Both the position numbers and the translations under genes were made by a program. This document shows, one piece after another, positions 1-51,530 of a DNA stretch of 51,530 bases. The stretch comes from a virus. The notes under the pieces are model-generated. The model did not search any database and was not told the origin of the DNA. It saw nothing but the letters and a program-made list of their open reading frames with translations. How positions within the stretch are numbered: position 1 is the stretch's first letter; the number at the start of each line of letters is the position of its first letter. The stretch covers positions 1 through 51,530 of IMG/VR virus record IMGVR_UViG_3300015360_000058. One strand, written 5' to 3'.

Positions 1-642
1 AAACGCTTTAAAGTCGGCGGCCTTGTCATGGTCGTTAAAGCTGATGGCGTGTCGCGTTCGTCGGACAACGTCGCGGGGTCTTCTCGTAGAATTACCGCGA
101 TCAGTGGCGACGTAATCACCGTCAACGGTGCGGTCCTAACCGACTCCGACGGTACAGGCGTAGGCGCCGAAGTCTACTTGTCCTACTACGAACCGGCGAC
201 GCGCTCGGCGATCAACAACCCCGTGACCGGCCTTGTTGGCTCCATGTCGTTTGCTGGTTTAACGGCTCAATGTTTCAGAAGCGCTACTATCGCGATCAAA
301 AACGATCACGAATTGGCTAACTACTGTTACGGCTCCGACGCTTTGGCGGCTCCCTTCTTTACTCCCGCAAACCGCGTGACGTGCGAAGTAACCGTCGAGA
401 TGAATATGAACCCGAAGATCCTTCAGTTCTTTAACGAAGTTCAAGAGTTCGACGCTAAGGATTTTACGGCTATACTCGGCAGCGCCTCGGGAAGGCACCT
501 TTCGGTAACTTGCCCTAACATTTTCTTTTCGGTTCCAACGGTTGCGACTCCCGACAGTGGCTCTATCCCTGTGAGCTTTTCGGGCAACGCCTACCAGACC
601 GATATCGACTTAGCCGACGAGGTCACGGTTTCATTCCTTTAA
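1..642 (+). CDS. Tail tube (major tail) protein, C-terminal part, cut by the window edge
   Basis: The reading frame is open from base 1, so the ATG at 28 is internal and the gene starts outside the left edge. The visible 213 residues are rich in Val, Thr, Ser and Gly, as in beta-sandwich tail tube proteins. The gene lies directly before a strong terminator and the tail assembly chaperones, the usual place of the tail tube gene in siphoviruses. The last gene of the window is an N-terminal tail-tube-like fragment, so the two are probably halves of one gene. They do not join in frame when the ends are butted together, so some bases are missing between them. The role is assigned from position and composition, not from a diagnostic motif. 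Confidence 0.7.
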   Translation, partial: KRFKVGGLVMVVKADGVSRSSDNVAGSSRRITAISGDVITVNGAVLTDSDGTGVGAEVYLSYYEPATRSAINNPVTGLVGSMSFAGLTAQCFRSATIAIKNDHELANYCYGSDALAAPFFTPANRVTCEVTVEMNMNPKILQFFNEVQEFDAKDFTAILGSASGRHLSVTCPNIFFSVPTVATPDSGSIPVSFSGNAYQTDIDLADEVTVSFL

Positions 643-660
643 CTTTCGCTTTTTAGAAGT

Positions 661-703
661 TGAGCCTTACTCTATACTCTAGGGGTAAGGCTCATTTATT
701 TTT
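661..703 (+). terminator. Rho-independent terminator after the tail tube gene
   Basis: A perfect 10-bp stem (TGAGCCTTAC at 661-670 with GTAAGGCTCA at 685-694) closes a 14-nt loop and is followed by a T-rich run. It would insulate the highly expressed tail tube mRNA from the weakly needed chaperones downstream. Confidence 0.8.
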
Positions 704-743
704 GTCGTATCGGTTAGGTAGACACTTTTCAGGGAGAAAAGCT

Positions 744-1181
744 ATGGCAGTTGATTTCGGTTCGGTAGGAGAGGAAACGGTCAAAGTTATTTTGTCTTGT
801 GACAAGGCGATAGGAGCCGACGGCGACTACGACGCCTATATCGGTTCCCTCGACGAGACGCTCCTTAAATTAGAAGGAGAGCCGACACGTTTTTTAATGA
901 AGAAAAGACTTAAATACAAAGTATCTGAAAAACTAAAAAAGCAGCAAATGGACTACTCCGACACGGGCGGAGCTAAGGTTAACGGCGCCTTCTATATGGA
1001 GGACGTGCGAATGCGTTGGTGCGGTATAGAAAACTCTACACAGGAGTTTAAAAAAGATGGCGACGGCGGCGCATCTTTCGAGATGATGGAGAAGCTCGAG
1101 GCCCTCGGCGGCGTCCTTGAACTTTACGCCGGCTGCATGGTTTCAATAAAATCAAGTCGAGACGACCTCAAAAAAAAATAA
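744..1181 (+). CDS. Tail assembly chaperone, gpG-like
   Basis: The 145-residue protein lies between the tail tube and tape measure genes, where lambda gpG-type chaperones sit. The chosen ATG at 744 has a good AGGGAGAA ribosome-binding site; an in-frame TTG at 660 falls in the terminator stem and is unlikely. The gene ends in three AAA codons and TAA (bases 1170-1181). This A9 run lets ribosomes slip by -1 into the next frame, which is open without a stop from 1178 to 1624, giving a gpG-gpT style fusion of about 293 residues. By analogy with lambda it would bind the tape measure protein during tail assembly. Function is inferred from position and frameshift layout. Confidence 0.75.
   Translation: MAVDFGSVGEETVKVILSCDKAIGADGDYDAYIGSLDETLLKLEGEPTRFLMKKRLKYKVSEKLKKQQMDYSDTGGAKVNGAFYMEDVRMRWCGIENSTQEFKKDGDGGASFEMMEKLEALGGVLELYAGCMVSIKSSRDDLKKK
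1170..1178 (+). other. Probable -1 programmed frameshift site (A9)
   Basis: Nine consecutive A bases immediately precede the TAA stop of the upstream chaperone. A -1 slip on AAA AAA places the ribosome in the frame of the downstream chaperone, which has no in-frame stop before 1622. The downstream frame has no well-placed start of its own near 1182. Confidence 0.7.
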
Positions 1182-1300
1182 TAGCACTCACCGAAATTAG
1201 TTACGCAGACCACGCCGAGTTAAAAAAAACCGGGCGTGGTTTTAACTGTAACGAATGTCCGGTTAACGTCCAAAAACTGCGCCGTTGTCGAGAAAAACGC

Positions 1301-1624
1301 ATGGACTTCACCGAGGCCGACGGTTCCTTGTGGCCGATGTATGTCGAGAAGGGTGGCGAGCTTTATAATTTTTGTCCCGGCAAAGCTCAGTGGGACCACG
1401 AGGCCGTCGCCGTTCACCGGTTACTCATTATCGCTGCGGAAACTGGTACAATGTTAGAGGAGGGCGGCATTGCCGACCAGCCAGAGTGGTGGGTCGAGCT
1501 TCTATCTTTTTTCTTGGTGCGGTACGACCAGACGAAGTTTTACACCCGCGCCAATGCTATACTTGGGAATCAAAAAGTAGCGGGCGCAACGTCTAAAGGC
1601 CAAGGAGCAAAGCGTGGCAAGTAA
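1301..1624 (+). CDS. Tail assembly chaperone, gpT-like extension
   Basis: This frame is open from 1178 to 1624 and is probably expressed mainly as the -1 frameshift extension of the preceding chaperone. The internal ATG at 1301 has no convincing ribosome-binding site. The extension before that ATG carries a small Cys cluster (CNEC followed by a third Cys), seen in some tail chaperone extensions. The last bases overlap the GTG start of the tape measure gene. By analogy with lambda gpGT it would recruit tail tube subunits to the tape measure protein. The assignment rests on position and on the frameshift arrangement. Confidence 0.7.
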   Translation: MDFTEADGSLWPMYVEKGGELYNFCPGKAQWDHEAVAVHRLLIIAAETGTMLEEGGIADQPEWWVELLSFFLVRYDQTKFYTRANAILGNQKVAGATSKGQGAKRGK

Positions 1625-4600
1625 CGTTGAAGACTTAATTATAAAAATACAGGCCGACACGACAAACACGTCGGCTTCTATGAAAGTCTTAGTTGACCAG
1701 CTGGCGGCACTGCGCGCTGGTATGGAAGGCGTTAAGACGTCGACCCAAGGTGTCGAAAGTAAACTAGGCGGCTTCGGCGCGGCGATGATCGTCATGCGTT
1801 CGACGATTGAGAACGCTAAGATGGCGTTTGACCTAATTAGCGCAGCTGCGGAAAAAACTGTCGGCGCTTTTCTTAAGTCTGAAGACGGTATCATCCGTCT
1901 ATCCAACACGATGAGGACACTCGGCGAGAAGGATATCAAGTCGGCGGTTGCTGGGTTTAAAGAGTTTGCCGCGCAGATGCAGGAGACGACCTCCGTCGAG
2001 GACGACCAAGTAATCTCGCTGCTTAACATTGCGAAGGCCGCCGGGGTTTCTAACGAACAGGCGAAGATTCTTATAAAAACTTCTGCCGACCTTGCGGCGA
2101 CGGGAAGAGGCGACTTGACGTCTGCCTTTAACGGTTTGTTAAAGTCCCTTAAGGGTTCAACCATGGGCCTTTCGGTTATGGTGCCCGAACTTGTCGACAT
2201 GAATAAAGAGGCGGCAAAGGCGGGCGACGCAATTAGGTACGTCCAGGCAACGCTTGGTGGACTGGCCGAAAATGAACTTAAGACAACCGCTGGTCAATTA
2301 GCGCAAGCGTCTAACCGATTTTCAGACCTACAAGAAGGCGTCGGAGAGGCCATCGCCGCGATGCTTGGCATGAAACCCGGCGTGAGCATTATTAATGAAC
2401 TTGTTAAAAACATGTCCATAATTTTTAACGAAAACAAAGAAACGATAATAAAGTACGGCAAGGAAGTTGTCGACGTGTTCAAGGGTCTTTACGCGGCGTT
2501 TTCTATACTGAAAGACAACCTTGTCGTCGTCGCTCAGGCGGCTGGACTTGCTGCGGCGGCGTTTGGTCTAGCCTTCCTAGCACTGAAAACTTCTGCCGTC
2601 GGCGCTGCGTCGACCAGTATTCTTACGATGGCTAGGGCATGGGGTGCCGCTCAAGTAGCGAGTCTAGGTTTCGCTATTCAAATGGGACTCGTGGCCTTGG
2701 GTATAGTTACGGTTATCGTTGCTATAGATTTATTAATTAAAAACTTAACTAACTTACCTAATTTATTTTCGTCGGTTATGAACACGATCATGACCGGTCT
2801 CGGCGTAGTGGCCGAGGCGATTGTTTCGTTTACGGGTAACGAGGAACTAAAGAAAAAAGTTGAAGAGTTTACCAACTTCTCGGCAGCGAAAGCGGTCGAA
2901 GCCGGTAAGGATATCAACACGGGGATCGGCGGAAGTATCGTCGAACAAATAGGGAAAATGAAAGGCGAGTGGTCGAAGGCTACGGCAGAGCTATCGACGA
3001 CAAAAATCGGGGTGGACGTTGACACCGGTGGAGGCCCTAAAAGCGCTAAGCCGACTATCGTTTCGCAAGCTACGATCACCGCACTTGAAGAGATCGACAA
3101 AAAAAACAAGGAACTCGGCTCTACAATAGCTCAAGCCGACATGCTGCAAATCGACAGGCTACAAGAAAAAAGCAGACTAGAACAAGAAGCCTTCGCTGCA
3201 AAATATAAGGCCCTCGGTATTACGCGCGAAAACAACGCGATGCTAGACGAAACCCTTAAGAAGATGCAGTCCATAACCGACGAGGAGTCGAAGAAGGCTC
3301 CTTCGCGCGAGTTTGAGACCGCACAAAAAGGCGGGACAGACATAGCGAAACAAATTAGCGGAGCGTTTGCGGGGGGTCTATCCGGTGTGGCCGGTGCCGT
3401 TACCGGCATGATGTCGGCGGCGGGAGCTGTGATGGAAGCCGTGAGTGGCGCTGTTGCTTTCGTCCAAAAACTTATCGACTTCATACCTGCGATTCTTAAC
3501 GCGGTGGCTAATATTTTCAACACACTAGCCGACTTACCTTTAAAAGTTTTAGAGGGAGTTAAAAACGTGTTCAAAGGACTCGGCAAGTTTATAACCGACT
3601 TCCTGCCGAACCTTATTACTTCTATCGTAGATGTGTTTTTTACAATTTTAAAAGGTCTTTTTATAGAATTGCCTAAAGCCTTCATGCAATTATTTAAGAC
3701 TCTTCCCGGACTTATCCTAGACGTTATTAAGGACATCCCGACGCTCGTAGCCGAAGTCGTCGAGGGGCTGATTAGCTTCATGCCTGAAATGGCTATTTCG
3801 TTTGTGAATTCAATCGTAGCGAACGCTCCTAAAATAATGTTTGCTATCGCTCGACTTTTTTACGTCGAGATTCCTAAGGCAATTATTCGCGGCGTTATTA
3901 ACGGGATCCAAAAAATAGCTTCAGCTTTCGGTAGTTTATTTAAGGGTGGCGCTAAGGTCGAGATCGACACGAAGCAAGCTACCGAGGCGATGAAGAAAGC
4001 CGCGAAAGCGCTAACCGGCGAGGCTGGCAAACTGTTTAAGGTTATGGACTTGACCGACGGACCAATCGGCGACAAGGCGAAGTCGTTACTTCAGGATGTC
4101 GAAGACGCCGGCGACAACGTAAAAAATTGGTTACTCGAAGCGTGGCAATATATTCTCGATCGGTTAAACGCCTTCGTGAGCGTCCTTAAAGATACTTGGG
4201 ATAATATTATTAACGCTCTTAAAGAAGTCTGGAACTTTGTTAAAGGGTTTTTAGAGGCTTTCGTTTCGGCGTTTAAAGGTATTACCGAAGCTTTAAAGCA
4301 AGTCGTCACGCAAATTACGGACGCAGGAAAACAAATCTGGGAAGGTTTTGTAAGTCTTGCCGGACAGGCTGGCCAGTTTTTTACTAACATGGGCGCAAAT
4401 ATTTGGGACGGTTTAAAATCTGGCCTCAGCAACCTCGGACCAATATTTGAGAACGCACTAAACGCTATAAATCCTAGTAACCTTTTGCAGAAGATGTTCG
4501 CCAACGTCGGCCAGGGAAAAGGCAGCGTCGAGGAAGCTCTTTCGAAACTTACGCGAAGTAATATCGACGTTCCTTTTGCTAACTTTGCGGCCGGTGGTCG

Positions 4601-5396
4601 CGTCCCTGGTACGGCAGTCGTTGGCGGCGACAGTATTATGAACGACCGCGTTCTCGCGTTGCTATCTCCCGGCGAGGCCGTGATACCTAGATCGCTGATG
4701 AAAAACAAGGCGATTCAAAGCATCGTCGACAACGTGCTAGAGGGCAACATCAAGCCGCAAGCTTTTAGGGCTGGCGGCTGGGTTGGACAGCAACAGGACA
4801 AAGCAGCCAGTGCCGACCCGACAACGGGCGGTGGTGGAATTGCCGGTAAGATTGTGCGTAACGCTGCCGGCGAAATAACGAGCGTCGCTCAGGACGCCTA
4901 TACTTCGGGACAAGAGGCCGCGAACCAAGCTGCACAGGCCGCGAACGACGCCGGAGGCTACGCATCAGAAAAGTACAAGGCCGCAGTCAAGTGGCTAGAA
5001 CAATTCGACCCGTCGAAGCTTTGGGATCAACTTAAAGAGAGAGGTTTTAATTCTTTAGGCGATATGTGGACCAACGCACCTCTATTCCATGAAGGCGGTG
5101 TTATCGGCGGGCAAGGAGACGTGCCCGTAATCGGCCAAGCCAATGAGTTTATTATCCGGCGTCCCGCTGTTAAAAGTCTCGGTCTTGGGAATCTTTCTGA
5201 GATGAACAGAACTGGTCGTTTGCCTGACAGCGGAGGGGTGGTAAGCAATTTTGACGTGACTATCAATATCACGGCTGGTGGGACACCCGACGAACGATTC
5301 ATCAGAAATACGATGGTTCCAATGATCAAGGAAGAATTGCGTAGAGCTTCCCTCGACGGTCAACGGGTGGTTTACAAAAGCGGGGTTAGGGGATGA
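1614..5396 (+). CDS. Tape measure protein
   Basis: At 1260 residues this is the largest gene of the window. It starts with GTG at 1614 behind AAGGAG. It has an alpha-helical, Ala/Lys/Glu-rich N-terminal third, several long hydrophobic segments (about residues 300-390 and 590-740) and a C-terminal region with Gly-rich motifs ending in SPGEAVIPRS and GQANEFIIRRP, which recur in tape measure proteins. The protein sets tail length and occupies the tube lumen; 1260 residues at about 0.15 nm each suggests a tail near 190 nm, typical of a siphovirus. Its TGA overlaps the ATG of the next tail gene. Identification is firm from size, composition and position. Confidence 0.93.
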   Translation: MASNVEDLIIKIQADTTNTSASMKVLVDQLAALRAGMEGVKTSTQGVESKLGGFGAAMIVMRSTIENAKMAFDLISAAAEKTVGAFLKSEDGIIRLSNTMRTLGEKDIKSAVAGFKEFAAQMQETTSVEDDQVISLLNIAKAAGVSNEQAKILIKTSADLAATGRGDLTSAFNGLLKSLKGSTMGLSVMVPELVDMNKEAAKAGDAIRYVQATLGGLAENELKTTAGQLAQASNRFSDLQEGVGEAIAAMLGMKPGVSIINELVKNMSIIFNENKETIIKYGKEVVDVFKGLYAAFSILKDNLVVVAQAAGLAAAAFGLAFLALKTSAVGAASTSILTMARAWGAAQVASLGFAIQMGLVALGIVTVIVAIDLLIKNLTNLPNLFSSVMNTIMTGLGVVAEAIVSFTGNEELKKKVEEFTNFSAAKAVEAGKDINTGIGGSIVEQIGKMKGEWSKATAELSTTKIGVDVDTGGGPKSAKPTIVSQATITALEEIDKKNKELGSTIAQADMLQIDRLQEKSRLEQEAFAAKYKALGITRENNAMLDETLKKMQSITDEESKKAPSREFETAQKGGTDIAKQISGAFAGGLSGVAGAVTGMMSAAGAVMEAVSGAVAFVQKLIDFIPAILNAVANIFNTLADLPLKVLEGVKNVFKGLGKFITDFLPNLITSIVDVFFTILKGLFIELPKAFMQLFKTLPGLILDVIKDIPTLVAEVVEGLISFMPEMAISFVNSIVANAPKIMFAIARLFYVEIPKAIIRGVINGIQKIASAFGSLFKGGAKVEIDTKQATEAMKKAAKALTGEAGKLFKVMDLTDGPIGDKAKSLLQDVEDAGDNVKNWLLEAWQYILDRLNAFVSVLKDTWDNIINALKEVWNFVKGFLEAFVSAFKGITEALKQVVTQITDAGKQIWEGFVSLAGQAGQFFTNMGANIWDGLKSGLSNLGPIFENALNAINPSNLLQKMFANVGQGKGSVEEALSKLTRSNIDVPFANFAAGGRVPGTAVVGGDSIMNDRVLALLSPGEAVIPRSLMKNKAIQSIVDNVLEGNIKPQAFRAGGWVGQQQDKAASADPTTGGGGIAGKIVRNAAGEITSVAQDAYTSGQEAANQAAQAANDAGGYASEKYKAAVKWLEQFDPSKLWDQLKERGFNSLGDMWTNAPLFHEGGVIGGQGDVPVIGQANEFIIRRPAVKSLGLGNLSEMNRTGRLPDSGGVVSNFDVTINITAGGTPDERFIRNTMVPMIKEELRRASLDGQRVVYKSGVRG

Positions 5397-6976
5397 GTGC
5401 AAACGTAACGGAATTCGGCTACCTAGAAAGACCTTACTTAGTTGACGCTTACGCGGTTTCGACTGCGACATACGGCCACCCTTCACAGGTCCAGCTTGCA
5501 ATTGGTGCAAGTAAAAACGTTAGTGGCCAAGTCTCTTTCAGCATCTTAAATTTTCCTCGCGCTACTACGTCACAAGTAAGCCTTCAAACTTCTAACACTC
5601 GTGCGGTTAACGCGCAAGCCACGCTAGGTATATCTTCCGGTAAAAATTTAGGCTCGCAGGCTAACCTTCAGACCTCAGAAATAAAAATAGTTAACGATCA
5701 AGTTCAATTAAAAACATCTGGTGTTCAAGAAGTTAAAGGTCAAACTAATTTATCTATAGACAAGTCTAAGAATTTTAGTTCTCAGTTTGATAGAAGAAAC
5801 ACCGACAGTAGTAAAGTAGAAGCGCAGGCTTCCCTAAAAATAACCAACGCTTTAAATACAAAATACACCGAGTTTAGTATCGGCACGGTTGTCCAAGAAA
5901 TATGCGGCGAGGGCGGCTACCTAACCGGCCCGTACTTGGTTGACGCCTACTTAACGCGTCAAATTTGCACACAACTTTTTTCACAAGTAACCTTAATGAC
6001 GACGCACTCTCAGGACGTAGCGTCGCAGGTTTCACGTAGCTTAACCGATAAAGTAAGCTTCTTAAATTCGCAGACGTTGCGCGGCATCAATAAATCAAAC
6101 AGCTTCGGTTCGCAGTTTGACCGCGTGCAAACGAAGACCTTCGGTTCCCAGGTTTTAAAAGCTTTATACAACGCGACAAATATTCGCGTACTCTACAACT
6201 TCCCGAGTCGCGGAAGTGACGGCCTTAACTGGACGGCTAATAGTACGTTGGCCGGTGATTTTTCTGTCAACAACTTAAACACAGACATCGTCGAGCAACA
6301 GTGGCGCTCTGCGGCGGGAGTTAAAACGGGGATAACTCTTTCATGCGACACGGATATCTCGCAGGGTATTTTCATGGACACACTCGCCGTCTTAAATCAC
6401 AACCTCACGCGGTCGGCTACGGTTAGCCTTCAGGCGTCGAACGACGCGGGGTTTAGTACGATCGGTTTGACGGAAAACTTAACGGTGATCGACGACCCGA
6501 ATATCTACTATATCGCCCCTATACTGCCGACGTCGTCTTTTCGTTACTGGCGCTTTATTATTAACGACTCGACAAACACGGCAAGTAATATCCAAATTGG
6601 TACAATCATTTTTGGTTCCTCAGTTATCTTGCAGGGCGACAACATTACCGACGATGTTTCACGTGACACAGTCCACTTTTCCGACAAGGTTCAGACCGAA
6701 GGTTATACCAACGCGTCAAACGACCGAGCTATTAAATACTCGGTTGGGGTTGAGTTTAAATTTCTTGACTACGAAAAAGGGAATTACAAAAGCCTTGTTA
6801 AAGCATTTAAAACTATTAGAACTTCTTTAAAAGCCTTATGGATACCCGACCCAAAAAACCCGGAGCGTTTCGCCGTCTTCGGTAAGCTTGTAAAAATACC
6901 GACCGAACGCCACAAGGTCATAAGCGCATCGGCCGACTACGTCGCTTTTAACGTCGATATTGACGAGAGTCTATAA
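5393..6976 (+). CDS. Distal tail protein with 14-residue repeats
   Basis: The 527-residue protein follows the tape measure gene with an ATGA overlap, where the distal tail protein (Dit) is expected. The N-terminal half has two modules. Each opens with GYL..PYLVDAY (about residues 9-20 and 175-186) and continues into repeats of about 14 residues of the form xxQxxLxxSxxxxV (about residues 30-145 and 190-258). The C-terminal half has a jelly-roll look resembling galactose-binding or discoidin domains, with MDTLAVLNHNL and YWRF, followed by a segment that could pack against the tail ring. I infer a tail-tip role, possibly with carbohydrate binding; the repeats are not a family I can name. Confidence 0.65.
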   Translation: MSANVTEFGYLERPYLVDAYAVSTATYGHPSQVQLAIGASKNVSGQVSFSILNFPRATTSQVSLQTSNTRAVNAQATLGISSGKNLGSQANLQTSEIKIVNDQVQLKTSGVQEVKGQTNLSIDKSKNFSSQFDRRNTDSSKVEAQASLKITNALNTKYTEFSIGTVVQEICGEGGYLTGPYLVDAYLTRQICTQLFSQVTLMTTHSQDVASQVSRSLTDKVSFLNSQTLRGINKSNSFGSQFDRVQTKTFGSQVLKALYNATNIRVLYNFPSRGSDGLNWTANSTLAGDFSVNNLNTDIVEQQWRSAAGVKTGITLSCDTDISQGIFMDTLAVLNHNLTRSATVSLQASNDAGFSTIGLTENLTVIDDPNIYYIAPILPTSSFRYWRFIINDSTNTASNIQIGTIIFGSSVILQGDNITDDVSRDTVHFSDKVQTEGYTNASNDRAIKYSVGVEFKFLDYEKGNYKSLVKAFKTIRTSLKALWIPDPKNPERFAVFGKLVKIPTERHKVISASADYVAFNVDIDESL

Positions 6977-8922
6977 TGAGCGGCACCGATAGAAGAAAAT
7001 ATCTTACCGCGACAACGCTCGATCAAGAGCTGCTCGATTGGAGTCACGACAACTTAGAGTGTCGCCTCGAGTTTGCCGCGCAAATAGAAACCCCGACAGG
7101 GACCATTTACGTGTCGGACCGCAACAAGTACGTAGGGAGTGATTTTTATGAAGCACTTGTGGTTTTCCCCGTCCTCAACCGTACAGTGGGCGATTGGCTC
7201 GCTCCTGAACTTTCTTTCTCAACGCTTACCCTCGAACTCTCAAATGCTGACGGGCGATTTAACAACATTCTCCCAGGAGGTGCCGACTACACCTCGTGGA
7301 TCGGTAAAGCCGTTACGGTCCAAATCGGACTCGCCGAAGTCGCCTCTACCTACAAAACTATCTACCAAGGGACGATCACGGAAGTCGGCGGGATAAGACG
7401 CGGCGTTAAGTCGATTACGATTATTTCGAGGGATCGATACGACCGCATGGCGACAACGATGCCGACGGAAACCATTAACCGTACCGAGTTCCCGAAGGTC
7501 GAAGACGACGTCTCGGGCGTTATAAAACCACTCATTTACGGCGACTACACGGCGGCGATAGAGCCGTCGCCGGCTATCGTACCGGCCTTCGTCGTTAACG
7601 GTCGCGACCCGTCGGTCGCCTACAAAGACGTCGACGTAGATATTACGATCTCGGGTTCCTTCTTTACAGCGCTTAACCACTCGCTCGACTCTGGCGATAA
7701 GGTTCAGTTTAAAACCGGAGGTTCCCTGCCGACAGGCCTTTCCGTGGCGACCGACTACTACGTAATCAACGCCGGCACCGACACGTTTCAGGTTTCGACA
7801 ACTCCGGGTGGATCCGCAGTAGGTCTATCGGGCGGGCAGTCTGGAAGTCACACGTTTCTGTCATTTGACGCGCGCGGTAACGTGAAGTGTCTGGTTTCGG
7901 TTAACGACCTAACATCCCTCGACACGGCGCAGGTTTGGATGCTGCGCTCGGAGGCCTACTACCGCGTAGACCCTGCCGACGTCGTATCGGTCGGCTCTGG
8001 AAACAAGACGTTCGAGGTGCGCCAGAATACGGCCAACCTTTGGGTTGAAGGCGTAGCGTTTTTGTACGTCCCGCAAGATAAGTTTTTCGTGCGGTGCAAG
8101 GGGAAAAGTCTTTCAGGTTACGACGACAACATTGTCGCGCAAGCAAAAGATATCCTAAAAACTTACGGCGGCCTTATCGACGCCGACTTTGACGCCAACT
8201 GGGCGACCTACATGGCGAAGACTTCCCCGCCGCAATCGGCCCTTGCTACGATAAAAAGCCGCGCGTGGGTCAACGAAGCAACGCCCGCTATTACCTACGT
8301 CTTGTCGATGTTTGAACAGGTACGCCTCGAGGCTTTTATTAGTAGAAACCAAAAACTAAAGATAAATAGTCTACACTTCGAGGACTTTGCACCGTCGCCG
8401 ACGTTTATTCTAAAAAACTGGGACGTGGTAAAAAACACGTTTACGCCGCAACTCGACGAGGTCAACAACTTTAACCGTGCCCAGGGGACGTTTGACTTCC
8501 ACCCGGACAGGAACGAGAACGCTCGTAACACGGCTATTTTTAAAAACACGGCCTCAGTAACCCAAGTAGGAAAACAGATATCGAAGAGGGTTGTTTTTCC
8601 AAACCTTTACGTCGAGGCCGAGGTGGTCCTTAACCTTAAAGAAATACTGAGACTAGCGTCGTCGATGTTTGAGTCAATAAATGTGACGACAACCTGGAGA
8701 TCTTTTTTGTTGGATGTTGGTGATTTTATCTTAATTGATGTTAAAATTGGCAGTGTAATTTTCAATGAAGTCCCGGCCATGGTGAGAATCATCGGAGCAG
8801 ACCCCGACGGGTTAAAGATTCCTATGAAGCTGTGGAGTTTCGCAATGGTTCCTTTTCCAGGATATGAACCTGGGTACAACGGGACGACCGGCGGCTATAA
8901 TGCCTCGGTGGTTCAAGAATAA
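6976..8922 (+). CDS. Baseplate hub / tail-tip protein
   Basis: The 648-residue protein directly follows the distal tail gene (TAATG overlap at 6974-6978). Its N-terminal part (about residues 30-160) resembles hub proteins, with a FSTLTLELSNADGRF segment that recurs in tail-tip proteins. A domain of about 75 residues (about 220-300; SLDSGDKVQF, GLSVATDYYVI, TDTFQVSTT) is a small beta module often inserted into phage tail and fiber proteins. The C-terminal part returns to a hub-like sequence. It likely closes the tail tube and anchors the fibers. No peptidase or lysozyme motif is visible. The role is inferred from position and sequence character. Confidence 0.65.
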   Translation: MSGTDRRKYLTATTLDQELLDWSHDNLECRLEFAAQIETPTGTIYVSDRNKYVGSDFYEALVVFPVLNRTVGDWLAPELSFSTLTLELSNADGRFNNILPGGADYTSWIGKAVTVQIGLAEVASTYKTIYQGTITEVGGIRRGVKSITIISRDRYDRMATTMPTETINRTEFPKVEDDVSGVIKPLIYGDYTAAIEPSPAIVPAFVVNGRDPSVAYKDVDVDITISGSFFTALNHSLDSGDKVQFKTGGSLPTGLSVATDYYVINAGTDTFQVSTTPGGSAVGLSGGQSGSHTFLSFDARGNVKCLVSVNDLTSLDTAQVWMLRSEAYYRVDPADVVSVGSGNKTFEVRQNTANLWVEGVAFLYVPQDKFFVRCKGKSLSGYDDNIVAQAKDILKTYGGLIDADFDANWATYMAKTSPPQSALATIKSRAWVNEATPAITYVLSMFEQVRLEAFISRNQKLKINSLHFEDFAPSPTFILKNWDVVKNTFTPQLDEVNNFNRAQGTFDFHPDRNENARNTAIFKNTASVTQVGKQISKRVVFPNLYVEAEVVLNLKEILRLASSMFESINVTTTWRSFLLDVGDFILIDVKIGSVIFNEVPAMVRIIGADPDGLKIPMKLWSFAMVPFPGYEPGYNGTTGGYNASVVQE

Positions 8923-8974
8923 AAACTGACCGGCAAGGATCGCTGGTCAACACACAACCAAGGAGGGTTTCCCG

Positions 8975-9646
8975 ATGGCAGTAGTTCTAACAGTTTCCGA
9001 GACCGTAACAGGATCCGACGCATCCGACGCACTTGCCGGCGGTAGCACTGGTGTTGATTTCGGCCAAGTTTCAAACGGACTCTTTACGCCGTTTACAAAC
9101 CAAGCGGCAAACACCGGACACCAAGATATCTACGTTCGTCACGACGCGACCGTAGATCCTATTACGTCCCTAAAGTTTTACACGGCTCAGTTCAGCGGCA
9201 CCTACGGCGGCGCGGTTTCTGCGGTGGCCGACATCGCGACGTTGCTCGCCCTCGGAGCGGCTAACAGTGGAGCGGATAAAAACAACGTCGACGGCCTTTC
9301 TCGCGGCCTACATATCGACATGGATTGGCAGGTTTCCACGACCAACCAATTCGACCCAACGCGCGAGGCGTCTGGTCAAAAGCGTATCGTCGGAAAAAGT
9401 TACTCGGGTTTAACCGGCGCATCTTTGGCCCTCGGGTTTCCTATGCACGTTGACGCGATGAGCTACTGGAACGGTTCCTCGGAAGTCGACGCTACGACGC
9501 CCGTCGCGGGGTCCGTCGGCAAATCTTCGGACACGGTCCTCGGGAACCGTGCACACTTCAGAGGCCGCATTTACTTACACACGGCGGCAGTAGACGGCGG
9601 TATTTTACAGTTTAACTCTGTGTTAGGATTTTCGTACACCGCCTAA
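8975..9646 (+). CDS. Tail structural protein, function unknown
   Basis: The 223-residue protein starts behind a very strong AAGGAGG site at about 8961. It is rich in Gly, Ala, Ser, Thr and Asp, has no signal peptide or membrane segment, and ends in a short aromatic beta strand. This composition fits a minor tail or tip protein made in quantity. It lies between the hub and fiber genes. I recognise no named family. Confidence 0.6.
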   Translation: MAVVLTVSETVTGSDASDALAGGSTGVDFGQVSNGLFTPFTNQAANTGHQDIYVRHDATVDPITSLKFYTAQFSGTYGGAVSAVADIATLLALGAANSGADKNNVDGLSRGLHIDMDWQVSTTNQFDPTREASGQKRIVGKSYSGLTGASLALGFPMHVDAMSYWNGSSEVDATTPVAGSVGKSSDTVLGNRAHFRGRIYLHTAAVDGGILQFNSVLGFSYTA

Positions 9647-9659
9647 TTAAGGATTACGC

Positions 9660-10064
9660 ATGTACCAGCCGCATGGTTCTTTGTATTTATTACGTTGGCG
9701 TTTCGACTTCGCAGGTAAACCGTGCCGCTACGGCATGTGGTCGCTTCCCGCGACTCGCGAACAGGACATGGCGAGCCGAGTCAATACCGAGAACCTTGTG
9801 GCTGCATCGATAGAGGGTAAAGACGTCCAGACGAGGGCGGTTAAAACTTTGGTCGAATGTGACGGGCATGATTTTGTGGTTTTCGAATGGAACGCGGCCT
9901 ACGTCGGCGGGATCAATCCCGCTAAGGGTGGACTACAAATGACCGTTGGCCTTAAACTAGTGACACGAGATCTAGAAATAAATGTTTACCCGTCGGGCGA
10001 CGTGCAGGTTGTGCGACGTTCAGATGATCACAAGAAAATTAATTTTGCCGCGTTCGGCAAGTAG
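9660..10064 (+). CDS. Hypothetical tail-region protein
   Basis: The 134-residue protein starts at an ATG behind AAGGA, 13 bases after the previous gene. It looks like a small soluble alpha/beta protein with no signal peptide or transmembrane segment. It lies in the tail operon immediately before the long fiber gene, so a tail-tip or fiber-attachment role is plausible. I do not recognise the family. Confidence 0.6.
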   Translation: MYQPHGSLYLLRWRFDFAGKPCRYGMWSLPATREQDMASRVNTENLVAASIEGKDVQTRAVKTLVECDGHDFVVFEWNAAYVGGINPAKGGLQMTVGLKLVTRDLEINVYPSGDVQVVRRSDDHKKINFAAFGK

Positions 10065-10075
10065 GAGTTTTAAAA

Positions 10076-12079
10076 ATGGGTACTATCGTCGGTCGCGAAC
10101 AACTAGACCATCCTACACTTGGATCGGCTGGGGGATCTGCTCTTTTAACTTCTATTGAAACGATATACACAAATATCGGCAACGACATGCCGGGTCGTTT
10201 CAGAACTTACGCGGCTATTGCCAACAGTACGGTGACGACCGTTACCCACAATTTCGGCGTACAGTTTGCAGACCTTAATGTTTACATCTACACGGGTGCG
10301 CATCCCACCTTGACGCGCGTCGCTAATCCGGCGGCCTCTGGCTGGACGATCATAGCTAACGTGACAAACCCTAGAACTCAAATCGACGTGACGGCGCCCG
10401 TTTCTGGCGGCCCGCATACGTTCGCAGTTTTTATCGTACACGGCTCTTTAAGCCTCGACGACCTGACCGATGTCGACCTTACGACCGCGCCGCAAGACGG
10501 CCAAGCACTTGTCTATAACAGCGCGGGGACGCAGTGGAAGCCGGGCGCTTCGGGCGACGCCTCGTTTAAAGTGCAGTCGGTAGCGACACCGAACGCGTCT
10601 ATTAAAGGCGGCTATCTTTTAATCGACGACGGAAGAGAACTCGGCACGTATGACGGAGCAGGTTCGGCGTCAACGGACTTCGGTACAGACCTAACCGTAT
10701 CGTTGACCACGATCCTCGGCGGCGCTCCTGCTAACGCTACGGCTTACTACCTTTACCTAGACCTTAACTCGCTCGGCGCAGCGACGACGCAGAGCGATAC
10801 TGGCCGCGCGGTTTACCCCGTGACAGTAGCTAACTTTGTACTGTCTACCGTGTCCCCAGAGTTTTCCGATATGAGTCGGTTTGTACCGCGCGCGGTGATT
10901 AAGTCGGCAACCTCAGGCACGGTCTGGAGCGGCGCAGGTGCGGGCTTTTCGACGCTGGCTTTTCTCGGCGGCCAAACCGTGGACGCTAAACTAAAATCTT
11001 CGATGACTCTTAACTACATCGACAACCCGACACCAGAGCGGTCTATCGGCCTAGCTATCACGTATGCAGACGCGGCGGCGGCAACACCAGTCGACGCAAC
11101 GGGCGGCACGGCTAACGTTACCTTTACGCGTAACACGACGACACCAATTCGCGGCACGGCAGATTATAAGTTTTCTAAAGACGCGGTAAACCGGCAAGGA
11201 CAAGGGGCATCAATTCCTTTCACTATTCCCGCTACGGATAAAAATGTTACTGCTAGGATAAAGTTTCGCTTTAACGCTTCGGCAGCTAACTACGCTTCAG
11301 GGGACTTGTCGGTATATATCTATGACGTGACAAACTCCGTTCTTATCTCACCAAGACAAATCGCGTTACCCCAAGCCACGATGAATTTTGAAACGTCTTT
11401 CGACCTAGCAAGCGGCACTAGTTACCGGTTAGCCCTGCACGTTGCTTCTGTTAGTGCTTTGGCTTACGACGTGTTTTTAGATGATTTTAGAGTCGACATG
11501 GAGCGCTTGCCTCAAGGTGCGGTTGTTACAGCGCCACAAGCGTACACACCTACTTTCACAGGCTTTGGGACGGTTACAAATATCGGAGTGAACTATGCTA
11601 GGAGCGGTTCAAGGCTTAAGATTTGGGGTGCTTTTAAAACGGGAACACCTACAGGTGTACTTGCAAAAATGTCTCTGCCGACAGGTTTGACAATTAATTC
11701 TGTCTTTCATACTACGTCTCAAAATACAGTCGGTATTTTAGTGGGAAATGGTCCAACAAGTGTGGTTGCCTACTCTCAGGCGCAGACAGTTCTTATGGCG
11801 CTGTTTGATGCAGCGGACAATACCGCCGTTTATTTCGCGAGTAATACCGACACCACAGCTAATGATAGGGTGGCTATTTCTCAGAACGGCGGCACTATAT
11901 TTAACGCAAATAGTCGGGTAGCAATTAAGGAAATCGAAGTAGAAATTGCTGAGTGGGCTGGTTCGGGGACTCTAAGCACAGGGCAAAATGATGTTGAGTA
12001 TGAAGCATCTACTACAGGCACTTGGGACGCCGCCGCTGCCGCAGCTAACTCTGTGTACGGACCAGCCGGAGAACCATAA
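10076..12079 (+). CDS. Tail fiber protein, probably frameshifted before its C-terminus
   Basis: The 667-residue protein is rich in Gly, Ala, Thr and Asp. It contains the segment SLDDLTDVDLTTAPQDGQAL (about residues 124-143), common in phage fiber shafts. The first part has the GC-rich codon use of the structural genes. From about 11.2 kb the DNA becomes more AT-rich, as if the receptor-binding end came from elsewhere. The reading frame stops at 12077-12079, just after YGPAGEP. The -1 frame then continues a fiber-like sequence, so this looks like an N-terminal product of a longer fiber of over 900 residues. It could be a natural truncation, a slip or a sequencing error. Confidence 0.7.
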   Translation: MGTIVGREQLDHPTLGSAGGSALLTSIETIYTNIGNDMPGRFRTYAAIANSTVTTVTHNFGVQFADLNVYIYTGAHPTLTRVANPAASGWTIIANVTNPRTQIDVTAPVSGGPHTFAVFIVHGSLSLDDLTDVDLTTAPQDGQALVYNSAGTQWKPGASGDASFKVQSVATPNASIKGGYLLIDDGRELGTYDGAGSASTDFGTDLTVSLTTILGGAPANATAYYLYLDLNSLGAATTQSDTGRAVYPVTVANFVLSTVSPEFSDMSRFVPRAVIKSATSGTVWSGAGAGFSTLAFLGGQTVDAKLKSSMTLNYIDNPTPERSIGLAITYADAAAATPVDATGGTANVTFTRNTTTPIRGTADYKFSKDAVNRQGQGASIPFTIPATDKNVTARIKFRFNASAANYASGDLSVYIYDVTNSVLISPRQIALPQATMNFETSFDLASGTSYRLALHVASVSALAYDVFLDDFRVDMERLPQGAVVTAPQAYTPTFTGFGTVTNIGVNYARSGSRLKIWGAFKTGTPTGVLAKMSLPTGLTINSVFHTTSQNTVGILVGNGPTSVVAYSQAQTVLMALFDAADNTAVYFASNTDTTANDRVAISQNGGTIFNANSRVAIKEIEVEIAEWAGSGTLSTGQNDVEYEASTTGTWDAAAAAANSVYGPAGEP

Positions 12080-12147
12080 CAGGCTCACTAGGAGCAGCAA
12101 GAACTAAAGTAGTCAGGTTCCTTTCGCCGATTCAAGCCTCAGATCGA

Positions 12148-12888
12148 GTGTTCCTACAATTTTCAGAAGACCAAATTACTTGGCTCGCAGTTGGACAACA
12201 GTTTGGTGCTGAAGAATATGTGAATTTTGCAACCAATGATTCTGTAAATTACGGCGTCAAACTAGACCGTGGCTCTGTCAATACAACAGATGTAGATGTC
12301 ATATTTGCCGCATCTTGCAATCGGTTCACAGGTTCCGGCGGTGGTAATAGAAACTGGCAATCAGGAACATTTTGGAGACTCGTAAAAGAAAGAGCTGGAG
12401 TAGCGGTTGGGTTTGGCGCAGCAACGGCGACCGAATCAGGGCTTGTTAAAGGCGGAAAGGTTCCTGGTGACTCAACCGGAACGGCAATTGCTATCGGTAA
12501 CATCGGACATACTACCAACTACACTAGAACGACGGCGATAACCGTAGCTACTACAACGCCCACTGTAATCAAGTCCTTTACGGGAATTAAAAAAGGCACA
12601 TTCTTATTCTCCATGTCAGTCACAGGTTACTGTGCGGCCCCATATATAGCTGAATTTAGATTTAGAAAAGTCACTGGGGCTGTCTTAGTCAAGAACCAAG
12701 TGCAAGTTATCATAGCAAGCGGTGCAACATTTAACTGGGCATTCCCTTTCGTGTGTGAAGCGGACCAAGACTACGAAATCACTGTACACACTAGCGCAGG
12801 CAATTCGATTACTTTAGAAGGTGACGCTGTAAATTACAGCGGTGCGGCATACGCAGGACATTTTTACGACATTACAAGAATCGGCTAA
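12148..12888 (+). CDS. Fiber C-terminal domain in another frame
   Basis: From the GTG at 12148 this encodes 246 residues; the frame is open back to about 12049. No ribosome-binding site precedes the GTG. The sequence continues the style of the upstream fiber: Thr- and Gly-rich strands, then a segment with TESGLVKGGKVPGD and a C-terminal jelly-roll-like domain. I therefore read it as the receptor-binding end of the tail fiber gene, separated by a frame change near 12076. As a separate gene it would need an unusual start. AT content is higher than in the tail genes upstream. Confidence 0.55.
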   Translation: MFLQFSEDQITWLAVGQQFGAEEYVNFATNDSVNYGVKLDRGSVNTTDVDVIFAASCNRFTGSGGGNRNWQSGTFWRLVKERAGVAVGFGAATATESGLVKGGKVPGDSTGTAIAIGNIGHTTNYTRTTAITVATTTPTVIKSFTGIKKGTFLFSMSVTGYCAAPYIAEFRFRKVTGAVLVKNQVQVIIASGATFNWAFPFVCEADQDYEITVHTSAGNSITLEGDAVNYSGAAYAGHFYDITRIG

Positions 12889-12913
12889 CCTTCAAACCAA
12901 CGCGGGCGCACTA

Positions 12914-13780
12914 ATGAAATACCTACTCGCAATCATGCTTCTCGTTTCGTGTAAAAAACACGCGCAGGTTGATCCTCGTGAAAAGAACGAGACGATTGCG
13001 AGTAAAGCAGAACTTTATAAGTCGCTTCACAAAGGGTGGGCGCACGACAAGTGCGACTCCCTTGGTTTCACCGCACTTTGTAAACTGTCGGGCGGCTGCG
13101 CCGAGGCCAACGTATTCGACGCCGAGGGAGAACCTGGGCGTTGGTACAGGTCGCCAGAAAAAGACTGTTTAGACAAGGGGGAAAGCAGGTCGGACATTTC
13201 GAAGGATATGTTCGTCATGCTTTTTCCTTACCTTTGGAACGCACATGACAAAGACGCAATGGTTCGTATTCAAGCCTACGGCAGAGCCAACAACTGGATG
13301 ATGGGCCGACACGACGGATCTCTCGACGGCTTGTCGAGCGTGTTCATGGTGCCGGGTCTTTCTCTTTTCCTCGGCGAGATGATTAGCGGCGTAAGAACCG
13401 ACCAATCCGATATCCCGGTTAACAGCGGGTTTGCTGCGCATCTTGACGTGATTTTTTGGATTACTCAAGCCATGGTCAGAGGCGAAATAACGACCCTCAA
13501 CTACGAGCGCCTACGCGTCATGACGGAAAGACAACCGCGCAACGCGTTGTTTCAGGCGGCCTATCACCGATTTAAAGACGGCGACATGACCAAGGCTATC
13601 GCAATTCTATTAGACGAAGGTTTATTCCCCTCAGACCGCCTTCCGACGCAGTCCGACCGGTGCGAAGAGTATCTGTGGCAGCGTGACGACAAGCCAAAAG
13701 ACTGGGACCCTTGCCTCGGAGAAAAAGTACACGACGGCGTAGATTTTCTATTTGCTGCGCGGGTGGCAGGGCAACTTTAA
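12914..13780 (+). CDS. Predicted lipoprotein of unknown function
   Basis: The ATG at 12914 gives an N-terminus MKYLLAIMLLVSC, a short basic and hydrophobic signal with a lipobox and lipidated Cys at residue 13. An in-frame start at 12842 would overlap the fiber frame and spoil the signal. The mature part (about 275 residues) has several Cys residues and many Asp/Trp residues, suggesting a folded, disulfide-bonded periplasmic or outer membrane protein. It sits between fiber and lysis genes, where superinfection-exclusion or lysis-related lipoproteins are sometimes found. I recognise no enzyme motif and make no functional call. Confidence 0.65.
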   Translation: MKYLLAIMLLVSCKKHAQVDPREKNETIASKAELYKSLHKGWAHDKCDSLGFTALCKLSGGCAEANVFDAEGEPGRWYRSPEKDCLDKGESRSDISKDMFVMLFPYLWNAHDKDAMVRIQAYGRANNWMMGRHDGSLDGLSSVFMVPGLSLFLGEMISGVRTDQSDIPVNSGFAAHLDVIFWITQAMVRGEITTLNYERLRVMTERQPRNALFQAAYHRFKDGDMTKAIAILLDEGLFPSDRLPTQSDRCEEYLWQRDDKPKDWDPCLGEKVHDGVDFLFAARVAGQL

Positions 13781-13801
13781 AAGTTAAACGGAGGGTCTGA
13801 C

Positions 13802-14068
13802 ATGCAGGTTCGAGGACTCGACATCGACGACCTTTTTTTAATTTATTACTTTGGCAGCGGTATGTCGCTTATCCAATCGGCGCGAAAGCTCAACCTATCT
13901 TCGCCTGCCATTACGCACCGCTTTCATAAAATAGAAAACTGTCTTGGCGTTACGGTCGTCCTGCGAGCTGGTAAGCATAGGTCTTTAACGCCGGAAGGTG
14001 TTAAACTTTACCTAGCAATTACTCAGATTATAAAGATTCTAAACGAACTTGATTTAAGGATCACGTGA
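13802..14068 (+). CDS. LysR-like winged HTH protein without effector domain
   Basis: The 88-residue protein starts behind GGAGGG. Residues about 10-75 match the N-terminal DNA-binding domain of LysR regulators: SLIQSARKLNLSSPAITHRF, then a Leu/Gly segment and TPEGVKLY. The effector-binding domain that usually follows (about 200 residues) is absent, and the next gene starts two bases later, so this is a complete HTH-only protein. It probably binds DNA as a dimer. It lies just upstream of the lysis genes and could regulate late expression or act on host promoters. The fold call is good; the target is unknown. Confidence 0.6.
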   Translation: MQVRGLDIDDLFLIYYFGSGMSLIQSARKLNLSSPAITHRFHKIENCLGVTVVLRAGKHRSLTPEGVKLYLAITQIIKILNELDLRIT

Positions 14069-14069
14069 G

Positions 14070-14309
14070 ATGACCTTTCAAGAACTTTTCCCTATCCTCT
14101 CAGATATCGCGATGCCGGCCCTTGTGGGAATCATCGGCCTCGGCGTATCATTTATCAGAGACATGGCAAAAAACGTTCAAACTATGACGGTCTCCGTCCA
14201 AGAGTTGAACTTAAAGATGGGCCGCGCCAACGAAACCCTCGGGGATCACGAAGCGCGCCTACGTGTCGTCGAGCGTATGAAGACTACATCCACCACGAAA
14301 AGGAAGTAA
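14070..14309 (+). CDS. Holin-like small membrane protein
   Basis: The 79-residue protein has one hydrophobic segment (about residues 13-30; MPALVGIIGLGVSFI) followed by a charged helical tail predicted to form a coiled coil. This layout is common for small phage membrane proteins encoded beside endolysins. It starts two bases after the HTH gene and two genes before the amidase. With one membrane segment it may be a class III-type holin or an anchor; I see no second candidate holin nearby. The function is inferred from position and topology. Confidence 0.45.
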   Translation: MTFQELFPILSDIAMPALVGIIGLGVSFIRDMAKNVQTMTVSVQELNLKMGRANETLGDHEARLRVVERMKTTSTTKRK

Positions 14310-14314
14310 CACCC

Positions 14315-14629
14315 ATGACTGAGATCGTCCTACCCGTCGCTATCGTAACCGCCGAAGAGTCTGCCAACGTTGGAACTAAGGAAACTTTGGAGCTTATCAA
14401 GCTCCTTCAAGTTACTGCCGACGTCTACAAGGCGGCCAAAGCCGACGGAACTATCAACTACGCAGACCTCACGAAACTCGGCCCGATGATTGTCGCCCTA
14501 CGCGACGGCCTCGGCGGGGTTGCCGGCATCGCTGCAGAACTTAAAGACCTCGACGCTGCCGAGGCCTCGGAAGTTACGGAGAAACTAGTGGCAGCTTTAG
14601 TCGCTATGGTTGCCGCCGTCGTTTCGTAA
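14315..14629 (+). CDS. Hypothetical lysis-module protein
   Basis: The 104-residue protein is acidic and helical, with a hydrophobic Ala/Val-rich C-terminus and the segment DGTINYADLTKLGPMIVALR. Similar small proteins with a D-[GK]-x-I/V-x-x-x-D-L pattern are frequent next to phage holin and amidase genes, but their function is not known to me. It starts behind AGGAAG and sits between the holin-like protein and the amidase. Confidence 0.5.
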   Translation: MTEIVLPVAIVTAEESANVGTKETLELIKLLQVTADVYKAAKADGTINYADLTKLGPMIVALRDGLGGVAGIAAELKDLDAAEASEVTEKLVAALVAMVAAVVS

Positions 14630-14660
14630 CGGTCCCTCCCTATTGGAAAGTTGTTATGCC

Positions 14661-15266
14661 ATGGCGAAACTCTATCCCAAAGTTGTGACGGTTTTTCGTC
14701 CGGCGATTTTATCGCGCGGCCCTTGGCCCTCCGGTAAGCCGGTCGGTGTAACGGTCCACCACTCAGCCGACCGCGACCTCGCGCAGGTTGAGGCTTACGG
14801 CGCAGCTGAAAAAATTGGCTACCACATTATTATCGACCGCGACGGGAGCGCTCACCAGACGGCTCACCTCGACGCGTGCGTTGCCCATGCTGGGAAAGCG
14901 TCATGGAACAAGGTGTCGCCTAACCGCGGTCACGTTGCCGTCTGCGTGCTGTCATGGGGTCGCGTTAAAAGAGAGGGCGACAAGTTCACGACGTGGACGA
15001 CCGAAGAGCTGCCGCACGACCAGATTGCTCACCGACAGGGCGGCTACTGGGACGAGGCGACGGAGATCCAAGAGTTGGCCCTTTGGGATTGCTTGGAGTG
15101 GCTCTGCCGCGAGTTCGGCATCTTACCTGATAACGTCTGTGGTCACGACGAATGCGCGCTCCCGAAGGGTCGCAAGGACGATCCGGGCGGGGTCCTGTCT
15201 TTGACGATGACCGAGGTGCGCGCGTATTTGACCAGAACAATTGACCCTCAACGTCAAAAAATATAA
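14661..15266 (+). CDS. N-acetylmuramoyl-L-alanine amidase (endolysin)
   Basis: The ATG at 14661, behind GGAAAG, gives about 201 residues. The protein has the Amidase_2/PGRP fold: VTVHHSAD with a Zn ligand His near residue 33 or 34, the central HIIIDRDG strand, the HAGKASWN segment, and the C-terminal GHDECALPKGRKDDPG with His162 and the K-D-D-P-G motif of T7-lysozyme-like amidases. It cleaves the bond between N-acetylmuramic acid and L-alanine in peptidoglycan at lysis. No signal peptide is visible, so it needs a holin. The upstream in-frame ATG at 14610 would overlap the previous gene. No spanin genes were recognised. Confidence 0.85.
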   Translation: MAKLYPKVVTVFRPAILSRGPWPSGKPVGVTVHHSADRDLAQVEAYGAAEKIGYHIIIDRDGSAHQTAHLDACVAHAGKASWNKVSPNRGHVAVCVLSWGRVKREGDKFTTWTTEELPHDQIAHRQGGYWDEATEIQELALWDCLEWLCREFGILPDNVCGHDECALPKGRKDDPGGVLSLTMTEVRAYLTRTIDPQRQKI

Positions 15267-15267
15267 C
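15241..15267 (+). promoter_or_regulatory. Candidate sigma70 promoter for the guanine-modification cassette
   Basis: TTGACC (15241-15246) lies 15 bp before TATAAC (15262-15267), at the end of the amidase gene; shifting the -10 to TAACAT gives 17 bp spacing. The segment marks the change from GC-richer late genes to the AT-rich cassette. No terminator is seen between amidase and cassette. Confidence 0.4.
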
Positions 15268-15304
15268 ATATTAATTATTGATTTTTTAAAAAATGGTGAA
15301 ATTT

Positions 15305-15736
15305 ATGATTACCTGTTCAAGGCGCATACAATTCTGCTCTGGTCATAGAGTTCTTAACCATGAATCAAAGTGTGCAAATCCTCATGGTCATAACTACGTT
15401 ATGTGGATTCACGCTAGAGCACCCTCATTAGACGGTATAGGAAGAGTTATCGACTTCTCGGTTCTTAAAGCAACCGTTGGAGAATGGGTTATTGATAACT
15501 GGGATCATACGTTTATCGCTAACGATCAAGATATAGATCTGATCAATGCAATTAAACCGTTCCATAAGAATAAAAAAATATGGGAAGCGCCATTTAACCC
15601 AACCGCTGAAAATATGGCTGAATATATTCTAAAAACTGTTTGTCCAATTGTTTTAAAAAACTCTGGAGTAGAAGTTTTTCACATCGAACTCTTTGAAACG
15701 GAGAACTGCAAAGCAGATGCAATATTACATCAATGA
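15305..15736 (+). CDS. queD: 6-carboxy-5,6,7,8-tetrahydropterin synthase
   Basis: The ATG at 15305 has a GGTGA site; the in-frame ATG at 15293 lacks one. The 143-residue protein keeps the QueD signature: Zn ligands in SGHR (His14) and PHGHNY (His27, His29), the catalytic Cys23 four residues before HGH, the WDH segment and the substrate motif PTAENMAEYI. The enzyme turns 7,8-dihydroneopterin triphosphate into 6-carboxytetrahydropterin, the second step from GTP to 7-deazaguanines. It is the first gene of a cassette with queE, folE, a queD paralog and a dpdA-like gene, and overlaps queE by 20 bp. All catalytic residues appear intact. GC content is below that of the late genes. Confidence 0.92.
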   Translation: MITCSRRIQFCSGHRVLNHESKCANPHGHNYVMWIHARAPSLDGIGRVIDFSVLKATVGEWVIDNWDHTFIANDQDIDLINAIKPFHKNKKIWEAPFNPTAENMAEYILKTVCPIVLKNSGVEVFHIELFETENCKADAILHQ

Positions 15737-16304
15737 TTTATTCTGGACGGTTCAAGGAGAGGGCTTTCACGCTGGCCGACGTGCATTATTTGTTAGAATG
15801 CCTTACTGCAATCTCGCTTGTTCGTGGTGTGATACTTCGTTTAACTCATATCAAAAAATTGAAGTTGATGAATTTCAAAAAATAGCAACCAGCGAAAGCG
15901 CAAAGTTTGCAGTCATCACGGGCGGTGAACCTATGATGAACAGGCACACTCCTATCATTGTTGCTCATCTTAAGAATCTAGGCTTTGAAATAGCTTGCGA
16001 GACAAATGGAACCTTTCCAATCGTTCCAGGAATTGATTACCCTACGTGCTCACCGAAGAGGGATGCAGACTACTTTATCCATCCAGACGCCTTGCCGGTG
16101 GTAAAAGAATTTAAATACGTTGTAGACGAAGGGTTTGATTTCTCGATCCTTGAAAAACACGCTGTTGATGACGGCCGAAGATATAGCCTGTCTCCTGAGT
16201 TTGGCAATATGCAAGCCTCTGTAGAGAAGATTATTGAATATATTAAAGGCAATCCACAGTGGCGGCTGAACTTGCAGACTCATAAATGGATCGGGGCAAA
16301 ATAA
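15717..16304 (+). CDS. queE: 7-carboxy-7-deazaguanine synthase (radical SAM)
   Basis: The ATG at 15717 gives 195 residues beginning MQYYINDLFWTVQGEG, a typical QueE start; the in-frame ATG at 15693 would add eight atypical residues. The radical SAM cluster motif CNLACSWC (Cys31, Cys35, Cys38) has the CX3CX2C spacing, followed by the SAM-binding GGEP (69-72) and an SPK motif. The C-terminus LNLQTHKWIG is characteristic of QueE. The enzyme contracts 6-carboxytetrahydropterin to 7-carboxy-7-deazaguanine (CDG), using SAM and Mg2+. It overlaps queD upstream and shares TAATG with folE, showing translational coupling. All key residues are present. Confidence 0.93.
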   Translation: MQYYINDLFWTVQGEGFHAGRRALFVRMPYCNLACSWCDTSFNSYQKIEVDEFQKIATSESAKFAVITGGEPMMNRHTPIIVAHLKNLGFEIACETNGTFPIVPGIDYPTCSPKRDADYFIHPDALPVVKEFKYVVDEGFDFSILEKHAVDDGRRYSLSPEFGNMQASVEKIIEYIKGNPQWRLNLQTHKWIGAK

Positions 16305-16849
16305 TGTCAGAAGAATTAATAGCTCAAATTATAAATCTTGTTGGTGATGATAGTAGTAGAGAAGGTGTTCTTGACACTCCGAAGAGGGTGATAAAATCTT
16401 GGAAAGAGTTATATTCAGGATATAAACAAGACCCTAATATCATTCTTGAAAGAGTTTTTACAGACGAGTCCTACGATCAAATGATCGTGTTAAAAGATAT
16501 CGACTTCTACTCAACATGTGAACACCATATGCAACCCTTTTTTGGCAAGGTACATATTGCCTACATCCCGAATAATAATAAGGTTGTGGGTCTATCTAAG
16601 CTCGCGCGGTTAGTGGAATGCTTTAGTCGCCGCCTTCAAATACAGGAAAGAATGACGCAGCAAATAGCGCAAACTTTTTTTGATATTGTTAAACCAAAAG
16701 GCGTTGGCGTTGTTGTTGAAGGAAAGCATTTTTGTATGGTTGCAAGAGGCGTCCAAAAACAAAATGGCGTAATGAAGACTAGCGCGTTAAAAGGGTTGTT
16801 TAAAGAGGACCCCGATTGTAGGAATGAATTTTTAAAGGCAATCAGTTAA
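16304..16849 (+). CDS. folE: GTP cyclohydrolase I
   Basis: The ATG at 16304 overlaps the queE stop (TAATG) and gives 181 residues; an ATG at 16286 would add six residues inside queE. Zn-binding residues of the CEHH motif (Cys72, His75) and of HFCMVARGV (Cys144) are present, as are the GLSKLARLVE, RLQIQERMTQQIA and GVMKTSA segments of FolE. The enzyme converts GTP to 7,8-dihydroneopterin triphosphate, the entry step of the deazaguanine pathway. Encoding it lets the phage raise flux independently of host folate synthesis. Its TAA shares bases with the ATG of the next gene. Confidence 0.95.
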   Translation: MSEELIAQIINLVGDDSSREGVLDTPKRVIKSWKELYSGYKQDPNIILERVFTDESYDQMIVLKDIDFYSTCEHHMQPFFGKVHIAYIPNNNKVVGLSKLARLVECFSRRLQIQERMTQQIAQTFFDIVKPKGVGVVVEGKHFCMVARGVQKQNGVMKTSALKGLFKEDPDCRNEFLKAIS

Positions 16850-17190
16850 TGAATAAAAAATTCATAGTAGTTCGATGGCAGTTTGCAGGATTTCATGCTT
16901 ATGAAAATGCTCCTGAGCAGGTAAGTTTTCTTAAGACAACGCACAGGCATTTGTTTAAATGCTCTGCCAAGATTGAAGTTAAACACGATAACCGTGAGCT
17001 TGAATTTTTTATGGTTCAAACAGATTTAACCAACGTGTTTAAAGCCGGCAATCACGATAACAAATCATGCGAAATGATAGCTGAAAACATACTGTCGTAT
17101 ATTGAAAATCGGTACGGGTATGATCGTAAAATAGAAATAGAAGTATCGGAAGATGGCGAAAATTCTGCCGTCGTTGAAAATGCATTATGA
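16849..17190 (+). CDS. QueD-fold paralog lacking the catalytic Cys; candidate deazaguanine-modifying enzyme
   Basis: The 113-residue protein resembles a short QueD. The presumed Zn ligands remain: FAGFHAY (His16) and THRHLF (His32, His34). The position that holds the catalytic Cys in the true QueD, four residues before HxH, is Leu28. The substrate motif PTAEN is replaced by KSCEM. It should therefore bind metal in the tunnel fold but cannot perform the QueD reaction. With queC absent, it may act on CDG, for example decarboxylating it to 7-deazaguanine as proposed for the phage enzyme DpdL; I recall that proposal but cannot compare sequences here. It overlaps dpdA by ATGA. Confidence 0.7.
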   Translation: MNKKFIVVRWQFAGFHAYENAPEQVSFLKTTHRHLFKCSAKIEVKHDNRELEFFMVQTDLTNVFKAGNHDNKSCEMIAENILSYIENRYGYDRKIEIEVSEDGENSAVVENAL

Positions 17191-18068
17191 AGATTTTTTT
17201 GGCTGGATGCGAAGTGTTACATCAATTTGATGCGTGTACTAGTGTTAATATAAAAAATGTACTTATTTCTTATTACCATGTAAAAAAAACAGAAGACTTT
17301 TCTAAAAAAATCATTAATAGGCTAGAACAAATAGACAATCTTATTTGTGACTCTGGCTTGTTTACATTAATGTTTGGCGCTGGCAAGGGTGCAACACACA
17401 CACTATCAAGCATGAAAAAATATACTGTCGACTATATAAAGTATGCGAAAACAATTGATCATAAAAAAGTTACATTTGTTGAATCAGATGTTCATAAATT
17501 ACTCGGTATGGGCGCGGTGTTTGAACTGAGAAAAATGTTTGAAGATTCAGGCCTTAAAGTAATTTATACTTGGCATATTGAAGAAGGAATCGAAGGCCTT
17601 TACCGTCTGGCAGAAAAATATGAATATATAGCTATCTCGGTTCCTGAACTAAGAGTCTTGTTTACAGGCAAGAAAATGAGATATCAGGACGGCGTGAAAG
17701 ACCTTTTAAAGAAAATAAGAACCAACGTAAAAAGCTACCCAAAGATTCACTTGCTCGGCAATACCATCCAAGAAACAATGGAAACAAACTTAGCCTATTC
17801 TTGTGACTCAACCTCTTATCTCTCAGGAGTCAAATACGGAAATTGCGTTGTTTATAAAGACGGCAAACTTTCTCAAGCGCACATTCGTTCAACTGAAATA
17901 ACTGAGCGAATTTTAAAACTTGAAAACATGCTGCCCGGTATAAGTAAGATTATACAGGATCATTCCATGAAAAATAAAATGTGGTTTAAACAAGTCGCTA
18001 TCTCTGCACATGCTTATTCTCAATACCAAAACTATCTCGATAGAAATTATAAATTTATAGGCGGTTGA
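17187..18068 (+). CDS. dpdA: DNA guanine transglycosylase (DpdA-like, TGT fold)
   Basis: The 293-residue protein looks like a phage member of the tRNA-guanine transglycosylase superfamily. It has a DSGLF motif (Asp55, matching the DSGG/F general acid/base site), ESDVH (Asp101), HLLGNT (188-193, matching the G-x-G base-binding strand region) and DSTSYLSG (Asp207, the presumed nucleophile). The canonical Cys-rich zinc site of tRNA enzymes is not seen. Placement after queD, queE and folE indicates a DNA substrate: exchange of guanine in phage DNA for a 7-deazaguanine. The likely role is protection from host restriction. Subfamily assignment needs alignment. Confidence 0.85.
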   Translation: MKIFLAGCEVLHQFDACTSVNIKNVLISYYHVKKTEDFSKKIINRLEQIDNLICDSGLFTLMFGAGKGATHTLSSMKKYTVDYIKYAKTIDHKKVTFVESDVHKLLGMGAVFELRKMFEDSGLKVIYTWHIEEGIEGLYRLAEKYEYIAISVPELRVLFTGKKMRYQDGVKDLLKKIRTNVKSYPKIHLLGNTIQETMETNLAYSCDSTSYLSGVKYGNCVVYKDGKLSQAHIRSTEITERILKLENMLPGISKIIQDHSMKNKMWFKQVAISAHAYSQYQNYLDRNYKFIGG

Positions 18069-18069
18069 T

Positions 18070-18753
18070 ATGGATATTAGAATTAATTATGAAATAGTTT
18101 CTATAGATCGTGTAAAGCCAAACGCTTGGAATCCAAATATACAAACCGATTTCATATTCGAACATGAAATAAAGTCTATTAAAAAACACGGATTCATTGC
18201 GCCCATTATCGTTAGGGAGTTAGACAACGGCACGCTTGAAATTGTTGACGGAGAGCATCGTTACAAGGCGGCACTTAAATTAGGCTCTGACAAAATAGCG
18301 GTTAATAATTTAGGCAAGATTGATATTAAAGACTCAAAAGCGCTAACCGTTATTATGAACGAAGTTAGAGGCAAGGCAGATACTTTTAAAATGGGCGAGT
18401 TGATTAAAGACCTAAACAATTCTTTTGGCATGGACTTTATTTTAGATTCGATGCCAATGACTGAGATAGAAATAAACAACATGTTGGGCAATGCCTCAAT
18501 CGACTGGGACGCGGTTACACCTGATTCAACTAATTCAAGTGATTCAACTAACAACCCAGCACCACCAAAAGACGCTGAACATTCAACATTGTCTTTTCAC
18601 GTGCCAGCGTATATTGCCGAACAATTTAACGAGCAGCTGCAAAGGTTTAAAACGCTTCTGTTTCCTGATGACATCAACGTGCAGGACACAATGCCATTGC
18701 AAGCAATGATTGAAATATTACGCATAACGCCAGACGAGGATATAATTGATTAA
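18070..18753 (+). CDS. ParB/Srx-fold protein, possible partner of the transglycosylase
   Basis: The 227-residue protein has an N-terminal ParB-like domain (residues about 8-100) with the motif HGFIAPIIVRE and the phosphate-binding DGEHRYKAA (60-68). A Ser/Thr/Asn linker (about residues 155-170) follows, then an acidic helical tail. It begins one base after the dpdA stop and overlaps the transporter gene, so it belongs to the modification operon. In bacterial dpd clusters a ParB-domain protein, DpdB, works with DpdA; I infer a similar partner or targeting role. A ParB-type CTPase or nuclease acting elsewhere is possible. No parA gene or parS cluster was found, which argues against plasmid-style partition. 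Confidence 0.7.
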   Translation: MDIRINYEIVSIDRVKPNAWNPNIQTDFIFEHEIKSIKKHGFIAPIIVRELDNGTLEIVDGEHRYKAALKLGSDKIAVNNLGKIDIKDSKALTVIMNEVRGKADTFKMGELIKDLNNSFGMDFILDSMPMTEIEINNMLGNASIDWDAVTPDSTNSSDSTNNPAPPKDAEHSTLSFHVPAYIAEQFNEQLQRFKTLLFPDDINVQDTMPLQAMIEILRITPDEDIID

Positions 18754-19279
18754 GAGTTATATTTTAATCGCCTTATATCTTGCAGCAATTGTTGCTGCGA
18801 ATAATATTGTTACTTATATGGGTCCGTCTGGACTTTTTATAACAGCAACATTTCTAATACCATTTGATTTAATCGCACGAGATCAACTGCAAGAAAATTG
18901 GCGCGGCAGTTACATGCTTCCTAAGATGGCGGCAGTAATATGTTTAGGCTCAATACTGGCCTATTTGTTTAATAGCGATACCAAACTAGTGTCTGCAGCG
19001 AGTGCAGTTAGTTTTTTAATTGCTGGTTCGATAGACTGTTTTTTGTATACGATACTTGACGGCAAGAAAAAATTCATAAAAATGAACTTGTCTAACCTTG
19101 GCGCGTCCATAGCCGACAGTTTTATTTTTCAATGGATAGCTTTCGGCGCAGTCTCTTACACGATTGCATGGCAACAAATAACTCTTAAGTTACTTGGTGG
19201 CCTTTTTTGGTCGGTAATTTTTGTTAAGGTTTACAACCGCGCACTAGCATCACGCGATACTTTACGCCATCGCAAGTAA
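18746..19279 (+). CDS. YhhQ/VUT-family queuosine-precursor transporter
   Basis: The gene starts with TTG at 18746, spaced correctly behind GAGGA, and overlaps the ParB gene by 8 bp. The 177-residue protein has five or six hydrophobic segments. The family pattern is clear: IVAANNIVTYMGPSGLFI at the N-terminus, PFDLIARDQLQENWRG, then SAVSFLIAGSIDCFLY and SNLGASIADSFIFQ. YhhQ imports the queuosine precursor preQ0 in E. coli. In a phage cassette it could import preQ0, preQ1 or related bases into the infected cell, or export surplus. It is shorter than the bacterial protein (about 220 residues). Confidence 0.8.
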   Translation: MIKSYILIALYLAAIVAANNIVTYMGPSGLFITATFLIPFDLIARDQLQENWRGSYMLPKMAAVICLGSILAYLFNSDTKLVSAASAVSFLIAGSIDCFLYTILDGKKKFIKMNLSNLGASIADSFIFQWIAFGAVSYTIAWQQITLKLLGGLFWSVIFVKVYNRALASRDTLRHRK

Positions 19280-19412
19280 GGGTCGCTTTAACGCGGTCTC
19301 CGTTAGCTTTTAAGAGCTTGCGGATCTCTTCTACGTCCTCTTTGCAGCCAGCGTAGACAATCGCGTTATCGCCGTTTTTGCCCTGTTTTAACCAGTCATG
19401 TATGAGCTGCAT
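19224..19412 (-). CDS. Small minus-strand hypothetical protein
   Basis: The 62-residue protein is read from the minus strand behind a strong GGAGG site located 4 bases before its ATG at 19412. It converges on, and overlaps by 56 bp, the end of the transporter gene. The protein is charged, with one Cys-containing beta-rich half, and has no signal or membrane segment. Its strong ribosome site and independent orientation argue that it is a real gene. The family is unknown. Confidence 0.55.
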   Translation of the reverse strand: MQLIHDWLKQGKNGDNAIVYAGCKEDVEEIRKLLKANGDRVKATLTCDGVKYRVMLVRGCKP

Positions 19413-19474
19413 AGGCCCTCCTTATATACTTATCTGCTTTTTTGGCCTATTTATTTAACAATTTTTTATTCGCC

Positions 19475-19494
19475 TGTAATTACCAGTAGTTACA
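19475..19494. promoter_or_regulatory. Imperfect palindrome in the divergent intergenic region
   Basis: Sixteen of 20 positions are symmetric around the centre (TGTAATTACC / AGTAGTTACA). It lies in the AT-rich 219-bp gap between a minus-strand gene and the plus-strand gene at 19632, a place where an operator would control divergent promoters. No clear promoter was identified beside it. Confidence 0.3.
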
Positions 19495-19631
19495 TGTGAT
19501 TTTATTTTGCTTGTAATAGAACCATATAACTCTATAGAATCATTAGAATAATACGATTTATTAATAAAAAGTGTTAAAAAAGCCGATAAGGGTATATAGG
19601 GCAAGCAAGAACTACTTAAGGGGATGAGCAA

Positions 19632-19976
19632 ATGAAAAATGAAAAGATAAGTGTTTCAGATAAAGATTCTCTATTTACGATTGTTAATGCACAGCTAGAT
19701 AAGCTGGGAATGCCTGCTCAGTTTAGACTCGACAATGATACGAACGGCATTTCAAAAGTTCTGGGCAATGTTATTATTGATCCCTCTGAGTTAGGTCTTT
19801 TGGCTCCAGGTATTAATAAGATGAATTTGGAAATAAAAGCTGGATCTGAAGGGAGAAACAAAGTTGGTTACGGAAGTATTAGTCTCTACTATACCTACCA
19901 ATCCCCATCTCGCACTAGTAGTAATAGTATTAGCGTTCACTACAACTATGAGAAGGGTAAATGGCAAGTTAGTTAA
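19632..19976 (+). CDS. Hypothetical early protein
   Basis: The 114-residue protein is the first plus-strand gene after the modification cassette, behind AAGGGG. It is soluble-looking, with a Ser/Tyr-rich C-terminal half (YGSISLYYTYQSPSR) that suggests a beta-rich fold. No known motif, signal peptide or membrane segment was seen. It could be an early host-takeover gene. Confidence 0.55.
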   Translation: MKNEKISVSDKDSLFTIVNAQLDKLGMPAQFRLDNDTNGISKVLGNVIIDPSELGLLAPGINKMNLEIKAGSEGRNKVGYGSISLYYTYQSPSRTSSNSISVHYNYEKGKWQVS

Positions 19977-20037
19977 TAACTCTGCTTCTAATAAGTCAAT
20001 CACGCAAGATTCTAAACACTAACTAAGGAGCTCACTC

Positions 20038-20256
20038 ATGAAAAGCAAAATTGGAATTGACGAGATGCTATCAAAATTTGACGAATACGCTCGCGAGAGA
20101 ATTAAAGAAGACGCTGAAAACTTAGTCGGCAATTTGACTAGTAAACAGAACGCTCAATACCTTTCTGCGTGTCTTGAAATGTTTTTAGACGAATTAGATT
20201 TAGAATTTTTAGGAGCGGCTTATTTGGAGTCTAGCGGGCGATGCAAAGGAGAATAG
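20038..20256 (+). CDS. Hypothetical small acidic helical protein
   Basis: The 72-residue protein starts behind AAGGAG. It is strongly helical and acidic (DEYARERIKEDAE, then LEMFLDELDLEFLG). There is no recognised domain. It is one of a run of small early genes between the modification cassette and the recombination genes. Confidence 0.55.
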   Translation: MKSKIGIDEMLSKFDEYARERIKEDAENLVGNLTSKQNAQYLSACLEMFLDELDLEFLGAAYLESSGRCKGE

Positions 20257-20306
20257 ATACATTTTCATTTTGCGGGATTGTGGTTCGCATATTTTAGTTT
20301 TAGGCG

Positions 20307-20519
20307 GTGATAGTTGATTCGCTTACAGAAGAAGATATTGTGCGATTTAGATATCTAAAAAGCGAATTTGATCCGGTTGTCTCAGCTGCCCAAAAAAGTG
20401 AGTTTCACTCAGTAATCAAAATCACTACTTTTGACGGTGCCAGTACTAAGCATTTGAATATCACAGCTGAAATGATTATCGAGATATACAAAATTCTAGC
20501 GAAAGAGGTGAACGAATGA
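20307..20519 (+). CDS. Hypothetical small protein
   Basis: The 70-residue frame starts with GTG at 20307 and has only a weak ribosome-binding site. Its stop overlaps the ATG of the next gene (ATGA), which supports co-translation. The sequence mixes helix and strand, with an acidic N-terminus. The family is unknown. Confidence 0.5.
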   Translation: MIVDSLTEEDIVRFRYLKSEFDPVVSAAQKSEFHSVIKITTFDGASTKHLNITAEMIIEIYKILAKEVNE

Positions 20520-20854
20520 ATATACCTACAATCATCCAGGCCCTTATTCTCAAAGCAAACCGCCACCTAGCTCAAACCGTTACTTGCCGCGAAAAGCTAA
20601 TAAAGCAAGATAACAAGATTCAAAGCTTGAACGCTAAAATAGCAGTTCTTGAAGAATCTCGCCTAACTGCGCAATGGGAAAAATCAAAGCTTGAAAGCCA
20701 AGCCTACGCCAGCGAAACAATTTATGAAAGAAGCTTGGATGCCGCCCGCATCGAGTACACCAAGGGGATGGAAGGCGATACGGCTTCAAAAGCTTGCGCT
20801 TGGCATACCTTCTTGGCTAGTCAGAAATTTGATTCTAAAGAGGTGACAAAATGA
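20516..20854 (+). CDS. Hypothetical coiled-coil protein
   Basis: The 112-residue protein overlaps the previous gene by ATGA. Residues about 25-65 show a heptad-like pattern (KLIKQDNKIQSLNAKIAVLE) typical of a coiled coil. No catalytic motif is visible. A ribosome site and a nine-codon frame follow at about 20851 and run into the convergent exonuclease gene. Confidence 0.55.
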   Translation: MNIPTIIQALILKANRHLAQTVTCREKLIKQDNKIQSLNAKIAVLEESRLTAQWEKSKLESQAYASETIYERSLDAARIEYTKGMEGDTASKACAWHTFLASQKFDSKEVTK

Positions 20855-20866
20855 AATATAACCCAA

Positions 20867-21730
20867 CTAAGCCTTCTTAATTGTAAACGTTAAGGACGAC
20901 GTTACCTCTTTCCTATACTTCTCTAAGTCTACTCCTGCCAGCTCGTCTACTTTCTCGTAGTCAATCCCGCCTTTTCTAACCGTCCTATTAATATTTAACC
21001 GGCCAATTGAACATCTAGGATGAGATGTTACTGCGCTATGAATTGATATCAGTTCTTTAATGTTCTTCATTTTTGCGGTTAATTCTTTACACAACTCGTC
21101 TGATTCTATGTATTGATTCGCGAGATCGCTTAATACTATTTCATCTTTAATAACCATTATGTCGCGACTGCTAAGTTCTGGCGGCGTCTTACTTGTGACT
21201 AAGGTCCAGAACTTTTCTTCGGCAGCAAATAATTCATTCATGTAGGCAACGTCAGGAACGCACTCGACTATAGCGAGCGAGTCTTCGCCGTCGTAGCTCA
21301 CGTAGTGAAGCATCTGCGCGCCCGTGACCATGAGTTGATGTTGCACTTGAGGCCAATACTTTTTTGGAATCTCCCCAGCGACGGCCGTAGAATGGTCATC
21401 GGCTCCTGGACACTTAATTTCAAGCACGATTTTATTAACATCGTCAAAGCCGTCGAGGGATGCACGCAGCCAAGTATACGTCGCGTGCTGCGCTAATTTA
21501 GGCGGCGACTCTACGCCTTTCTGAAATTCATATCTTGCGCGCGCGACTGGCTCTAGCCGGTTGCCTCTTTCTGTTGCAAAGTTACCGGAAGATTCTTTTT
21601 GAATTGCTAGTCCGGTTTTCGTCTCCCATAATTGGTAAGGAGTCGACCAAGGGGATACTCCCATAATCACAGGAGCGTCGCTCGCCCCAAGGCCTTGCCG
21701 TCTCCACTCGTGCCATTCTTCAATATTCAT
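20867..21730 (-). CDS. YqaJ-like (lambda Exo family) exonuclease
   Basis: The 287-residue protein lies alone on the minus strand between plus-strand early genes, and starts at 21730 behind GGGAGG. It keeps the YqaJ motifs: WRRQGLGASDAPVIMG near the N-terminus, the D-ExK nuclease core (SLDGFDD with Asp93; LEIKCPG with Glu104 and Lys106) and the Q-x-Q-H-Q helix (WPQVQHQL, 126-133). The enzyme processively degrades one strand of duplex DNA for single-strand annealing or strand invasion, probably with the Sak4-like ATPase and SSB-like protein nearby. It is divergent from a small HTH protein, with a perfect inverted repeat between them, so it is probably under that protein's control. Confidence 0.88.
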   Translation of the reverse strand: MNIEEWHEWRRQGLGASDAPVIMGVSPWSTPYQLWETKTGLAIQKESSGNFATERGNRLEPVARARYEFQKGVESPPKLAQHATYTWLRASLDGFDDVNKIVLEIKCPGADDHSTAVAGEIPKKYWPQVQHQLMVTGAQMLHYVSYDGEDSLAIVECVPDVAYMNELFAAEEKFWTLVTSKTPPELSSRDIMVIKDEIVLSDLANQYIESDELCKELTAKMKNIKELISIHSAVTSHPRCSIGRLNINRTVRKGGIDYEKVDELAGVDLEKYRKEVTSSLTFTIKKA

Positions 21731-21745
21731 ATTGACCTCCCAATG

Positions 21746-21774
21746 ATTTTGTTATTACCTATTGATAACAAAAT
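21746..21774. promoter_or_regulatory. Operator between yqaJ and the HTH gene
   Basis: A perfect 10-bp inverted repeat, ATTTTGTTAT (21746-21755) and ATAACAAAAT (21765-21774), is separated by 9 bp. It sits between the ribosome-binding sites of two divergent genes, one encoding an HTH protein, a classic autoregulatory layout. The same TTGTTAT/ATAACAA half-sites recur near the origin at 28017 and 28133. Confidence 0.6.
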
Positions 21775-21796
21775 AACGAAAGGAGGTAAATGGAAT

Positions 21797-21988
21797 ATGG
21801 CTAGAAAATTAAAAAACACGAAAGAAGAATGTGACGCAATCAAAAAATGGTTAAAAAAAGACAGCAACAGTCAAGTGACTCTTGCGGCGGCTCTCGGACT
21901 AAGGTCGTCAACAGCAATCGCGCAATGGCTTTCGAGAGGGCGTGTAAGTAAGTGGCATATTGAACAAGTAAAGGAGATCTGTGTATGA
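21797..21988 (+). CDS. Cro/YdaS-like HTH protein
   Basis: The 63-residue protein starts at the ATG at 21797 behind AGGAGG; a nearer ATG at 21790 stops after four codons. Residues about 25-47 (SQVTLAAALGLRSSTAIAQW) form a helix-turn-helix of the YdaS/Cro type, in which the sequence after the turn reads the operator. It probably represses the divergent yqaJ promoter and its own. Its stop overlaps the start of the ATPase gene (ATGA), so repression would also affect the recombination genes. There is no effector domain. Confidence 0.65.
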   Translation: MARKLKNTKEECDAIKKWLKKDSNSQVTLAAALGLRSSTAIAQWLSRGRVSKWHIEQVKEICV

Positions 21989-22884
21989 CAAGTTTATTAA
22001 AGCAAGTAATTAAGGGAAAAATTGACTCACCTTTTCTCGTGCTAGTGTTCGGTCCTCACGGAATTGGAAAATCGACATTCGGAGCCTCTGCACCGGATCC
22101 TATTTTTATAGGTCCAGAACAAGGCACCAATAATCTCGATGTCGCTAGGTTTCCTACGCCTAAGAATTACCTAGAAATAACGCAAGCATTAGGAGAGCTG
22201 GCGACCGAGGAACATTCGTACAAAACCGTTGTGATCGATAGCCTTGACTGGGTTGAGGTTCTCGTCCATCAAAAGATTGTGGCCGACTATAAGGTGAAGT
22301 CTATCGAGTTGGCAGCGGGCGGTTACGGCAAAGGTTATCTTGAGGCTAAGAACATTTTTAACGCTTTAATCGAGCAACTAAACGTTCTTAGAAACAAGAA
22401 AAAGATGAACGTCATATTGATCGCTCACTCACAAATAACCAAGTTCGAAGACCCGCAAAGTCAAACCTCTTACGACCGGTTTAGTATCAAGCTTCACAAG
22501 GCATCGGCCGCTCTTTTCCAAGAGTATGTTGACGCGATTCTTTTCTGCACGCATAAGAAGTACACTTCAAAAGATGGCGATAACGTGCGAACATTTTCAG
22601 ACGGTACAAGGATCATGCTAACCAGTTGGGCGGCAGGTCATGACGCAAAAAATAGGTACGGTTTACCTGAAGAGATCCCGATGTCGTGGAAAGACTTCAC
22701 GGCGTTGACTAAAGCAGAGGACGCCTCTGACATCAAAAAAAGACTAGAGGGCATGGTGTCTCAAGTCCCTGAAGGGATGACGACGGTTGTTAACGAGACG
22801 TTAAAAAAAGCGGGCGACGATATCCTTCAACTTAAAGCTATCGAGAACAGACTTAATATTTTAATAAATGGAGCAAAAAAATGA
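21985..22884 (+). CDS. Sak4-like RecA-fold ATPase for recombination
   Basis: The 299-residue protein has a Walker A motif GPHGIGKST (23-31), a Walker B strand KTVVIDSLDW (about 80-89) and a sensor-like strand NVILIAHSQ. This is the AAA_24/Sak4 arrangement found in many phages, where the protein anneals or pairs DNA together with an SSB. The gene overlaps the HTH gene upstream and the SSB-like gene downstream, both by ATGA. With the YqaJ exonuclease it forms a complete phage recombination set. No DnaB- or UvsX-type features are seen. Confidence 0.8.
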   Translation: MTSLLKQVIKGKIDSPFLVLVFGPHGIGKSTFGASAPDPIFIGPEQGTNNLDVARFPTPKNYLEITQALGELATEEHSYKTVVIDSLDWVEVLVHQKIVADYKVKSIELAAGGYGKGYLEAKNIFNALIEQLNVLRNKKKMNVILIAHSQITKFEDPQSQTSYDRFSIKLHKASAALFQEYVDAILFCTHKKYTSKDGDNVRTFSDGTRIMLTSWAAGHDAKNRYGLPEEIPMSWKDFTALTKAEDASDIKKRLEGMVSQVPEGMTTVVNETLKKAGDDILQLKAIENRLNILINGAKK

Positions 22885-23429
22885 ACGAATTACAAGCCGG
22901 TAAGTACAAGGCCAAAGTTACGAACTACGGTTTTAAGAAAACGCACGCCGGAGAACCGGCCGTCGTCTTAGAGTTTAATTTTTCGGACAGTAACGCCGTT
23001 AGCCAAACGATGAGTTACCAAGGTTCATTGCGCGCCGAAGGTCGCGAGGGAACAAAGAAGTCACCGCTGGACATGACGCTAGAGGTTCTCGAAATATGTG
23101 GGTTCGACTTCAAGTCGCCATCTGTGAAAGCTAATTGGCTGGCTATCGCGCACGGCAACCATGCCGGAGTTCTTAACGCAGACAACGAGGTTCAAGTAAC
23201 CGTCGAGTATGAGATTTCTAACGACGGACGATCGTATCCTAGAATCAAGTGGGTTAACCGTATCGGCGGAGGTCTCTTTACTAATATGATGTCTCCTGAG
23301 GAATCGGTTCAAGTGTTTAACTCGACCCAAATCTTTGGCAACATTATCGCCTTCGCCTCGAAGTCTAAAGGTACTACGCCCTCAAAGGCGGCAGCATCCA
23401 GCATCCCAATGGATGAGATTCCATTTTAA
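22881..23429 (+). CDS. SSB-like protein with acidic C-terminal tip
   Basis: The 182-residue protein has a beta-rich body compatible with an OB fold and ends in a flexible Ser/Ala/Lys-rich segment with the tip IPMDEIPF. This matches the DDDIPF-type tail that single-stranded DNA-binding proteins use to recruit partners. It is flanked by the Sak4-like ATPase and an SF2 helicase, overlapping both. The body resembles phage DUF669-type proteins more than E. coli SSB. It likely coats single-stranded DNA during recombination and replication. Confidence 0.7.
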   Translation: MNELQAGKYKAKVTNYGFKKTHAGEPAVVLEFNFSDSNAVSQTMSYQGSLRAEGREGTKKSPLDMTLEVLEICGFDFKSPSVKANWLAIAHGNHAGVLNADNEVQVTVEYEISNDGRSYPRIKWVNRIGGGLFTNMMSPEESVQVFNSTQIFGNIIAFASKSKGTTPSKAAASSIPMDEIPF

Positions 23430-24856
23430 TGACCACCCTTAGAGACTACCAACAAAAAGCTCTCGACGAGATACGCTCTCACTATGCGAAAGGTGAGAAG
23501 CGTGTCTTGCTTCATCTCGCTACTGGCGGAGGAAAGACAATCGTCTTCTCTGAAGTTCTTAAAGGAGTTATCTCTAAAGGTAAAAAAGCAATCATGGTTG
23601 TTCGTGGTAAAGACCTTATTGAACAAACGTCGCAGAGGCTTATGCGGGAAGGCGTGCCGCATGGTTGTCTTCAAGCAAACCATTGGAATTATAACCCGAC
23701 CGCGCCGATTCAAATATGTAGCGTAGACACACTCTTTCGCCGCAAATTAAAACCAGAAGCCAACCTTGTAGTTATTGACGAATGTCACCTATCTCGAAGT
23801 CCTTCTTTCGAATGGGTTATCTCACAGTATCCTGATGCGTTCTTTCTTCCGGTATCGGCTACTCCTCATCATAAAAAAGGTCTGCGCCATATTGCCGATA
23901 TCGTCGTTTATCCGATAACAATAAAAGACCTAATCGAGCAGCGATATCTTTCGAGACCACGTTATTTTATGCCGACTAAAATCGACTTGTCATCTGTCTC
24001 TATCGACCGCACAACCTCCGATTACAACATAGAAGAAACGGCGGCAGCACTTGTGGGCTCGACAGTCTACGGGGATATCATTAGTCAGTACAAAAAACTG
24101 TGTCACGGAAAGTCAGCCGTCGCCTTTGCTGTTAATATCGAGCACTCAAAGATAATCGTAGAGATGTTTCTCGCAGAGGGAATATCTGCCGAACACGTTG
24201 AAGCGAATACTCCTGCCGAGCATCGAGCTTCGGTTATCTCTCGTCTTAAAAGCGGCGAGACTAAGGTTGTCTCTAACGTAGGAATTTTAACTACCGGCGT
24301 TGACCTTCCGTTTCTTGAGGTTGTTATCCTTGCGCGTCCTACGAAGTCCTATAATTTATATATTCAAGCGTGCGGTCGCGGCACCCGTGTCACCGATACA
24401 AAGTCAGAATTTTTAATATTAGATCATACAAACAATATTTCTGAACACGGTTTTATTGAAGACGAAAAACTATGCTCACTTGATCCTATTGGTAAAAAAG
24501 TAAAGAAGCATCTCGGCCCTATTATTGTCACGTGTATGAATTGTTATGGAACATTCGAATACGAAAAAGAGATGAAAAATGATTGCCCTCTTTGCGGTCA
24601 TTCTATGAAGGCTGAACACTCTAAGGCAAAAAAGATCTTAGCAGAAAGAGTCGAGGCCGAACTTATCGAGGTAAGCGCTAGGGCGATAGATCTCAAGTGG
24701 ACAAAAATACTAAGAAAAATTGACTCCGTAATTTCACATGGCTACAAAAAGGGTTCCGTGTACTATTGGTGCAAAGATAACTTTGGACAAGAGTACGCAA
24801 ATGAAATTTCGAAGCGCGTCGAAAAAGAATTTAAATCTCGCAACTATAATCCATAA
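23429..24856 (+). CDS. SF2 DEAD/DEAH-type helicase with zinc ribbon
   Basis: The 475-residue protein has motif I ATGGGKT (31-37), motif II DECH (about 116), motif III SAT (about 141) and motif VI QACGRGTR (about 311-318). These mark it as an SF2 helicase with two RecA-like domains. A CMNC...CPLC zinc ribbon (about residues 370-395) and a helical tail follow. Related phage proteins unwind branched or duplex DNA during replication and recombination. The start overlaps the SSB-like gene (TAATG), and the end overlaps the nuclease gene by 56 bp. The helicase core is complete. Confidence 0.88.
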   Translation: MTTLRDYQQKALDEIRSHYAKGEKRVLLHLATGGGKTIVFSEVLKGVISKGKKAIMVVRGKDLIEQTSQRLMREGVPHGCLQANHWNYNPTAPIQICSVDTLFRRKLKPEANLVVIDECHLSRSPSFEWVISQYPDAFFLPVSATPHHKKGLRHIADIVVYPITIKDLIEQRYLSRPRYFMPTKIDLSSVSIDRTTSDYNIEETAAALVGSTVYGDIISQYKKLCHGKSAVAFAVNIEHSKIIVEMFLAEGISAEHVEANTPAEHRASVISRLKSGETKVVSNVGILTTGVDLPFLEVVILARPTKSYNLYIQACGRGTRVTDTKSEFLILDHTNNISEHGFIEDEKLCSLDPIGKKVKKHLGPIIVTCMNCYGTFEYEKEMKNDCPLCGHSMKAEHSKAKKILAERVEAELIEVSARAIDLKWTKILRKIDSVISHGYKKGSVYYWCKDNFGQEYANEISKRVEKEFKSRNYNP

Positions 24857-25178
24857 CAATCTTCAGAATCAAATTCTAGTAGAACTAAGCAAGCTAAGCT
24901 TGGGTCTTTTTTGGGCCAACGCTACGGGGGCGGGGACAAGCCCTAGCGGACAATGGGTGCGTTACGGTCTCGTGGGATCTTCTGACATATTAGGTGTCGT
25001 CCGCGGAGGCTTGTTTATCGCTCTTGAAGTAAAAACGGGCAGTGGTGTGCAAAGCCCTCAACAGCTTAAATTTGAATCCGCAGTAAAGGCCTGGGGAGGT
25101 CGTTATTTTGTAGTCAGGTCTGTTGACCATGCTTTAGAGTTTGTTAAACGAATGGCAGCGTTGGCCGACGTGAAGTGA
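24801..25178 (+). CDS. VRR-NUC domain nuclease
   Basis: The ATG at 24801 gives 125 residues; an earlier in-frame start at 24738 would add residues without a known counterpart. Residues about 50-115 match the VRR-NUC fold of the PD-(D/E)XK group: GSSDILGVV (Asp62), LFIALEVKTG (Glu76, Lys78) and QSPQQLKFESAV (Gln84, Gln88). Such phage proteins act as Holliday-junction or branched-DNA nucleases. The gene overlaps the SF2 helicase by 56 bp, so the two are probably translated together and may act on the same substrates. Confidence 0.85.
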   Translation: MKFRSASKKNLNLATIIHNNLQNQILVELSKLSLGLFWANATGAGTSPSGQWVRYGLVGSSDILGVVRGGLFIALEVKTGSGVQSPQQLKFESAVKAWGGRYFVVRSVDHALEFVKRMAALADVK

Positions 25179-25259
25179 ATTTTCCAGCTTCCGCCATTCG
25201 TCTTTATTTATGGAAAAACACCGCGACTACTTCAATAGTCACAAGGAAAAAGGTGAATC

Positions 25260-27725
25260 ATGGAAGAGCTTCTTGCGTATTTATCAAGTGTTAATTTCTC
25301 TATCTCACCTATAACTTTAGACGGAAAAATCCATCGCGTCTCTCGCGATGGCAAAGAAAATGCTTGGTATATAGGCTGGCAAAATCATTATATAGGCGGC
25401 GACGGCACTTATATCGTTGCTCAGTGTGGGGATTGGAAAACTAACGAATCTTACACATATAAACCGACTAAGAAACTGTCTAAAGAAGACAGCGCAGTTA
25501 TAAAGCATCAACTAGAGAGCGCTCGTAAAATCTCAGGAGAAGCCAAGTCGGTAAAACAGTCTGAGTCGGCAGCTTACTCCCTCCGCGTATGGGACGCTCT
25601 CACTACAACTCAGACGACTACTGATTATATTTCGCGTAAAAAAATAGCAACTTCCTTTGGAGTAAAGATTGACGAACGAAACGCTATTCACATCCCTATG
25701 AAAGACATCGACGGCAAGTTTTGGGGTATGCAGCGAATTTTTCATGACGGCGCTAAGCGGTTTATTACAGGGCAGCGAGTGCAAGGTTGTTTCTTCGTCT
25801 TCGGTGAGCTTGTAGAAGACCTTCAAGAGGTCTACGTTTGTGAGGGTTGGGCTACCGGTTCAACGATTCACGAGCTTGTTAAAAAGACTGTCATCGTTGC
25901 CTTTAACGCCGGGAACCTAAAGAACGTTTGCCGAGATATTCACCTAGCCTACCCGATGACGAAAATAATTATATGCGCCGACAACGACCGCTTTGGGGCA
26001 AATGGAAAAAATGTCGGAATTGAATCTGCGACTGAAGCGGCTTCGTCATGTAGCGGGGTTATAAAGGTACCCATCTTTAAAAGCGACGAAGCGAAGGGAA
26101 CTGATTTTAACGACCTATACCTAGAAGAAGGAACTGACTCGGTTAAGAATCAACTCATCGAGGTAGAGGAAGCTAAGTCTGGTTTTGTTCCGCTAGGGTA
26201 TGTTGGCCACGATTACTATTTTTATAGCATGAGTAATAAAGATGTTGTGTGCGTTAGTAGTTTTTCGACTACGCAGCTATTTGCGCTCGCCCCGTCTGGC
26301 TACTGGAGCGGGTCCTTCCCTTCTAAGACTGGCATAAAGTGGGACGAGGCGAAAGACCATTTGGTTCAAACTTCCCGCGCGTGCGGTATCTTTGACAGGA
26401 GTCGTCAACGCGGGACTGGGGTTTGGGAAGATCGCGGAAGGATCGTTGTAAATACGGGAAACGTCTTGATGGTAAATGGAAAAGTTACCCCGATGACTTC
26501 GATTAAATCTCGGTATGTTTACATTAAGACCCTTCATAATATTCCATCGGTTCACGCAAACCCATTAACTGTTGAAGAGAGTCAAAAGTTAATCGACGTA
26601 TGTGCTATGTTTAATTGGGAAAAAATTCGTTCAGGTGCCTTCTTAGCTGGATGGATTGCGGTTGCTAGGATCGCTGGAGCTCTACCGGTTCGGCCTCACG
26701 TTTGGGTGTCAGGAGAGGCTGGATCCGGCAAGTCGACTATCCTTGAGGCACTAGTTAAAAGAGGTTTAGGGGATAACTCCGCAAAGCTCTACGGCGCGGG
26801 TGGGACTACCGAGGCAGGCATTCGTCAAACTATGCAGGGAACTTCTATCCCTATGATCTTCGATGAGTTCGAGACGACCGACGCTAAGGAAACTAACGCC
26901 CGCGTTGATTCGATCCTAGAAATGCTTCGCCAGTCTTGGAAGAAGAATGATTCGAAAGTCTATAAAGGCTCGGCCGACGGTACGGCTCAATCCTATACGA
27001 TTCAGTTTGCGGCGCTTGTCGCGTCGATCCAGGTTAATTTAAAGAATCAAGCAGACCGCACAAGGTTTTGTGTACTAGAGCTTGACGCCCACAACCAACG
27101 GCCAGACCAGTGGGAACTTATCTCTAAAGCGATCACCGATATTACTGAAGACTACGGGGAGAGATTGTTTTCTAGGATGGTTCATATGGCTCCTACGATC
27201 CTAAAAAGCCATGAGATTATTAGGGACTCCGTCCCTGCCGGGATGACTCGTCGGTTCGGGGAGCAGGTCGGTATGTTACTCGCCGGCTACTGGGCCCTTT
27301 ACTCCGATAGTGTCGTAACCACCGAAGAGGCTCTAGGAATGATTAGCGATCTTGATCTAGGCGAGGAAAAATCTCGACAGCTTTCCGACCAAAATGAATG
27401 TGCCAACTTTTTAATCACCTCAACCTTAGACGTTCAAGCCGAAGACGGCACTAGGGTTCGAATGAGCCTAGAAGAAATTCTTAGACTTAATAATTCTAAT
27501 CACAAAGAGCTTCTACGATCTTCAGGTATACTCGATTGCAAAAAAGGTTTAATCTTTGTACGATCAACACATGCAGGTGTTGCTAGTATTTTTAGAAATA
27601 CGCGCTGGGCCACCAGCTATAGTACTGTTTTAACTCGTCTAAAGCACAACGAGAAGAGGCATTACTGGGATCCTGAGACAAAGAAAACGCTCTACGGAGT
27701 CTTTGTCGACCTGAACAAAATGTAG
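25260..27725 (+). CDS. Toprim primase-helicase
   Basis: The 821-residue protein starts behind AAGGAAAAAGGTG. A Toprim domain runs from about residue 190 (VYVCEGWATGSTI) to about 240 (IICADND, the acidic metal site). The C-terminal half has a Walker A motif SGEAGSGKST (about 483-492) and a Walker B-like IFDEFE (about 534-539), followed by an arginine-containing segment. This is the layout of phage primase-helicase replication proteins, which open and prime the origin. An obvious N-terminal zinc-binding finger was not seen. It is directly followed by the iteron-rich region, which it may recognise. Confidence 0.85.
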   Translation: MEELLAYLSSVNFSISPITLDGKIHRVSRDGKENAWYIGWQNHYIGGDGTYIVAQCGDWKTNESYTYKPTKKLSKEDSAVIKHQLESARKISGEAKSVKQSESAAYSLRVWDALTTTQTTTDYISRKKIATSFGVKIDERNAIHIPMKDIDGKFWGMQRIFHDGAKRFITGQRVQGCFFVFGELVEDLQEVYVCEGWATGSTIHELVKKTVIVAFNAGNLKNVCRDIHLAYPMTKIIICADNDRFGANGKNVGIESATEAASSCSGVIKVPIFKSDEAKGTDFNDLYLEEGTDSVKNQLIEVEEAKSGFVPLGYVGHDYYFYSMSNKDVVCVSSFSTTQLFALAPSGYWSGSFPSKTGIKWDEAKDHLVQTSRACGIFDRSRQRGTGVWEDRGRIVVNTGNVLMVNGKVTPMTSIKSRYVYIKTLHNIPSVHANPLTVEESQKLIDVCAMFNWEKIRSGAFLAGWIAVARIAGALPVRPHVWVSGEAGSGKSTILEALVKRGLGDNSAKLYGAGGTTEAGIRQTMQGTSIPMIFDEFETTDAKETNARVDSILEMLRQSWKKNDSKVYKGSADGTAQSYTIQFAALVASIQVNLKNQADRTRFCVLELDAHNQRPDQWELISKAITDITEDYGERLFSRMVHMAPTILKSHEIIRDSVPAGMTRRFGEQVGMLLAGYWALYSDSVVTTEEALGMISDLDLGEEKSRQLSDQNECANFLITSTLDVQAEDGTRVRMSLEEILRLNNSNHKELLRSSGILDCKKGLIFVRSTHAGVASIFRNTRWATSYSTVLTRLKHNEKRHYWDPETKKTLYGVFVDLNKM

Positions 27726-27849
27726 TCACTAACACAAATCCTTACATCCTTACATCCGCCTTACATCATTCTTACATTGTAAGTGGTGGTAATCATTGCG
27801 CCTTACGTACCTTACGTGTTTTTCGGTGGAGAGACCTACGGGAAGAGAG

Positions 27850-27980
27850 AAATAGACGTGTCTAAATATAAATATATATGTATATATATATATATATAGA
27901 TATAGAGATAAATATAAGTATATCCCTCTCTCTCTCTCTCTATATATATATATTTCTCTATAAGTAAGTAAGTAAGTAAG
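27850..27980. repeat. AT-rich microsatellite block in the origin
   Basis: The segment passes from an AT-rich stretch through (TA)n, a (CT)n tract at about 27924-27942, a second (TA)n run and five TAAG units at 27961-27980. It lies between the two iteron clusters and is the lowest-stability part of the window, consistent with a DNA unwinding element. The TAAG units resemble the iteron core. Confidence 0.75.
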
Positions 27981-28016
27981 ACACCATGAGGCTCTAGGGG
28001 TTGCAGCCTTACATGG

Positions 28017-28026
28017 TGTTATAACA
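28017..28026. promoter_or_regulatory. TGTTATAACA palindrome, operator-like
   Basis: A perfect 10-bp palindrome at the right iteron cluster. Its half-site matches those of the operator at 21746-21774. Confidence 0.4.
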
Positions 28027-28112
28027 ACACGTAAGGAATATGTAAGGTCTATAGAAATAGGTGTTTTTGATGTAAGGATTTGTGCTTATTTTTTATACAG
28101 AACGTCAAAGCT

Positions 28113-28144
28113 TTGGTATGAAAGGGTTCTATTTGTTATAACAA
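28113..28144 (+). promoter_or_regulatory. Candidate promoter overlapped by a palindromic operator
   Basis: TTGGTA (28113-28118) and TATAAC (28137-28142) are 18 bp apart, giving a sigma70-like promoter for the accessory genes downstream. The -10 box lies inside the perfect 12-bp palindrome TTGTTATAACAA (28133-28144), which shares its half-site with the operator beside the HTH gene, so binding there would block the promoter. Confidence 0.45.
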
Positions 28145-28193
28145 TATTTGAATGCAGGCAAACCCTTGCAGCTCAAGCAATTCAGGAGGTTTT

Positions 28194-28374
28194 ATGGGTA
28201 TTACTTAGGCTCAAAGTTTTCAGCTGATCGAACAGTCTCGCTATCTGGAAGCGTATTATGTCGATTAGAATCGCAAATCTCGACTCTAAGGCGTTTGAAA
28301 TGCTGATCCCTCTGCATGGACAGCAATATTGGCTACGGCTCTTAGAATCGATTTAAACCACTTTTGGAGGTGTC
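28194..28374 (+). pseudogene. Possible decayed small gene with in-frame stops
   Basis: A strong AGGAGG site precedes the ATG at 28194, but the frame meets TAG, TAG, TAA and TGA before running open to the next gene. If those codons were Gln or Arg (each one C-to-T change away) the frame would read as a plausible small protein. An alternative 31-residue frame (28258-28353) behind GGAAG is also open. I cannot decide between a decayed gene, a short leader peptide and non-coding DNA. Confidence 0.3.
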
Positions 28375-28755
28375 ATGAATTTAAAGACGACTGTGCTAGA
28401 TGGCGAGATATGGGAATTGGTTAAGCAAGAAGCCGAAAAAAACCAAATTAATCATACGGCTATGGTTAGAAGAATCCTTTATCAGTACTTTGGCAAGGAA
28501 TCTCCAGCTCTAAAAATAGGCAGACCAGTATCGCCAGCCTTGATTAAATTTAAGGCTAAAGAGAAAGAATTAAAAGACAACATTAGATCTGAGGCGAAAG
28601 AGTTAAAGGCTAATATTAAAAAGATAAGAATTAAAGCTATGACTGAAGAGAAAGAATTAAAAGCTAAGGCTGCAAAAAAAATACGCTACCACGCGATCTC
28701 TGATCCTCTCCCGCCCGAGCTGTGGGTAGACGAAGATGGAATTCTTCACGCCTAA
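28375..28755 (+). CDS. Probable ribbon-helix-helix protein with a basic coiled coil
   Basis: The 126-residue protein starts behind TTGGAGG. The first 45 residues (LKTTVLDGEIWELVKQEAEK followed by TAMVRRILYQYF) resemble a ribbon-helix-helix DNA-binding domain. A long Lys/Glu-rich segment with repeated KELKA units (about residues 60-105) then suggests a coiled coil, and the acidic C-terminus follows. It is the first gene after the origin and could bind the nearby palindromes or iterons. The fold call is tentative. Confidence 0.6.
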   Translation: MNLKTTVLDGEIWELVKQEAEKNQINHTAMVRRILYQYFGKESPALKIGRPVSPALIKFKAKEKELKDNIRSEAKELKANIKKIRIKAMTEEKELKAKAAKKIRYHAISDPLPPELWVDEDGILHA

Positions 28756-28853
28756 TCACCTTGCTTCGAAGGCACTCGAATTTAACATTGACTACCTCGT
28801 CAGAGATTTATAAGGTTTACAACTTCCAAAAAATTGAAGGCAGGAGCACCAAA

Positions 28854-29111
28854 ATGATTCTCAGTTACATAGCGATAGCTTTAGGCATTGGCGTATTTCA
28901 AATCGGTTGGCTTTGGCTCCGGCGGAGATCCTTTCCAACCCTACCTCAGGCAAAGCATTATGCCGCTGTGTCTCTTTTTTCGGCAGCTTGGCCGCTAGAG
29001 ATCCTAGTCGTTGCCTCGGCCTTTATCTTTGCTCGTTTTTTCATCACCACCCATGGCGGCGATATCAATAACCAAGATTTGATTTCAGCCATTAGACGAG
29101 GCGGCAATTGA
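28854..29111 (+). CDS. Small membrane protein with two hydrophobic segments
   Basis: The ATG at 28854 sits behind CAGGAG; the longer in-frame start at 28722 overlaps the upstream gene. The 85-residue protein has hydrophobic segments at about residues 3-22 (SYIAIALGIGVFQIGWLWL) and 40-60 (SLFSAAWPLEILVVASAFIF), separated by a basic loop, which suggests two membrane spans. Its stop overlaps the TTG start of the next membrane protein. Function unknown; a role in altering the host membrane is possible. Confidence 0.6.
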   Translation: MILSYIAIALGIGVFQIGWLWLRRRSFPTLPQAKHYAAVSLFSAAWPLEILVVASAFIFARFFITTHGGDINNQDLISAIRRGGN

Positions 29112-29233
29112 ACTGGCTCGGCGTGCCGTTTTGGATATCCGGCTCGATAGCCTTCACGTTGGCCGGCACCGTCGCGGTGCTTAGTATTTTAGTCGCTATA
29201 TTTTTACTTTTATTTTTTTGGGATGAAACTTAA
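29108..29233 (+). CDS. Tiny membrane protein (41 residues)
   Basis: The TTG at 29108 overlaps the previous stop (TTGA) and is preceded by GAGGCGG. The product is almost wholly hydrophobic, with one or two spans (FTLAGTVAVLSILVAIFLLL), and ends in WDET. It is co-translated with the membrane protein before it and shares TAATG with the next gene. It would be missed by length-based gene calls. Confidence 0.5.
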   Translation: MNWLGVPFWISGSIAFTLAGTVAVLSILVAIFLLLFFWDET

Positions 29234-29454
29234 TGGAAACCGACATTACAAAGCTCTCGATCATCGACGGCCAGCCGCCCGCGCCCGGTCTCTATATTCA
29301 GCGAGCGACACAGCGCTACGAGTTGTGGGCTGAAAACGCTGGCGGGCAACTTTTCGTCCACGGTTGGGTCAACTGCAACGAGCCGCAAAATCCGCAAGAG
29401 TTCGTTGACCGGTGGATCGGTCGCGTCAACGTACTGGATGAGGCGGTTAAATGA
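29233..29454 (+). CDS. Hypothetical small protein ending in EAVK
   Basis: The 73-residue protein starts in the TAATG overlap at 29233. It has a Pro-rich start (DGQPPAPGLYIQRATQRYEL) and resembles small phage proteins of unknown role. Its 3' end GATGAGGCGGTTAAATGA encodes DEAVK and supplies the ribosome site of the next frame. The same ending recurs in three other genes of this block. Confidence 0.55.
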   Translation: METDITKLSIIDGQPPAPGLYIQRATQRYELWAENAGGQLFVHGWVNCNEPQNPQEFVDRWIGRVNVLDEAVK

Positions 29455-29549
29455 TTGAAGAAGAAACGTGGACAAACTTAAAAGATAGGGGTTTTTATGA
29501 ATCAAGTTCCAAGCATCGGCAGGGTTGTGCATTATCAGCGTTACGGTAG
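29451..29549 (+). CDS. Very short hypothetical protein (32 residues)
   Basis: The ATG at 29451 overlaps the previous stop (ATGA) with GAGGCGG upstream. The frame runs to a TAG at 29547-29549, overlapping the next gene. It may be a real short protein, or it may only couple translation to the next gene. Confidence 0.35.
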   Translation: MIEEETWTNLKDRGFYESSSKHRQGCALSALR

Positions 29550-29718
29550 TCCAGGCGGAGAACATAAGGCAGAGCCTTCTCCGGCGATTATTACGCAAGT
29601 GTTTAGTGACGGTGACTGTCAGCTATTCGTTATGAATCCGAACGGTATTTACTTTAATAAGACGCCGTACTCAGAAGAGCCTAAGCCTGGATGTTGGTCT
29701 TGGCCGCCGAGAGTTTAG
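29497..29718 (+). CDS. Hypothetical protein
   Basis: The 73-residue protein starts behind AGGGG. It is a small soluble protein (MNQVPSIGRVVHYQRYGSPG at the N-terminus) with a Pro/Trp-rich C-terminus ending KPGCWSWPPRV. It resembles small phage accessory proteins of unknown role. The frame of the 32-residue gene overlaps its start. Confidence 0.55.
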   Translation: MNQVPSIGRVVHYQRYGSPGGEHKAEPSPAIITQVFSDGDCQLFVMNPNGIYFNKTPYSEEPKPGCWSWPPRV

Positions 29719-29765
29719 TTTTCACTAGTGGCTCAAATTTTACATAGCGTGGGAGCGGGGATGAA

Positions 29766-29999
29766 ATGAAAGTTGACTTAGAAAAATTAGAGGCTGCGGT
29801 TAGTTTATCTCGAACTGGCCTTTGGGGCGAAATAGTGGAACGAGAGTTTCTTATGCGCCAATCCTGGCCCGACACTCTTACAGAACTCCGAGCATCTAGG
29901 GAACTTGTAGCCGCAGTAAAAGACCGTGAAGCGGCAGGATATGAGATTGGTGTTGTTGTGACTGCTGCATTAAATAAATACGATGAGGCGGTGAAATGA
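29766..29999 (+). CDS. Small paralog family, copy 1
   Basis: The 77-residue helical protein begins MKVDLEKLEAAV and ends AALNKYDEAVK. A stop-interrupted copy lies at 30526-30723 and a diverged copy at 30720-30998, sharing the MKVD start, an internal ELRASRE motif and the EAVK end. The last 66 bases of this copy repeat almost exactly at 30658-30723. The stop overlaps the next ATG with GGCGGTGAA as ribosome site. Function unknown. Confidence 0.55.
   Translation: MKVDLEKLEAAVSLSRTGLWGEIVEREFLMRQSWPDTLTELRASRELVAAVKDREAAGYEIGVVVTAALNKYDEAVK
29934..29999 (+). repeat. 66-bp direct repeat, copy A
   Basis: The end of the first paralog from GCAGGATATG to the TGA at 29999. Copy B at 30658-30723 differs by one visible base (T/G), pointing to a recent duplication or gene conversion. 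Confidence 0.7.
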
Positions 30000-30493
30000 A
30001 GTTTGAAATTGATATGGGCGAGCTTTTTTTAGAAGAGGGCAGTTCCTCTTCAACGGTTAACGAGGCTATAAAAGATGCGGTAGTGGACAGAATTATTACA
30101 AAGAGCCTCGGCAAAATCGAAGACGGGATACTTGAAAAAGTAGAATTAGCTTTTAGTGATCTAATAAGGAGCAGAGTAGAAGAAATTTTAAAGCCGATTG
30201 GCGATAGTTTCTTGGACCACGAATATAAAGAAAAAAGTGCTTGGGGTAAGGATCTCTCAACTTGGACATTGCGAGGAAAGATTAGCGACGAGATTGCTAA
30301 GACGTGCGAGTTCAAAAAACAAAGCGATTACTGCCCTAGTTCGCAAAATAATTTGTTTACGAAAAAGATACTTGAGTGTGTAGACGCTAAATTGTCTGGG
30401 TTCAAACAAGAGTTTGCTGCTCAAGTTGACAAAGAGCTAACAGTCAAAGCTATGCAGTTCGCACTAGAGCACATGAAAAGTAAACTCAAATGA
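29996..30493 (+). CDS. Hypothetical helical protein
   Basis: The 165-residue protein overlaps the first paralog by ATGA. It is mostly helical and charged, with an acidic N-terminus and the segment IITKSLGKIEDGILEKVELA. There is no catalytic motif or membrane span. It lies between two copies of the paralog family and may have been inserted or shuffled with them. Confidence 0.55.
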   Translation: MKFEIDMGELFLEEGSSSSTVNEAIKDAVVDRIITKSLGKIEDGILEKVELAFSDLIRSRVEEILKPIGDSFLDHEYKEKSAWGKDLSTWTLRGKISDEIAKTCEFKKQSDYCPSSQNNLFTKKILECVDAKLSGFKQEFAAQVDKELTVKAMQFALEHMKSKLK

Positions 30494-30525
30494 CCCTCCA
30501 AGCGTCACGTTGTGAGGAGGCGGGG

Positions 30526-30723
30526 ATGAAAGTTGACCTTGATGAAATGTAAGAATGGTACGTAGGAGAAAATTCAAACCATACCAACGTAGCTTTGATG
30601 ATTGCAGAACTAAGGGCCTCTAGGGAAGTTGTAGACGCAGTCATAGCGCGCGAACATGCAGGATATGAGATTGGTGTTGTTGTGACTGCTGCATTAAATA
30701 AATACGAGGAGGCGGTGAAATGA
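30526..30723 (+). pseudogene. Paralog copy 2, interrupted by an early stop
   Basis: An ATG at 30526 behind GAGGCGGGG opens MKVDLDEM and then meets TAA at codon 9. The rest of the 66-codon frame stays open and is closely similar to copy 1, including GYEIGVVVTAALNKY and the EAVK end. The late in-frame ATG at about 30598 might still allow a short product. The preserved frame suggests recent inactivation. Confidence 0.6.
30658..30723 (+). repeat. 66-bp direct repeat, copy B
   Basis: Partner of 29934-29999, ending at the TGA that overlaps the start of copy 3. Confidence 0.7.
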
Positions 30724-30998
30724 AAGTTGATATTGAATTGTTAGAAAGATTGGCGAGTGAAAGAACTAAAGGCGTTTGGGCGATAGGGGATCTTTATGAA
30801 GAAAGAATTAATAAGTTTTCAAGGAGTGACGAGGATTTTTTCATTGCCGTCGAAAAAAACATTGACGCGATGATTGCAGAACTCCAAGCCTCTAGGGAAG
30901 TTGTTGCAGCGGCAGAGCAATTAGAAGAATTTTTTAGTGACGAGGATAGAGACATGATTGAAAAGGTTCTTGAAAAATATAAGGAGGCGGTGAAATGA
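30720..30998 (+). CDS. Small paralog family, copy 3
   Basis: The 92-residue helical protein shares the MKVD start, the ELQASREVVAAA motif and the KYKEAVK end with copies 1 and 2 but is otherwise diverged. The start overlaps the copy 2 stop (ATGA) and uses GGAGGCGGTGAA as ribosome site. The same bases at its own end serve the next gene. Function unknown. Confidence 0.55.
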   Translation: MKVDIELLERLASERTKGVWAIGDLYEERINKFSRSDEDFFIAVEKNIDAMIAELQASREVVAAAEQLEEFFSDEDRDMIEKVLEKYKEAVK

Positions 30999-31231
30999 AA
31001 AAATACCTAATCACGTTTATAAAAAACTATGAGGGAGATTTTCCCACTGACATATGGTGTAACGACATTACTGACCTAGAGCCAGACGCTTGGTTACTCT
31101 GGGCCATGGAAAACTTTTGGCCCGAACCAAATACAAAGCCTCCCATGATGCGAGCGAAGATTGTTTTAGTTTCGGCGATTGAAATAACTTCGGGCGACGC
31201 GGCTGATAAACTAGCGGAAATGTTTATATGA
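30995..31231 (+). CDS. Hypothetical small protein
   Basis: The 78-residue protein overlaps copy 3 by ATGA and is acidic and rich in Trp (DAWLLWAMENFW). No motif is recognised. It overlaps the next gene by ATGA. Confidence 0.55.
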   Translation: MKKYLITFIKNYEGDFPTDIWCNDITDLEPDAWLLWAMENFWPEPNTKPPMMRAKIVLVSAIEITSGDAADKLAEMFI

Positions 31232-31770
31232 CTTTAAAAGAACTTATGGGCATTGCAGTTAACGGAGACGGCAGGAAATTTGCTAACCTCTTTTTTGTCG
31301 ACTGTTGGTTTGAGCCAATACTTTTGGCGCAAGGAATTTGGTTTGGCAGATGTCAGGACGGCAGTGAAGGCAGTCGGCACCAAGACTCGATAGGTTGGTA
31401 TGGATGCATTAGGCCTAAAGAAATTGAAAGGAAATCTGAAATGACTTTAAAGGAATTGATGGGCGATTTAGATAGAGGCGATGGGAGAAGGTTTGCTAAC
31501 GAATCTTTTGCGTTTTGGTTTGAGCCAATATTTTGGGCGAATGGTATTTGGTGCGGGAAAGACCAAGACGGCAATGCGACAAGCTGGCATGACGAAACAC
31601 CCGGCTGGAAAGAATACGCAGAGCCTAAGAAAAAAATAGAGCTTTGGAAGTGGGCGTATAAGGGGATTGATGATAAATGGGCTGAAACAAATGGGTATCA
31701 CGCCAAACAACCAGCCGGAAATACCGGATGGATCCGAATCGAAGGCAGCCGAATAGAGGTTGAAGAGTAA
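31228..31770 (+). CDS. Hypothetical protein with an internal duplication
   Basis: The 180-residue protein contains two copies of about 70 residues. Both begin MTLKELMG, and share GDGR(K/R)FAN, (C/F)WFEPI, (N/Q)GIW and the W(Y/K) pattern, at residues 1-70 and 72-140. A Trp-rich tail (about 145-180) follows. The duplicated module looks like a small repeated fold of unknown role; the first copy could be expressed alone from the ATG at 31228. No catalytic motif is seen. Confidence 0.55.
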   Translation: MTLKELMGIAVNGDGRKFANLFFVDCWFEPILLAQGIWFGRCQDGSEGSRHQDSIGWYGCIRPKEIERKSEMTLKELMGDLDRGDGRRFANESFAFWFEPIFWANGIWCGKDQDGNATSWHDETPGWKEYAEPKKKIELWKWAYKGIDDKWAETNGYHAKQPAGNTGWIRIEGSRIEVEE

Positions 31771-31986
31771 CTCGACACGCCCAGACTTGCGCGGCGATAA
31801 ATAATGATGCTATCCTCGTTAAAACAATTAACGCGTCGGGTGCGTCGGATGTGGATAGACTTACTGTGAAGTTACCTATTGCGTCATGGAGTACCGAGCC
31901 GGGAAAAGTTTTTTCGAGATATTTAGAATCGTCATATTCGTGAACTCTACTTGGCCCGGGTGTCTTTACAAGGTTTTTAAAGAGCT

Positions 31987-32256
31987 ATGAACTTGTATGC
32001 GGCCTTTTGCGGAGAGCACGGTTTGGCCTTACACTTCACCGTCGCCGAGAAATCCTTTTGCAGGATGTGCAACTATGAAGTCGGTTTCGGACGTGATAAA
32101 AGAAAAAATAAAGTCCCACAAACAAACGTGTCCGGCCAAGAACAATTGGTACATCATGGGACACCGAGTCAACGGCCTCCTGGCGGAAGTCTGCACGGCG
32201 TGCAGGAAAGTTCTTCACGTACATCACCTCGAGAAAAAACCAAGGAGGACCGATGA
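31987..32256 (+). CDS. Zinc-ribbon-like hypothetical protein
   Basis: The 89-residue frame starts MNLYAAFCGEHGLALH and has a Cys/His cluster (C..H then CRMC) suggesting a small zinc ribbon. It ends in the ATGA overlap with the gene at 32253, which supports its reality. However, the second half (from about 32100) is basic and low in folded character, whereas another frame over the same bases (32072-32347) reads more like a protein. Either the genes overlap or a frameshift joins the N-terminal part of this frame to the other one. Confidence 0.45.
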   Translation: MNLYAAFCGEHGLALHFTVAEKSFCRMCNYEVGFGRDKRKNKVPQTNVSGQEQLVHHGTPSQRPPGGSLHGVQESSSRTSPREKTKEDR

Positions 32257-32347
32257 ACCTGCGCCGTATCGGGAGTCTTCACGTATCGAGCGAAGCAACG
32301 ACTTTGGAGATTGCACGGTTGACGATCTCTGCAAACCCCGGCATTAG
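32072..32347 (+). CDS. Overlapping zinc-finger-like frame
   Basis: From the ATG at 32072, behind AGGA, this frame encodes 91 residues with TCPAKNNWYIMGHRVNG and EVCTACRKVLHVHH, a Cys2/His-rich pattern typical of a small zinc-binding protein. It uses codons like its neighbours. It overlaps the frame at 31987-32256 and runs 95 bp into the next gene, which has a strong ribosome site at 32253. It may be the true C-terminal continuation of the first frame after a frameshift. Confidence 0.4.
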   Translation, partial: TMKSVSDVIKEKIKSHKQTCPAKNNWYIMGHRVNGLLAEVCTACRKVLHVHHLEKKPRRTDEPAPYRESSRIERSNDFGDCTVDDLCKPRH

Positions 32348-32564
32348 ACTGCTCACCTACCAAGACTACGGCCGTATTAAGGCCTCAGGCATGTCGAGCG
32401 ACCTCTTCGGCTTCTCGGGTCCGGTCTGGCTTGACACGAAGATTGGTTGCGGCATCTACGCCGTCATGATCCTATCTCCTAACGGACAAATTTTTGATGG
32501 ACGCTACAACGTAGGATGGGACGCCTACACCGTCGCCGTTGATAAAGGAGTAACCACCTTATGA
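32253..32564 (+). CDS. Hypothetical protein
   Basis: The 103-residue protein starts behind AAGGAGG five bases before the ATG. It is a soluble alpha/beta protein (IRLLTYQDYGRIKASGMSS) with a C-terminal GWDAYTVAVDKG motif. Codon use is GC-rich, like the late genes. Its stop overlaps the next ATG. Unknown family. Confidence 0.6.
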   Translation: MNLRRIGSLHVSSEATTLEIARLTISANPGIRLLTYQDYGRIKASGMSSDLFGFSGPVWLDTKIGCGIYAVMILSPNGQIFDGRYNVGWDAYTVAVDKGVTTL

Positions 32565-32746
32565 CGCTACGCCTCGTCAAGGATGACGCACGCGCAGAAG
32601 CTTTACTGATACGCCTAATGGAGGTCGTTACGGCGGCTCGGAAAATGATAAAAGATATCGACGGCTACGCGATGGGTTACGTAGCCATCAACGACCTGAT
32701 CGGCTCTGAAGATAACCTTAGGGCTGCGCTAGACCAGCTCCCATAA
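32561..32746 (+). CDS. Hypothetical small helical protein
   Basis: The 61-residue protein overlaps its upstream neighbour by ATGA. It is Asp/Ala/Leu-rich and helical, with no motif. It precedes the CsrA-like gene. Confidence 0.5.
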   Translation: MTLRLVKDDARAEALLIRLMEVVTAARKMIKDIDGYAMGYVAINDLIGSEDNLRAALDQLP

Positions 32747-32764
32747 TTAAGAAAGAAAAGAACG

Positions 32765-32977
32765 ATGGCGATGATGAAAAACATGAAGATAGACGAAACG
32801 ATAACCTTCATCAGCGACCGAGGCGAGAGGATCGTTGTTACTATTGTCGACGCGAGACCAGGAACTGCACGCTTGTCTATCGACGCACCGAGGTGTTTTT
32901 ATATAGATTATCAATCAAAAAATTCATCATCGTATAGAAAAGTTGATGATATTGTATCAACCAACATACAACGATAA
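32765..32977 (+). CDS. CsrA-like RNA-binding protein, divergent
   Basis: The 70-residue protein has a core that follows the CsrA pattern: ETITF then GERIVVTIVDARPGTARLSIDAP, i.e. E-x-I-x-I, a beta hairpin, and the R-L-x-I-D-A-P strand. The N-terminal LTRR of CsrA (residues that contact GGA in mRNA) is missing and is replaced by MAMMKNMK. Its C-terminal region is longer and less basic. CsrA is a dimer that blocks ribosome access on target mRNAs; a phage copy might retune host or phage mRNAs. The match is on the core pattern only. Confidence 0.45.
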   Translation: MAMMKNMKIDETITFISDRGERIVVTIVDARPGTARLSIDAPRCFYIDYQSKNSSSYRKVDDIVSTNIQR

Positions 32978-32987
32978 GCGGTTAATA

Positions 32988-33410
32988 ATGGCTAAGGGTA
33001 AAAAGACAGGCGGTAAAAACTTTATCAAGGGTCAGTCTGGCAACCCTAACGGTAGGCCGAAAGTACCTGAAGACCTTAAGACGATTCAATCTCTTTCGCC
33101 CTCTTTGATGAGTAAGCTAATTAATAAATATATGGCGATGAATCGCGAGCAAATCATAGTTAAAGTCAAAGACCCTAGAACTCCTATGATCGAAACAACT
33201 ATCGCCTCAATCCTCGTGAAAGCTACTCAGAGCGGCGACTATACACGCCTTAACTTTCTTCTCGACCGGAGTATCGGAAAGGTTAAAGACGAGATCGACG
33301 TGCGGTCGAGTCATACTATTTATACGACATCTTTCCGCCCAGACGGTTCTTTGGTTCAAGACATTATGAACGCAGAACTAGGAGAAGAGTCAGATGCTGA
33401 AGAAGTTTGA
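32988..33410 (+). CDS. Terminase small subunit (probable)
   Basis: The ATG at 32988 gives 140 residues. The N-terminus has the basic GGKNFIKGQSGNPNGRPK segment seen in phage proteins that precede packaging genes, and a helical body with LNFLLDRSIGKVKDEIDV, a pattern found in small terminases. The protein would bind the packaging site and recruit the large subunit. It lies 6 kb upstream of the large terminase gene, with several genes and a minus-strand pair between. An in-frame start at 32943 is less likely because it would overlap the previous gene. Confidence 0.65.
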   Translation: MAKGKKTGGKNFIKGQSGNPNGRPKVPEDLKTIQSLSPSLMSKLINKYMAMNREQIIVKVKDPRTPMIETTIASILVKATQSGDYTRLNFLLDRSIGKVKDEIDVRSSHTIYTTSFRPDGSLVQDIMNAELGEESDAEEV

Positions 33411-33627
33411 CGACCTCTATAAAAAACACCCCGCCTTGTTTGAAAAGGCTATCGATAGTCTTGGCGTCGCCGCGAGGCTCTCCGAGATAGAGTGGTCGGA
33501 CAACCCCAACTACGACGAATATTACTCAATCATGGAGACGGTTATCGAAAGAGCCGCCTCGTATAAGATCGCAGAAGACGGAATGGAATCGTGGTGGTTG
33601 TCGATGCCGACGAAAGTTAAAAAGTGA
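33394..33627 (+). CDS. Hypothetical acidic protein
   Basis: The 77-residue protein starts behind GGAGAAGAG and overlaps the small terminase gene by 17 bp. It is helical and acidic, with no recognised motif. It shares GTGA with the HNH-like gene that follows. Confidence 0.55.
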   Translation: MLKKFDDLYKKHPALFEKAIDSLGVAARLSEIEWSDNPNYDEYYSIMETVIERAASYKIAEDGMESWWLSMPTKVKK

Positions 33628-33989
33628 AAAAAGACCTTAACTATCTGCATTGGTTAAAAAGTAAACCCTGTTTAATTACCGGGTCGACGACCGACGTCGT
33701 AGCGCATCACGTGCGCTGCTACCCTGGCTGGGTTAATGTTAGCGACTACCGCACCGTGCCTCTCACCACCATGGAACACGCGATGCTGCGCTTCGTAGGA
33801 GAGACCTCCTACTGGACGTCGGCTAGTATCAACGTGCGCTACGCCGTTATTGCTAACCTACTTCAGTACCTAAAGGACGTCTGCCACATGACGGACCTTT
33901 CCACGGTTCGGCATACGACCGACCTCGCAGGGGATAAAAGCCTTGCCGCCTTTGAAGACGAAATAGTTCGCCGAACTATTATAATGTAG
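33624..33989 (+). CDS. HNH-like nuclease (DUF968-type)
   Basis: The 121-residue protein starts with GTG in a GTGA overlap. The sequence CLITG...VVAHHVRC...DYRTVPLTTMEHAML has the spacing of phage recombination-type HNH proteins: a CxxxG knuckle, the His28-His29 pair and a later His in the EHA strand. Such proteins are common near terminase genes and may help packaging or recombination by nicking DNA. The metal-binding pair of a complete HNH is only partly visible. An active-site comparison would be decisive. Confidence 0.6.
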   Translation: MKKDLNYLHWLKSKPCLITGSTTDVVAHHVRCYPGWVNVSDYRTVPLTTMEHAMLRFVGETSYWTSASINVRYAVIANLLQYLKDVCHMTDLSTVRHTTDLAGDKSLAAFEDEIVRRTIIM

Positions 33990-34047
33990 TCAATCAAACC
34001 TGCGACAAAAAAAGTGAAATAAAGACAACCCATTTAGTTGGTAAGAT

Positions 34048-34821
34048 TTGTGTAAGCAAACACAAAAAATTACAACGGGGGGTTTATTTCTGAAAACCTA
34101 TTTAATAATTTCAGATTTACACGTTCCATATGAATGTAAAGAATATTCAAAGCTAATTATTAAAATCTTAAAGTTATATAAGCTTCAAGGCATCGTCCAA
34201 CTCGGCGACGCTCTCGACTTCTGGCAGCTGTCGACCTACGACAAGGATCCCGCTAGGAAAAATACCATCAAAGACGACATCGACGAGTGGAACCATACCC
34301 TTAGTCAGTGGGCTGGACTGCTCCCGCGCGGCGCCGTGGTCCACCTGCTCGAGGGCAATCACGAGTACCGTCTGTCGCGTTACATCTCGCGGCACGCCCG
34401 AGACCTTCACGGTATCGTTCCAGAAATGCCGCAACTCCTACACCTCAAGGAACGTAACGCTTGCGCCGGCGTTACCTTTAAGTGGCACAAGTATACGAAA
34501 TGGAACTCGTGTCAGCTCGGCGACTGTACCTTGTTACACGGTTTCTACTTTAATCAGCACGTCGCAGCTACGAACCTAGCCAAGTACCGCACGAACGTTA
34601 TCTGCGGCCACACGCACCGCCTACAACACGTAAGCGACGGCGTCCACTACTCGGTTACCCTCGGCCACGGCTCCAACGAGCAACTGACCGCCCACCAGCC
34701 GACCCCTACCGGTTGGACCCAGGCCCTTGCTATACTCACAGTTAAAGACGACGGAACTACAACAGTTGAAATAATACCTGTGAAAAACGGGAAGGCGGTC
34801 ATCCGTGGTAAATCCTTTTGA
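34048..34821 (+). CDS. Calcineurin-like metallophosphoesterase
   Basis: The protein has the complete metallophosphoesterase signature: DLH (in SDLHVPY), GDALDFW, GNHEYR and GHTHR, with a further H in YSVTLGHGS. Family members hydrolyse phosphodiesters or phosphomonoesters using two metal ions; substrate cannot be read from the sequence. The frame can start at TTG 34048, or at CTG 34090, which is better spaced behind GGGGGG (34077-34082). It has no signal peptide, so it acts in the cytoplasm. It overlaps the small metalloprotease by 17 bp. Confidence 0.75.
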   Translation: MCKQTQKITTGGLFLKTYLIISDLHVPYECKEYSKLIIKILKLYKLQGIVQLGDALDFWQLSTYDKDPARKNTIKDDIDEWNHTLSQWAGLLPRGAVVHLLEGNHEYRLSRYISRHARDLHGIVPEMPQLLHLKERNACAGVTFKWHKYTKWNSCQLGDCTLLHGFYFNQHVAATNLAKYRTNVICGHTHRLQHVSDGVHYSVTLGHGSNEQLTAHQPTPTGWTQALAILTVKDDGTTTVEIIPVKNGKAVIRGKSF

Positions 34822-35110
34822 TCAGTCGCGAAAACATCCGCCCCGTGTCGTCTACGTGCTCGGCAAAAAGATTCGGGTACGGGTTGTCAAGTGTCTCGAA
34901 GCCGACGACATCGACCTACTCGGCGCCTTTAACTCCGACACCATGACGATCTTCCTACTGAAGCGGTCTAATTGGCGTACGGTTCTTTTGCATGAAATCT
35001 GCCATGCCGGCTTGTATATATCAGGCGCGTCGGAAGGGTTAACCGTTTATAAAGAAGAGTCGATAGTCCTCGCCCTTGAACACGCGTTGTTTCCTTTTAT
35101 CGAAAGTTAA
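34805..35110 (+). CDS. Minimal HExxH zinc metalloprotease-like protein
   Basis: The GTG at 34805 gives 101 residues, overlapping the phosphoesterase gene. The motif LLHEICHAGL (His63, Glu64, His67) is the Zn-binding gluzincin/IrrE-ImmA or SprT-like signature. The protein is much shorter than complete proteases of these families and lacks a visible third ligand in a classical position, although later acidic residues (Glu80s) could serve. In ImmA/IrrE the protease cleaves repressors. It may cleave a host or phage regulator. Confidence 0.5.
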   Translation: MVNPFDQSRKHPPRVVYVLGKKIRVRVVKCLEADDIDLLGAFNSDTMTIFLLKRSNWRTVLLHEICHAGLYISGASEGLTVYKEESIVLALEHALFPFIES

Positions 35111-35118
35111 CTTATTAT

Positions 35119-35155
35119 CGTGACACCAAACTATAAAATATACCCAGGGGTCACG
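35119..35155 (+). promoter_or_regulatory. Hairpin covering the ribosome-binding site of the glycosyltransferase gene
   Basis: CGTGACACC (35119-35127) can pair with GGGGTCACG (35147-35155), with one mismatch. The 3' arm contains AGGGG, the ribosome-binding site of the gene at 35158, so folding would reduce its translation. The loop holds a TATAAAAT box. Confidence 0.35.
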
Positions 35156-35157
35156 CG

Positions 35158-36225
35158 ATGAGCGAATCTTTCTACGATTTAGGCATTAGGTCTATCTACC
35201 GGTCTGACCTTACTCCGATTAATCTTAAAGATTTTTACGTTGTGACGTGCATCAGTAACTCGCAACGTTACCGGTCGAGGAACAACCTCTACCGTAAGTT
35301 TGCTAAGCACATGCAGGAGTCGGGCGTTAATCTTTTCACGGTCGAACTAGCCTACGGCGACAGGCCCTTCGAGATTACCGAGGATACCCACAGAACGGAG
35401 ATCCGCCTTCGTACTCGGCAAGAACTCTGGCACAAAGAAAATCTTCTTAACATCGCCATGCAGCAACTCCCGAAAGACTGGAAGTACGTCGCTTGGATCG
35501 ACAGCGATATTACGTTTATGCGGCCCGACTGGGCGCACGAAACTGTGCAACAACTTCAACACTACGACTTCGTGCAGATGTTCAGCGACGCCCTCGACAT
35601 GGGCCCGCATCCGTCGTACCAAGTCGTCAACCATAATCTTGGTTTTATGTACTGCTACCACAACCAACTAACTAAAAAAGATATCCCGCCGCTGATGATC
35701 GACGGAGGCCTTAATAAGAAACGCATGTCGCCTTTGGTTAAAAAACCTTACTCCGTCTTAAACGGAAAGGTTTACTATCACAGCGGGTTTGCTTGGGCCG
35801 CAAGGCGTTCAGCGCTTATCAAGTGTGGCGGCTTACTCGAAACAGGAATCCTCGGAGCGAGCGACCACCATATGGCCCTCGCTATGATCGGCGTAGCTAA
35901 GGACAGTTTGCCGTCCGGTATTACGCAAGGATATAGCGACTCGATTCTACGGTGGCAAGCTCGCGTCCTTAACGGCTCACGTAAGAACGTCGGCTACGTT
36001 CCGGGGACGATCCACCACGCGTGGCACGGCAGTAAGGTTAACCGTAAGTATCACGACCGATGGCGTATCCTCATCGACAACGGTTTCGATCCGTACGTCG
36101 ACATTATGAAAGACCCGCAAGGCGTCTACGAACTTGTCGACCACGGCGACGATCGAAGCATCTTACTGCGCGATCAACTTCGAGCTTACTTCGCGCAAAG
36201 GGATGAAGATTCCACCGCGATCTAG
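35158..36225 (+). CDS. Glycosyltransferase-like protein with a DxD motif
   Basis: The 355-residue protein starts behind AGGGG. It has the GT-A-like pattern: an N-terminal VVTCISNSQRYRS segment, the metal-binding DSD (about 115-117) in YVAWIDSDITF, then HSGFAWAARRSALIKCGG, SDHHMALAMIG and a histidine-rich HHAWHG tail. Related proteins occur near packaging genes in several phages. The substrate could be phage DNA bases, the phage capsid or host surface glycans; none can be inferred from the sequence alone. It is in an operon with the neighbouring phosphoesterase and protease genes. Confidence 0.65.
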   Translation: MSESFYDLGIRSIYRSDLTPINLKDFYVVTCISNSQRYRSRNNLYRKFAKHMQESGVNLFTVELAYGDRPFEITEDTHRTEIRLRTRQELWHKENLLNIAMQQLPKDWKYVAWIDSDITFMRPDWAHETVQQLQHYDFVQMFSDALDMGPHPSYQVVNHNLGFMYCYHNQLTKKDIPPLMIDGGLNKKRMSPLVKKPYSVLNGKVYYHSGFAWAARRSALIKCGGLLETGILGASDHHMALAMIGVAKDSLPSGITQGYSDSILRWQARVLNGSRKNVGYVPGTIHHAWHGSKVNRKYHDRWRILIDNGFDPYVDIMKDPQGVYELVDHGDDRSILLRDQLRAYFAQRDEDSTAI

Positions 36226-36295
36226 GTTTCAAAAACGTGACTCACGGTTGGCACCAACTGTATCCTATAATGTAGGCACACTACAGGAGGTGCCC

Positions 36296-36502
36296 ATGCC
36301 TATTTGGATTACGCTGCTACCGTCACTCGTAAACGCTATTATTCAGGTGATTAAGTTCGTGATAGAACTCAACAAGACTAACCCTAGGGCCGCCGCCGAG
36401 TGTTCGACTGCTCTACGTATCGCTAGAAAAACCGGAGACACGAAGGCTATACAAAACCTCGTCTCTCAACTTGGAAAGGACGCAACATGCAACAAAAAAT
36501 AA
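36296..36502 (+). CDS. Small membrane protein
   Basis: The ATG at 36296 is behind CAGGAGG; the longer frame from 36134 runs antiparallel in codon style to the upstream gene and is unlikely to be used. The 68-residue protein has one hydrophobic segment (about residues 2-22; WITLLPSLVNAIIQVIKFVI) and a basic C-terminus. It overlaps the next gene by 16 bp. Holin-like size and topology, but it lies far from the amidase, so the function is open. Confidence 0.55.
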   Translation: MPIWITLLPSLVNAIIQVIKFVIELNKTNPRAAAECSTALRIARKTGDTKAIQNLVSQLGKDATCNKK

Positions 36503-37302
36503 AGCTATTCATGTCAATTTTTTGCCTTACCGTCGCCGCCGAAACCGCGCACTGCCAAGACAACGTCGACCGCGCCGACGACGCCCCTATCGAGGCCGAC
36601 TATCGGACAGCGGCACACTACCGATTTTCTCGTGTCGACGTGTGGTTTGAAAACAGAAGGCGAGCTGGAACGGTCGACGTCGAAGCTATACAAAAGGCCG
36701 TGGTCCGAGACCTCGGCGAGCCGACAAAGTTGCCGTCAGCCAAACGCCTTGACGCTGTCGTTGAAAGCACGATTCACCGAGGCGCTGCCGCCCTTAGAGA
36801 GATGGGAGAAGGCACAGAGGCCGACCGTATCGAAGCCGAGTACGCCGTGGCTTATACCGGTTACTTTGTTAGACAGTATGAGAATGGCGGTATACCGGTC
36901 GAGATCGGCGACCACGCGCCGCTTAACCTTTGGTTGGAGTTGGTCCACGCCGCCTTGCACATTAAACTTGGCGACGACCTTTGTCGGTATCTCCACGTCC
37001 ACGATCTGTTCATTGTGAACTTCGCCGTGCCGGTAGTGTTTAACCCAAAGCGTTACGACCTCTTAGACTACAAAGACCACTTTGCAGGTCATCCGCTTTC
37101 CGCTTGGAAATGGGAACACCATGGTCTTGCTGGCGTCGTCACGTTTTGGGCCGTAAATATTACGTGCGGTGCAGCAACTTTCGGCATGGGACTCGTGACG
37201 TTTGCTTGCTCACCGATAGCTGGGCTTGCCGAATCCGTGATGGACAGGCGCATTGCGCCGCCCGTCGCCGAAAGGGTTTGGAAGCGCTCGAACGCGAGGT
37301 AA
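36487..37302 (+). CDS. Secreted or membrane-attached hypothetical protein
   Basis: The 271-residue protein starts with MQQKIKLFMSIFCLTVAAET, a likely signal peptide, and ends with a hydrophobic segment (about 220-245; FWAVNITCGAATFGMGLVTF), suggesting export with a C-terminal anchor. The middle is charged and helical, with His-containing segments (VHAALHIKLG and HVHDLF). No enzyme motif is recognised. It is the last plus-strand gene before the minus-strand protease pair. Confidence 0.55.
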   Translation: MQQKIKLFMSIFCLTVAAETAHCQDNVDRADDAPIEADYRTAAHYRFSRVDVWFENRRRAGTVDVEAIQKAVVRDLGEPTKLPSAKRLDAVVESTIHRGAAALREMGEGTEADRIEAEYAVAYTGYFVRQYENGGIPVEIGDHAPLNLWLELVHAALHIKLGDDLCRYLHVHDLFIVNFAVPVVFNPKRYDLLDYKDHFAGHPLSAWKWEHHGLAGVVTFWAVNITCGAATFGMGLVTFACSPIAGLAESVMDRRIAPPVAERVWKRSNAR

Positions 37303-37332
37303 AAAAATAGGCACCAATTAAATTGATGCCTA
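37301..37332 (-). terminator. Rho-independent terminator of the protease pair
   Basis: The sequence TAGGCACCAATT/AATTGATGCCTA (37308-37332) forms a stem with one wobble, with a run of seven A's on the plus strand (37301-37307), i.e. T's after the stem on the minus strand. It would stop transcription of the minus-strand genes and lies between convergent genes. Confidence 0.75.
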
Positions 37333-37368
37333 CCCAGGGAAGTGAAAAATGAAATTCATACCCCTATT

Positions 37369-38280
37369 TTATTTCATGCCTAAGTGTTCTTGCAAGTCTT
37401 CTATACCGTCGACCACGGCGTAGGCGGCGTAGTTACCTATCCCGTTACACTTAGAGCCGTCGCGTGCCTTGTAGGCTATCCTCATATAGCCTTTTTCTCC
37501 CCAACCCTTACCCCAACTGTTACGCATAAGCCAGTAACCGCCGCCGCCGTACTTCGCGTCGTCGACCCAGCCGTCTAGGACTGTCATGTGGTTAGTAGAC
37601 GACGATCCGCAGGCTGTAAAAACTCCGCTCTTGTAGCTTTGAAAAGCTCCGCTACCGTCCACATCCACGGCGACGGGACCGTGCTTTAATATAGCCGCCT
37701 TGATTTGGTCGGTCGACGCACCGTGTTTATCGCCGACGTAGGCCCACCGCGTAACGGTCGCGACGGCTTTACCGCCCGCCTTACACGCCGAGTTGCGCGC
37801 GAGGTAGGGGTCAAAAGACTCGTCTGGGACGCCAACTTTTATGCAGTTAAACGCGGTAAAAAAACCACCGGAACACGTGCCCTCGTTACAGCAACTTGAC
37901 ACGAGGTGTTGCTCTGAAAAGTCGACCCGATCTTGAATAGGCTTAGTGATGCGGGTAAGACTTTCCACGACAGCGACCGTCGCGAAACTCCAACAGCTAC
38001 CGCAGCCGCCTTGATTTCGTATCGGCTGTAGGCGAGCCTCGTCGTTCCAGTCGTAAGAATTAGGTAATGTTTCCATCGTCGCTACGACGTCGAACTCGGC
38101 GGTTTCCTGCCACCCCTCGGCCGGATGCGACAGGCCGGTCGCGTAGGTCGTTTCGTTGTCGCTTTCGGGAGGATTTTTAGGAGCTACTGGAAGATTGTAA
38201 GGATGCATTTCGTTATTAATAACAACGTAACCGCACGCCGAAACCACAATGCTTAAAACTAAATAATATAAGTATTTCAT
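37369..38280 (-). CDS. Papain-like (C1A) cysteine protease lipoprotein
   Basis: The 303-residue protein starts behind AGGAG. It has a lipobox ending at Cys16 (SIVVSAC), a propeptide-like stretch and a papain domain from about residue 72. The catalytic set is complete: Gln90, Cys96 in NQGGCGSCW, His231 in TNHMTVLDG and Asn254 in RNSWGKGWGEKGY. Several further Cys residues fit a disulfide-stabilised exported enzyme. The protein would sit on the outer membrane or in the periplasm and digest proteins. Such secreted proteases are unusual in phages. It follows the trypsin-like gene with its own terminator, forming a separate minus-strand unit. Confidence 0.88.
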   Translation of the reverse strand: MKYLYYLVLSIVVSACGYVVINNEMHPYNLPVAPKNPPESDNETTYATGLSHPAEGWQETAEFDVVATMETLPNSYDWNDEARLQPIRNQGGCGSCWSFATVAVVESLTRITKPIQDRVDFSEQHLVSSCCNEGTCSGGFFTAFNCIKVGVPDESFDPYLARNSACKAGGKAVATVTRWAYVGDKHGASTDQIKAAILKHGPVAVDVDGSGAFQSYKSGVFTACGSSSTNHMTVLDGWVDDAKYGGGGYWLMRNSWGKGWGEKGYMRIAYKARDGSKCNGIGNYAAYAVVDGIEDLQEHLGMK

Positions 38281-38286
38281 AACCGA

Positions 38287-39144
38287 TTACTCCTGAAGTT
38301 CCGACGCGACTTGACAGGAAAAAAGTTCGCTGTATTTCTTACGGCAACCTTCCGGGTCTGTCAAAGAAAGGCGCGGGTTTCCATAGACACACTGGTTTAC
38401 GTTTACCAAGGTTTGAGCGCACCAAGGCGGCACGGGCGAGGGGTCTGGTTGCGCAGCTCCGCGACAATTTTCTGCGTCGACAGCAACGCCGCAAATTTTA
38501 ACGTTGTTTTCAACCGACCACGAAACGTAAAAATCACGCGCCGTCTTCGTGTAAACTGCCGGCAGGTAGGACGTCTCCCTGATGTCGCCTCGACTGTTGA
38601 TGCCTGCGATTTTATAGACTCCGTCGGCTCCTTTAAAAAACGCAGACCCGCCGGAGTCGCCAAAGCACAACGCCGCGTTTCCTTTCGTCACGATATCGTT
38701 GTCGCCGCTAGGAAGTTTAACGACAGGAGCTTCGCCGATACGAAACACGTCGTCGCTACCGCCGCCGCCGCCAGATTGTACGCAACCCATACCGGCTAGA
38801 AGGAGCTTAGTTCCGACCTTAATTTCGTCGCCGTTAGTCATAACGCTTTCGTAGAAGGCTACTTTAACGTCGTCCGAAAAAACGCACAGAGCGTAGTCTG
38901 AAGTAGCGTCGGTTTTATAGTTTTTGTGGTGAGTGCAGGTAGCTATTTTTTTAACGCCTTCGACCGTAATACTTGCGGTTCGACCGTTGCCGACGCAGTG
39001 GGCGGCCAGTTGGAGCACCCGACTGCCGAGTAGTGTACCAGTACATCGACTGTTGCCTTGGCTTGTTGTAAAGCTAGCAGGCCAATCTTTACGGTCTGCG
39101 GGCGCCCCACCTATAAGTGTAGGGTAGATTGGCGCTTCTAACAT
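38287..39144 (-). CDS. Trypsin-like (S1) serine protease domain
   Basis: The 285-residue frame starts at ATG 39144 and contains PTLIGGAPA, matching the S1 maturation site, then the triad His49 (LAAHC), Asp83 (SDYALC) and Ser164 (GDSGGS). Many Cys residues fit disulfides. No signal peptide precedes it in this frame. The overlapping frame 39089-39304 supplies a lipoprotein signal, one base out of frame. I think the two are one gene split by a frame change near 39145. The C-terminus (ELQE) ends at the ribosome site of the papain gene. Confidence 0.85.
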   Translation of the reverse strand: MLEAPIYPTLIGGAPADRKDWPASFTTSQGNSRCTGTLLGSRVLQLAAHCVGNGRTASITVEGVKKIATCTHHKNYKTDATSDYALCVFSDDVKVAFYESVMTNGDEIKVGTKLLLAGMGCVQSGGGGGSDDVFRIGEAPVVKLPSGDNDIVTKGNAALCFGDSGGSAFFKGADGVYKIAGINSRGDIRETSYLPAVYTKTARDFYVSWSVENNVKICGVAVDAENCRGAAQPDPSPVPPWCAQTLVNVNQCVYGNPRLSLTDPEGCRKKYSELFSCQVASELQE

Positions 39145-39304
39145 TAAATAAATTCAGGCCGCCTTCGTTGACAATTAATCCAGATTCGGTCATGCGCCAT
39201 TTTTCTATCTTACTAAAGTCTTCGTCTTGGGTTTGATGTTTTTGAACAACCCCGCAAGCGACGACTACTGCGGGCACGGCAAATAGAACGCGGTAAAATT
39301 TCAT
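39089..39304 (-). CDS. Lipoprotein signal and propeptide frame of the S1 protease
   Basis: The ATG at 39304 is preceded by GGGAG. It encodes MKFYRVLFAVPAVVVAC, a signal with lipobox Cys17, and a propeptide-like stretch. The frame runs past the S1 domain start and stops at 39089. The protease domain is in the +1 frame. A one-base change near 39145 would fuse the two into a 340-residue lipoprotein protease. It could be a natural switch, a sequencing error or a real defect. Confidence 0.6.
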   Translation of the reverse strand: MKFYRVLFAVPAVVVACGVVQKHQTQDEDFSKIEKWRMTESGLIVNEGGLNLFNVRSANLPYTYRWGARRP

Positions 39305-39371
39305 TGGATAGATCTCCCAGTGTGTTTGGTGATAAGATTGTCTTTCACGGACAATGCTACCATGTGAGTCT

Positions 39372-40760
39372 ATGGATACCAAAAAAATCATAGAAATAAA
39401 CCCGCCGGTTCCTCATTCAATTAAGCAACAGTTAATTATGGGCGGGTTTCTTATACCAGGCTTGACAGAAATCGTTGTTTGTTGCGGTACAAAATTCGGA
39501 AAAACGCTGGGAGCTACGTCCGGCCTTGTTAACGCGGCAATTAGTCGACCGCAAACTAGGTGGCGGTGGGTCGCCCCTATTTACGAGCAGTCTAAGATTG
39601 GTTTCAATTACGTTCAAAAAATGATGCCACCCGAACCGCACGCAATATGCCGTCGAGGAAACCTAGAGGTCGAGTTACCTAGTACCGACACCATGATAAA
39701 ATTCCACCACGCCGGCGACCCTGTCTCCTTAGAAGGTGCGGCCATTCACGGTTACGTTTTCGACGAGGCCGCAAAGATGCACGAAGATATCTACGCTTCG
39801 GCTAAGACGACGCGAACTGTTACCCGTGGTCCTATGATGTTTATCTCGACCCCTTACGGCAAGAACTGGTTCTACCGCCTAGCTATGTCGGCGAAACAAG
39901 AAATGATCAGGGCGCGTCAAGAGAAGAGACTACCGACAAAGCTATTTATTAGAGCGACGACTGCAGACAACCCGAACGTCCCGCGCGAGTCTATCGAAGA
40001 GGCTCAGCGAGAACTCCCGGCGCGGTTGTTTCGCCAATACTACCTCGCCGAGTTTGTCGACGACGGCTCCGTGTTTACGGGTTACAACCAGTGTATCGAC
40101 GGGCCGCATATAGATCTCTTCGGCGAGCAGCAACATTGGTTTCACTCCGAGGCTAGAGAATCTAACGTCGTAATAGGCGTCGACTGGGCGAAGATGAAAG
40201 ACTGGACAGTCTTTTTTGCTATCTCTATCGAGAACGGAAAGAGGCGGATCGTCGGCTTTGAGCGCTTTCACTTAAAGTCATACACGGAGGCTATACGGCA
40301 GCTCGTGCGGTTTTCTTCGAAGTTTAAAAGTATTGAAATGATCTATCACGACAAGACAGGGGTCGGCATGGCGATCGACGATCAGCTAGCCTATACGGGC
40401 CTACCCTATATAGGGATCACGTTTACGAATGCTACGAAAAGCGAAATGGTCAACAAACTTATGACGGCCTTCGAGCAACAGGCTATCATTATCCCTAGAT
40501 GGAACGTCTTACTTTCAGAAATCGAAACCTTCGAGGTTACGGTTAGCGCGATGGGAACCATGCGCTACGAGGCCTCAAAAGGTGGGCACGACGACACCGT
40601 GTGTGCTTTGATGTTAGCAAACGAAGCGGCAGCGCAGTACGGAGAGCGGGATATGAACGTTAAATTTCTTGAGGACTTACCGTTCCTTAGAAAAGATAAC
40701 ATCCTAACGTCTACTATTGAGGCATACTATCAGGATATTATAGAAGACGACGAAGATTAA
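39372..40760 (+). CDS. Terminase large subunit
   Basis: The protein is about 462 residues from ATG 39372; an in-frame ATG at 39354 adds six residues and neither start has a strong ribosome site. The ATPase has Walker A GTKFGKT (39-45) and Walker B YVFDE (Asp131, Glu132). The nuclease domain begins near residue 265 with VIGVDWAKMKDW, followed by YHDKTGVG and the final GHDDTVCALMLA. The enzyme translocates DNA into proheads and cuts it. It lies directly before the portal gene. Confidence 0.95.
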   Translation: MDTKKIIEINPPVPHSIKQQLIMGGFLIPGLTEIVVCCGTKFGKTLGATSGLVNAAISRPQTRWRWVAPIYEQSKIGFNYVQKMMPPEPHAICRRGNLEVELPSTDTMIKFHHAGDPVSLEGAAIHGYVFDEAAKMHEDIYASAKTTRTVTRGPMMFISTPYGKNWFYRLAMSAKQEMIRARQEKRLPTKLFIRATTADNPNVPRESIEEAQRELPARLFRQYYLAEFVDDGSVFTGYNQCIDGPHIDLFGEQQHWFHSEARESNVVIGVDWAKMKDWTVFFAISIENGKRRIVGFERFHLKSYTEAIRQLVRFSSKFKSIEMIYHDKTGVGMAIDDQLAYTGLPYIGITFTNATKSEMVNKLMTAFEQQAIIIPRWNVLLSEIETFEVTVSAMGTMRYEASKGGHDDTVCALMLANEAAAQYGERDMNVKFLEDLPFLRKDNILTSTIEAYYQDIIEDDED

Positions 40761-40781
40761 AAAAGTAGGAGACACACGCGA

Positions 40782-43061
40782 ATGTCAAGGAAGACAACGA
40801 GTGGCGCTAAGAGAACTATCAACCCCAAAGAGGTTGATAATCTTTATCGGCAAGTTTTAGACGCCAGCGAACAAAAAGAATATAACCTCGCCGAAAAGTA
40901 CGGCAACGAAGACGCGTCCGGCGTCTGGTCGCCCGAGCCTAAGGTCGTCCTAGAGACGCAGACCCTTAAGAGCCTCGTGACGAACGAGGACTGGGTCTAT
41001 ATTTGCTGCGACAAAATAGCGTCACGCATCGCCGCGCAGCCACTAATGGTTATGCGTAAGGTCGTCAAGAACGGTAAGAAAACTACTGAAAACGTGGATA
41101 ATCCCGTCGTTCAAGCTATGCTCGAAAACCCTAACGACTACCAGACCTACTATCAGTGGATGTATTCGACTATCATGGACCTCGTAGCTATCGGTAACTC
41201 GGTTACGTGGATCGCCTTCGTGTCGAAACAGTTAGTTCACATCCCTATTGAAACAATTTTTATCGACGTCGACGCCACGAAAAACGGTATCCGGTCTTAT
41301 AAAGTTACAGCCGGATCTCAGCAAGATTACCCCAACCTTAAGTCGGCGATCAGTATACCGCCGCAACAAATCTGTCACGCTCGTCGACCTAATCCGTCGT
41401 CGATGATTTGGGGTTTATCGCCTTTTATTCCAGGAAAAAAGTCGGTTCTATTTAACCGCTATACGTCCGAATACCTTAACAGTTACTACCTGAAGGGTGC
41501 GCAGCCGGGTCTCGCCCTTGAGATGTCGAACGACGCGAACGAGAAGATGGCGCTCCGCCTCCTGCGCTCTTTTGAGATGGCGCACACGGGCCGTAAAAAC
41601 CAGCGCCGTAACCTCATCCTACCCAAGGGCGTAACGGTCAAGGACGTTAGCCACAAGCTTGCCGACCAGCAATTAAAAGACTACTGGCTACTTAACCGCG
41701 AGACGATCATCAACCTTCTCGGTATCCCTAAGCACGAGTTCTCTATCCAGGAGGCGGGAAGCCTCGGGAGTGAAGAATATAAAACAGCTCTTAAAAACTT
41801 TTGGTCTGGGACACTTCGCAGCACGATGAACCTCGTCTCGCAGTCGTTGACTAAGACGATGAAACCTCTGCTCAAAGAAGACGAATTTTTGGAGTTTGAC
41901 CTAACCGACGTCGACGTGCTGCAAGAAGATAAGATGACTAAAGCTATGTTAGCGCAGTCGATGCTCGCGACGCACACGGTAGACGAAATACGTGCCGAGC
42001 TTTACGAGTTAGGACCACGGCCAGTGTCGGCTTATCAACCTCCTACGTTCGGCGGGCAACAAACACTTGCCGCAGAGCCGCCAATCGACGAAAACAAAGC
42101 TATCGACACGGCTGAAACCAAGGACGCGCGCACGACCAACATCGAACGCCTCGACACTATCCTAAAGTCTAACGGCGATTGGTGGTCGCAGCGAGAAGAG
42201 ATGGTCCAGCGCGCCGTCGACAAGACGTCTGAAAAGCTCGCCGTCGTGGTTAAAGGTATTTTCTCAGACGTGGCCGCCGACCTCGTCAATGTTATTAAAA
42301 GCCAGGCCAAGAAAAAAGATACAGACCCGAAGTACGGCATCCCGTCGAAGACTGAACTTCGTCGTCGGTTAAAAAATTCTTCCCTTAAATTTGAGGAACA
42401 GTATATCGACGAGGTCACTAAGGCCCTCATTGCGCAAGTTGAGCTTGGCTACGACGCGGCCCTCGTGCTACCGTTTAATCTTCCCAACCCTGCCGAGCTA
42501 GAAGCCATCCGTGTGCGTAACGCAGACGGTCGCCGCGAAAGCCTACGTGCGCGCGGGCTGGACACGTTCTCAAACATGTCGAAAACCACGACCGAGCGCG
42601 TCATGCAAGCGGTTGAAGACGGCATTGCCAACGGTTTAACACTAGACGAAGTCGTTAAAAACGTAACCGATTCACTAGCAGGAGAAGCCTCGGCGAGTCG
42701 CATCGAGACTATCGTACGCACGGAAACCCTTACAGCAACTTCGTTAGGACAAGCCGCCGCCATGGACGACGCAGCGAAACTAATACCTAACCTTAAAAAA
42801 GCTTGGGTCAACGCCGGCGACGACCGCGTTCGTGGTCTTGGATCAAAAGACCAGGCCGACCATTGGTCGATGCAGGGTCAAATGGTAGACTACGACAAAC
42901 CGTTCGTCGACCCGCGAAGCAACGCAAAAATGATGTTTCCTCGCGATCCGCAAGGCGGACCTGGTGACGTCATAAATTGTAGGTGTACGTTTATTATGAT
43001 CCCTGGCGACGAGGCAGACCGTGCCGGGTTGTCAGATTTACAAAGCGAAGTAACCGTATAA
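40782..43061 (+). CDS. Portal protein fused to a MuF-like minor head domain
   Basis: The 759-residue protein is longer than a lone portal (about 400-500). Residues about 1-420 have the HK97-type portal character: SLVTNEDWVYICCDKIASRI near residue 65, a region of conserved Trp and Asn (PNDYQTYYQWMY), then a clip-like domain. Residues about 590-759 match the Phage_Mu_F minor head protein: TIVRTETLTATSLGQAA, AWVNAGDDRVR, DHWSMQGQ and the C-terminal GDVINCRC. Fused portal-MuF proteins are known in some phages. The portal ring is the DNA entry point and the MuF part is injected or bound inside. Confidence 0.85.
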   Translation: MSRKTTSGAKRTINPKEVDNLYRQVLDASEQKEYNLAEKYGNEDASGVWSPEPKVVLETQTLKSLVTNEDWVYICCDKIASRIAAQPLMVMRKVVKNGKKTTENVDNPVVQAMLENPNDYQTYYQWMYSTIMDLVAIGNSVTWIAFVSKQLVHIPIETIFIDVDATKNGIRSYKVTAGSQQDYPNLKSAISIPPQQICHARRPNPSSMIWGLSPFIPGKKSVLFNRYTSEYLNSYYLKGAQPGLALEMSNDANEKMALRLLRSFEMAHTGRKNQRRNLILPKGVTVKDVSHKLADQQLKDYWLLNRETIINLLGIPKHEFSIQEAGSLGSEEYKTALKNFWSGTLRSTMNLVSQSLTKTMKPLLKEDEFLEFDLTDVDVLQEDKMTKAMLAQSMLATHTVDEIRAELYELGPRPVSAYQPPTFGGQQTLAAEPPIDENKAIDTAETKDARTTNIERLDTILKSNGDWWSQREEMVQRAVDKTSEKLAVVVKGIFSDVAADLVNVIKSQAKKKDTDPKYGIPSKTELRRRLKNSSLKFEEQYIDEVTKALIAQVELGYDAALVLPFNLPNPAELEAIRVRNADGRRESLRARGLDTFSNMSKTTTERVMQAVEDGIANGLTLDEVVKNVTDSLAGEASASRIETIVRTETLTATSLGQAAAMDDAAKLIPNLKKAWVNAGDDRVRGLGSKDQADHWSMQGQMVDYDKPFVDPRSNAKMMFPRDPQGGPGDVINCRCTFIMIPGDEADRAGLSDLQSEVTV

Positions 43062-43075
43062 AGGAGGTTTAAAGG

Positions 43076-44236
43076 ATGAGTTCTAAGTTAAACGACAAGG
43101 GCGCGATGAAGACCCTACCCATAACTTTTAAGATTAAAGACGTCGCCGAAGACGGCGGCGATACCGTCATCGAAGGATGGGCCAACAAGGCTATCGTCGA
43201 CCGAGGTAACGACCTGTTAAAAAAGTCTTCGTGGGACCTTAAGAACTTTAACAAAAACCCGATCATTCTTTTCAACCACGACAAGGATAAGCCGATCGGT
43301 CGCGCGCTAGGGATCGAGGCCACCGACGAGGGCCTTTACATCAAGGCGCGTATCAGCAAGTCGAAAGACCCGATGGTCTCCTACGTTAGGGATATGATTA
43401 AAGAAGGCATCCTTAACGCCTTCTCAGTCGGCTTCGACGCGAGCGAAGAGGTTAAAGACGAAAGCGGGGTAAACAACATCACGCGTGCTGAACTCTACGA
43501 AGTGTCGGTCGTTACGATGCCGATGAACCAAGATTCACTTTTCAGCCTAACGTCGAAAGACCTTAAGGTTGGTTCTTACAAGGAAGCGAGGTCGATCGTG
43601 CTGAAAGCTATGGGCGCCGACTGTGCGGCGGAAGTTCACAAGGGACTAGAGGACAAGGGTATCGACAAGCAAGGTGCCATGGAGATGGTGGCCGAGGCGT
43701 GCGCTTGCGACGTCGCGGAAGTTGCAAAGGCGATGGCAGGCGAAGTCAAGCCGATGCCTGAAAACATGGTCAAAGAGTTTGAAAAGATTTTAGGTATGGA
43801 GCCTGGAAGTCTCGGCGGAAACGCTTTAGACCCTGCCAACGAAAACCCACCTGAAGACGGCGAAATGCAGCAACAAGAGTCAGAAGTCGAAACGAAACCT
43901 TCAGAAGAAATGATTGCACCAGATGAAAAGTCTTTAGAATTCAAATCCCCGGTTGATCAAATTGGTGGCGACGACAATCCGTACCTACACCAAGCGAAAC
44001 AAACGAATCTTCTTTTGAGTACGCTTGTAATGGAAATTCAAAAACTACTCGCCGCCCTACAAGGCGCGATGGTCAAGCCTTCCGAGGCTGCGCAGATGTC
44101 GCGCGACATGCAAGAAACGCCTCCGCCGCCTGTCGCTCCAATAGAGGGAGAGCCAGAACCCGGTATGAAAAGAATTGACATTGTTTCGGAAAGATTAAAG
44201 ACTTTAGAACATAAGTTAAAAAGTTTGGGTGTATAA
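43076..44236 (+). CDS. HK97-type prohead protease fused to a scaffold region
   Basis: The 386-residue protein starts behind AAGGAGG. The S78 protease domain (about residues 11-175) carries His68 (LFNHDKDKPIG) and Ser117 (NAFSVGFDA) and the later ELYEVSVVTMP segment. After residue 175 a long, acidic, low-complexity and helical region resembles a scaffold. Fusion of protease and scaffold is usual in this family. It trims capsid and scaffold during head maturation. It is directly before the major capsid protein. Confidence 0.9.
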   Translation: MSSKLNDKGAMKTLPITFKIKDVAEDGGDTVIEGWANKAIVDRGNDLLKKSSWDLKNFNKNPIILFNHDKDKPIGRALGIEATDEGLYIKARISKSKDPMVSYVRDMIKEGILNAFSVGFDASEEVKDESGVNNITRAELYEVSVVTMPMNQDSLFSLTSKDLKVGSYKEARSIVLKAMGADCAAEVHKGLEDKGIDKQGAMEMVAEACACDVAEVAKAMAGEVKPMPENMVKEFEKILGMEPGSLGGNALDPANENPPEDGEMQQQESEVETKPSEEMIAPDEKSLEFKSPVDQIGGDDNPYLHQAKQTNLLLSTLVMEIQKLLAALQGAMVKPSEAAQMSRDMQETPPPPVAPIEGEPEPGMKRIDIVSERLKTLEHKLKSLGV

Positions 44237-44300
44237 TAAACCAAAGAATCACAGTTTATCACGGATGATAAAACTATAAGTCCAAGGAGGACATAGAATT

Positions 44301-45698
44301 ATGAGTATTGAAAATGCGGCAAAAGACCTAGAAACTAAGGCCACCGAACTCGAGGCCCGTCTTGCTCAAGTCGAACAACGCGAGAAAGACCTCGCTGCTC
44401 AAATCGCTACCGGCGCGGCGTCACACGCTATCGTAGGCGAGCGTTCGAACAGCGACGAGCAAAGAGCACTTCGCGCGTTCGGCTGCAGTCACGTCAAGCA
44501 ATTGATGGACGTTAACGTTGGCGCTGAAAAATTCGCACGCGTGCCTGGCGAGTTAAAAGGCCTCGTCTTGAACCTTAAGCAAACTGTTGACGTTGCCCGC
44601 ATGACGGCTCAAATTTTCCACGGTGGAGAAAAAGACGTTGTCGGTACTAACGAATATATGGACCGCGTCGGCAAAGTGAAGTCGATCCTTTCGACTCGCT
44701 ACGGCAAAGACGAATTGGCTGCACGCCTTAAAGCGTTCGGTTCTACCGTTTCCGGCGCCGGCGACGAGTGGGTACCTACTCTAGTCTCTAGTCAGTACAT
44801 TCCTGAGTTTGAACTCGACTTTTTGCTTGAAGGCAAACTGAAACAAGTTGCTTTACCATCTGCTCCTTACGACATGCCTATTCAATCTGGCGTGACTATG
44901 GCTCGCAAGATCGCTGAAAACACAGCGGCAACTAGCGCAAATTTCGGCACAAGCAAGCTCACATTCAGCCCTATCAAGTCGGTTGAATACTACGTGATGC
45001 CTGAAGAACTAAGCGAAGACTCTGCTCCCGACATTCTTGCCGCTGCACGCGACGAAGTTGTTAAGGCTCAGATCCGCGCTTGGGAAAACGCAATCATCAA
45101 CGGCGACAACGACGGCACGCACATCGACTCCGATACCCAAGCTCTTGCAGCCGACGTGTCTGGCAAGTTTGTTAAAGGCCTTCGTCATCAAGCTCTTGCC
45201 AACAGCGCCAACGGTTCGACTATCAACTTTGCGGGCGGCGTAACTGTCGGCGCACTTCGTCAGCTTCGCGCTGCCATGAAGAAGTTCGGCGTTAGCCCGC
45301 TTGAGCTTATGTTTGTGTGCGGTCCCGCTGTCCACTCACAGTTGAGTACTCTCGACCAAGTGTCGACTTTCGAAAAATACGGCCCGATGGCTACTGTGCT
45401 TAAAGGCGCGTTGGCGGCCTACCAAGGTATCCCGATCTACGTCGCTGAGTTTGCAAGAGAAGACCTAAACGCGACTGGCGTTTACGACGGCGTGACAACC
45501 TCTAAAGGTGGTATAATTCTCATCAACAAAAGTCGTTGGTACGTCGGAACACGTCGCCCGATTAAAGTTAAGATTGAAGCCGACCAACCCGGCCAAGATC
45601 GCATGTTAATGGCGTCGTACCAACGCAAAGACTTCCAAGGAATGCCGCAGTCGGCTTCTGAAGTCTCGGTTGCCTACGGTTACAACATCTCTCTTTAA
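44301..45698 (+). CDS. Major capsid protein, HK97 fold
   Basis: The 465-residue protein starts behind AAGGAGGAC. Residues about 1-110 are helical and charged, like the delta/scaffold domain removed by the protease. The mature region shows the HK97 pattern, with an SVEYYVMPEELSEDSAPD spine-helix region, KAQIRAWENAIINGD, PLELMFVCGP, GIPIYVAE and a C-terminal ADQPGQDRMLM. It forms the icosahedral head. A hairpin and an efficient terminator surround it. Confidence 0.93.
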   Translation: MSIENAAKDLETKATELEARLAQVEQREKDLAAQIATGAASHAIVGERSNSDEQRALRAFGCSHVKQLMDVNVGAEKFARVPGELKGLVLNLKQTVDVARMTAQIFHGGEKDVVGTNEYMDRVGKVKSILSTRYGKDELAARLKAFGSTVSGAGDEWVPTLVSSQYIPEFELDFLLEGKLKQVALPSAPYDMPIQSGVTMARKIAENTAATSANFGTSKLTFSPIKSVEYYVMPEELSEDSAPDILAAARDEVVKAQIRAWENAIINGDNDGTHIDSDTQALAADVSGKFVKGLRHQALANSANGSTINFAGGVTVGALRQLRAAMKKFGVSPLELMFVCGPAVHSQLSTLDQVSTFEKYGPMATVLKGALAAYQGIPIYVAEFAREDLNATGVYDGVTTSKGGIILINKSRWYVGTRRPIKVKIEADQPGQDRMLMASYQRKDFQGMPQSASEVSVAYGYNISL

Positions 45699-45721
45699 CG
45701 TTTTTATAGAATAGTCACCGG

Positions 45722-45755
45722 AGGCGGGGTAAGATTAAAAATCTCCCCGCCTTTT
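45722..45755 (+). terminator. Rho-independent terminator after the capsid gene
   Basis: A GC-rich stem (AGGCGGGG 45722-45729 with CCCCGCCT 45745-45752) extended by AGAT/ATCT around a TAAAA loop is followed by TTTT. It likely limits read-through from the abundant capsid message. Confidence 0.88.
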
Positions 45756-45782
45756 GTGTCGATTATCGGAGGCCGCGCGTCC

Positions 45783-46451
45783 ATGGTTCAACCATTGATA
45801 AGAGCCGAACTTTACGAAGCCATGACCGTCATGCCGTTGGCGATCCGTGGCCCTGGTACGTATAACCACAAGATGCAGATCGAGGGTGGAGGCCTACTTT
45901 CGACACTCTTCGTTAGGTCTTTCGACGTCGGCGCAACGGTTACAGTTAATTGGTACGAGTCGACGACCGGCGAAGACCAAGGCGAAGCGACGTTAATTAC
46001 TTCGCACACGATGCCGCCGGCAATGGCGGCTAATAAAATAACGTTGTCGAGTATTCATAACAAGCCTTACGCGGTTGTCACTATCGCCGGAGGGACTGTC
46101 GACTTCGGCCTTTACGCGACGGTTTACCCGGCCAGCGGAAGCTCTGTAATCACGGGCGACGTAAGTATCTTGGGTCTAAAAAACGGTGGGCGAGTGACCG
46201 AGGTCACGTTGAACTCCGTTACGTGGACCGCGCTTCCGGCTGCCGCGCTGACTGACCGAAATGCTATAGCAGTTCAAAACATGTCGGCTACTGAGGTCAA
46301 AGTAAACTACGACTCTACAACGGTTGGCTACGTCGGAATGGCGATCCTCGCAAGCGGCGGCGAGCGCCAGTATGATATTCAAGATGACATAATTCTTTAC
46401 GGCAAAAGCGCAGCTGGTAGCGTGAGCGTCAACGTAGAGGAAATAGCATGA
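45783..46451 (+). CDS. Head decoration-like protein
   Basis: The ATG at 45783 lies behind GGAGG; the in-frame GTG at 45756 falls within the terminator. The 222-residue protein is rich in Thr, Val and Gly and predicted beta-rich, with the segment RNAIAVQNMSATEVKVNYDS, seen in head decoration or fiber-linker proteins. Its stop overlaps the fiber-like gene. Position after the capsid protein suggests a virion structural role on the capsid surface. Confidence 0.55.
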   Translation: MVQPLIRAELYEAMTVMPLAIRGPGTYNHKMQIEGGGLLSTLFVRSFDVGATVTVNWYESTTGEDQGEATLITSHTMPPAMAANKITLSSIHNKPYAVVTIAGGTVDFGLYATVYPASGSSVITGDVSILGLKNGGRVTEVTLNSVTWTALPAAALTDRNAIAVQNMSATEVKVNYDSTTVGYVGMAILASGGERQYDIQDDIILYGKSAAGSVSVNVEEIA

Positions 46452-48700
46452 CAGTTATTACCTCAACAATCCCCTCAAGCTCGGCGGGATCGCCGGGGGT
46501 TGGCGTTCCTGCGGGCGGCGACACCGATCAAATCCTATCTAAAATAGACGCTACCAATTACAACACGCAGTGGGTTGATCCCTTAGTGATCGACGGCGGC
46601 GAGGCTTACTATTTCACCAACACCGCTTCTGACTTGGGCGGCGGTAGGCTCGTAATGCTCAAGGGGATACCTGGAGGCGGCGGGTTTGGAATTGATAACC
46701 TTGCTGTAACGAACGGCGCTTTGCTTGCAGAGTTTGCAACCGTGGCTGATTACCCTAGCGCAACTTACATACCTTCCGGCCCTATGGGCTTAACTGTCGT
46801 GGTAAGAAAACCAGCGGGTACAAAAGTAGCCAGGATCTATGCGGAGTTTTATTCGCGCTCAATCCTCGGTGTCAGTACGCTGATTGCAACATCAAATTAT
46901 TCTAGCGTTCTGACAGCAAGCAATCAGACTTTGACGGTAATAGCCAAAACCGAAGTGGTAAGAAATCTTTTAGTTACAGACCGGCTAGATATAATAATCA
47001 GAGCCAACGTGACAGGCGCGGGTACAGATCCTGACATCACGATTGATATCCAAGGGCTGACTAATAGTGAATGCAAGTTTCCCTATGAATCACCAAGACT
47101 ACTGGCCGGAGCTGGCGTGACGATAACTCCGGGTGCAGACTCGCTGACCATAGAATCCGCCCCACCTACGGGATCAAACAATAGTGTCGCTGGTTACAAT
47201 GGTAGCGGAAATTTGTACTCTATCCCGGGCTGGGCTGTAAATGCAGTGGGAGGTCTGTCTGTCGACCGAACCGGTCTCCCTTCTACGACGAATGTCTATG
47301 ACAATCTTCTGAATACGAACCTAAGCCTGGAGCCTACGGAAGCCGCGCCAAACGCAAACTGGTCGGCGCACAATATCTCCCTAAGTTTAAGCAACGCACT
47401 TTTTACTATGGGAACAAGCGGCGAGGCGGCGAAGGCTTTAAACCTTTATGCGGTTAATGAAGGCGTCTCAGATTCTGGAAGCATCACGGCAATCTCTGCT
47501 TATATCGGCTTAGGAAATGGCGTTGATGCAATTGATGTAAAAGGGCTTACCTTTGCTAACAGCTTCAGCAACATTGCCGATAACGTAACCGTAAGCGGAC
47601 CAATTCAAGGTTACGGCTTTCAAGTTACCGTCGATTCCGCAGCTGTACTTACCACCAACTCTTACGTGCAAGCTTTCTACGATAACGCCAACATTCAGAC
47701 CGCACTACTTGCCTCCTATACCTCGTTTAATGCCAACCCTCAGATTGCAGAAGTAGGGAACAATGCAAATTACTCGAGCCTCAATGTCAACCCAACTATT
47801 CCTATTTTTTCAGGCAATGCTGGCTTTACTGGAATAGGAATTTACGGGACTCTCGGTACTTTCGGCACAGGTGGCTATACGGGCATAAACATAAACCCGA
47901 CAATTACCTCAGTGGTAAATGCTCAGGGTCTTAGAATAAATATGTCTAACGTATCGGCATCCGGTTCTAAGAGAGCAATCGATGCAACTGGCGACGTTAA
48001 TGTCATTGGGCGCTTTGATCTAACTGGAAACTCTCAGTTCAACGGATCTGTGGACGCTTTCTTCTCCGAGCCTCTTACGAACGGCGGAGGCAACCCAGAC
48101 TCCGGGCATACTCTAATAACGCAGCCAACAGTAGCAGCTAACGTAACACTGGCTAACGCGGATTACATCGGCGTCAATACCGCAATGCTTTTGAACATCG
48201 GCGCTAACGCGACGGTAACCACGGCCTTTCTAGGCGTAGCGGCGGCGGCCATACCGGCAGTCGTAGAAGTTAATAGCGGGGCCACGGTGGACCATGTGGC
48301 GGGTGGCGCGTTTGCACTGGCTCTCAGTTCAACGGCAAGTGCTGGCGGAATAATAGACCAAGTGATGCTTTGTCAAGGGGTAGCAATCCCTAACGGCCTA
48401 ACTACGGTCAATAATTTATACGGCTACTATATGGACCTGCCATTTGGCAACGTAGGAACGACGCAGTGGGGAGTCTATATTAAGACTTCTACTGAAAACT
48501 ATATGGCAGGATCTCTAAAAATTGGCGGCGCGGATACGGTAACGAATTCCTCGATCGGCTTAGAGATGGACAGCAAAGCAATCAGGCTCGCGACCATGGA
48601 CACGACAGCAAGGAATGCTTTAACAGCGGTGGCTGGCATGATGATTTTCAATACCACTACGGCGACAATGCAATACTACGACGGATCAAGTTGGGTTTAA
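46448..48700 (+). CDS. Head fiber-like structural protein
   Basis: The 750-residue protein overlaps the previous gene by ATGA. It is Gly/Ser/Thr/Asn-rich with repetitive beta-strand periodicity from about residue 300 (NANYSSLNVNPTIP, GIYGTLGTFGTGG), and a C-terminal segment MIFNTTTATMQYYDGSSWV typical of phage fiber ends. Because it lies in the head module, not the tail module, I infer a capsid-attached fiber rather than a tail fiber. Such fibers bind host glycans or stabilise the capsid. No enzyme motif is visible. Confidence 0.65.
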   Translation: MTVITSTIPSSSAGSPGVGVPAGGDTDQILSKIDATNYNTQWVDPLVIDGGEAYYFTNTASDLGGGRLVMLKGIPGGGGFGIDNLAVTNGALLAEFATVADYPSATYIPSGPMGLTVVVRKPAGTKVARIYAEFYSRSILGVSTLIATSNYSSVLTASNQTLTVIAKTEVVRNLLVTDRLDIIIRANVTGAGTDPDITIDIQGLTNSECKFPYESPRLLAGAGVTITPGADSLTIESAPPTGSNNSVAGYNGSGNLYSIPGWAVNAVGGLSVDRTGLPSTTNVYDNLLNTNLSLEPTEAAPNANWSAHNISLSLSNALFTMGTSGEAAKALNLYAVNEGVSDSGSITAISAYIGLGNGVDAIDVKGLTFANSFSNIADNVTVSGPIQGYGFQVTVDSAAVLTTNSYVQAFYDNANIQTALLASYTSFNANPQIAEVGNNANYSSLNVNPTIPIFSGNAGFTGIGIYGTLGTFGTGGYTGININPTITSVVNAQGLRINMSNVSASGSKRAIDATGDVNVIGRFDLTGNSQFNGSVDAFFSEPLTNGGGNPDSGHTLITQPTVAANVTLANADYIGVNTAMLLNIGANATVTTAFLGVAAAAIPAVVEVNSGATVDHVAGGAFALALSSTASAGGIIDQVMLCQGVAIPNGLTTVNNLYGYYMDLPFGNVGTTQWGVYIKTSTENYMAGSLKIGGADTVTNSSIGLEMDSKAIRLATMDTTARNALTAVAGMMIFNTTTATMQYYDGSSWV

Positions 48701-48711
48701 GCGGAGGACAT

Positions 48712-49035
48712 ATGGGACTAGCGATCGATATTGAATTTAAAAAAACCGGTATTGTCATGGGCTATTGGCGGATCAATATGGTGTCCGTAGATATCCTTTT
48801 AGACCAAACAATTCTAAGGATAGACGGCTATATCTCGAAGGCGGAAGCACTACTTGCGAACTCGCCGCTTGAAGGCATCCAAAGGACTTACGTAGGATCT
48901 CAAAATCCTATTGGACTAATGACAGATCCGAGGGAGTATCAAAACATTCTATATTCAAAATTGATCGAAGCACCAGCAATGTTTATGCACAGAAATATTT
49001 TCGAAGGTGCAACTATCGTAAGTGACTTGCCCTAG
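48712..49035 (+). CDS. Hypothetical head-region protein
   Basis: The ATG at 48712 is behind GCGGAGG; a TTG at 48691 is unlikely. The 107-residue protein is a small soluble alpha/beta protein (GYWRINMVSVDILLDQTILR near the N-terminus). It is probably a virion or assembly protein. No motif recognised. Confidence 0.55.
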   Translation: MGLAIDIEFKKTGIVMGYWRINMVSVDILLDQTILRIDGYISKAEALLANSPLEGIQRTYVGSQNPIGLMTDPREYQNILYSKLIEAPAMFMHRNIFEGATIVSDLP

Positions 49036-49133
49036 TGGACATCTTCCGAAGATATCTTTTAATTCGAGCTAGTCATGGAAAGACCTTCGAGTTAATATTT
49101 TAGAAACAACCTAAACTTTTAAGAGGTCTACCT

Positions 49134-49421
49134 ATGAAACTTAAGATTAAACAACACGTTACAAGTTCCCAGGAAAAAATTATTTTGATGTGTTCTTACA
49201 AAGACGAGTCCGGCGTTGCGAAAAAATACATCGAAGCCGTCGTCCCAGGGTCGACTATCGAAGTGTCGACTAAAATTGGTATGGCACTACTCGGCACGGA
49301 AACCCTAGAGGGCGTGCTAGAATTAGACGACTCAGCTCCCGCGCAAAAGAATATCGACCATTCTCCTCAAAACAGAATGATGGAAACCAGCAAAGATAAG
49401 AAGTCGATGCCGAGCCTGTGA
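49134..49421 (+). CDS. Hypothetical head-region protein
   Basis: The 95-residue protein starts behind AAGAGG. It is beta-rich in the first half (KLKIKQHVTSSQEKIILMCS) with a charged, disordered C-terminus. It lies before the head-tail connector genes. Unknown function. Confidence 0.55.
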   Translation: MKLKIKQHVTSSQEKIILMCSYKDESGVAKKYIEAVVPGSTIEVSTKIGMALLGTETLEGVLELDDSAPAQKNIDHSPQNRMMETSKDKKSMPSL

Positions 49422-49448
49422 AAATTTTCGCTTTAAGGGAGGCCACGG

Positions 49449-50063
49449 ATGGCGATTAATCCGAACGCACTCACCACGCTGGTGAACGCCAAAAGTCACC
49501 TGTCGATTAAGCCGGACGACAACACTATGAACACTCGCGTGGAGTTATTTATTAACGCCGCCTCGCAGCGAATAGAGACGTACACCGCACGAAAGCTCGT
49601 CGACCAAGGCACGATCACGGAACTGCAACATGGACGTAGCACGAACCTGATCCTTTTAAAAGAGTTCCCAGTCATAGCGATAACGGAGCTACGTATCGAC
49701 GACGGTACGCACCTCTTTACGGCAGCCGAAACGCTAGTTGCGGCGACGCAGTATTCGGTCGGCGACGATAGAAATTGTTTAATAGCTAATACCGGCATTT
49801 TTCCTAACGGTTATAATAACGTCCGTGTTCAGTATAGGGCCGGTTACGTGACCGTGCCTGCCGACCTGGAGTTGGCTTGCCTATGGTTTGTCGAATGGTT
49901 TTATAGGCATCGTGACCGAGCCGACATGGGCCGCACGACGTCGTCGAAAGGTGACGAGTCGGTCGGAATTTTAGACGCAGCACCGCGCATGATCATGGAG
50001 ATTCTCGGCGACTACAAACGCACCGAGATGGCGTTCACGAGTGCGCCGACGAGGAACTATTAG
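49449..50063 (+). CDS. Head-tail connector protein
   Basis: The 204-residue protein starts behind AAGGGAGG. It shows the gp6-like connector pattern: LVNAKSHLSIKPDDNTMNTR at the start, INAASQRIETYTARKLV, LLKEFPVIAITELRID and RVQYRAGYVTVPADLELAC. It forms a ring below the portal that seals the head and receives the tail. It is followed by the neck and terminator genes. Confidence 0.82.
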   Translation: MAINPNALTTLVNAKSHLSIKPDDNTMNTRVELFINAASQRIETYTARKLVDQGTITELQHGRSTNLILLKEFPVIAITELRIDDGTHLFTAAETLVAATQYSVGDDRNCLIANTGIFPNGYNNVRVQYRAGYVTVPADLELACLWFVEWFYRHRDRADMGRTTSSKGDESVGILDAAPRMIMEILGDYKRTEMAFTSAPTRNY

Positions 50064-50066
50064 GCT

Positions 50067-50534
50067 ATGGCGAACAGTTCCGTCGACTCGATCATTGCCA
50101 AAATATCTAAGAAGATATCTGCCCTCGCGCCCGGTTCCGAAAACATCCGCCGCGCCTTGACACTGATAGGTATTAGGGTTCAGGCCGACACGGCGCTTAA
50201 CATCCGTCGCCGAGGGTTGATCGATAAAGGTCGCCTTATCAACTCGATCCGCTACGAACTCTATAACCAAGGCGGCAAGGCGGGCGTTAAAGTCGGGTCG
50301 TTCGGCGTACCGTATGCCGCCGTTCACGAGTTTGGTTTTAGTGGTAGCGTTAATATTCGCTCATACCAACGCACGATGACGACGGTTTTCGGGCGTCTCG
50401 TCGACCCGAGGAAAGTAACCATCGGAGCGCACAGTCGTAAAATGCGTATACCAGCGCGGCCCTACCTTCGCCCGGCGGTTAGGGCGAACACGAACTATAT
50501 TATCGACCAGATGAGAAGGGCCTTACAAACATGA
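50067..50534 (+). CDS. HK97 gp10-like head-tail joining protein
   Basis: The 155-residue protein has the gp10 pattern: DTALNIRRRGLIDKGRLINS, VGSFGVPYAAVHEFG and RPYLRPAVRAN. It completes the neck between head and tail. The start follows the connector gene by four bases and the end overlaps the tail terminator gene. Confidence 0.85.
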   Translation: MANSSVDSIIAKISKKISALAPGSENIRRALTLIGIRVQADTALNIRRRGLIDKGRLINSIRYELYNQGGKAGVKVGSFGVPYAAVHEFGFSGSVNIRSYQRTMTTVFGRLVDPRKVTIGAHSRKMRIPARPYLRPAVRANTNYIIDQMRRALQT

Positions 50535-51004
50535 CTAACCCGACGCAGACGCAGTTTGTAATCAAGTGCATGAAGACCATTATCAGCGAAGCTCTGGTGT
50601 CTAAGCTAGAGCTCGTGCGGTCTCTTAACTACATATCATTTGACAAGATTAAGTTACTGCAAAGCGATTTTCACGAGCACGAACTCCCGGCCTGTCAAAT
50701 TATTGACGTCGCTGAGACGGTTAACCACGAGCAGTCTAGGACTAAAAACACGTGGCAGCTGTCTATCGAGATCGTCGATAAAACGACGGAATCTAGGTCG
50801 GTAGGCCAAACCGACATGTGGAACCTTGAGTATGAGATTAAAAGAAAGCTATGGGCCGACCCGACGCTAGGCATACAGGGCAAGGGGTTCCAGCATATAC
50901 GCATGCTCGGCAGCGCTACGGACCTTCATATTTTGGAACCATTTTATTTTGCAAGATTAGACTTCGAGGCCTTATACTATGAGCACATAGTAAGAGACTG
51001 TTAA
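50531..51004 (+). CDS. Tail terminator-like protein
   Basis: The 157-residue protein overlaps the gp10-like gene by ATGA. It has an alpha/beta layout with LPACQIIDVAETVNHEQSR and LDFEALYY near the end, the profile of tail terminator or minor tail proteins. It caps the tube at the head end and sets the joining surface. The gene immediately precedes the tail tube gene, which supports this assignment. Confidence 0.7.
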   Translation: MTNPTQTQFVIKCMKTIISEALVSKLELVRSLNYISFDKIKLLQSDFHEHELPACQIIDVAETVNHEQSRTKNTWQLSIEIVDKTTESRSVGQTDMWNLEYEIKRKLWADPTLGIQGKGFQHIRMLGSATDLHILEPFYFARLDFEALYYEHIVRDC

Positions 51005-51037
51005 AACCAAAACTTTTTCCAAGGAAGGAAAATAGAA

Positions 51038-51530
51038 ATGGCTAAGAATTATAAAGCTATTTATACGTCGACGAGTGACTCGAACGCATTAGAGCAGGGT
51101 TTTTACCTTAAAAAGGAAACCACTAAAGGCACCCTAATCGCCCCCCAACCTACCGACTTTCTTTTTACTTTACCGGGCGGCTCGATCGCGTTTAACCAGC
51201 CTTTCGAATCCAGTCCTCAGCGGTCTGGACGTCACCACACGAATATTATTAAGAAGAAAAAAGAATGCGGATGGAGCTTCTCTACCTACTTCAACATCAA
51301 CGAAGCTCTCGGCGCGGCATCTTCCGCCGAGATCGACGCCCCTGTACGTCAACTCTTTAAGTCCCTACTCGGCAAAGAAGACGCTACGGCGGGCGCGGTA
51401 TACGACTCATCGATAGCGCCGGACGACACGTTTACCCTGTTTGAAGTTGGCGACTTGTGGTGTCGACAAACTCGTGGCGCGTTTGTCATGGACGGAACGA
51501 TCAACCTTCCCGGCGACGGCGAAGCCATGG
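51038..51530 (+). CDS. Tail tube (major tail) protein, N-terminal part, cut by the window edge
   Basis: Open from the ATG at 51038, behind AAGGAAGG, to the right edge. The 164 visible residues include GFYLKKETTKGTLIAPQPT, an N-terminal start common in phage tail tube proteins, and GAFVMDGTINLPGDGEAM at the edge. The gene order (terminator, then tube) matches siphoviruses. The left edge of the window holds a matching C-terminal part, so this is probably the same gene cut by circular permutation. Confidence 0.75.
   Translation, partial: MAKNYKAIYTSTSDSNALEQGFYLKKETTKGTLIAPQPTDFLFTLPGGSIAFNQPFESSPQRSGRHHTNIIKKKKECGWSFSTYFNINEALGAASSAEIDAPVRQLFKSLLGKEDATAGAVYDSSIAPDDTFTLFEVGDLWCRQTRGAFVMDGTINLPGDGEAM

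Follow-up and report, generated by a model that had tools for sequence, protein, structure and literature searches.

Which modified base does a phage make when it encodes FolE, QueD and QueE together with a DpdA-like DNA guanine transglycosylase, and no QueC? The question is raised by a cassette of seven genes on the + strand (positions 15293–19279, or from 15305 if translation begins at the second in-frame ATG of QueD) in the window analysed here, the 51,530-nucleotide IMG/VR record IMGVR_UViG_3300015360_000058. The initial annotation proposed that CDG (7-carboxy-7-deazaguanine) or a derivative such as 7-deazaguanine, and not preQ0, enters the phage DNA. Our analysis supports this proposal and, with a probability of about three in four, we favour the reading that the cassette makes 7-deazaguanine and inserts it into the phage’s own DNA; the exact base is what we infer.

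Profile searches and, for the fourth gene (ORF4), a predicted fold confirm all seven genes and their annotated order: QueD, QueE, FolE, ORF4, a DpdA/TGT-type transglycosylase, a ParB-like protein and a YhhQ-like transporter. Each overlaps or abuts its neighbours, as the annotation had noted, and the GC content of the cassette is 38% compared with 48% for the genome. QueD (6-carboxytetrahydropterin synthase; 15293–15736, start possibly 15305; PF01242, 6.4e-28; PHROG 2389, 4e-37) has C27, H31/H33 and D71-H72 intact; C27, H31, D71, H72 and E135 are conserved across 15 phage QueD proteins, and the conservation of H33 comes from a separate comparison. QueE (CDG synthase, radical SAM; 15693–16304, starting at TTG 15693 or ATG 15717) contains a CX3CX2C motif, matches QueE equivalog models (TIGR04508, 6.9e-32) and PHROG 2076 (1.7e-30), and has a solved QueE as its best match in the PDB (4njg, 7.8e-25). 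FolE (16286–16849) is a canonical GTP cyclohydrolase I (PF01227, 9e-73; PDB 1wm9, 7e-55). By family, FolE would convert GTP to dihydroneopterin triphosphate, from which QueD would make CPH4 and QueE would then make CDG.

QueC, for which CDG is the substrate, is missing not only from the cassette: the PP-loop ATPase profile PF06508 found no match across the whole 51.5-kb record and matched 12 of 14 control genomes. The virus record is near-complete, with genes for terminase, portal, protease, capsid, tape measure, primase, helicase and recombination, so a gap alone is unlikely to explain why QueC is missing; this completeness, together with the same pattern over dozens of records, leads us to reject loss of QueC through an assembly gap.

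What stands in its place is ORF4 (16849–17190), a protein of 113 amino acids that has no match in Pfam or NCBIfam, is not placed by sequence searches of the PDB and falls in PHROG 17812, a family of unknown function with homologues in 27 named phages and at least 594 IMG/VR stretches. The AlphaFold model (pLDDT 95.3) has the predicted T-fold of QueD/PTPS proteins, and its top Foldseek match in the PDB is Escherichia coli QueD (TM 0.77, E 1e-4), with only a weak link at the sequence level (hhalign probability 21). The family is under strong constraint, with at least nine invariant residues in 114 non-redundant members: H16, H32, H34, R49, E52, S73-C74-E75 and E101. The three zinc histidines (H16, H32 and H34) and the base-anchoring glutamate (E101) of QueD are thus kept. 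The position of the QueD cysteine (C27), equated by its spacing to the HxH motif, is an invariant Leu28, and the Asp-His pair is also missing, so that by its catalytic residues ORF4 is not a QueD. The earlier description of a QueD-like paralogue that lacks the cysteine is therefore upheld by the predicted fold and by Leu28, although Pfam does not pick up the likeness.

Cassettes that are otherwise identical carry either ORF4 or QueC, each to the exclusion of the other. Among 54 non-redundant DpdA lineages, 43 have ORF4, 5 have QueC and none has both (P = 1.5e-4); the corresponding counts for 47 QueD records are 8, 25 and 0 (P = 1e-3), and full QueC occurs in none of 50 records selected for ORF4. 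Scoring of ORF4 extended to about 7 kb from the seed gene and that of QueC over whole records, many of which are fragments. For the IMG/VR searches, two- and three-member alignments gave matches; the QueE or DpdA of the window used singly gave none. The exclusivity may not be absolute, as Vibrio phage D479 has ORF4 plus a partial QueC-family match (32.8 bits) and Xanthomonas phage X1 has a weak QueC-family match below the cut-off. Nevertheless, supported branches of the DpdA tree force at least three independent swaps between the two genes, and both occupy the same slot: one locus (L192) reads QueD-QueE-FolE-QueC-DpdA-ParB, whereas the window reads QueD-QueE-FolE-ORF4-DpdA-ParB. Reduced ParB-ORF4-DpdA cassettes, without any QueD-type protein, place ORF4 after CDG, which these phages presumably draw from the host. 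They occur in gut prophages and in the complete Faecalibacterium phage Roos, with protein families the same as those of the window; unlike the window, such minimal phages lack a QueD-type gene anywhere in their records. Taken together, the exclusion, the swaps, the shared slot and the reduced cassettes indicate that CDG is most likely the substrate of ORF4, which would stand in for QueC.

The reaction would most likely be a decarboxylation of CDG to 7-deazaguanine, although ORF4 could carry out other reactions on CDG. H16, H32 and H34 would form the zinc site, E101 is placed to hold the 2-amino-4-oxo-pyrimidine edge, and the invariant R49, E52 and C74, near the zinc, may hold the carboxylate and protonate C7. 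The cysteine and the Asp-His pair that drive the chemistry of QueD are missing from this predicted site.

The transglycosylase that would use the product (17187–18068) is short, at 293 amino acids, and belongs to PHROG 887 (9e-25). Its model (pLDDT 91.7) is a TGT-type TIM barrel with TGT (4htb, 5.7e-6) and the bacterial preQ0-DNA insertase DpdA (7ui4, 9.8e-5) as its best matches in the PDB. D55 (in a DSG motif) and D207 (DS) are invariant in 39 relatives and, matched to TGT by motif order, fit the two catalytic aspartates on barrel strands 3 and 8. The phage and operon context suggests that the enzyme acts on DNA rather than tRNA; by fold and motifs, it would replace guanine with the free base once the DNA has been replicated, so that the DNA carries dDG. 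DpdAs linked to ORF4 are best told apart from those linked to QueC by the columns K104, E132 and S151, which lie at active-site strand ends, with pocket positions assigned by strand order only. Lys104 is present in 56 of 58 ORF4-linked DpdAs and mostly missing from the QueC-linked ones. Three independent lines—the exclusivity of ORF4 and QueC, a QueD fold without the catalytic residues and the covarying positions in the DpdA active site—support CDG or a derivative such as 7-deazaguanine over preQ0. A lysine at the end of an active-site strand could also pair with a carboxylate and, with QueC absent from the record, CDG itself might be inserted (as dCDG), with ORF4 as a carrier that delivers CDG to DpdA or as an enzyme that decarboxylates the base after insertion. 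We regard this as improbable, because no additional protein would be required for free CDG and the invariant zinc triad and the Arg, Glu and Cys residues of ORF4 suit catalysis better than carriage.

The ParB-N-domain protein (18070–18753; PF02195, 5.6e-11; PHROG 723) adjoins DpdA or ORF4 in many relatives and is the usual partner of DpdA of the window type; it probably helps to load DpdA on DNA. The last gene (18746–19279) matches Vut_1 (PF02592; 29.6 bits over a cut-off of 27.2, 1e-6, profile positions 64–144 of 152), and all eight ORF4-positive records have a YhhQ-like gene, which the remaining 37 in that search lack. This gene leaves room for an imported base as the source, and the transporter would probably import a 7-deazaguanine base from outside.

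YhhQ has been described as a preQ0 transporter (PMC6884629), and PEAT2 and phiFN37 encode DpdA and YhhQ with no Que genes nearby. Moreover, a Veillonella genome with a related prophage encodes a QueC of its own, so the caveat of the initial annotation, that host QueC could supply preQ0, stands. The modification could accordingly be ordinary preQ0 or ADG, with host QueC converting phage-made CDG or with preQ0 taken up through YhhQ, and with ORF4 as an accessory. This explanation is also an outside chance: it leaves the exclusion of ORF4 and QueC over many lineages unexplained, and imported preQ0 would not account for keeping FolE, QueD and QueE.

Given its QueD fold and zinc histidines, ORF4 might instead raise CPH4 output as an additional enzyme of QueD type, or be a degenerate paralogue without a role in base choice. 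Both ideas are very unlikely. ORF4 lacks the residues that QueD needs, is kept in phages without QueD and replaces QueC rather than QueD, which leads us to reject a second QueD, and the constraint on the family argues against degeneration. Some phages have Que genes without DpdA (PMC6884629), but we likewise reject a cassette that boosts queuosine in host tRNA, as a DpdA-type transglycosylase and its ParB-domain partner share the operon and, without QueC, there would be no preQ0 to supply tRNA.

The base is less unusual than the initial annotation suggested, because the ORF4 family is widespread and the 7-deazaguanine route has reportedly been published. A phage 7-carboxy-7-deazaguanine decarboxylase, DpdL, and the base dDG were reportedly described by Cui et al. 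in 2023, in phages that, like the window, have FolE, QueD and QueE without QueC plus a transglycosylase. ORF4 homologues lie beside FolE-QueD-QueE/transglycosylase genes in Cellulophaga phage phiST and Acidovorax phage ACP17, which we take to be phages of that literature, and their homologues presumably are DpdL. As a small phage protein of QueD/PTPS type (predicted T-fold), encoded with FolE, QueD, QueE and a transglycosylase and without QueC, ORF4 is probably DpdL-like, a putative CDG decarboxylase. The window differs in its shorter DpdA, which belongs to a subfamily other than the ACP17/X1 type (PHROG 10773), and in the ParB and YhhQ genes of its operon; the ACP17-type DpdA and the neighbouring GT4-like protein are distinct proteins.

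Three later articles (PMC12783734, PMC13329287 and PMC11515303) cite Cui et al. 2023 (Nucleic Acids Res 51:9214). The preQ0 phages Escherichia phage CAjan and Mycobacterium phage Rosebush share FolE, QueD, QueE and DpdA with the window, but have QueC where the window has ORF4 (PMC6884629). In Mycobacterium phage Bipper only queC was reported missing, and CDG, the QueC substrate, was suggested to be in its DNA (PMC6884629); no ORF4 homologue of Bipper is among our named-phage matches.

The cassette thus adds to an already described kind of DNA disguise. Repeated exchange of two mutually exclusive genes, ORF4 and QueC, argues cleanly on genetic grounds for the place of ORF4 in the pathway, and PHROG 17812, listed as of unknown function, becomes a testable candidate family of CDG-branch enzymes; cultured Veillonella montpellierensis DSM 17217, which carries a related prophage, and phage Roos, which has been isolated, offer candidate systems for such tests. 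More tentatively, and with less than even confidence, ORF4 may be a switch for the DNA base: QueC and a QueD-derived zinc decarboxylase would be interchangeable at the CDG branch, the transglycosylase pocket (K104, E132 and S151) would be re-tuned at each swap and the YhhQ-type carrier would import 7-deazaguanine rather than preQ0. The DpdA positions that change with ORF4 or QueC offer a direct handle on base choice by DNA transglycosylases. For the phage, the expected benefit would be resistance to restriction enzymes that read guanine N7; without N7, dDG would resist enzymes and chemistry that need this atom, which bears on both the restriction and the sequencing of such phages.

The window, which is one whole IMG/VR virus record, belongs to a tailed phage that encodes a large terminase, portal, head protease, major capsid and tape measure proteins, as well as a primase, a helicase, Sak4 and a RecE-like protein; neither end repeats nor tRNAs were found in the window. 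Seven overlapping or abutting genes (window 15293-19279, + strand) in the order QueD-QueE-FolE-ORF4-DpdA-ParB-YhhQ form the tightly packed operon described in the initial annotation, flanked by an amidase endolysin on one side and replication genes on the other. The block is poorer in GC than the genome (38% versus 48%), which suggests that it was acquired as a unit. The annotated functions held on closer comparison: QueD, QueE and FolE have strong family matches with the motifs kept in all three, and the ParB_N and Vut_1/YhhQ domains both scored over the cut-off. The DpdA-like protein matches PHROG 887. Structures that resemble its AlphaFold model (pLDDT 91.7) include tRNA-guanine transglycosylases and DpdA (7ui4), a bacterial enzyme that inserts preQ0 into DNA, and neither D55 nor D207 varies across 39 relatives. 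QueC, the usual enzyme for conversion of 7-carboxy-7-deazaguanine (CDG) to preQ0, was, as previously noted, not found anywhere in the record (PF06508, all 51,530 bases). Elsewhere in the window, a short LysR-type helix-turn-helix protein adjoins the lysis genes (13802-14068), and adjoining papain-family cysteine (PF00112, 9e-50) and trypsin-family serine (PF00089, 3e-17) proteases, an unusual phage cargo, lie upstream of the terminase (37369-39144, - strand).

The fourth gene of the block, ORF4 (window 16849..17190, + strand; 113 amino acids), gave no match in Pfam or NCBIfam and falls in PHROG 17812, annotated as of unknown function. Twenty-seven named phages and at least 594 stretches of IMG/VR carry homologues. 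H16, L28, H32, H34, F36, V44, R49, E52, C74, E75 and E101 are invariant across 114 non-redundant members. The AlphaFold model (alignment of 75 sequences; pLDDT 95.3) has the strand-strand-helix-helix-strand-strand order of the T-fold, and its thirteen best Foldseek matches in the PDB are all QueD or PTPS structures (E. coli QueD: TM 0.77, E 1e-4). Sequence similarity to QueD is weak, yet colinear across HxH, SCE/TAE and the C-terminal Glu. Judged by spacing to HxH, invariant Leu28 replaces the nucleophilic Cys of QueD, in agreement with the proposed QueD-like paralogue without its Cys, and the Asp-His pair falls within a loop deleted in ORF4. Because the zinc-site His residues and the C-terminal Glu are kept and the Cys and Asp-His pair are gone, ORF4 likely retains a metal site and appears to keep the base anchor, but not QueD chemistry. 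Among the compared loci L008 and L011, the ORF4 domain is fused to an N-terminal endonuclease VII/HNH-like domain in Chryseobacterium phage MA9V-3 and carries an extra N-terminal domain, with no assignment, in Vibrio phage Bakedbeans.

In the sets of records compared, ORF4 and a full QueC exclude one another. QueC (PF06508) was searched over whole records, many of which are fragments in IMG/VR; the search for ORF4 covered the sequence up to about 7 kb from the seed gene. QueC was found in 0 of 50 records picked by ORF4; records picked by DpdA had ORF4 (40/50) or QueC (5/50), and those picked by QueD had ORF4 (8) or QueC (25), with both genes in none of either set. After removal of near-copies, 54 DpdAs comprise 43 linked to ORF4, 5 to QueC, 6 to neither and 0 to both (P=1.5e-4, ignoring kinship). 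Twelve of 14 named ORF4 phages lack a QueC match and X1 has a weak one below the cut-off; Vibrio phage D479 (W12), with a partial match (32.8 bits, 153872-154066), is a possible exception. On the tree of the 54 DpdAs, in which two QueC rows (L191 and L192) have long branches, the QueC/ORF4 label needs 4 changes, at least 3 of them forced by supported branches; the exchange is therefore repeated and not a clade marker. The two genes share a slot, as locus L192 reads QueD-QueE-FolE-QueC-DpdA-ParB where the window has ORF4, and L100 has the identical seven-gene order to the window. Several phages, including the complete Faecalibacterium phage Roos, carry ParB-ORF4-DpdA in a record without any QueD-type protein. 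Together, these gene patterns place ORF4 after CDG, where it would act on the same substrate as QueC.

FolE, QueD and QueE yield CDG (PMC13329287). In the cassette, these enzymes would supply CDG, at which ORF4 would replace QueC and decarboxylate it to 7-deazaguanine. Given the QueD fold, the three-His metal site, the absence of an ATP-binding domain and the replacement of QueC, ORF4 is best explained as a putative CDG decarboxylase. The initial annotation had suggested insertion of CDG or a derivative into the DNA; the replacement of QueC at CDG supports this proposal, with the reaction and the base being predictions. DpdA offers candidate base-specificity residues (window 17187-18068): K104, E132 and S151 occur in 56, 55 and 58 of 58 ORF4-linked DpdAs, respectively, and each in 1/5 of those linked to QueC. 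In the model all three map to the active-site face of the barrel, where its strands have their C-terminal ends, and adjoin D101, H130 and the end of strand 6. A QueC-linked Prevotella prophage DpdA has N at 104 and S at 151, which makes K104 the better correlate of ORF4. Lys104 could also be read as a carboxylate binder, which keeps alive the improbable alternative that the phage inserts CDG itself, giving dCDG.

It is similarly doubtful that a host QueC supplies preQ0 for an ordinary preQ0 modification, a caveat raised at the outset that still stands: the cultured type strain Veillonella montpellierensis DSM 17217 (L241) has its own QueC and a probable related prophage with ORF4-DpdA-QueD-QueE-FolE, so that host preQ0 is possible in general.

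A YhhQ-like gene is present in 8/8 ORF4-bearing QueD records and 0/37 other records searched. This gene (window 18746-19279; records of L095-L141) co-occurs with ORF4, and the QueC-bearing records of the sample are without it. A 2019 survey found no correlation of YhhQ with any phage group (PMC6884629). Other phages have YhhQ and DpdA with no Que genes nearby; roles for ParB and YhhQ, and protection from restriction, are ones that we infer. In L002, L004, L006 and 56/80 loci of L015-L094, several of them from large T4-like phages, the neighbourhood of ORF4 includes a gene for a GT4-like glycosyltransferase, which possibly adds a sugar to deazaguanine or another base. MazG, nucleotide-kinase-like or xanthine-guanine phosphoribosyltransferase genes adjoin ORF4 or QueE in phiST (L001), BUCT-ZZ01 (L004) and Vibrio phage D479 (L012), which may point to a route through the nucleotide pool in some phages.

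Cui et al. (2023) reportedly described phage DNA that contains the deoxynucleosides of 7-deazaguanine (dDG) and CDG (dCDG), and predicted that a protein named DpdL decarboxylates CDG. The phages phiST and ACP17, which we take to be among those treated in that work, have ORF4 homologues beside queD/queE/folE. On this basis, ORF4 is probably DpdL, and we regard the ORF4 cassette as a further case of the dDG/DpdL type rather than a new one.

Follow-up and report, generated by a model that had tools for sequence, protein, structure and literature searches.

A small open reading frame in the genome of a siphovirus-like phage encodes a protein of 113 amino acids which, as judged from its structural model, has a T-fold closest to that of QueD, and which replaces QueC throughout its family. 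It probably acts on 7-carboxy-7-deazaguanine (CDG) in the stead of QueC and would decarboxylate it to 7-deazaguanine. The whole stretch of DNA analysed, here called the window, is a viral contig 51,530 bases long, and its terminase, portal, head and tape-measure genes indicate a siphovirus-like phage. The reading frame runs from ATG to TGA at positions 16849-17190 on the + strand, in a cassette with the following order:

15293..15736, + strand, QueD (6-carboxytetrahydropterin synthase), PF01242 with E 6.4e-28
15693..16304, + strand, QueE (CDG synthase, radical SAM), phrog_2076 with E 1.7e-30
16286..16849, + strand, FolE (GTP cyclohydrolase I), PF01227 with E 9e-73
16849..17190, + strand, DpdL-like paralog of QueD with a T-fold, proposed to decarboxylate CDG, phrog_17812 with E 1.1e-21
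17187..18068, + strand, DpdA-type DNA-guanine transglycosylase, phrog_887 with E 8.8e-25
18070..18753, + strand, ParB-like protein, PF02195 with E 5.6e-11
18746..19279, + strand, VUT/YhhQ-like queuosine-precursor transporter, PF02592 with E 1.1e-6

The 113-amino-acid reading frame is embedded in an operon, since its ATG overlaps the stop codon of folE and its own stop codon overlaps the start of dpdA (ATGA, 17187-17190). The QueD of the window is canonical and on a residue check contains the three zinc histidines, the cysteine, the aspartate-histidine pair, and PTAEN together with the further glutamate. QueE begins at a TTG inside the end of queD and matches TIGR04508 with an E-value of 6.9e-32, which is under the curated cut-off of that model. 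DpdA matches the DpdA of phage 9g with an E-value of 1.4e-7 (phmmer). A ParB-like gene adjoins dpdA in the window as well as in Cellulophaga phage phiSM, and in locus L195 of Amycolatopsis it lies close to dpdA. The transporter, which matches TIGR00697 with E 0.009 (under the cut-off), possibly belongs to the cassette. The region from 15293 to 18068 has a G+C content of 37.6% vs 47.6% for the window, which suggests that the cassette may be a recent arrival acquired as a block.

Profile searches of the 113-amino-acid protein yielded no family match in Pfam and NCBIfam, and neither PF01242 nor the Pfam QueF profile matched it at E<1. A type of chemistry resembling that of QueF was ruled out on this absent QueF match. 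PF01242 did match seven of 80 relatives, the best with an E-value of 0.005, and the protein itself matches PHROG 17812, the function of which is annotated as unknown. An AlphaFold2 model calculated from an alignment of 80 sequences had a mean pLDDT of 94.6. Among solved structures it comes closest to E. coli QueD (Foldseek E 3.4e-5, TM 0.77), VIA gave a Z of 12.6 with an rmsd of 2.2 over 107 residues for the same pair, and profile-profile alignment of the family with QueD by hhalign gave a p of 7.6e-6. The likeness to QueD is thus far above chance, and the initial annotation, made from the letters of the sequence, had rightly recognised a QueD paralog. The QueF-like archaeosine synthase (5jyx), also a T-fold protein and one which acts on a 7-deazaguanine with a cysteine, was matched with a Foldseek E-value of 1.2e-3; it ranks below QueD structurally, and the window protein has no match to the QueF family.

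Conservation was examined in an alignment of 115 relatives, which came from phages, viral contigs, and genome assemblies. Ten residues are unvarying in all of them: H16, L28, H32, H34, R49, E52, S73, C74, E75, and E101. The presumed zinc ligands His16, His32, and His34, which had been described as kept, are indeed present in 115 of 115. The protein shares with QueD/PTPS (PF01242; E. coli QueD, 4ntk) the T-fold, the equivalents of His16, His31, and His33, and those of Glu86 and Glu110. In the profile alignment His31 and His33 of QueD map to His32 and His34, Ser85-Glu86 to Cys74-Glu75, and Glu110 to Glu101. Unlike QueD it has leucine 28 at the position of Cys27, four residues ahead of HxH; this leucine, placed by counting back from HxH, occurs in all 115 relatives, as had been proposed for the one sequence. 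The motif which reads PTAEN in the QueD of the window and PTSEV in the E. coli enzyme was correctly noted as altered and here reads KSCEM, Ser73-Cys74-Glu75 standing where QueD has the core of PTAEN.

The initial annotation had noted the loss of the catalytic cysteine; the loss is wider, as the Asp70-His71 loop of E. coli QueD is deleted as well. Since none of Cys27, Asp70, and His71 is present and the cassette also encodes an intact QueD, the protein is unlikely to catalyse the QueD reaction. That the cysteine had been lost is true of the QueD position; an unvarying Cys74 lies beside Glu75 in the former PTAEN. A cysteine elsewhere in the active site had been regarded as evidence against the earlier reading, and Cys74 (115 of 115) goes part of the way towards this, its location at the active site being inferred by homology. 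It belongs to a second unvarying set, overlooked at first, which comprises Arg49, Glu52, Ser73-Cys74-Glu75, and Glu101. This set with Cys74, the loss of the aspartate-histidine pair, and the quantified exclusion of QueC are what the present analysis contributes beyond the initial annotation.

QueC is the ATP-dependent enzyme which converts CDG to preQ0. A search of the whole 51.5-kb window with PF06508 gave no match, so that the cassette is without QueC as had been stated. The same profile was used to search whole records of carriers of the 113-amino-acid family and of a control set. As a scan of viral contigs for QueE, queried with the window protein and alignment A3, gave no matches, the control was drawn from the phages collection and via the QueE of phage 9g, and consisted of 20 records picked on QueE alone. 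QueC was found in 17 of these 20, 16 of the 17 scoring at least 148 bits, and the only control record which carries the 113-amino-acid family lacks QueC. Among the carriers two weak matches came from 15 records and none from 50 records or from the window. A strong QueC match was present in 0 of 67 carriers vs 17 of 19 QueE-bearing records without the family. When only records of at least 40 kb were counted the figures were 0 of 38 carriers vs 15 of 16 QueE-bearing phages without the family, with a Fisher p of 1.8e-12 (2.4e-10 counting both weak matches), calculated on records which are not phylogenetically independent and against a control skewed to Queuovirinae-like phages. One of the weak matches is a distantly QueC-like PP-loop protein of Vibrio phage D479 (L119:408-1214, 32.8 bits) with a QueC-like C-terminal cysteine motif; the other, in Xanthomonas phage X1, scores 16.2 bits and resembles NAD synthetase by eye. 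The swap is also seen between phages of one host genus: among Cellulophaga phages phiSM has QueC and phiST the DpdL-like protein, and among Rhizobium phages RHph_Y17 has QueC and RHph_I1_18 the DpdL-like protein. The family and QueC exclude each other, and the replacement of QueC is family-wide. This gives strong support to a role after CDG, as had been supposed for the protein of the window; in principle a host could make up for a QueC missing from the phage.

Relatives are numerous, a motif scan finding at least 595 in viral contigs, with further ones in 27 phage records and at 23 loci of genome assemblies, most of them MAGs. In 94 of 96 loci a gene for FolE, QueE, QueD, or a DpdA-associated protein lies nearby, with FolE near the gene in 64 and QueE in 58 of the 96. 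A DpdA-associated gene was found nearby in 75 of 96, which is an upper bound for DpdA since the set had taken in the ACP17 glycosyltransferase as a seed and the count hence exceeds or equals the true one. The compact cassette recurs in prophage-like loci of Amycolatopsis in the order ParB, DpdA, DpdL-like protein, QueD, QueE, FolE, and one of these loci (L195) contains terminase-like and portal-like reading frames.

Cui et al. 2023 (NAR) are said to have predicted a protein named DpdL as a 7-carboxy-7-deazaguanine decarboxylase in phage pathways. The window protein resembles DpdL in that its phage cassette also encodes FolE, QueD, QueE, and DpdA and lacks QueC. A relative about 29% identical to it is encoded by Cellulophaga phage phiST, in a cassette of FolE, QueD, and QueE which likewise lacks QueC; this is no more than suggestive. 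The protein is probably the enzyme proposed as DpdL. The initial annotation had called the two similar in idea; this likeness holds and was probably put too cautiously, as the two look like the same family.

An enzyme acting on CDG is the simplest reading because the protein replaces QueC, lies beside DpdA, has a guanine/pterin pocket of the QueD type, and has lost the QueD triad. CDG is the substrate which we infer; decarboxylation, one among several fates of CDG compatible with the context, is the reaction already proposed in the literature for DpdL, and is put forward, like the roles of single residues, as a proposal from sequence. According to this proposal FolE, QueD, and QueE of the same operon would convert GTP to CDG, which would be bound by the guanine/pterin-recognising Glu75 and Glu101 next to the metal held by His16, His32, and His34. 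The carboxylate would be held, perhaps by Arg49, and C7 would be protonated, perhaps from Cys74 or Glu52, with release of CO2 and formation of 7-deazaguanine, which DpdA downstream would then exchange for guanine in the phage DNA. The catalytic parts of Arg49, Glu52, and Cys74 are putative, those of Cys74 and Arg49 being guesses.

CDG might also be processed otherwise, for instance to a conjugated or substituted 7-deazaguanine which neighbouring genes then elaborate. The replacement of QueC would look the same in this case, and a glycosyltransferase-like family recurs adjoining the DpdL-like gene or one gene off it in four phages whose hosts differ, ACP17, X1, PA5oct, and Phosso, suggesting a further decoration of the base or the DNA. 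These genes, beside the DpdL-like gene, are located as follows:

L003:8969-9994, glycosyltransferase-like gene
L007:5452-6609, glycosyltransferase-like gene
L006:8846-9904, glycosyltransferase-like gene
L010:8276-9364, glycosyltransferase-like gene

In the cassettes of the window and of Amycolatopsis the stretch from QueD to ParB includes no additional gene of this kind, so that the minimal gene set must suffice there, and other processing of CDG is unlikely, though the best placed of the alternatives. A little less probable still is that an unusual active site of metal and Ser-Cys-Glu on the QueD tunnel fold gives rise to a deazaguanine which is neither plain 7-deazaguanine nor a product of QueC, and which the glycosyltransferase-like neighbour decorates further in some phages.

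It is similarly doubtful that the protein is a non-catalytic, accessory partner of DpdA which delivers CDG, so that CDG itself would be inserted into DNA. The genes of the window do overlap, a DpdA-associated gene (in the set which includes the glycosyltransferase) lies at most 300 bp away in 46 of 96 loci, and Hutinet et al. considered that a phage missing QueC alone might have CDG in its DNA (PMC6884629). Unvarying metal ligands, arginine, glutamate, and cysteine in 115 diverse sequences are, however, the pattern of an active site and not of a scaffold. Very improbable is a variant PTPS/QueD-type enzyme working upstream on dihydroneopterin triphosphate with another residue in place of the cysteine, for although fold and pterin-binding glutamates are shared and Plasmodium PTPS structures use a catalytic glutamate (titles of 3m0n and 3lze), the aspartate-histidine dyad is also gone, a separate intact QueD is found in the window and at the loci of several relatives, and an upstream role leaves the exclusion of QueC unexplained.

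If decarboxylation of CDG is indeed the reaction, a cofactor-free, metal-dependent decarboxylase has arisen on the QueD fold, and the place of QueC at the CDG branch point has been taken over in a large and diverse set of phages. QueC (PF06508) would then share the substrate and the branch point with the window protein, to which its fold is unrelated. Five genes, coding for FolE, QueD, QueE, the DpdL-like protein, and DpdA, would form a compact route to 7-deazaguanine in DNA, a sequence rule would tell which phages carry which deazaguanine, and the published prediction would become a residue-level hypothesis open to test. In tubercidin biosynthesis removal of the carboxyl group from a CDG-derived intermediate has been assigned to TubF of the UbiD family, after TubE has first joined CDG to PRPP (PMC6112128). 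As TubF is a prFMN UbiD enzyme unrelated to the window protein, a CDG decarboxylase with a T-fold would solve the problem a second time, with an unrelated protein.

Some loci show additional features. One DpdL-like protein (L090:7995-8945) has a C-terminal extension of 200 amino acids. In another locus the DpdL-like domain is fused to a MazG pyrophosphohydrolase (L186:5998-6891), and in phiST a MazG gene is located directly upstream of the DpdL-like gene (L004:9415-9999); a functional link to nucleotide pools is possible.

Phage QueD proteins vary as well. A large class is without one zinc ligand, with HGY for HGH in all of its members (L124, L127, L137, and others; L169-L173, L176, and L177) and His16 replaced by phenylalanine or tyrosine in most (HRQ to FRQ or YRQ). 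Cys27, Asp70, His71, Glu86, and Glu110 are kept, and the class is found with and without QueC. The idea that this zinc-less type is limited to phages with the DpdL-like protein, forming a composite site with it, was ruled out as HGY also occurs in QueC-bearing phages, and on residue bookkeeping such a composite falls short of a full site. In the QueD of a QueC-bearing gut phage contig (L159, MT835580) the zinc motif HGH is kept and the alignment places a serine at the position of the catalytic cysteine.
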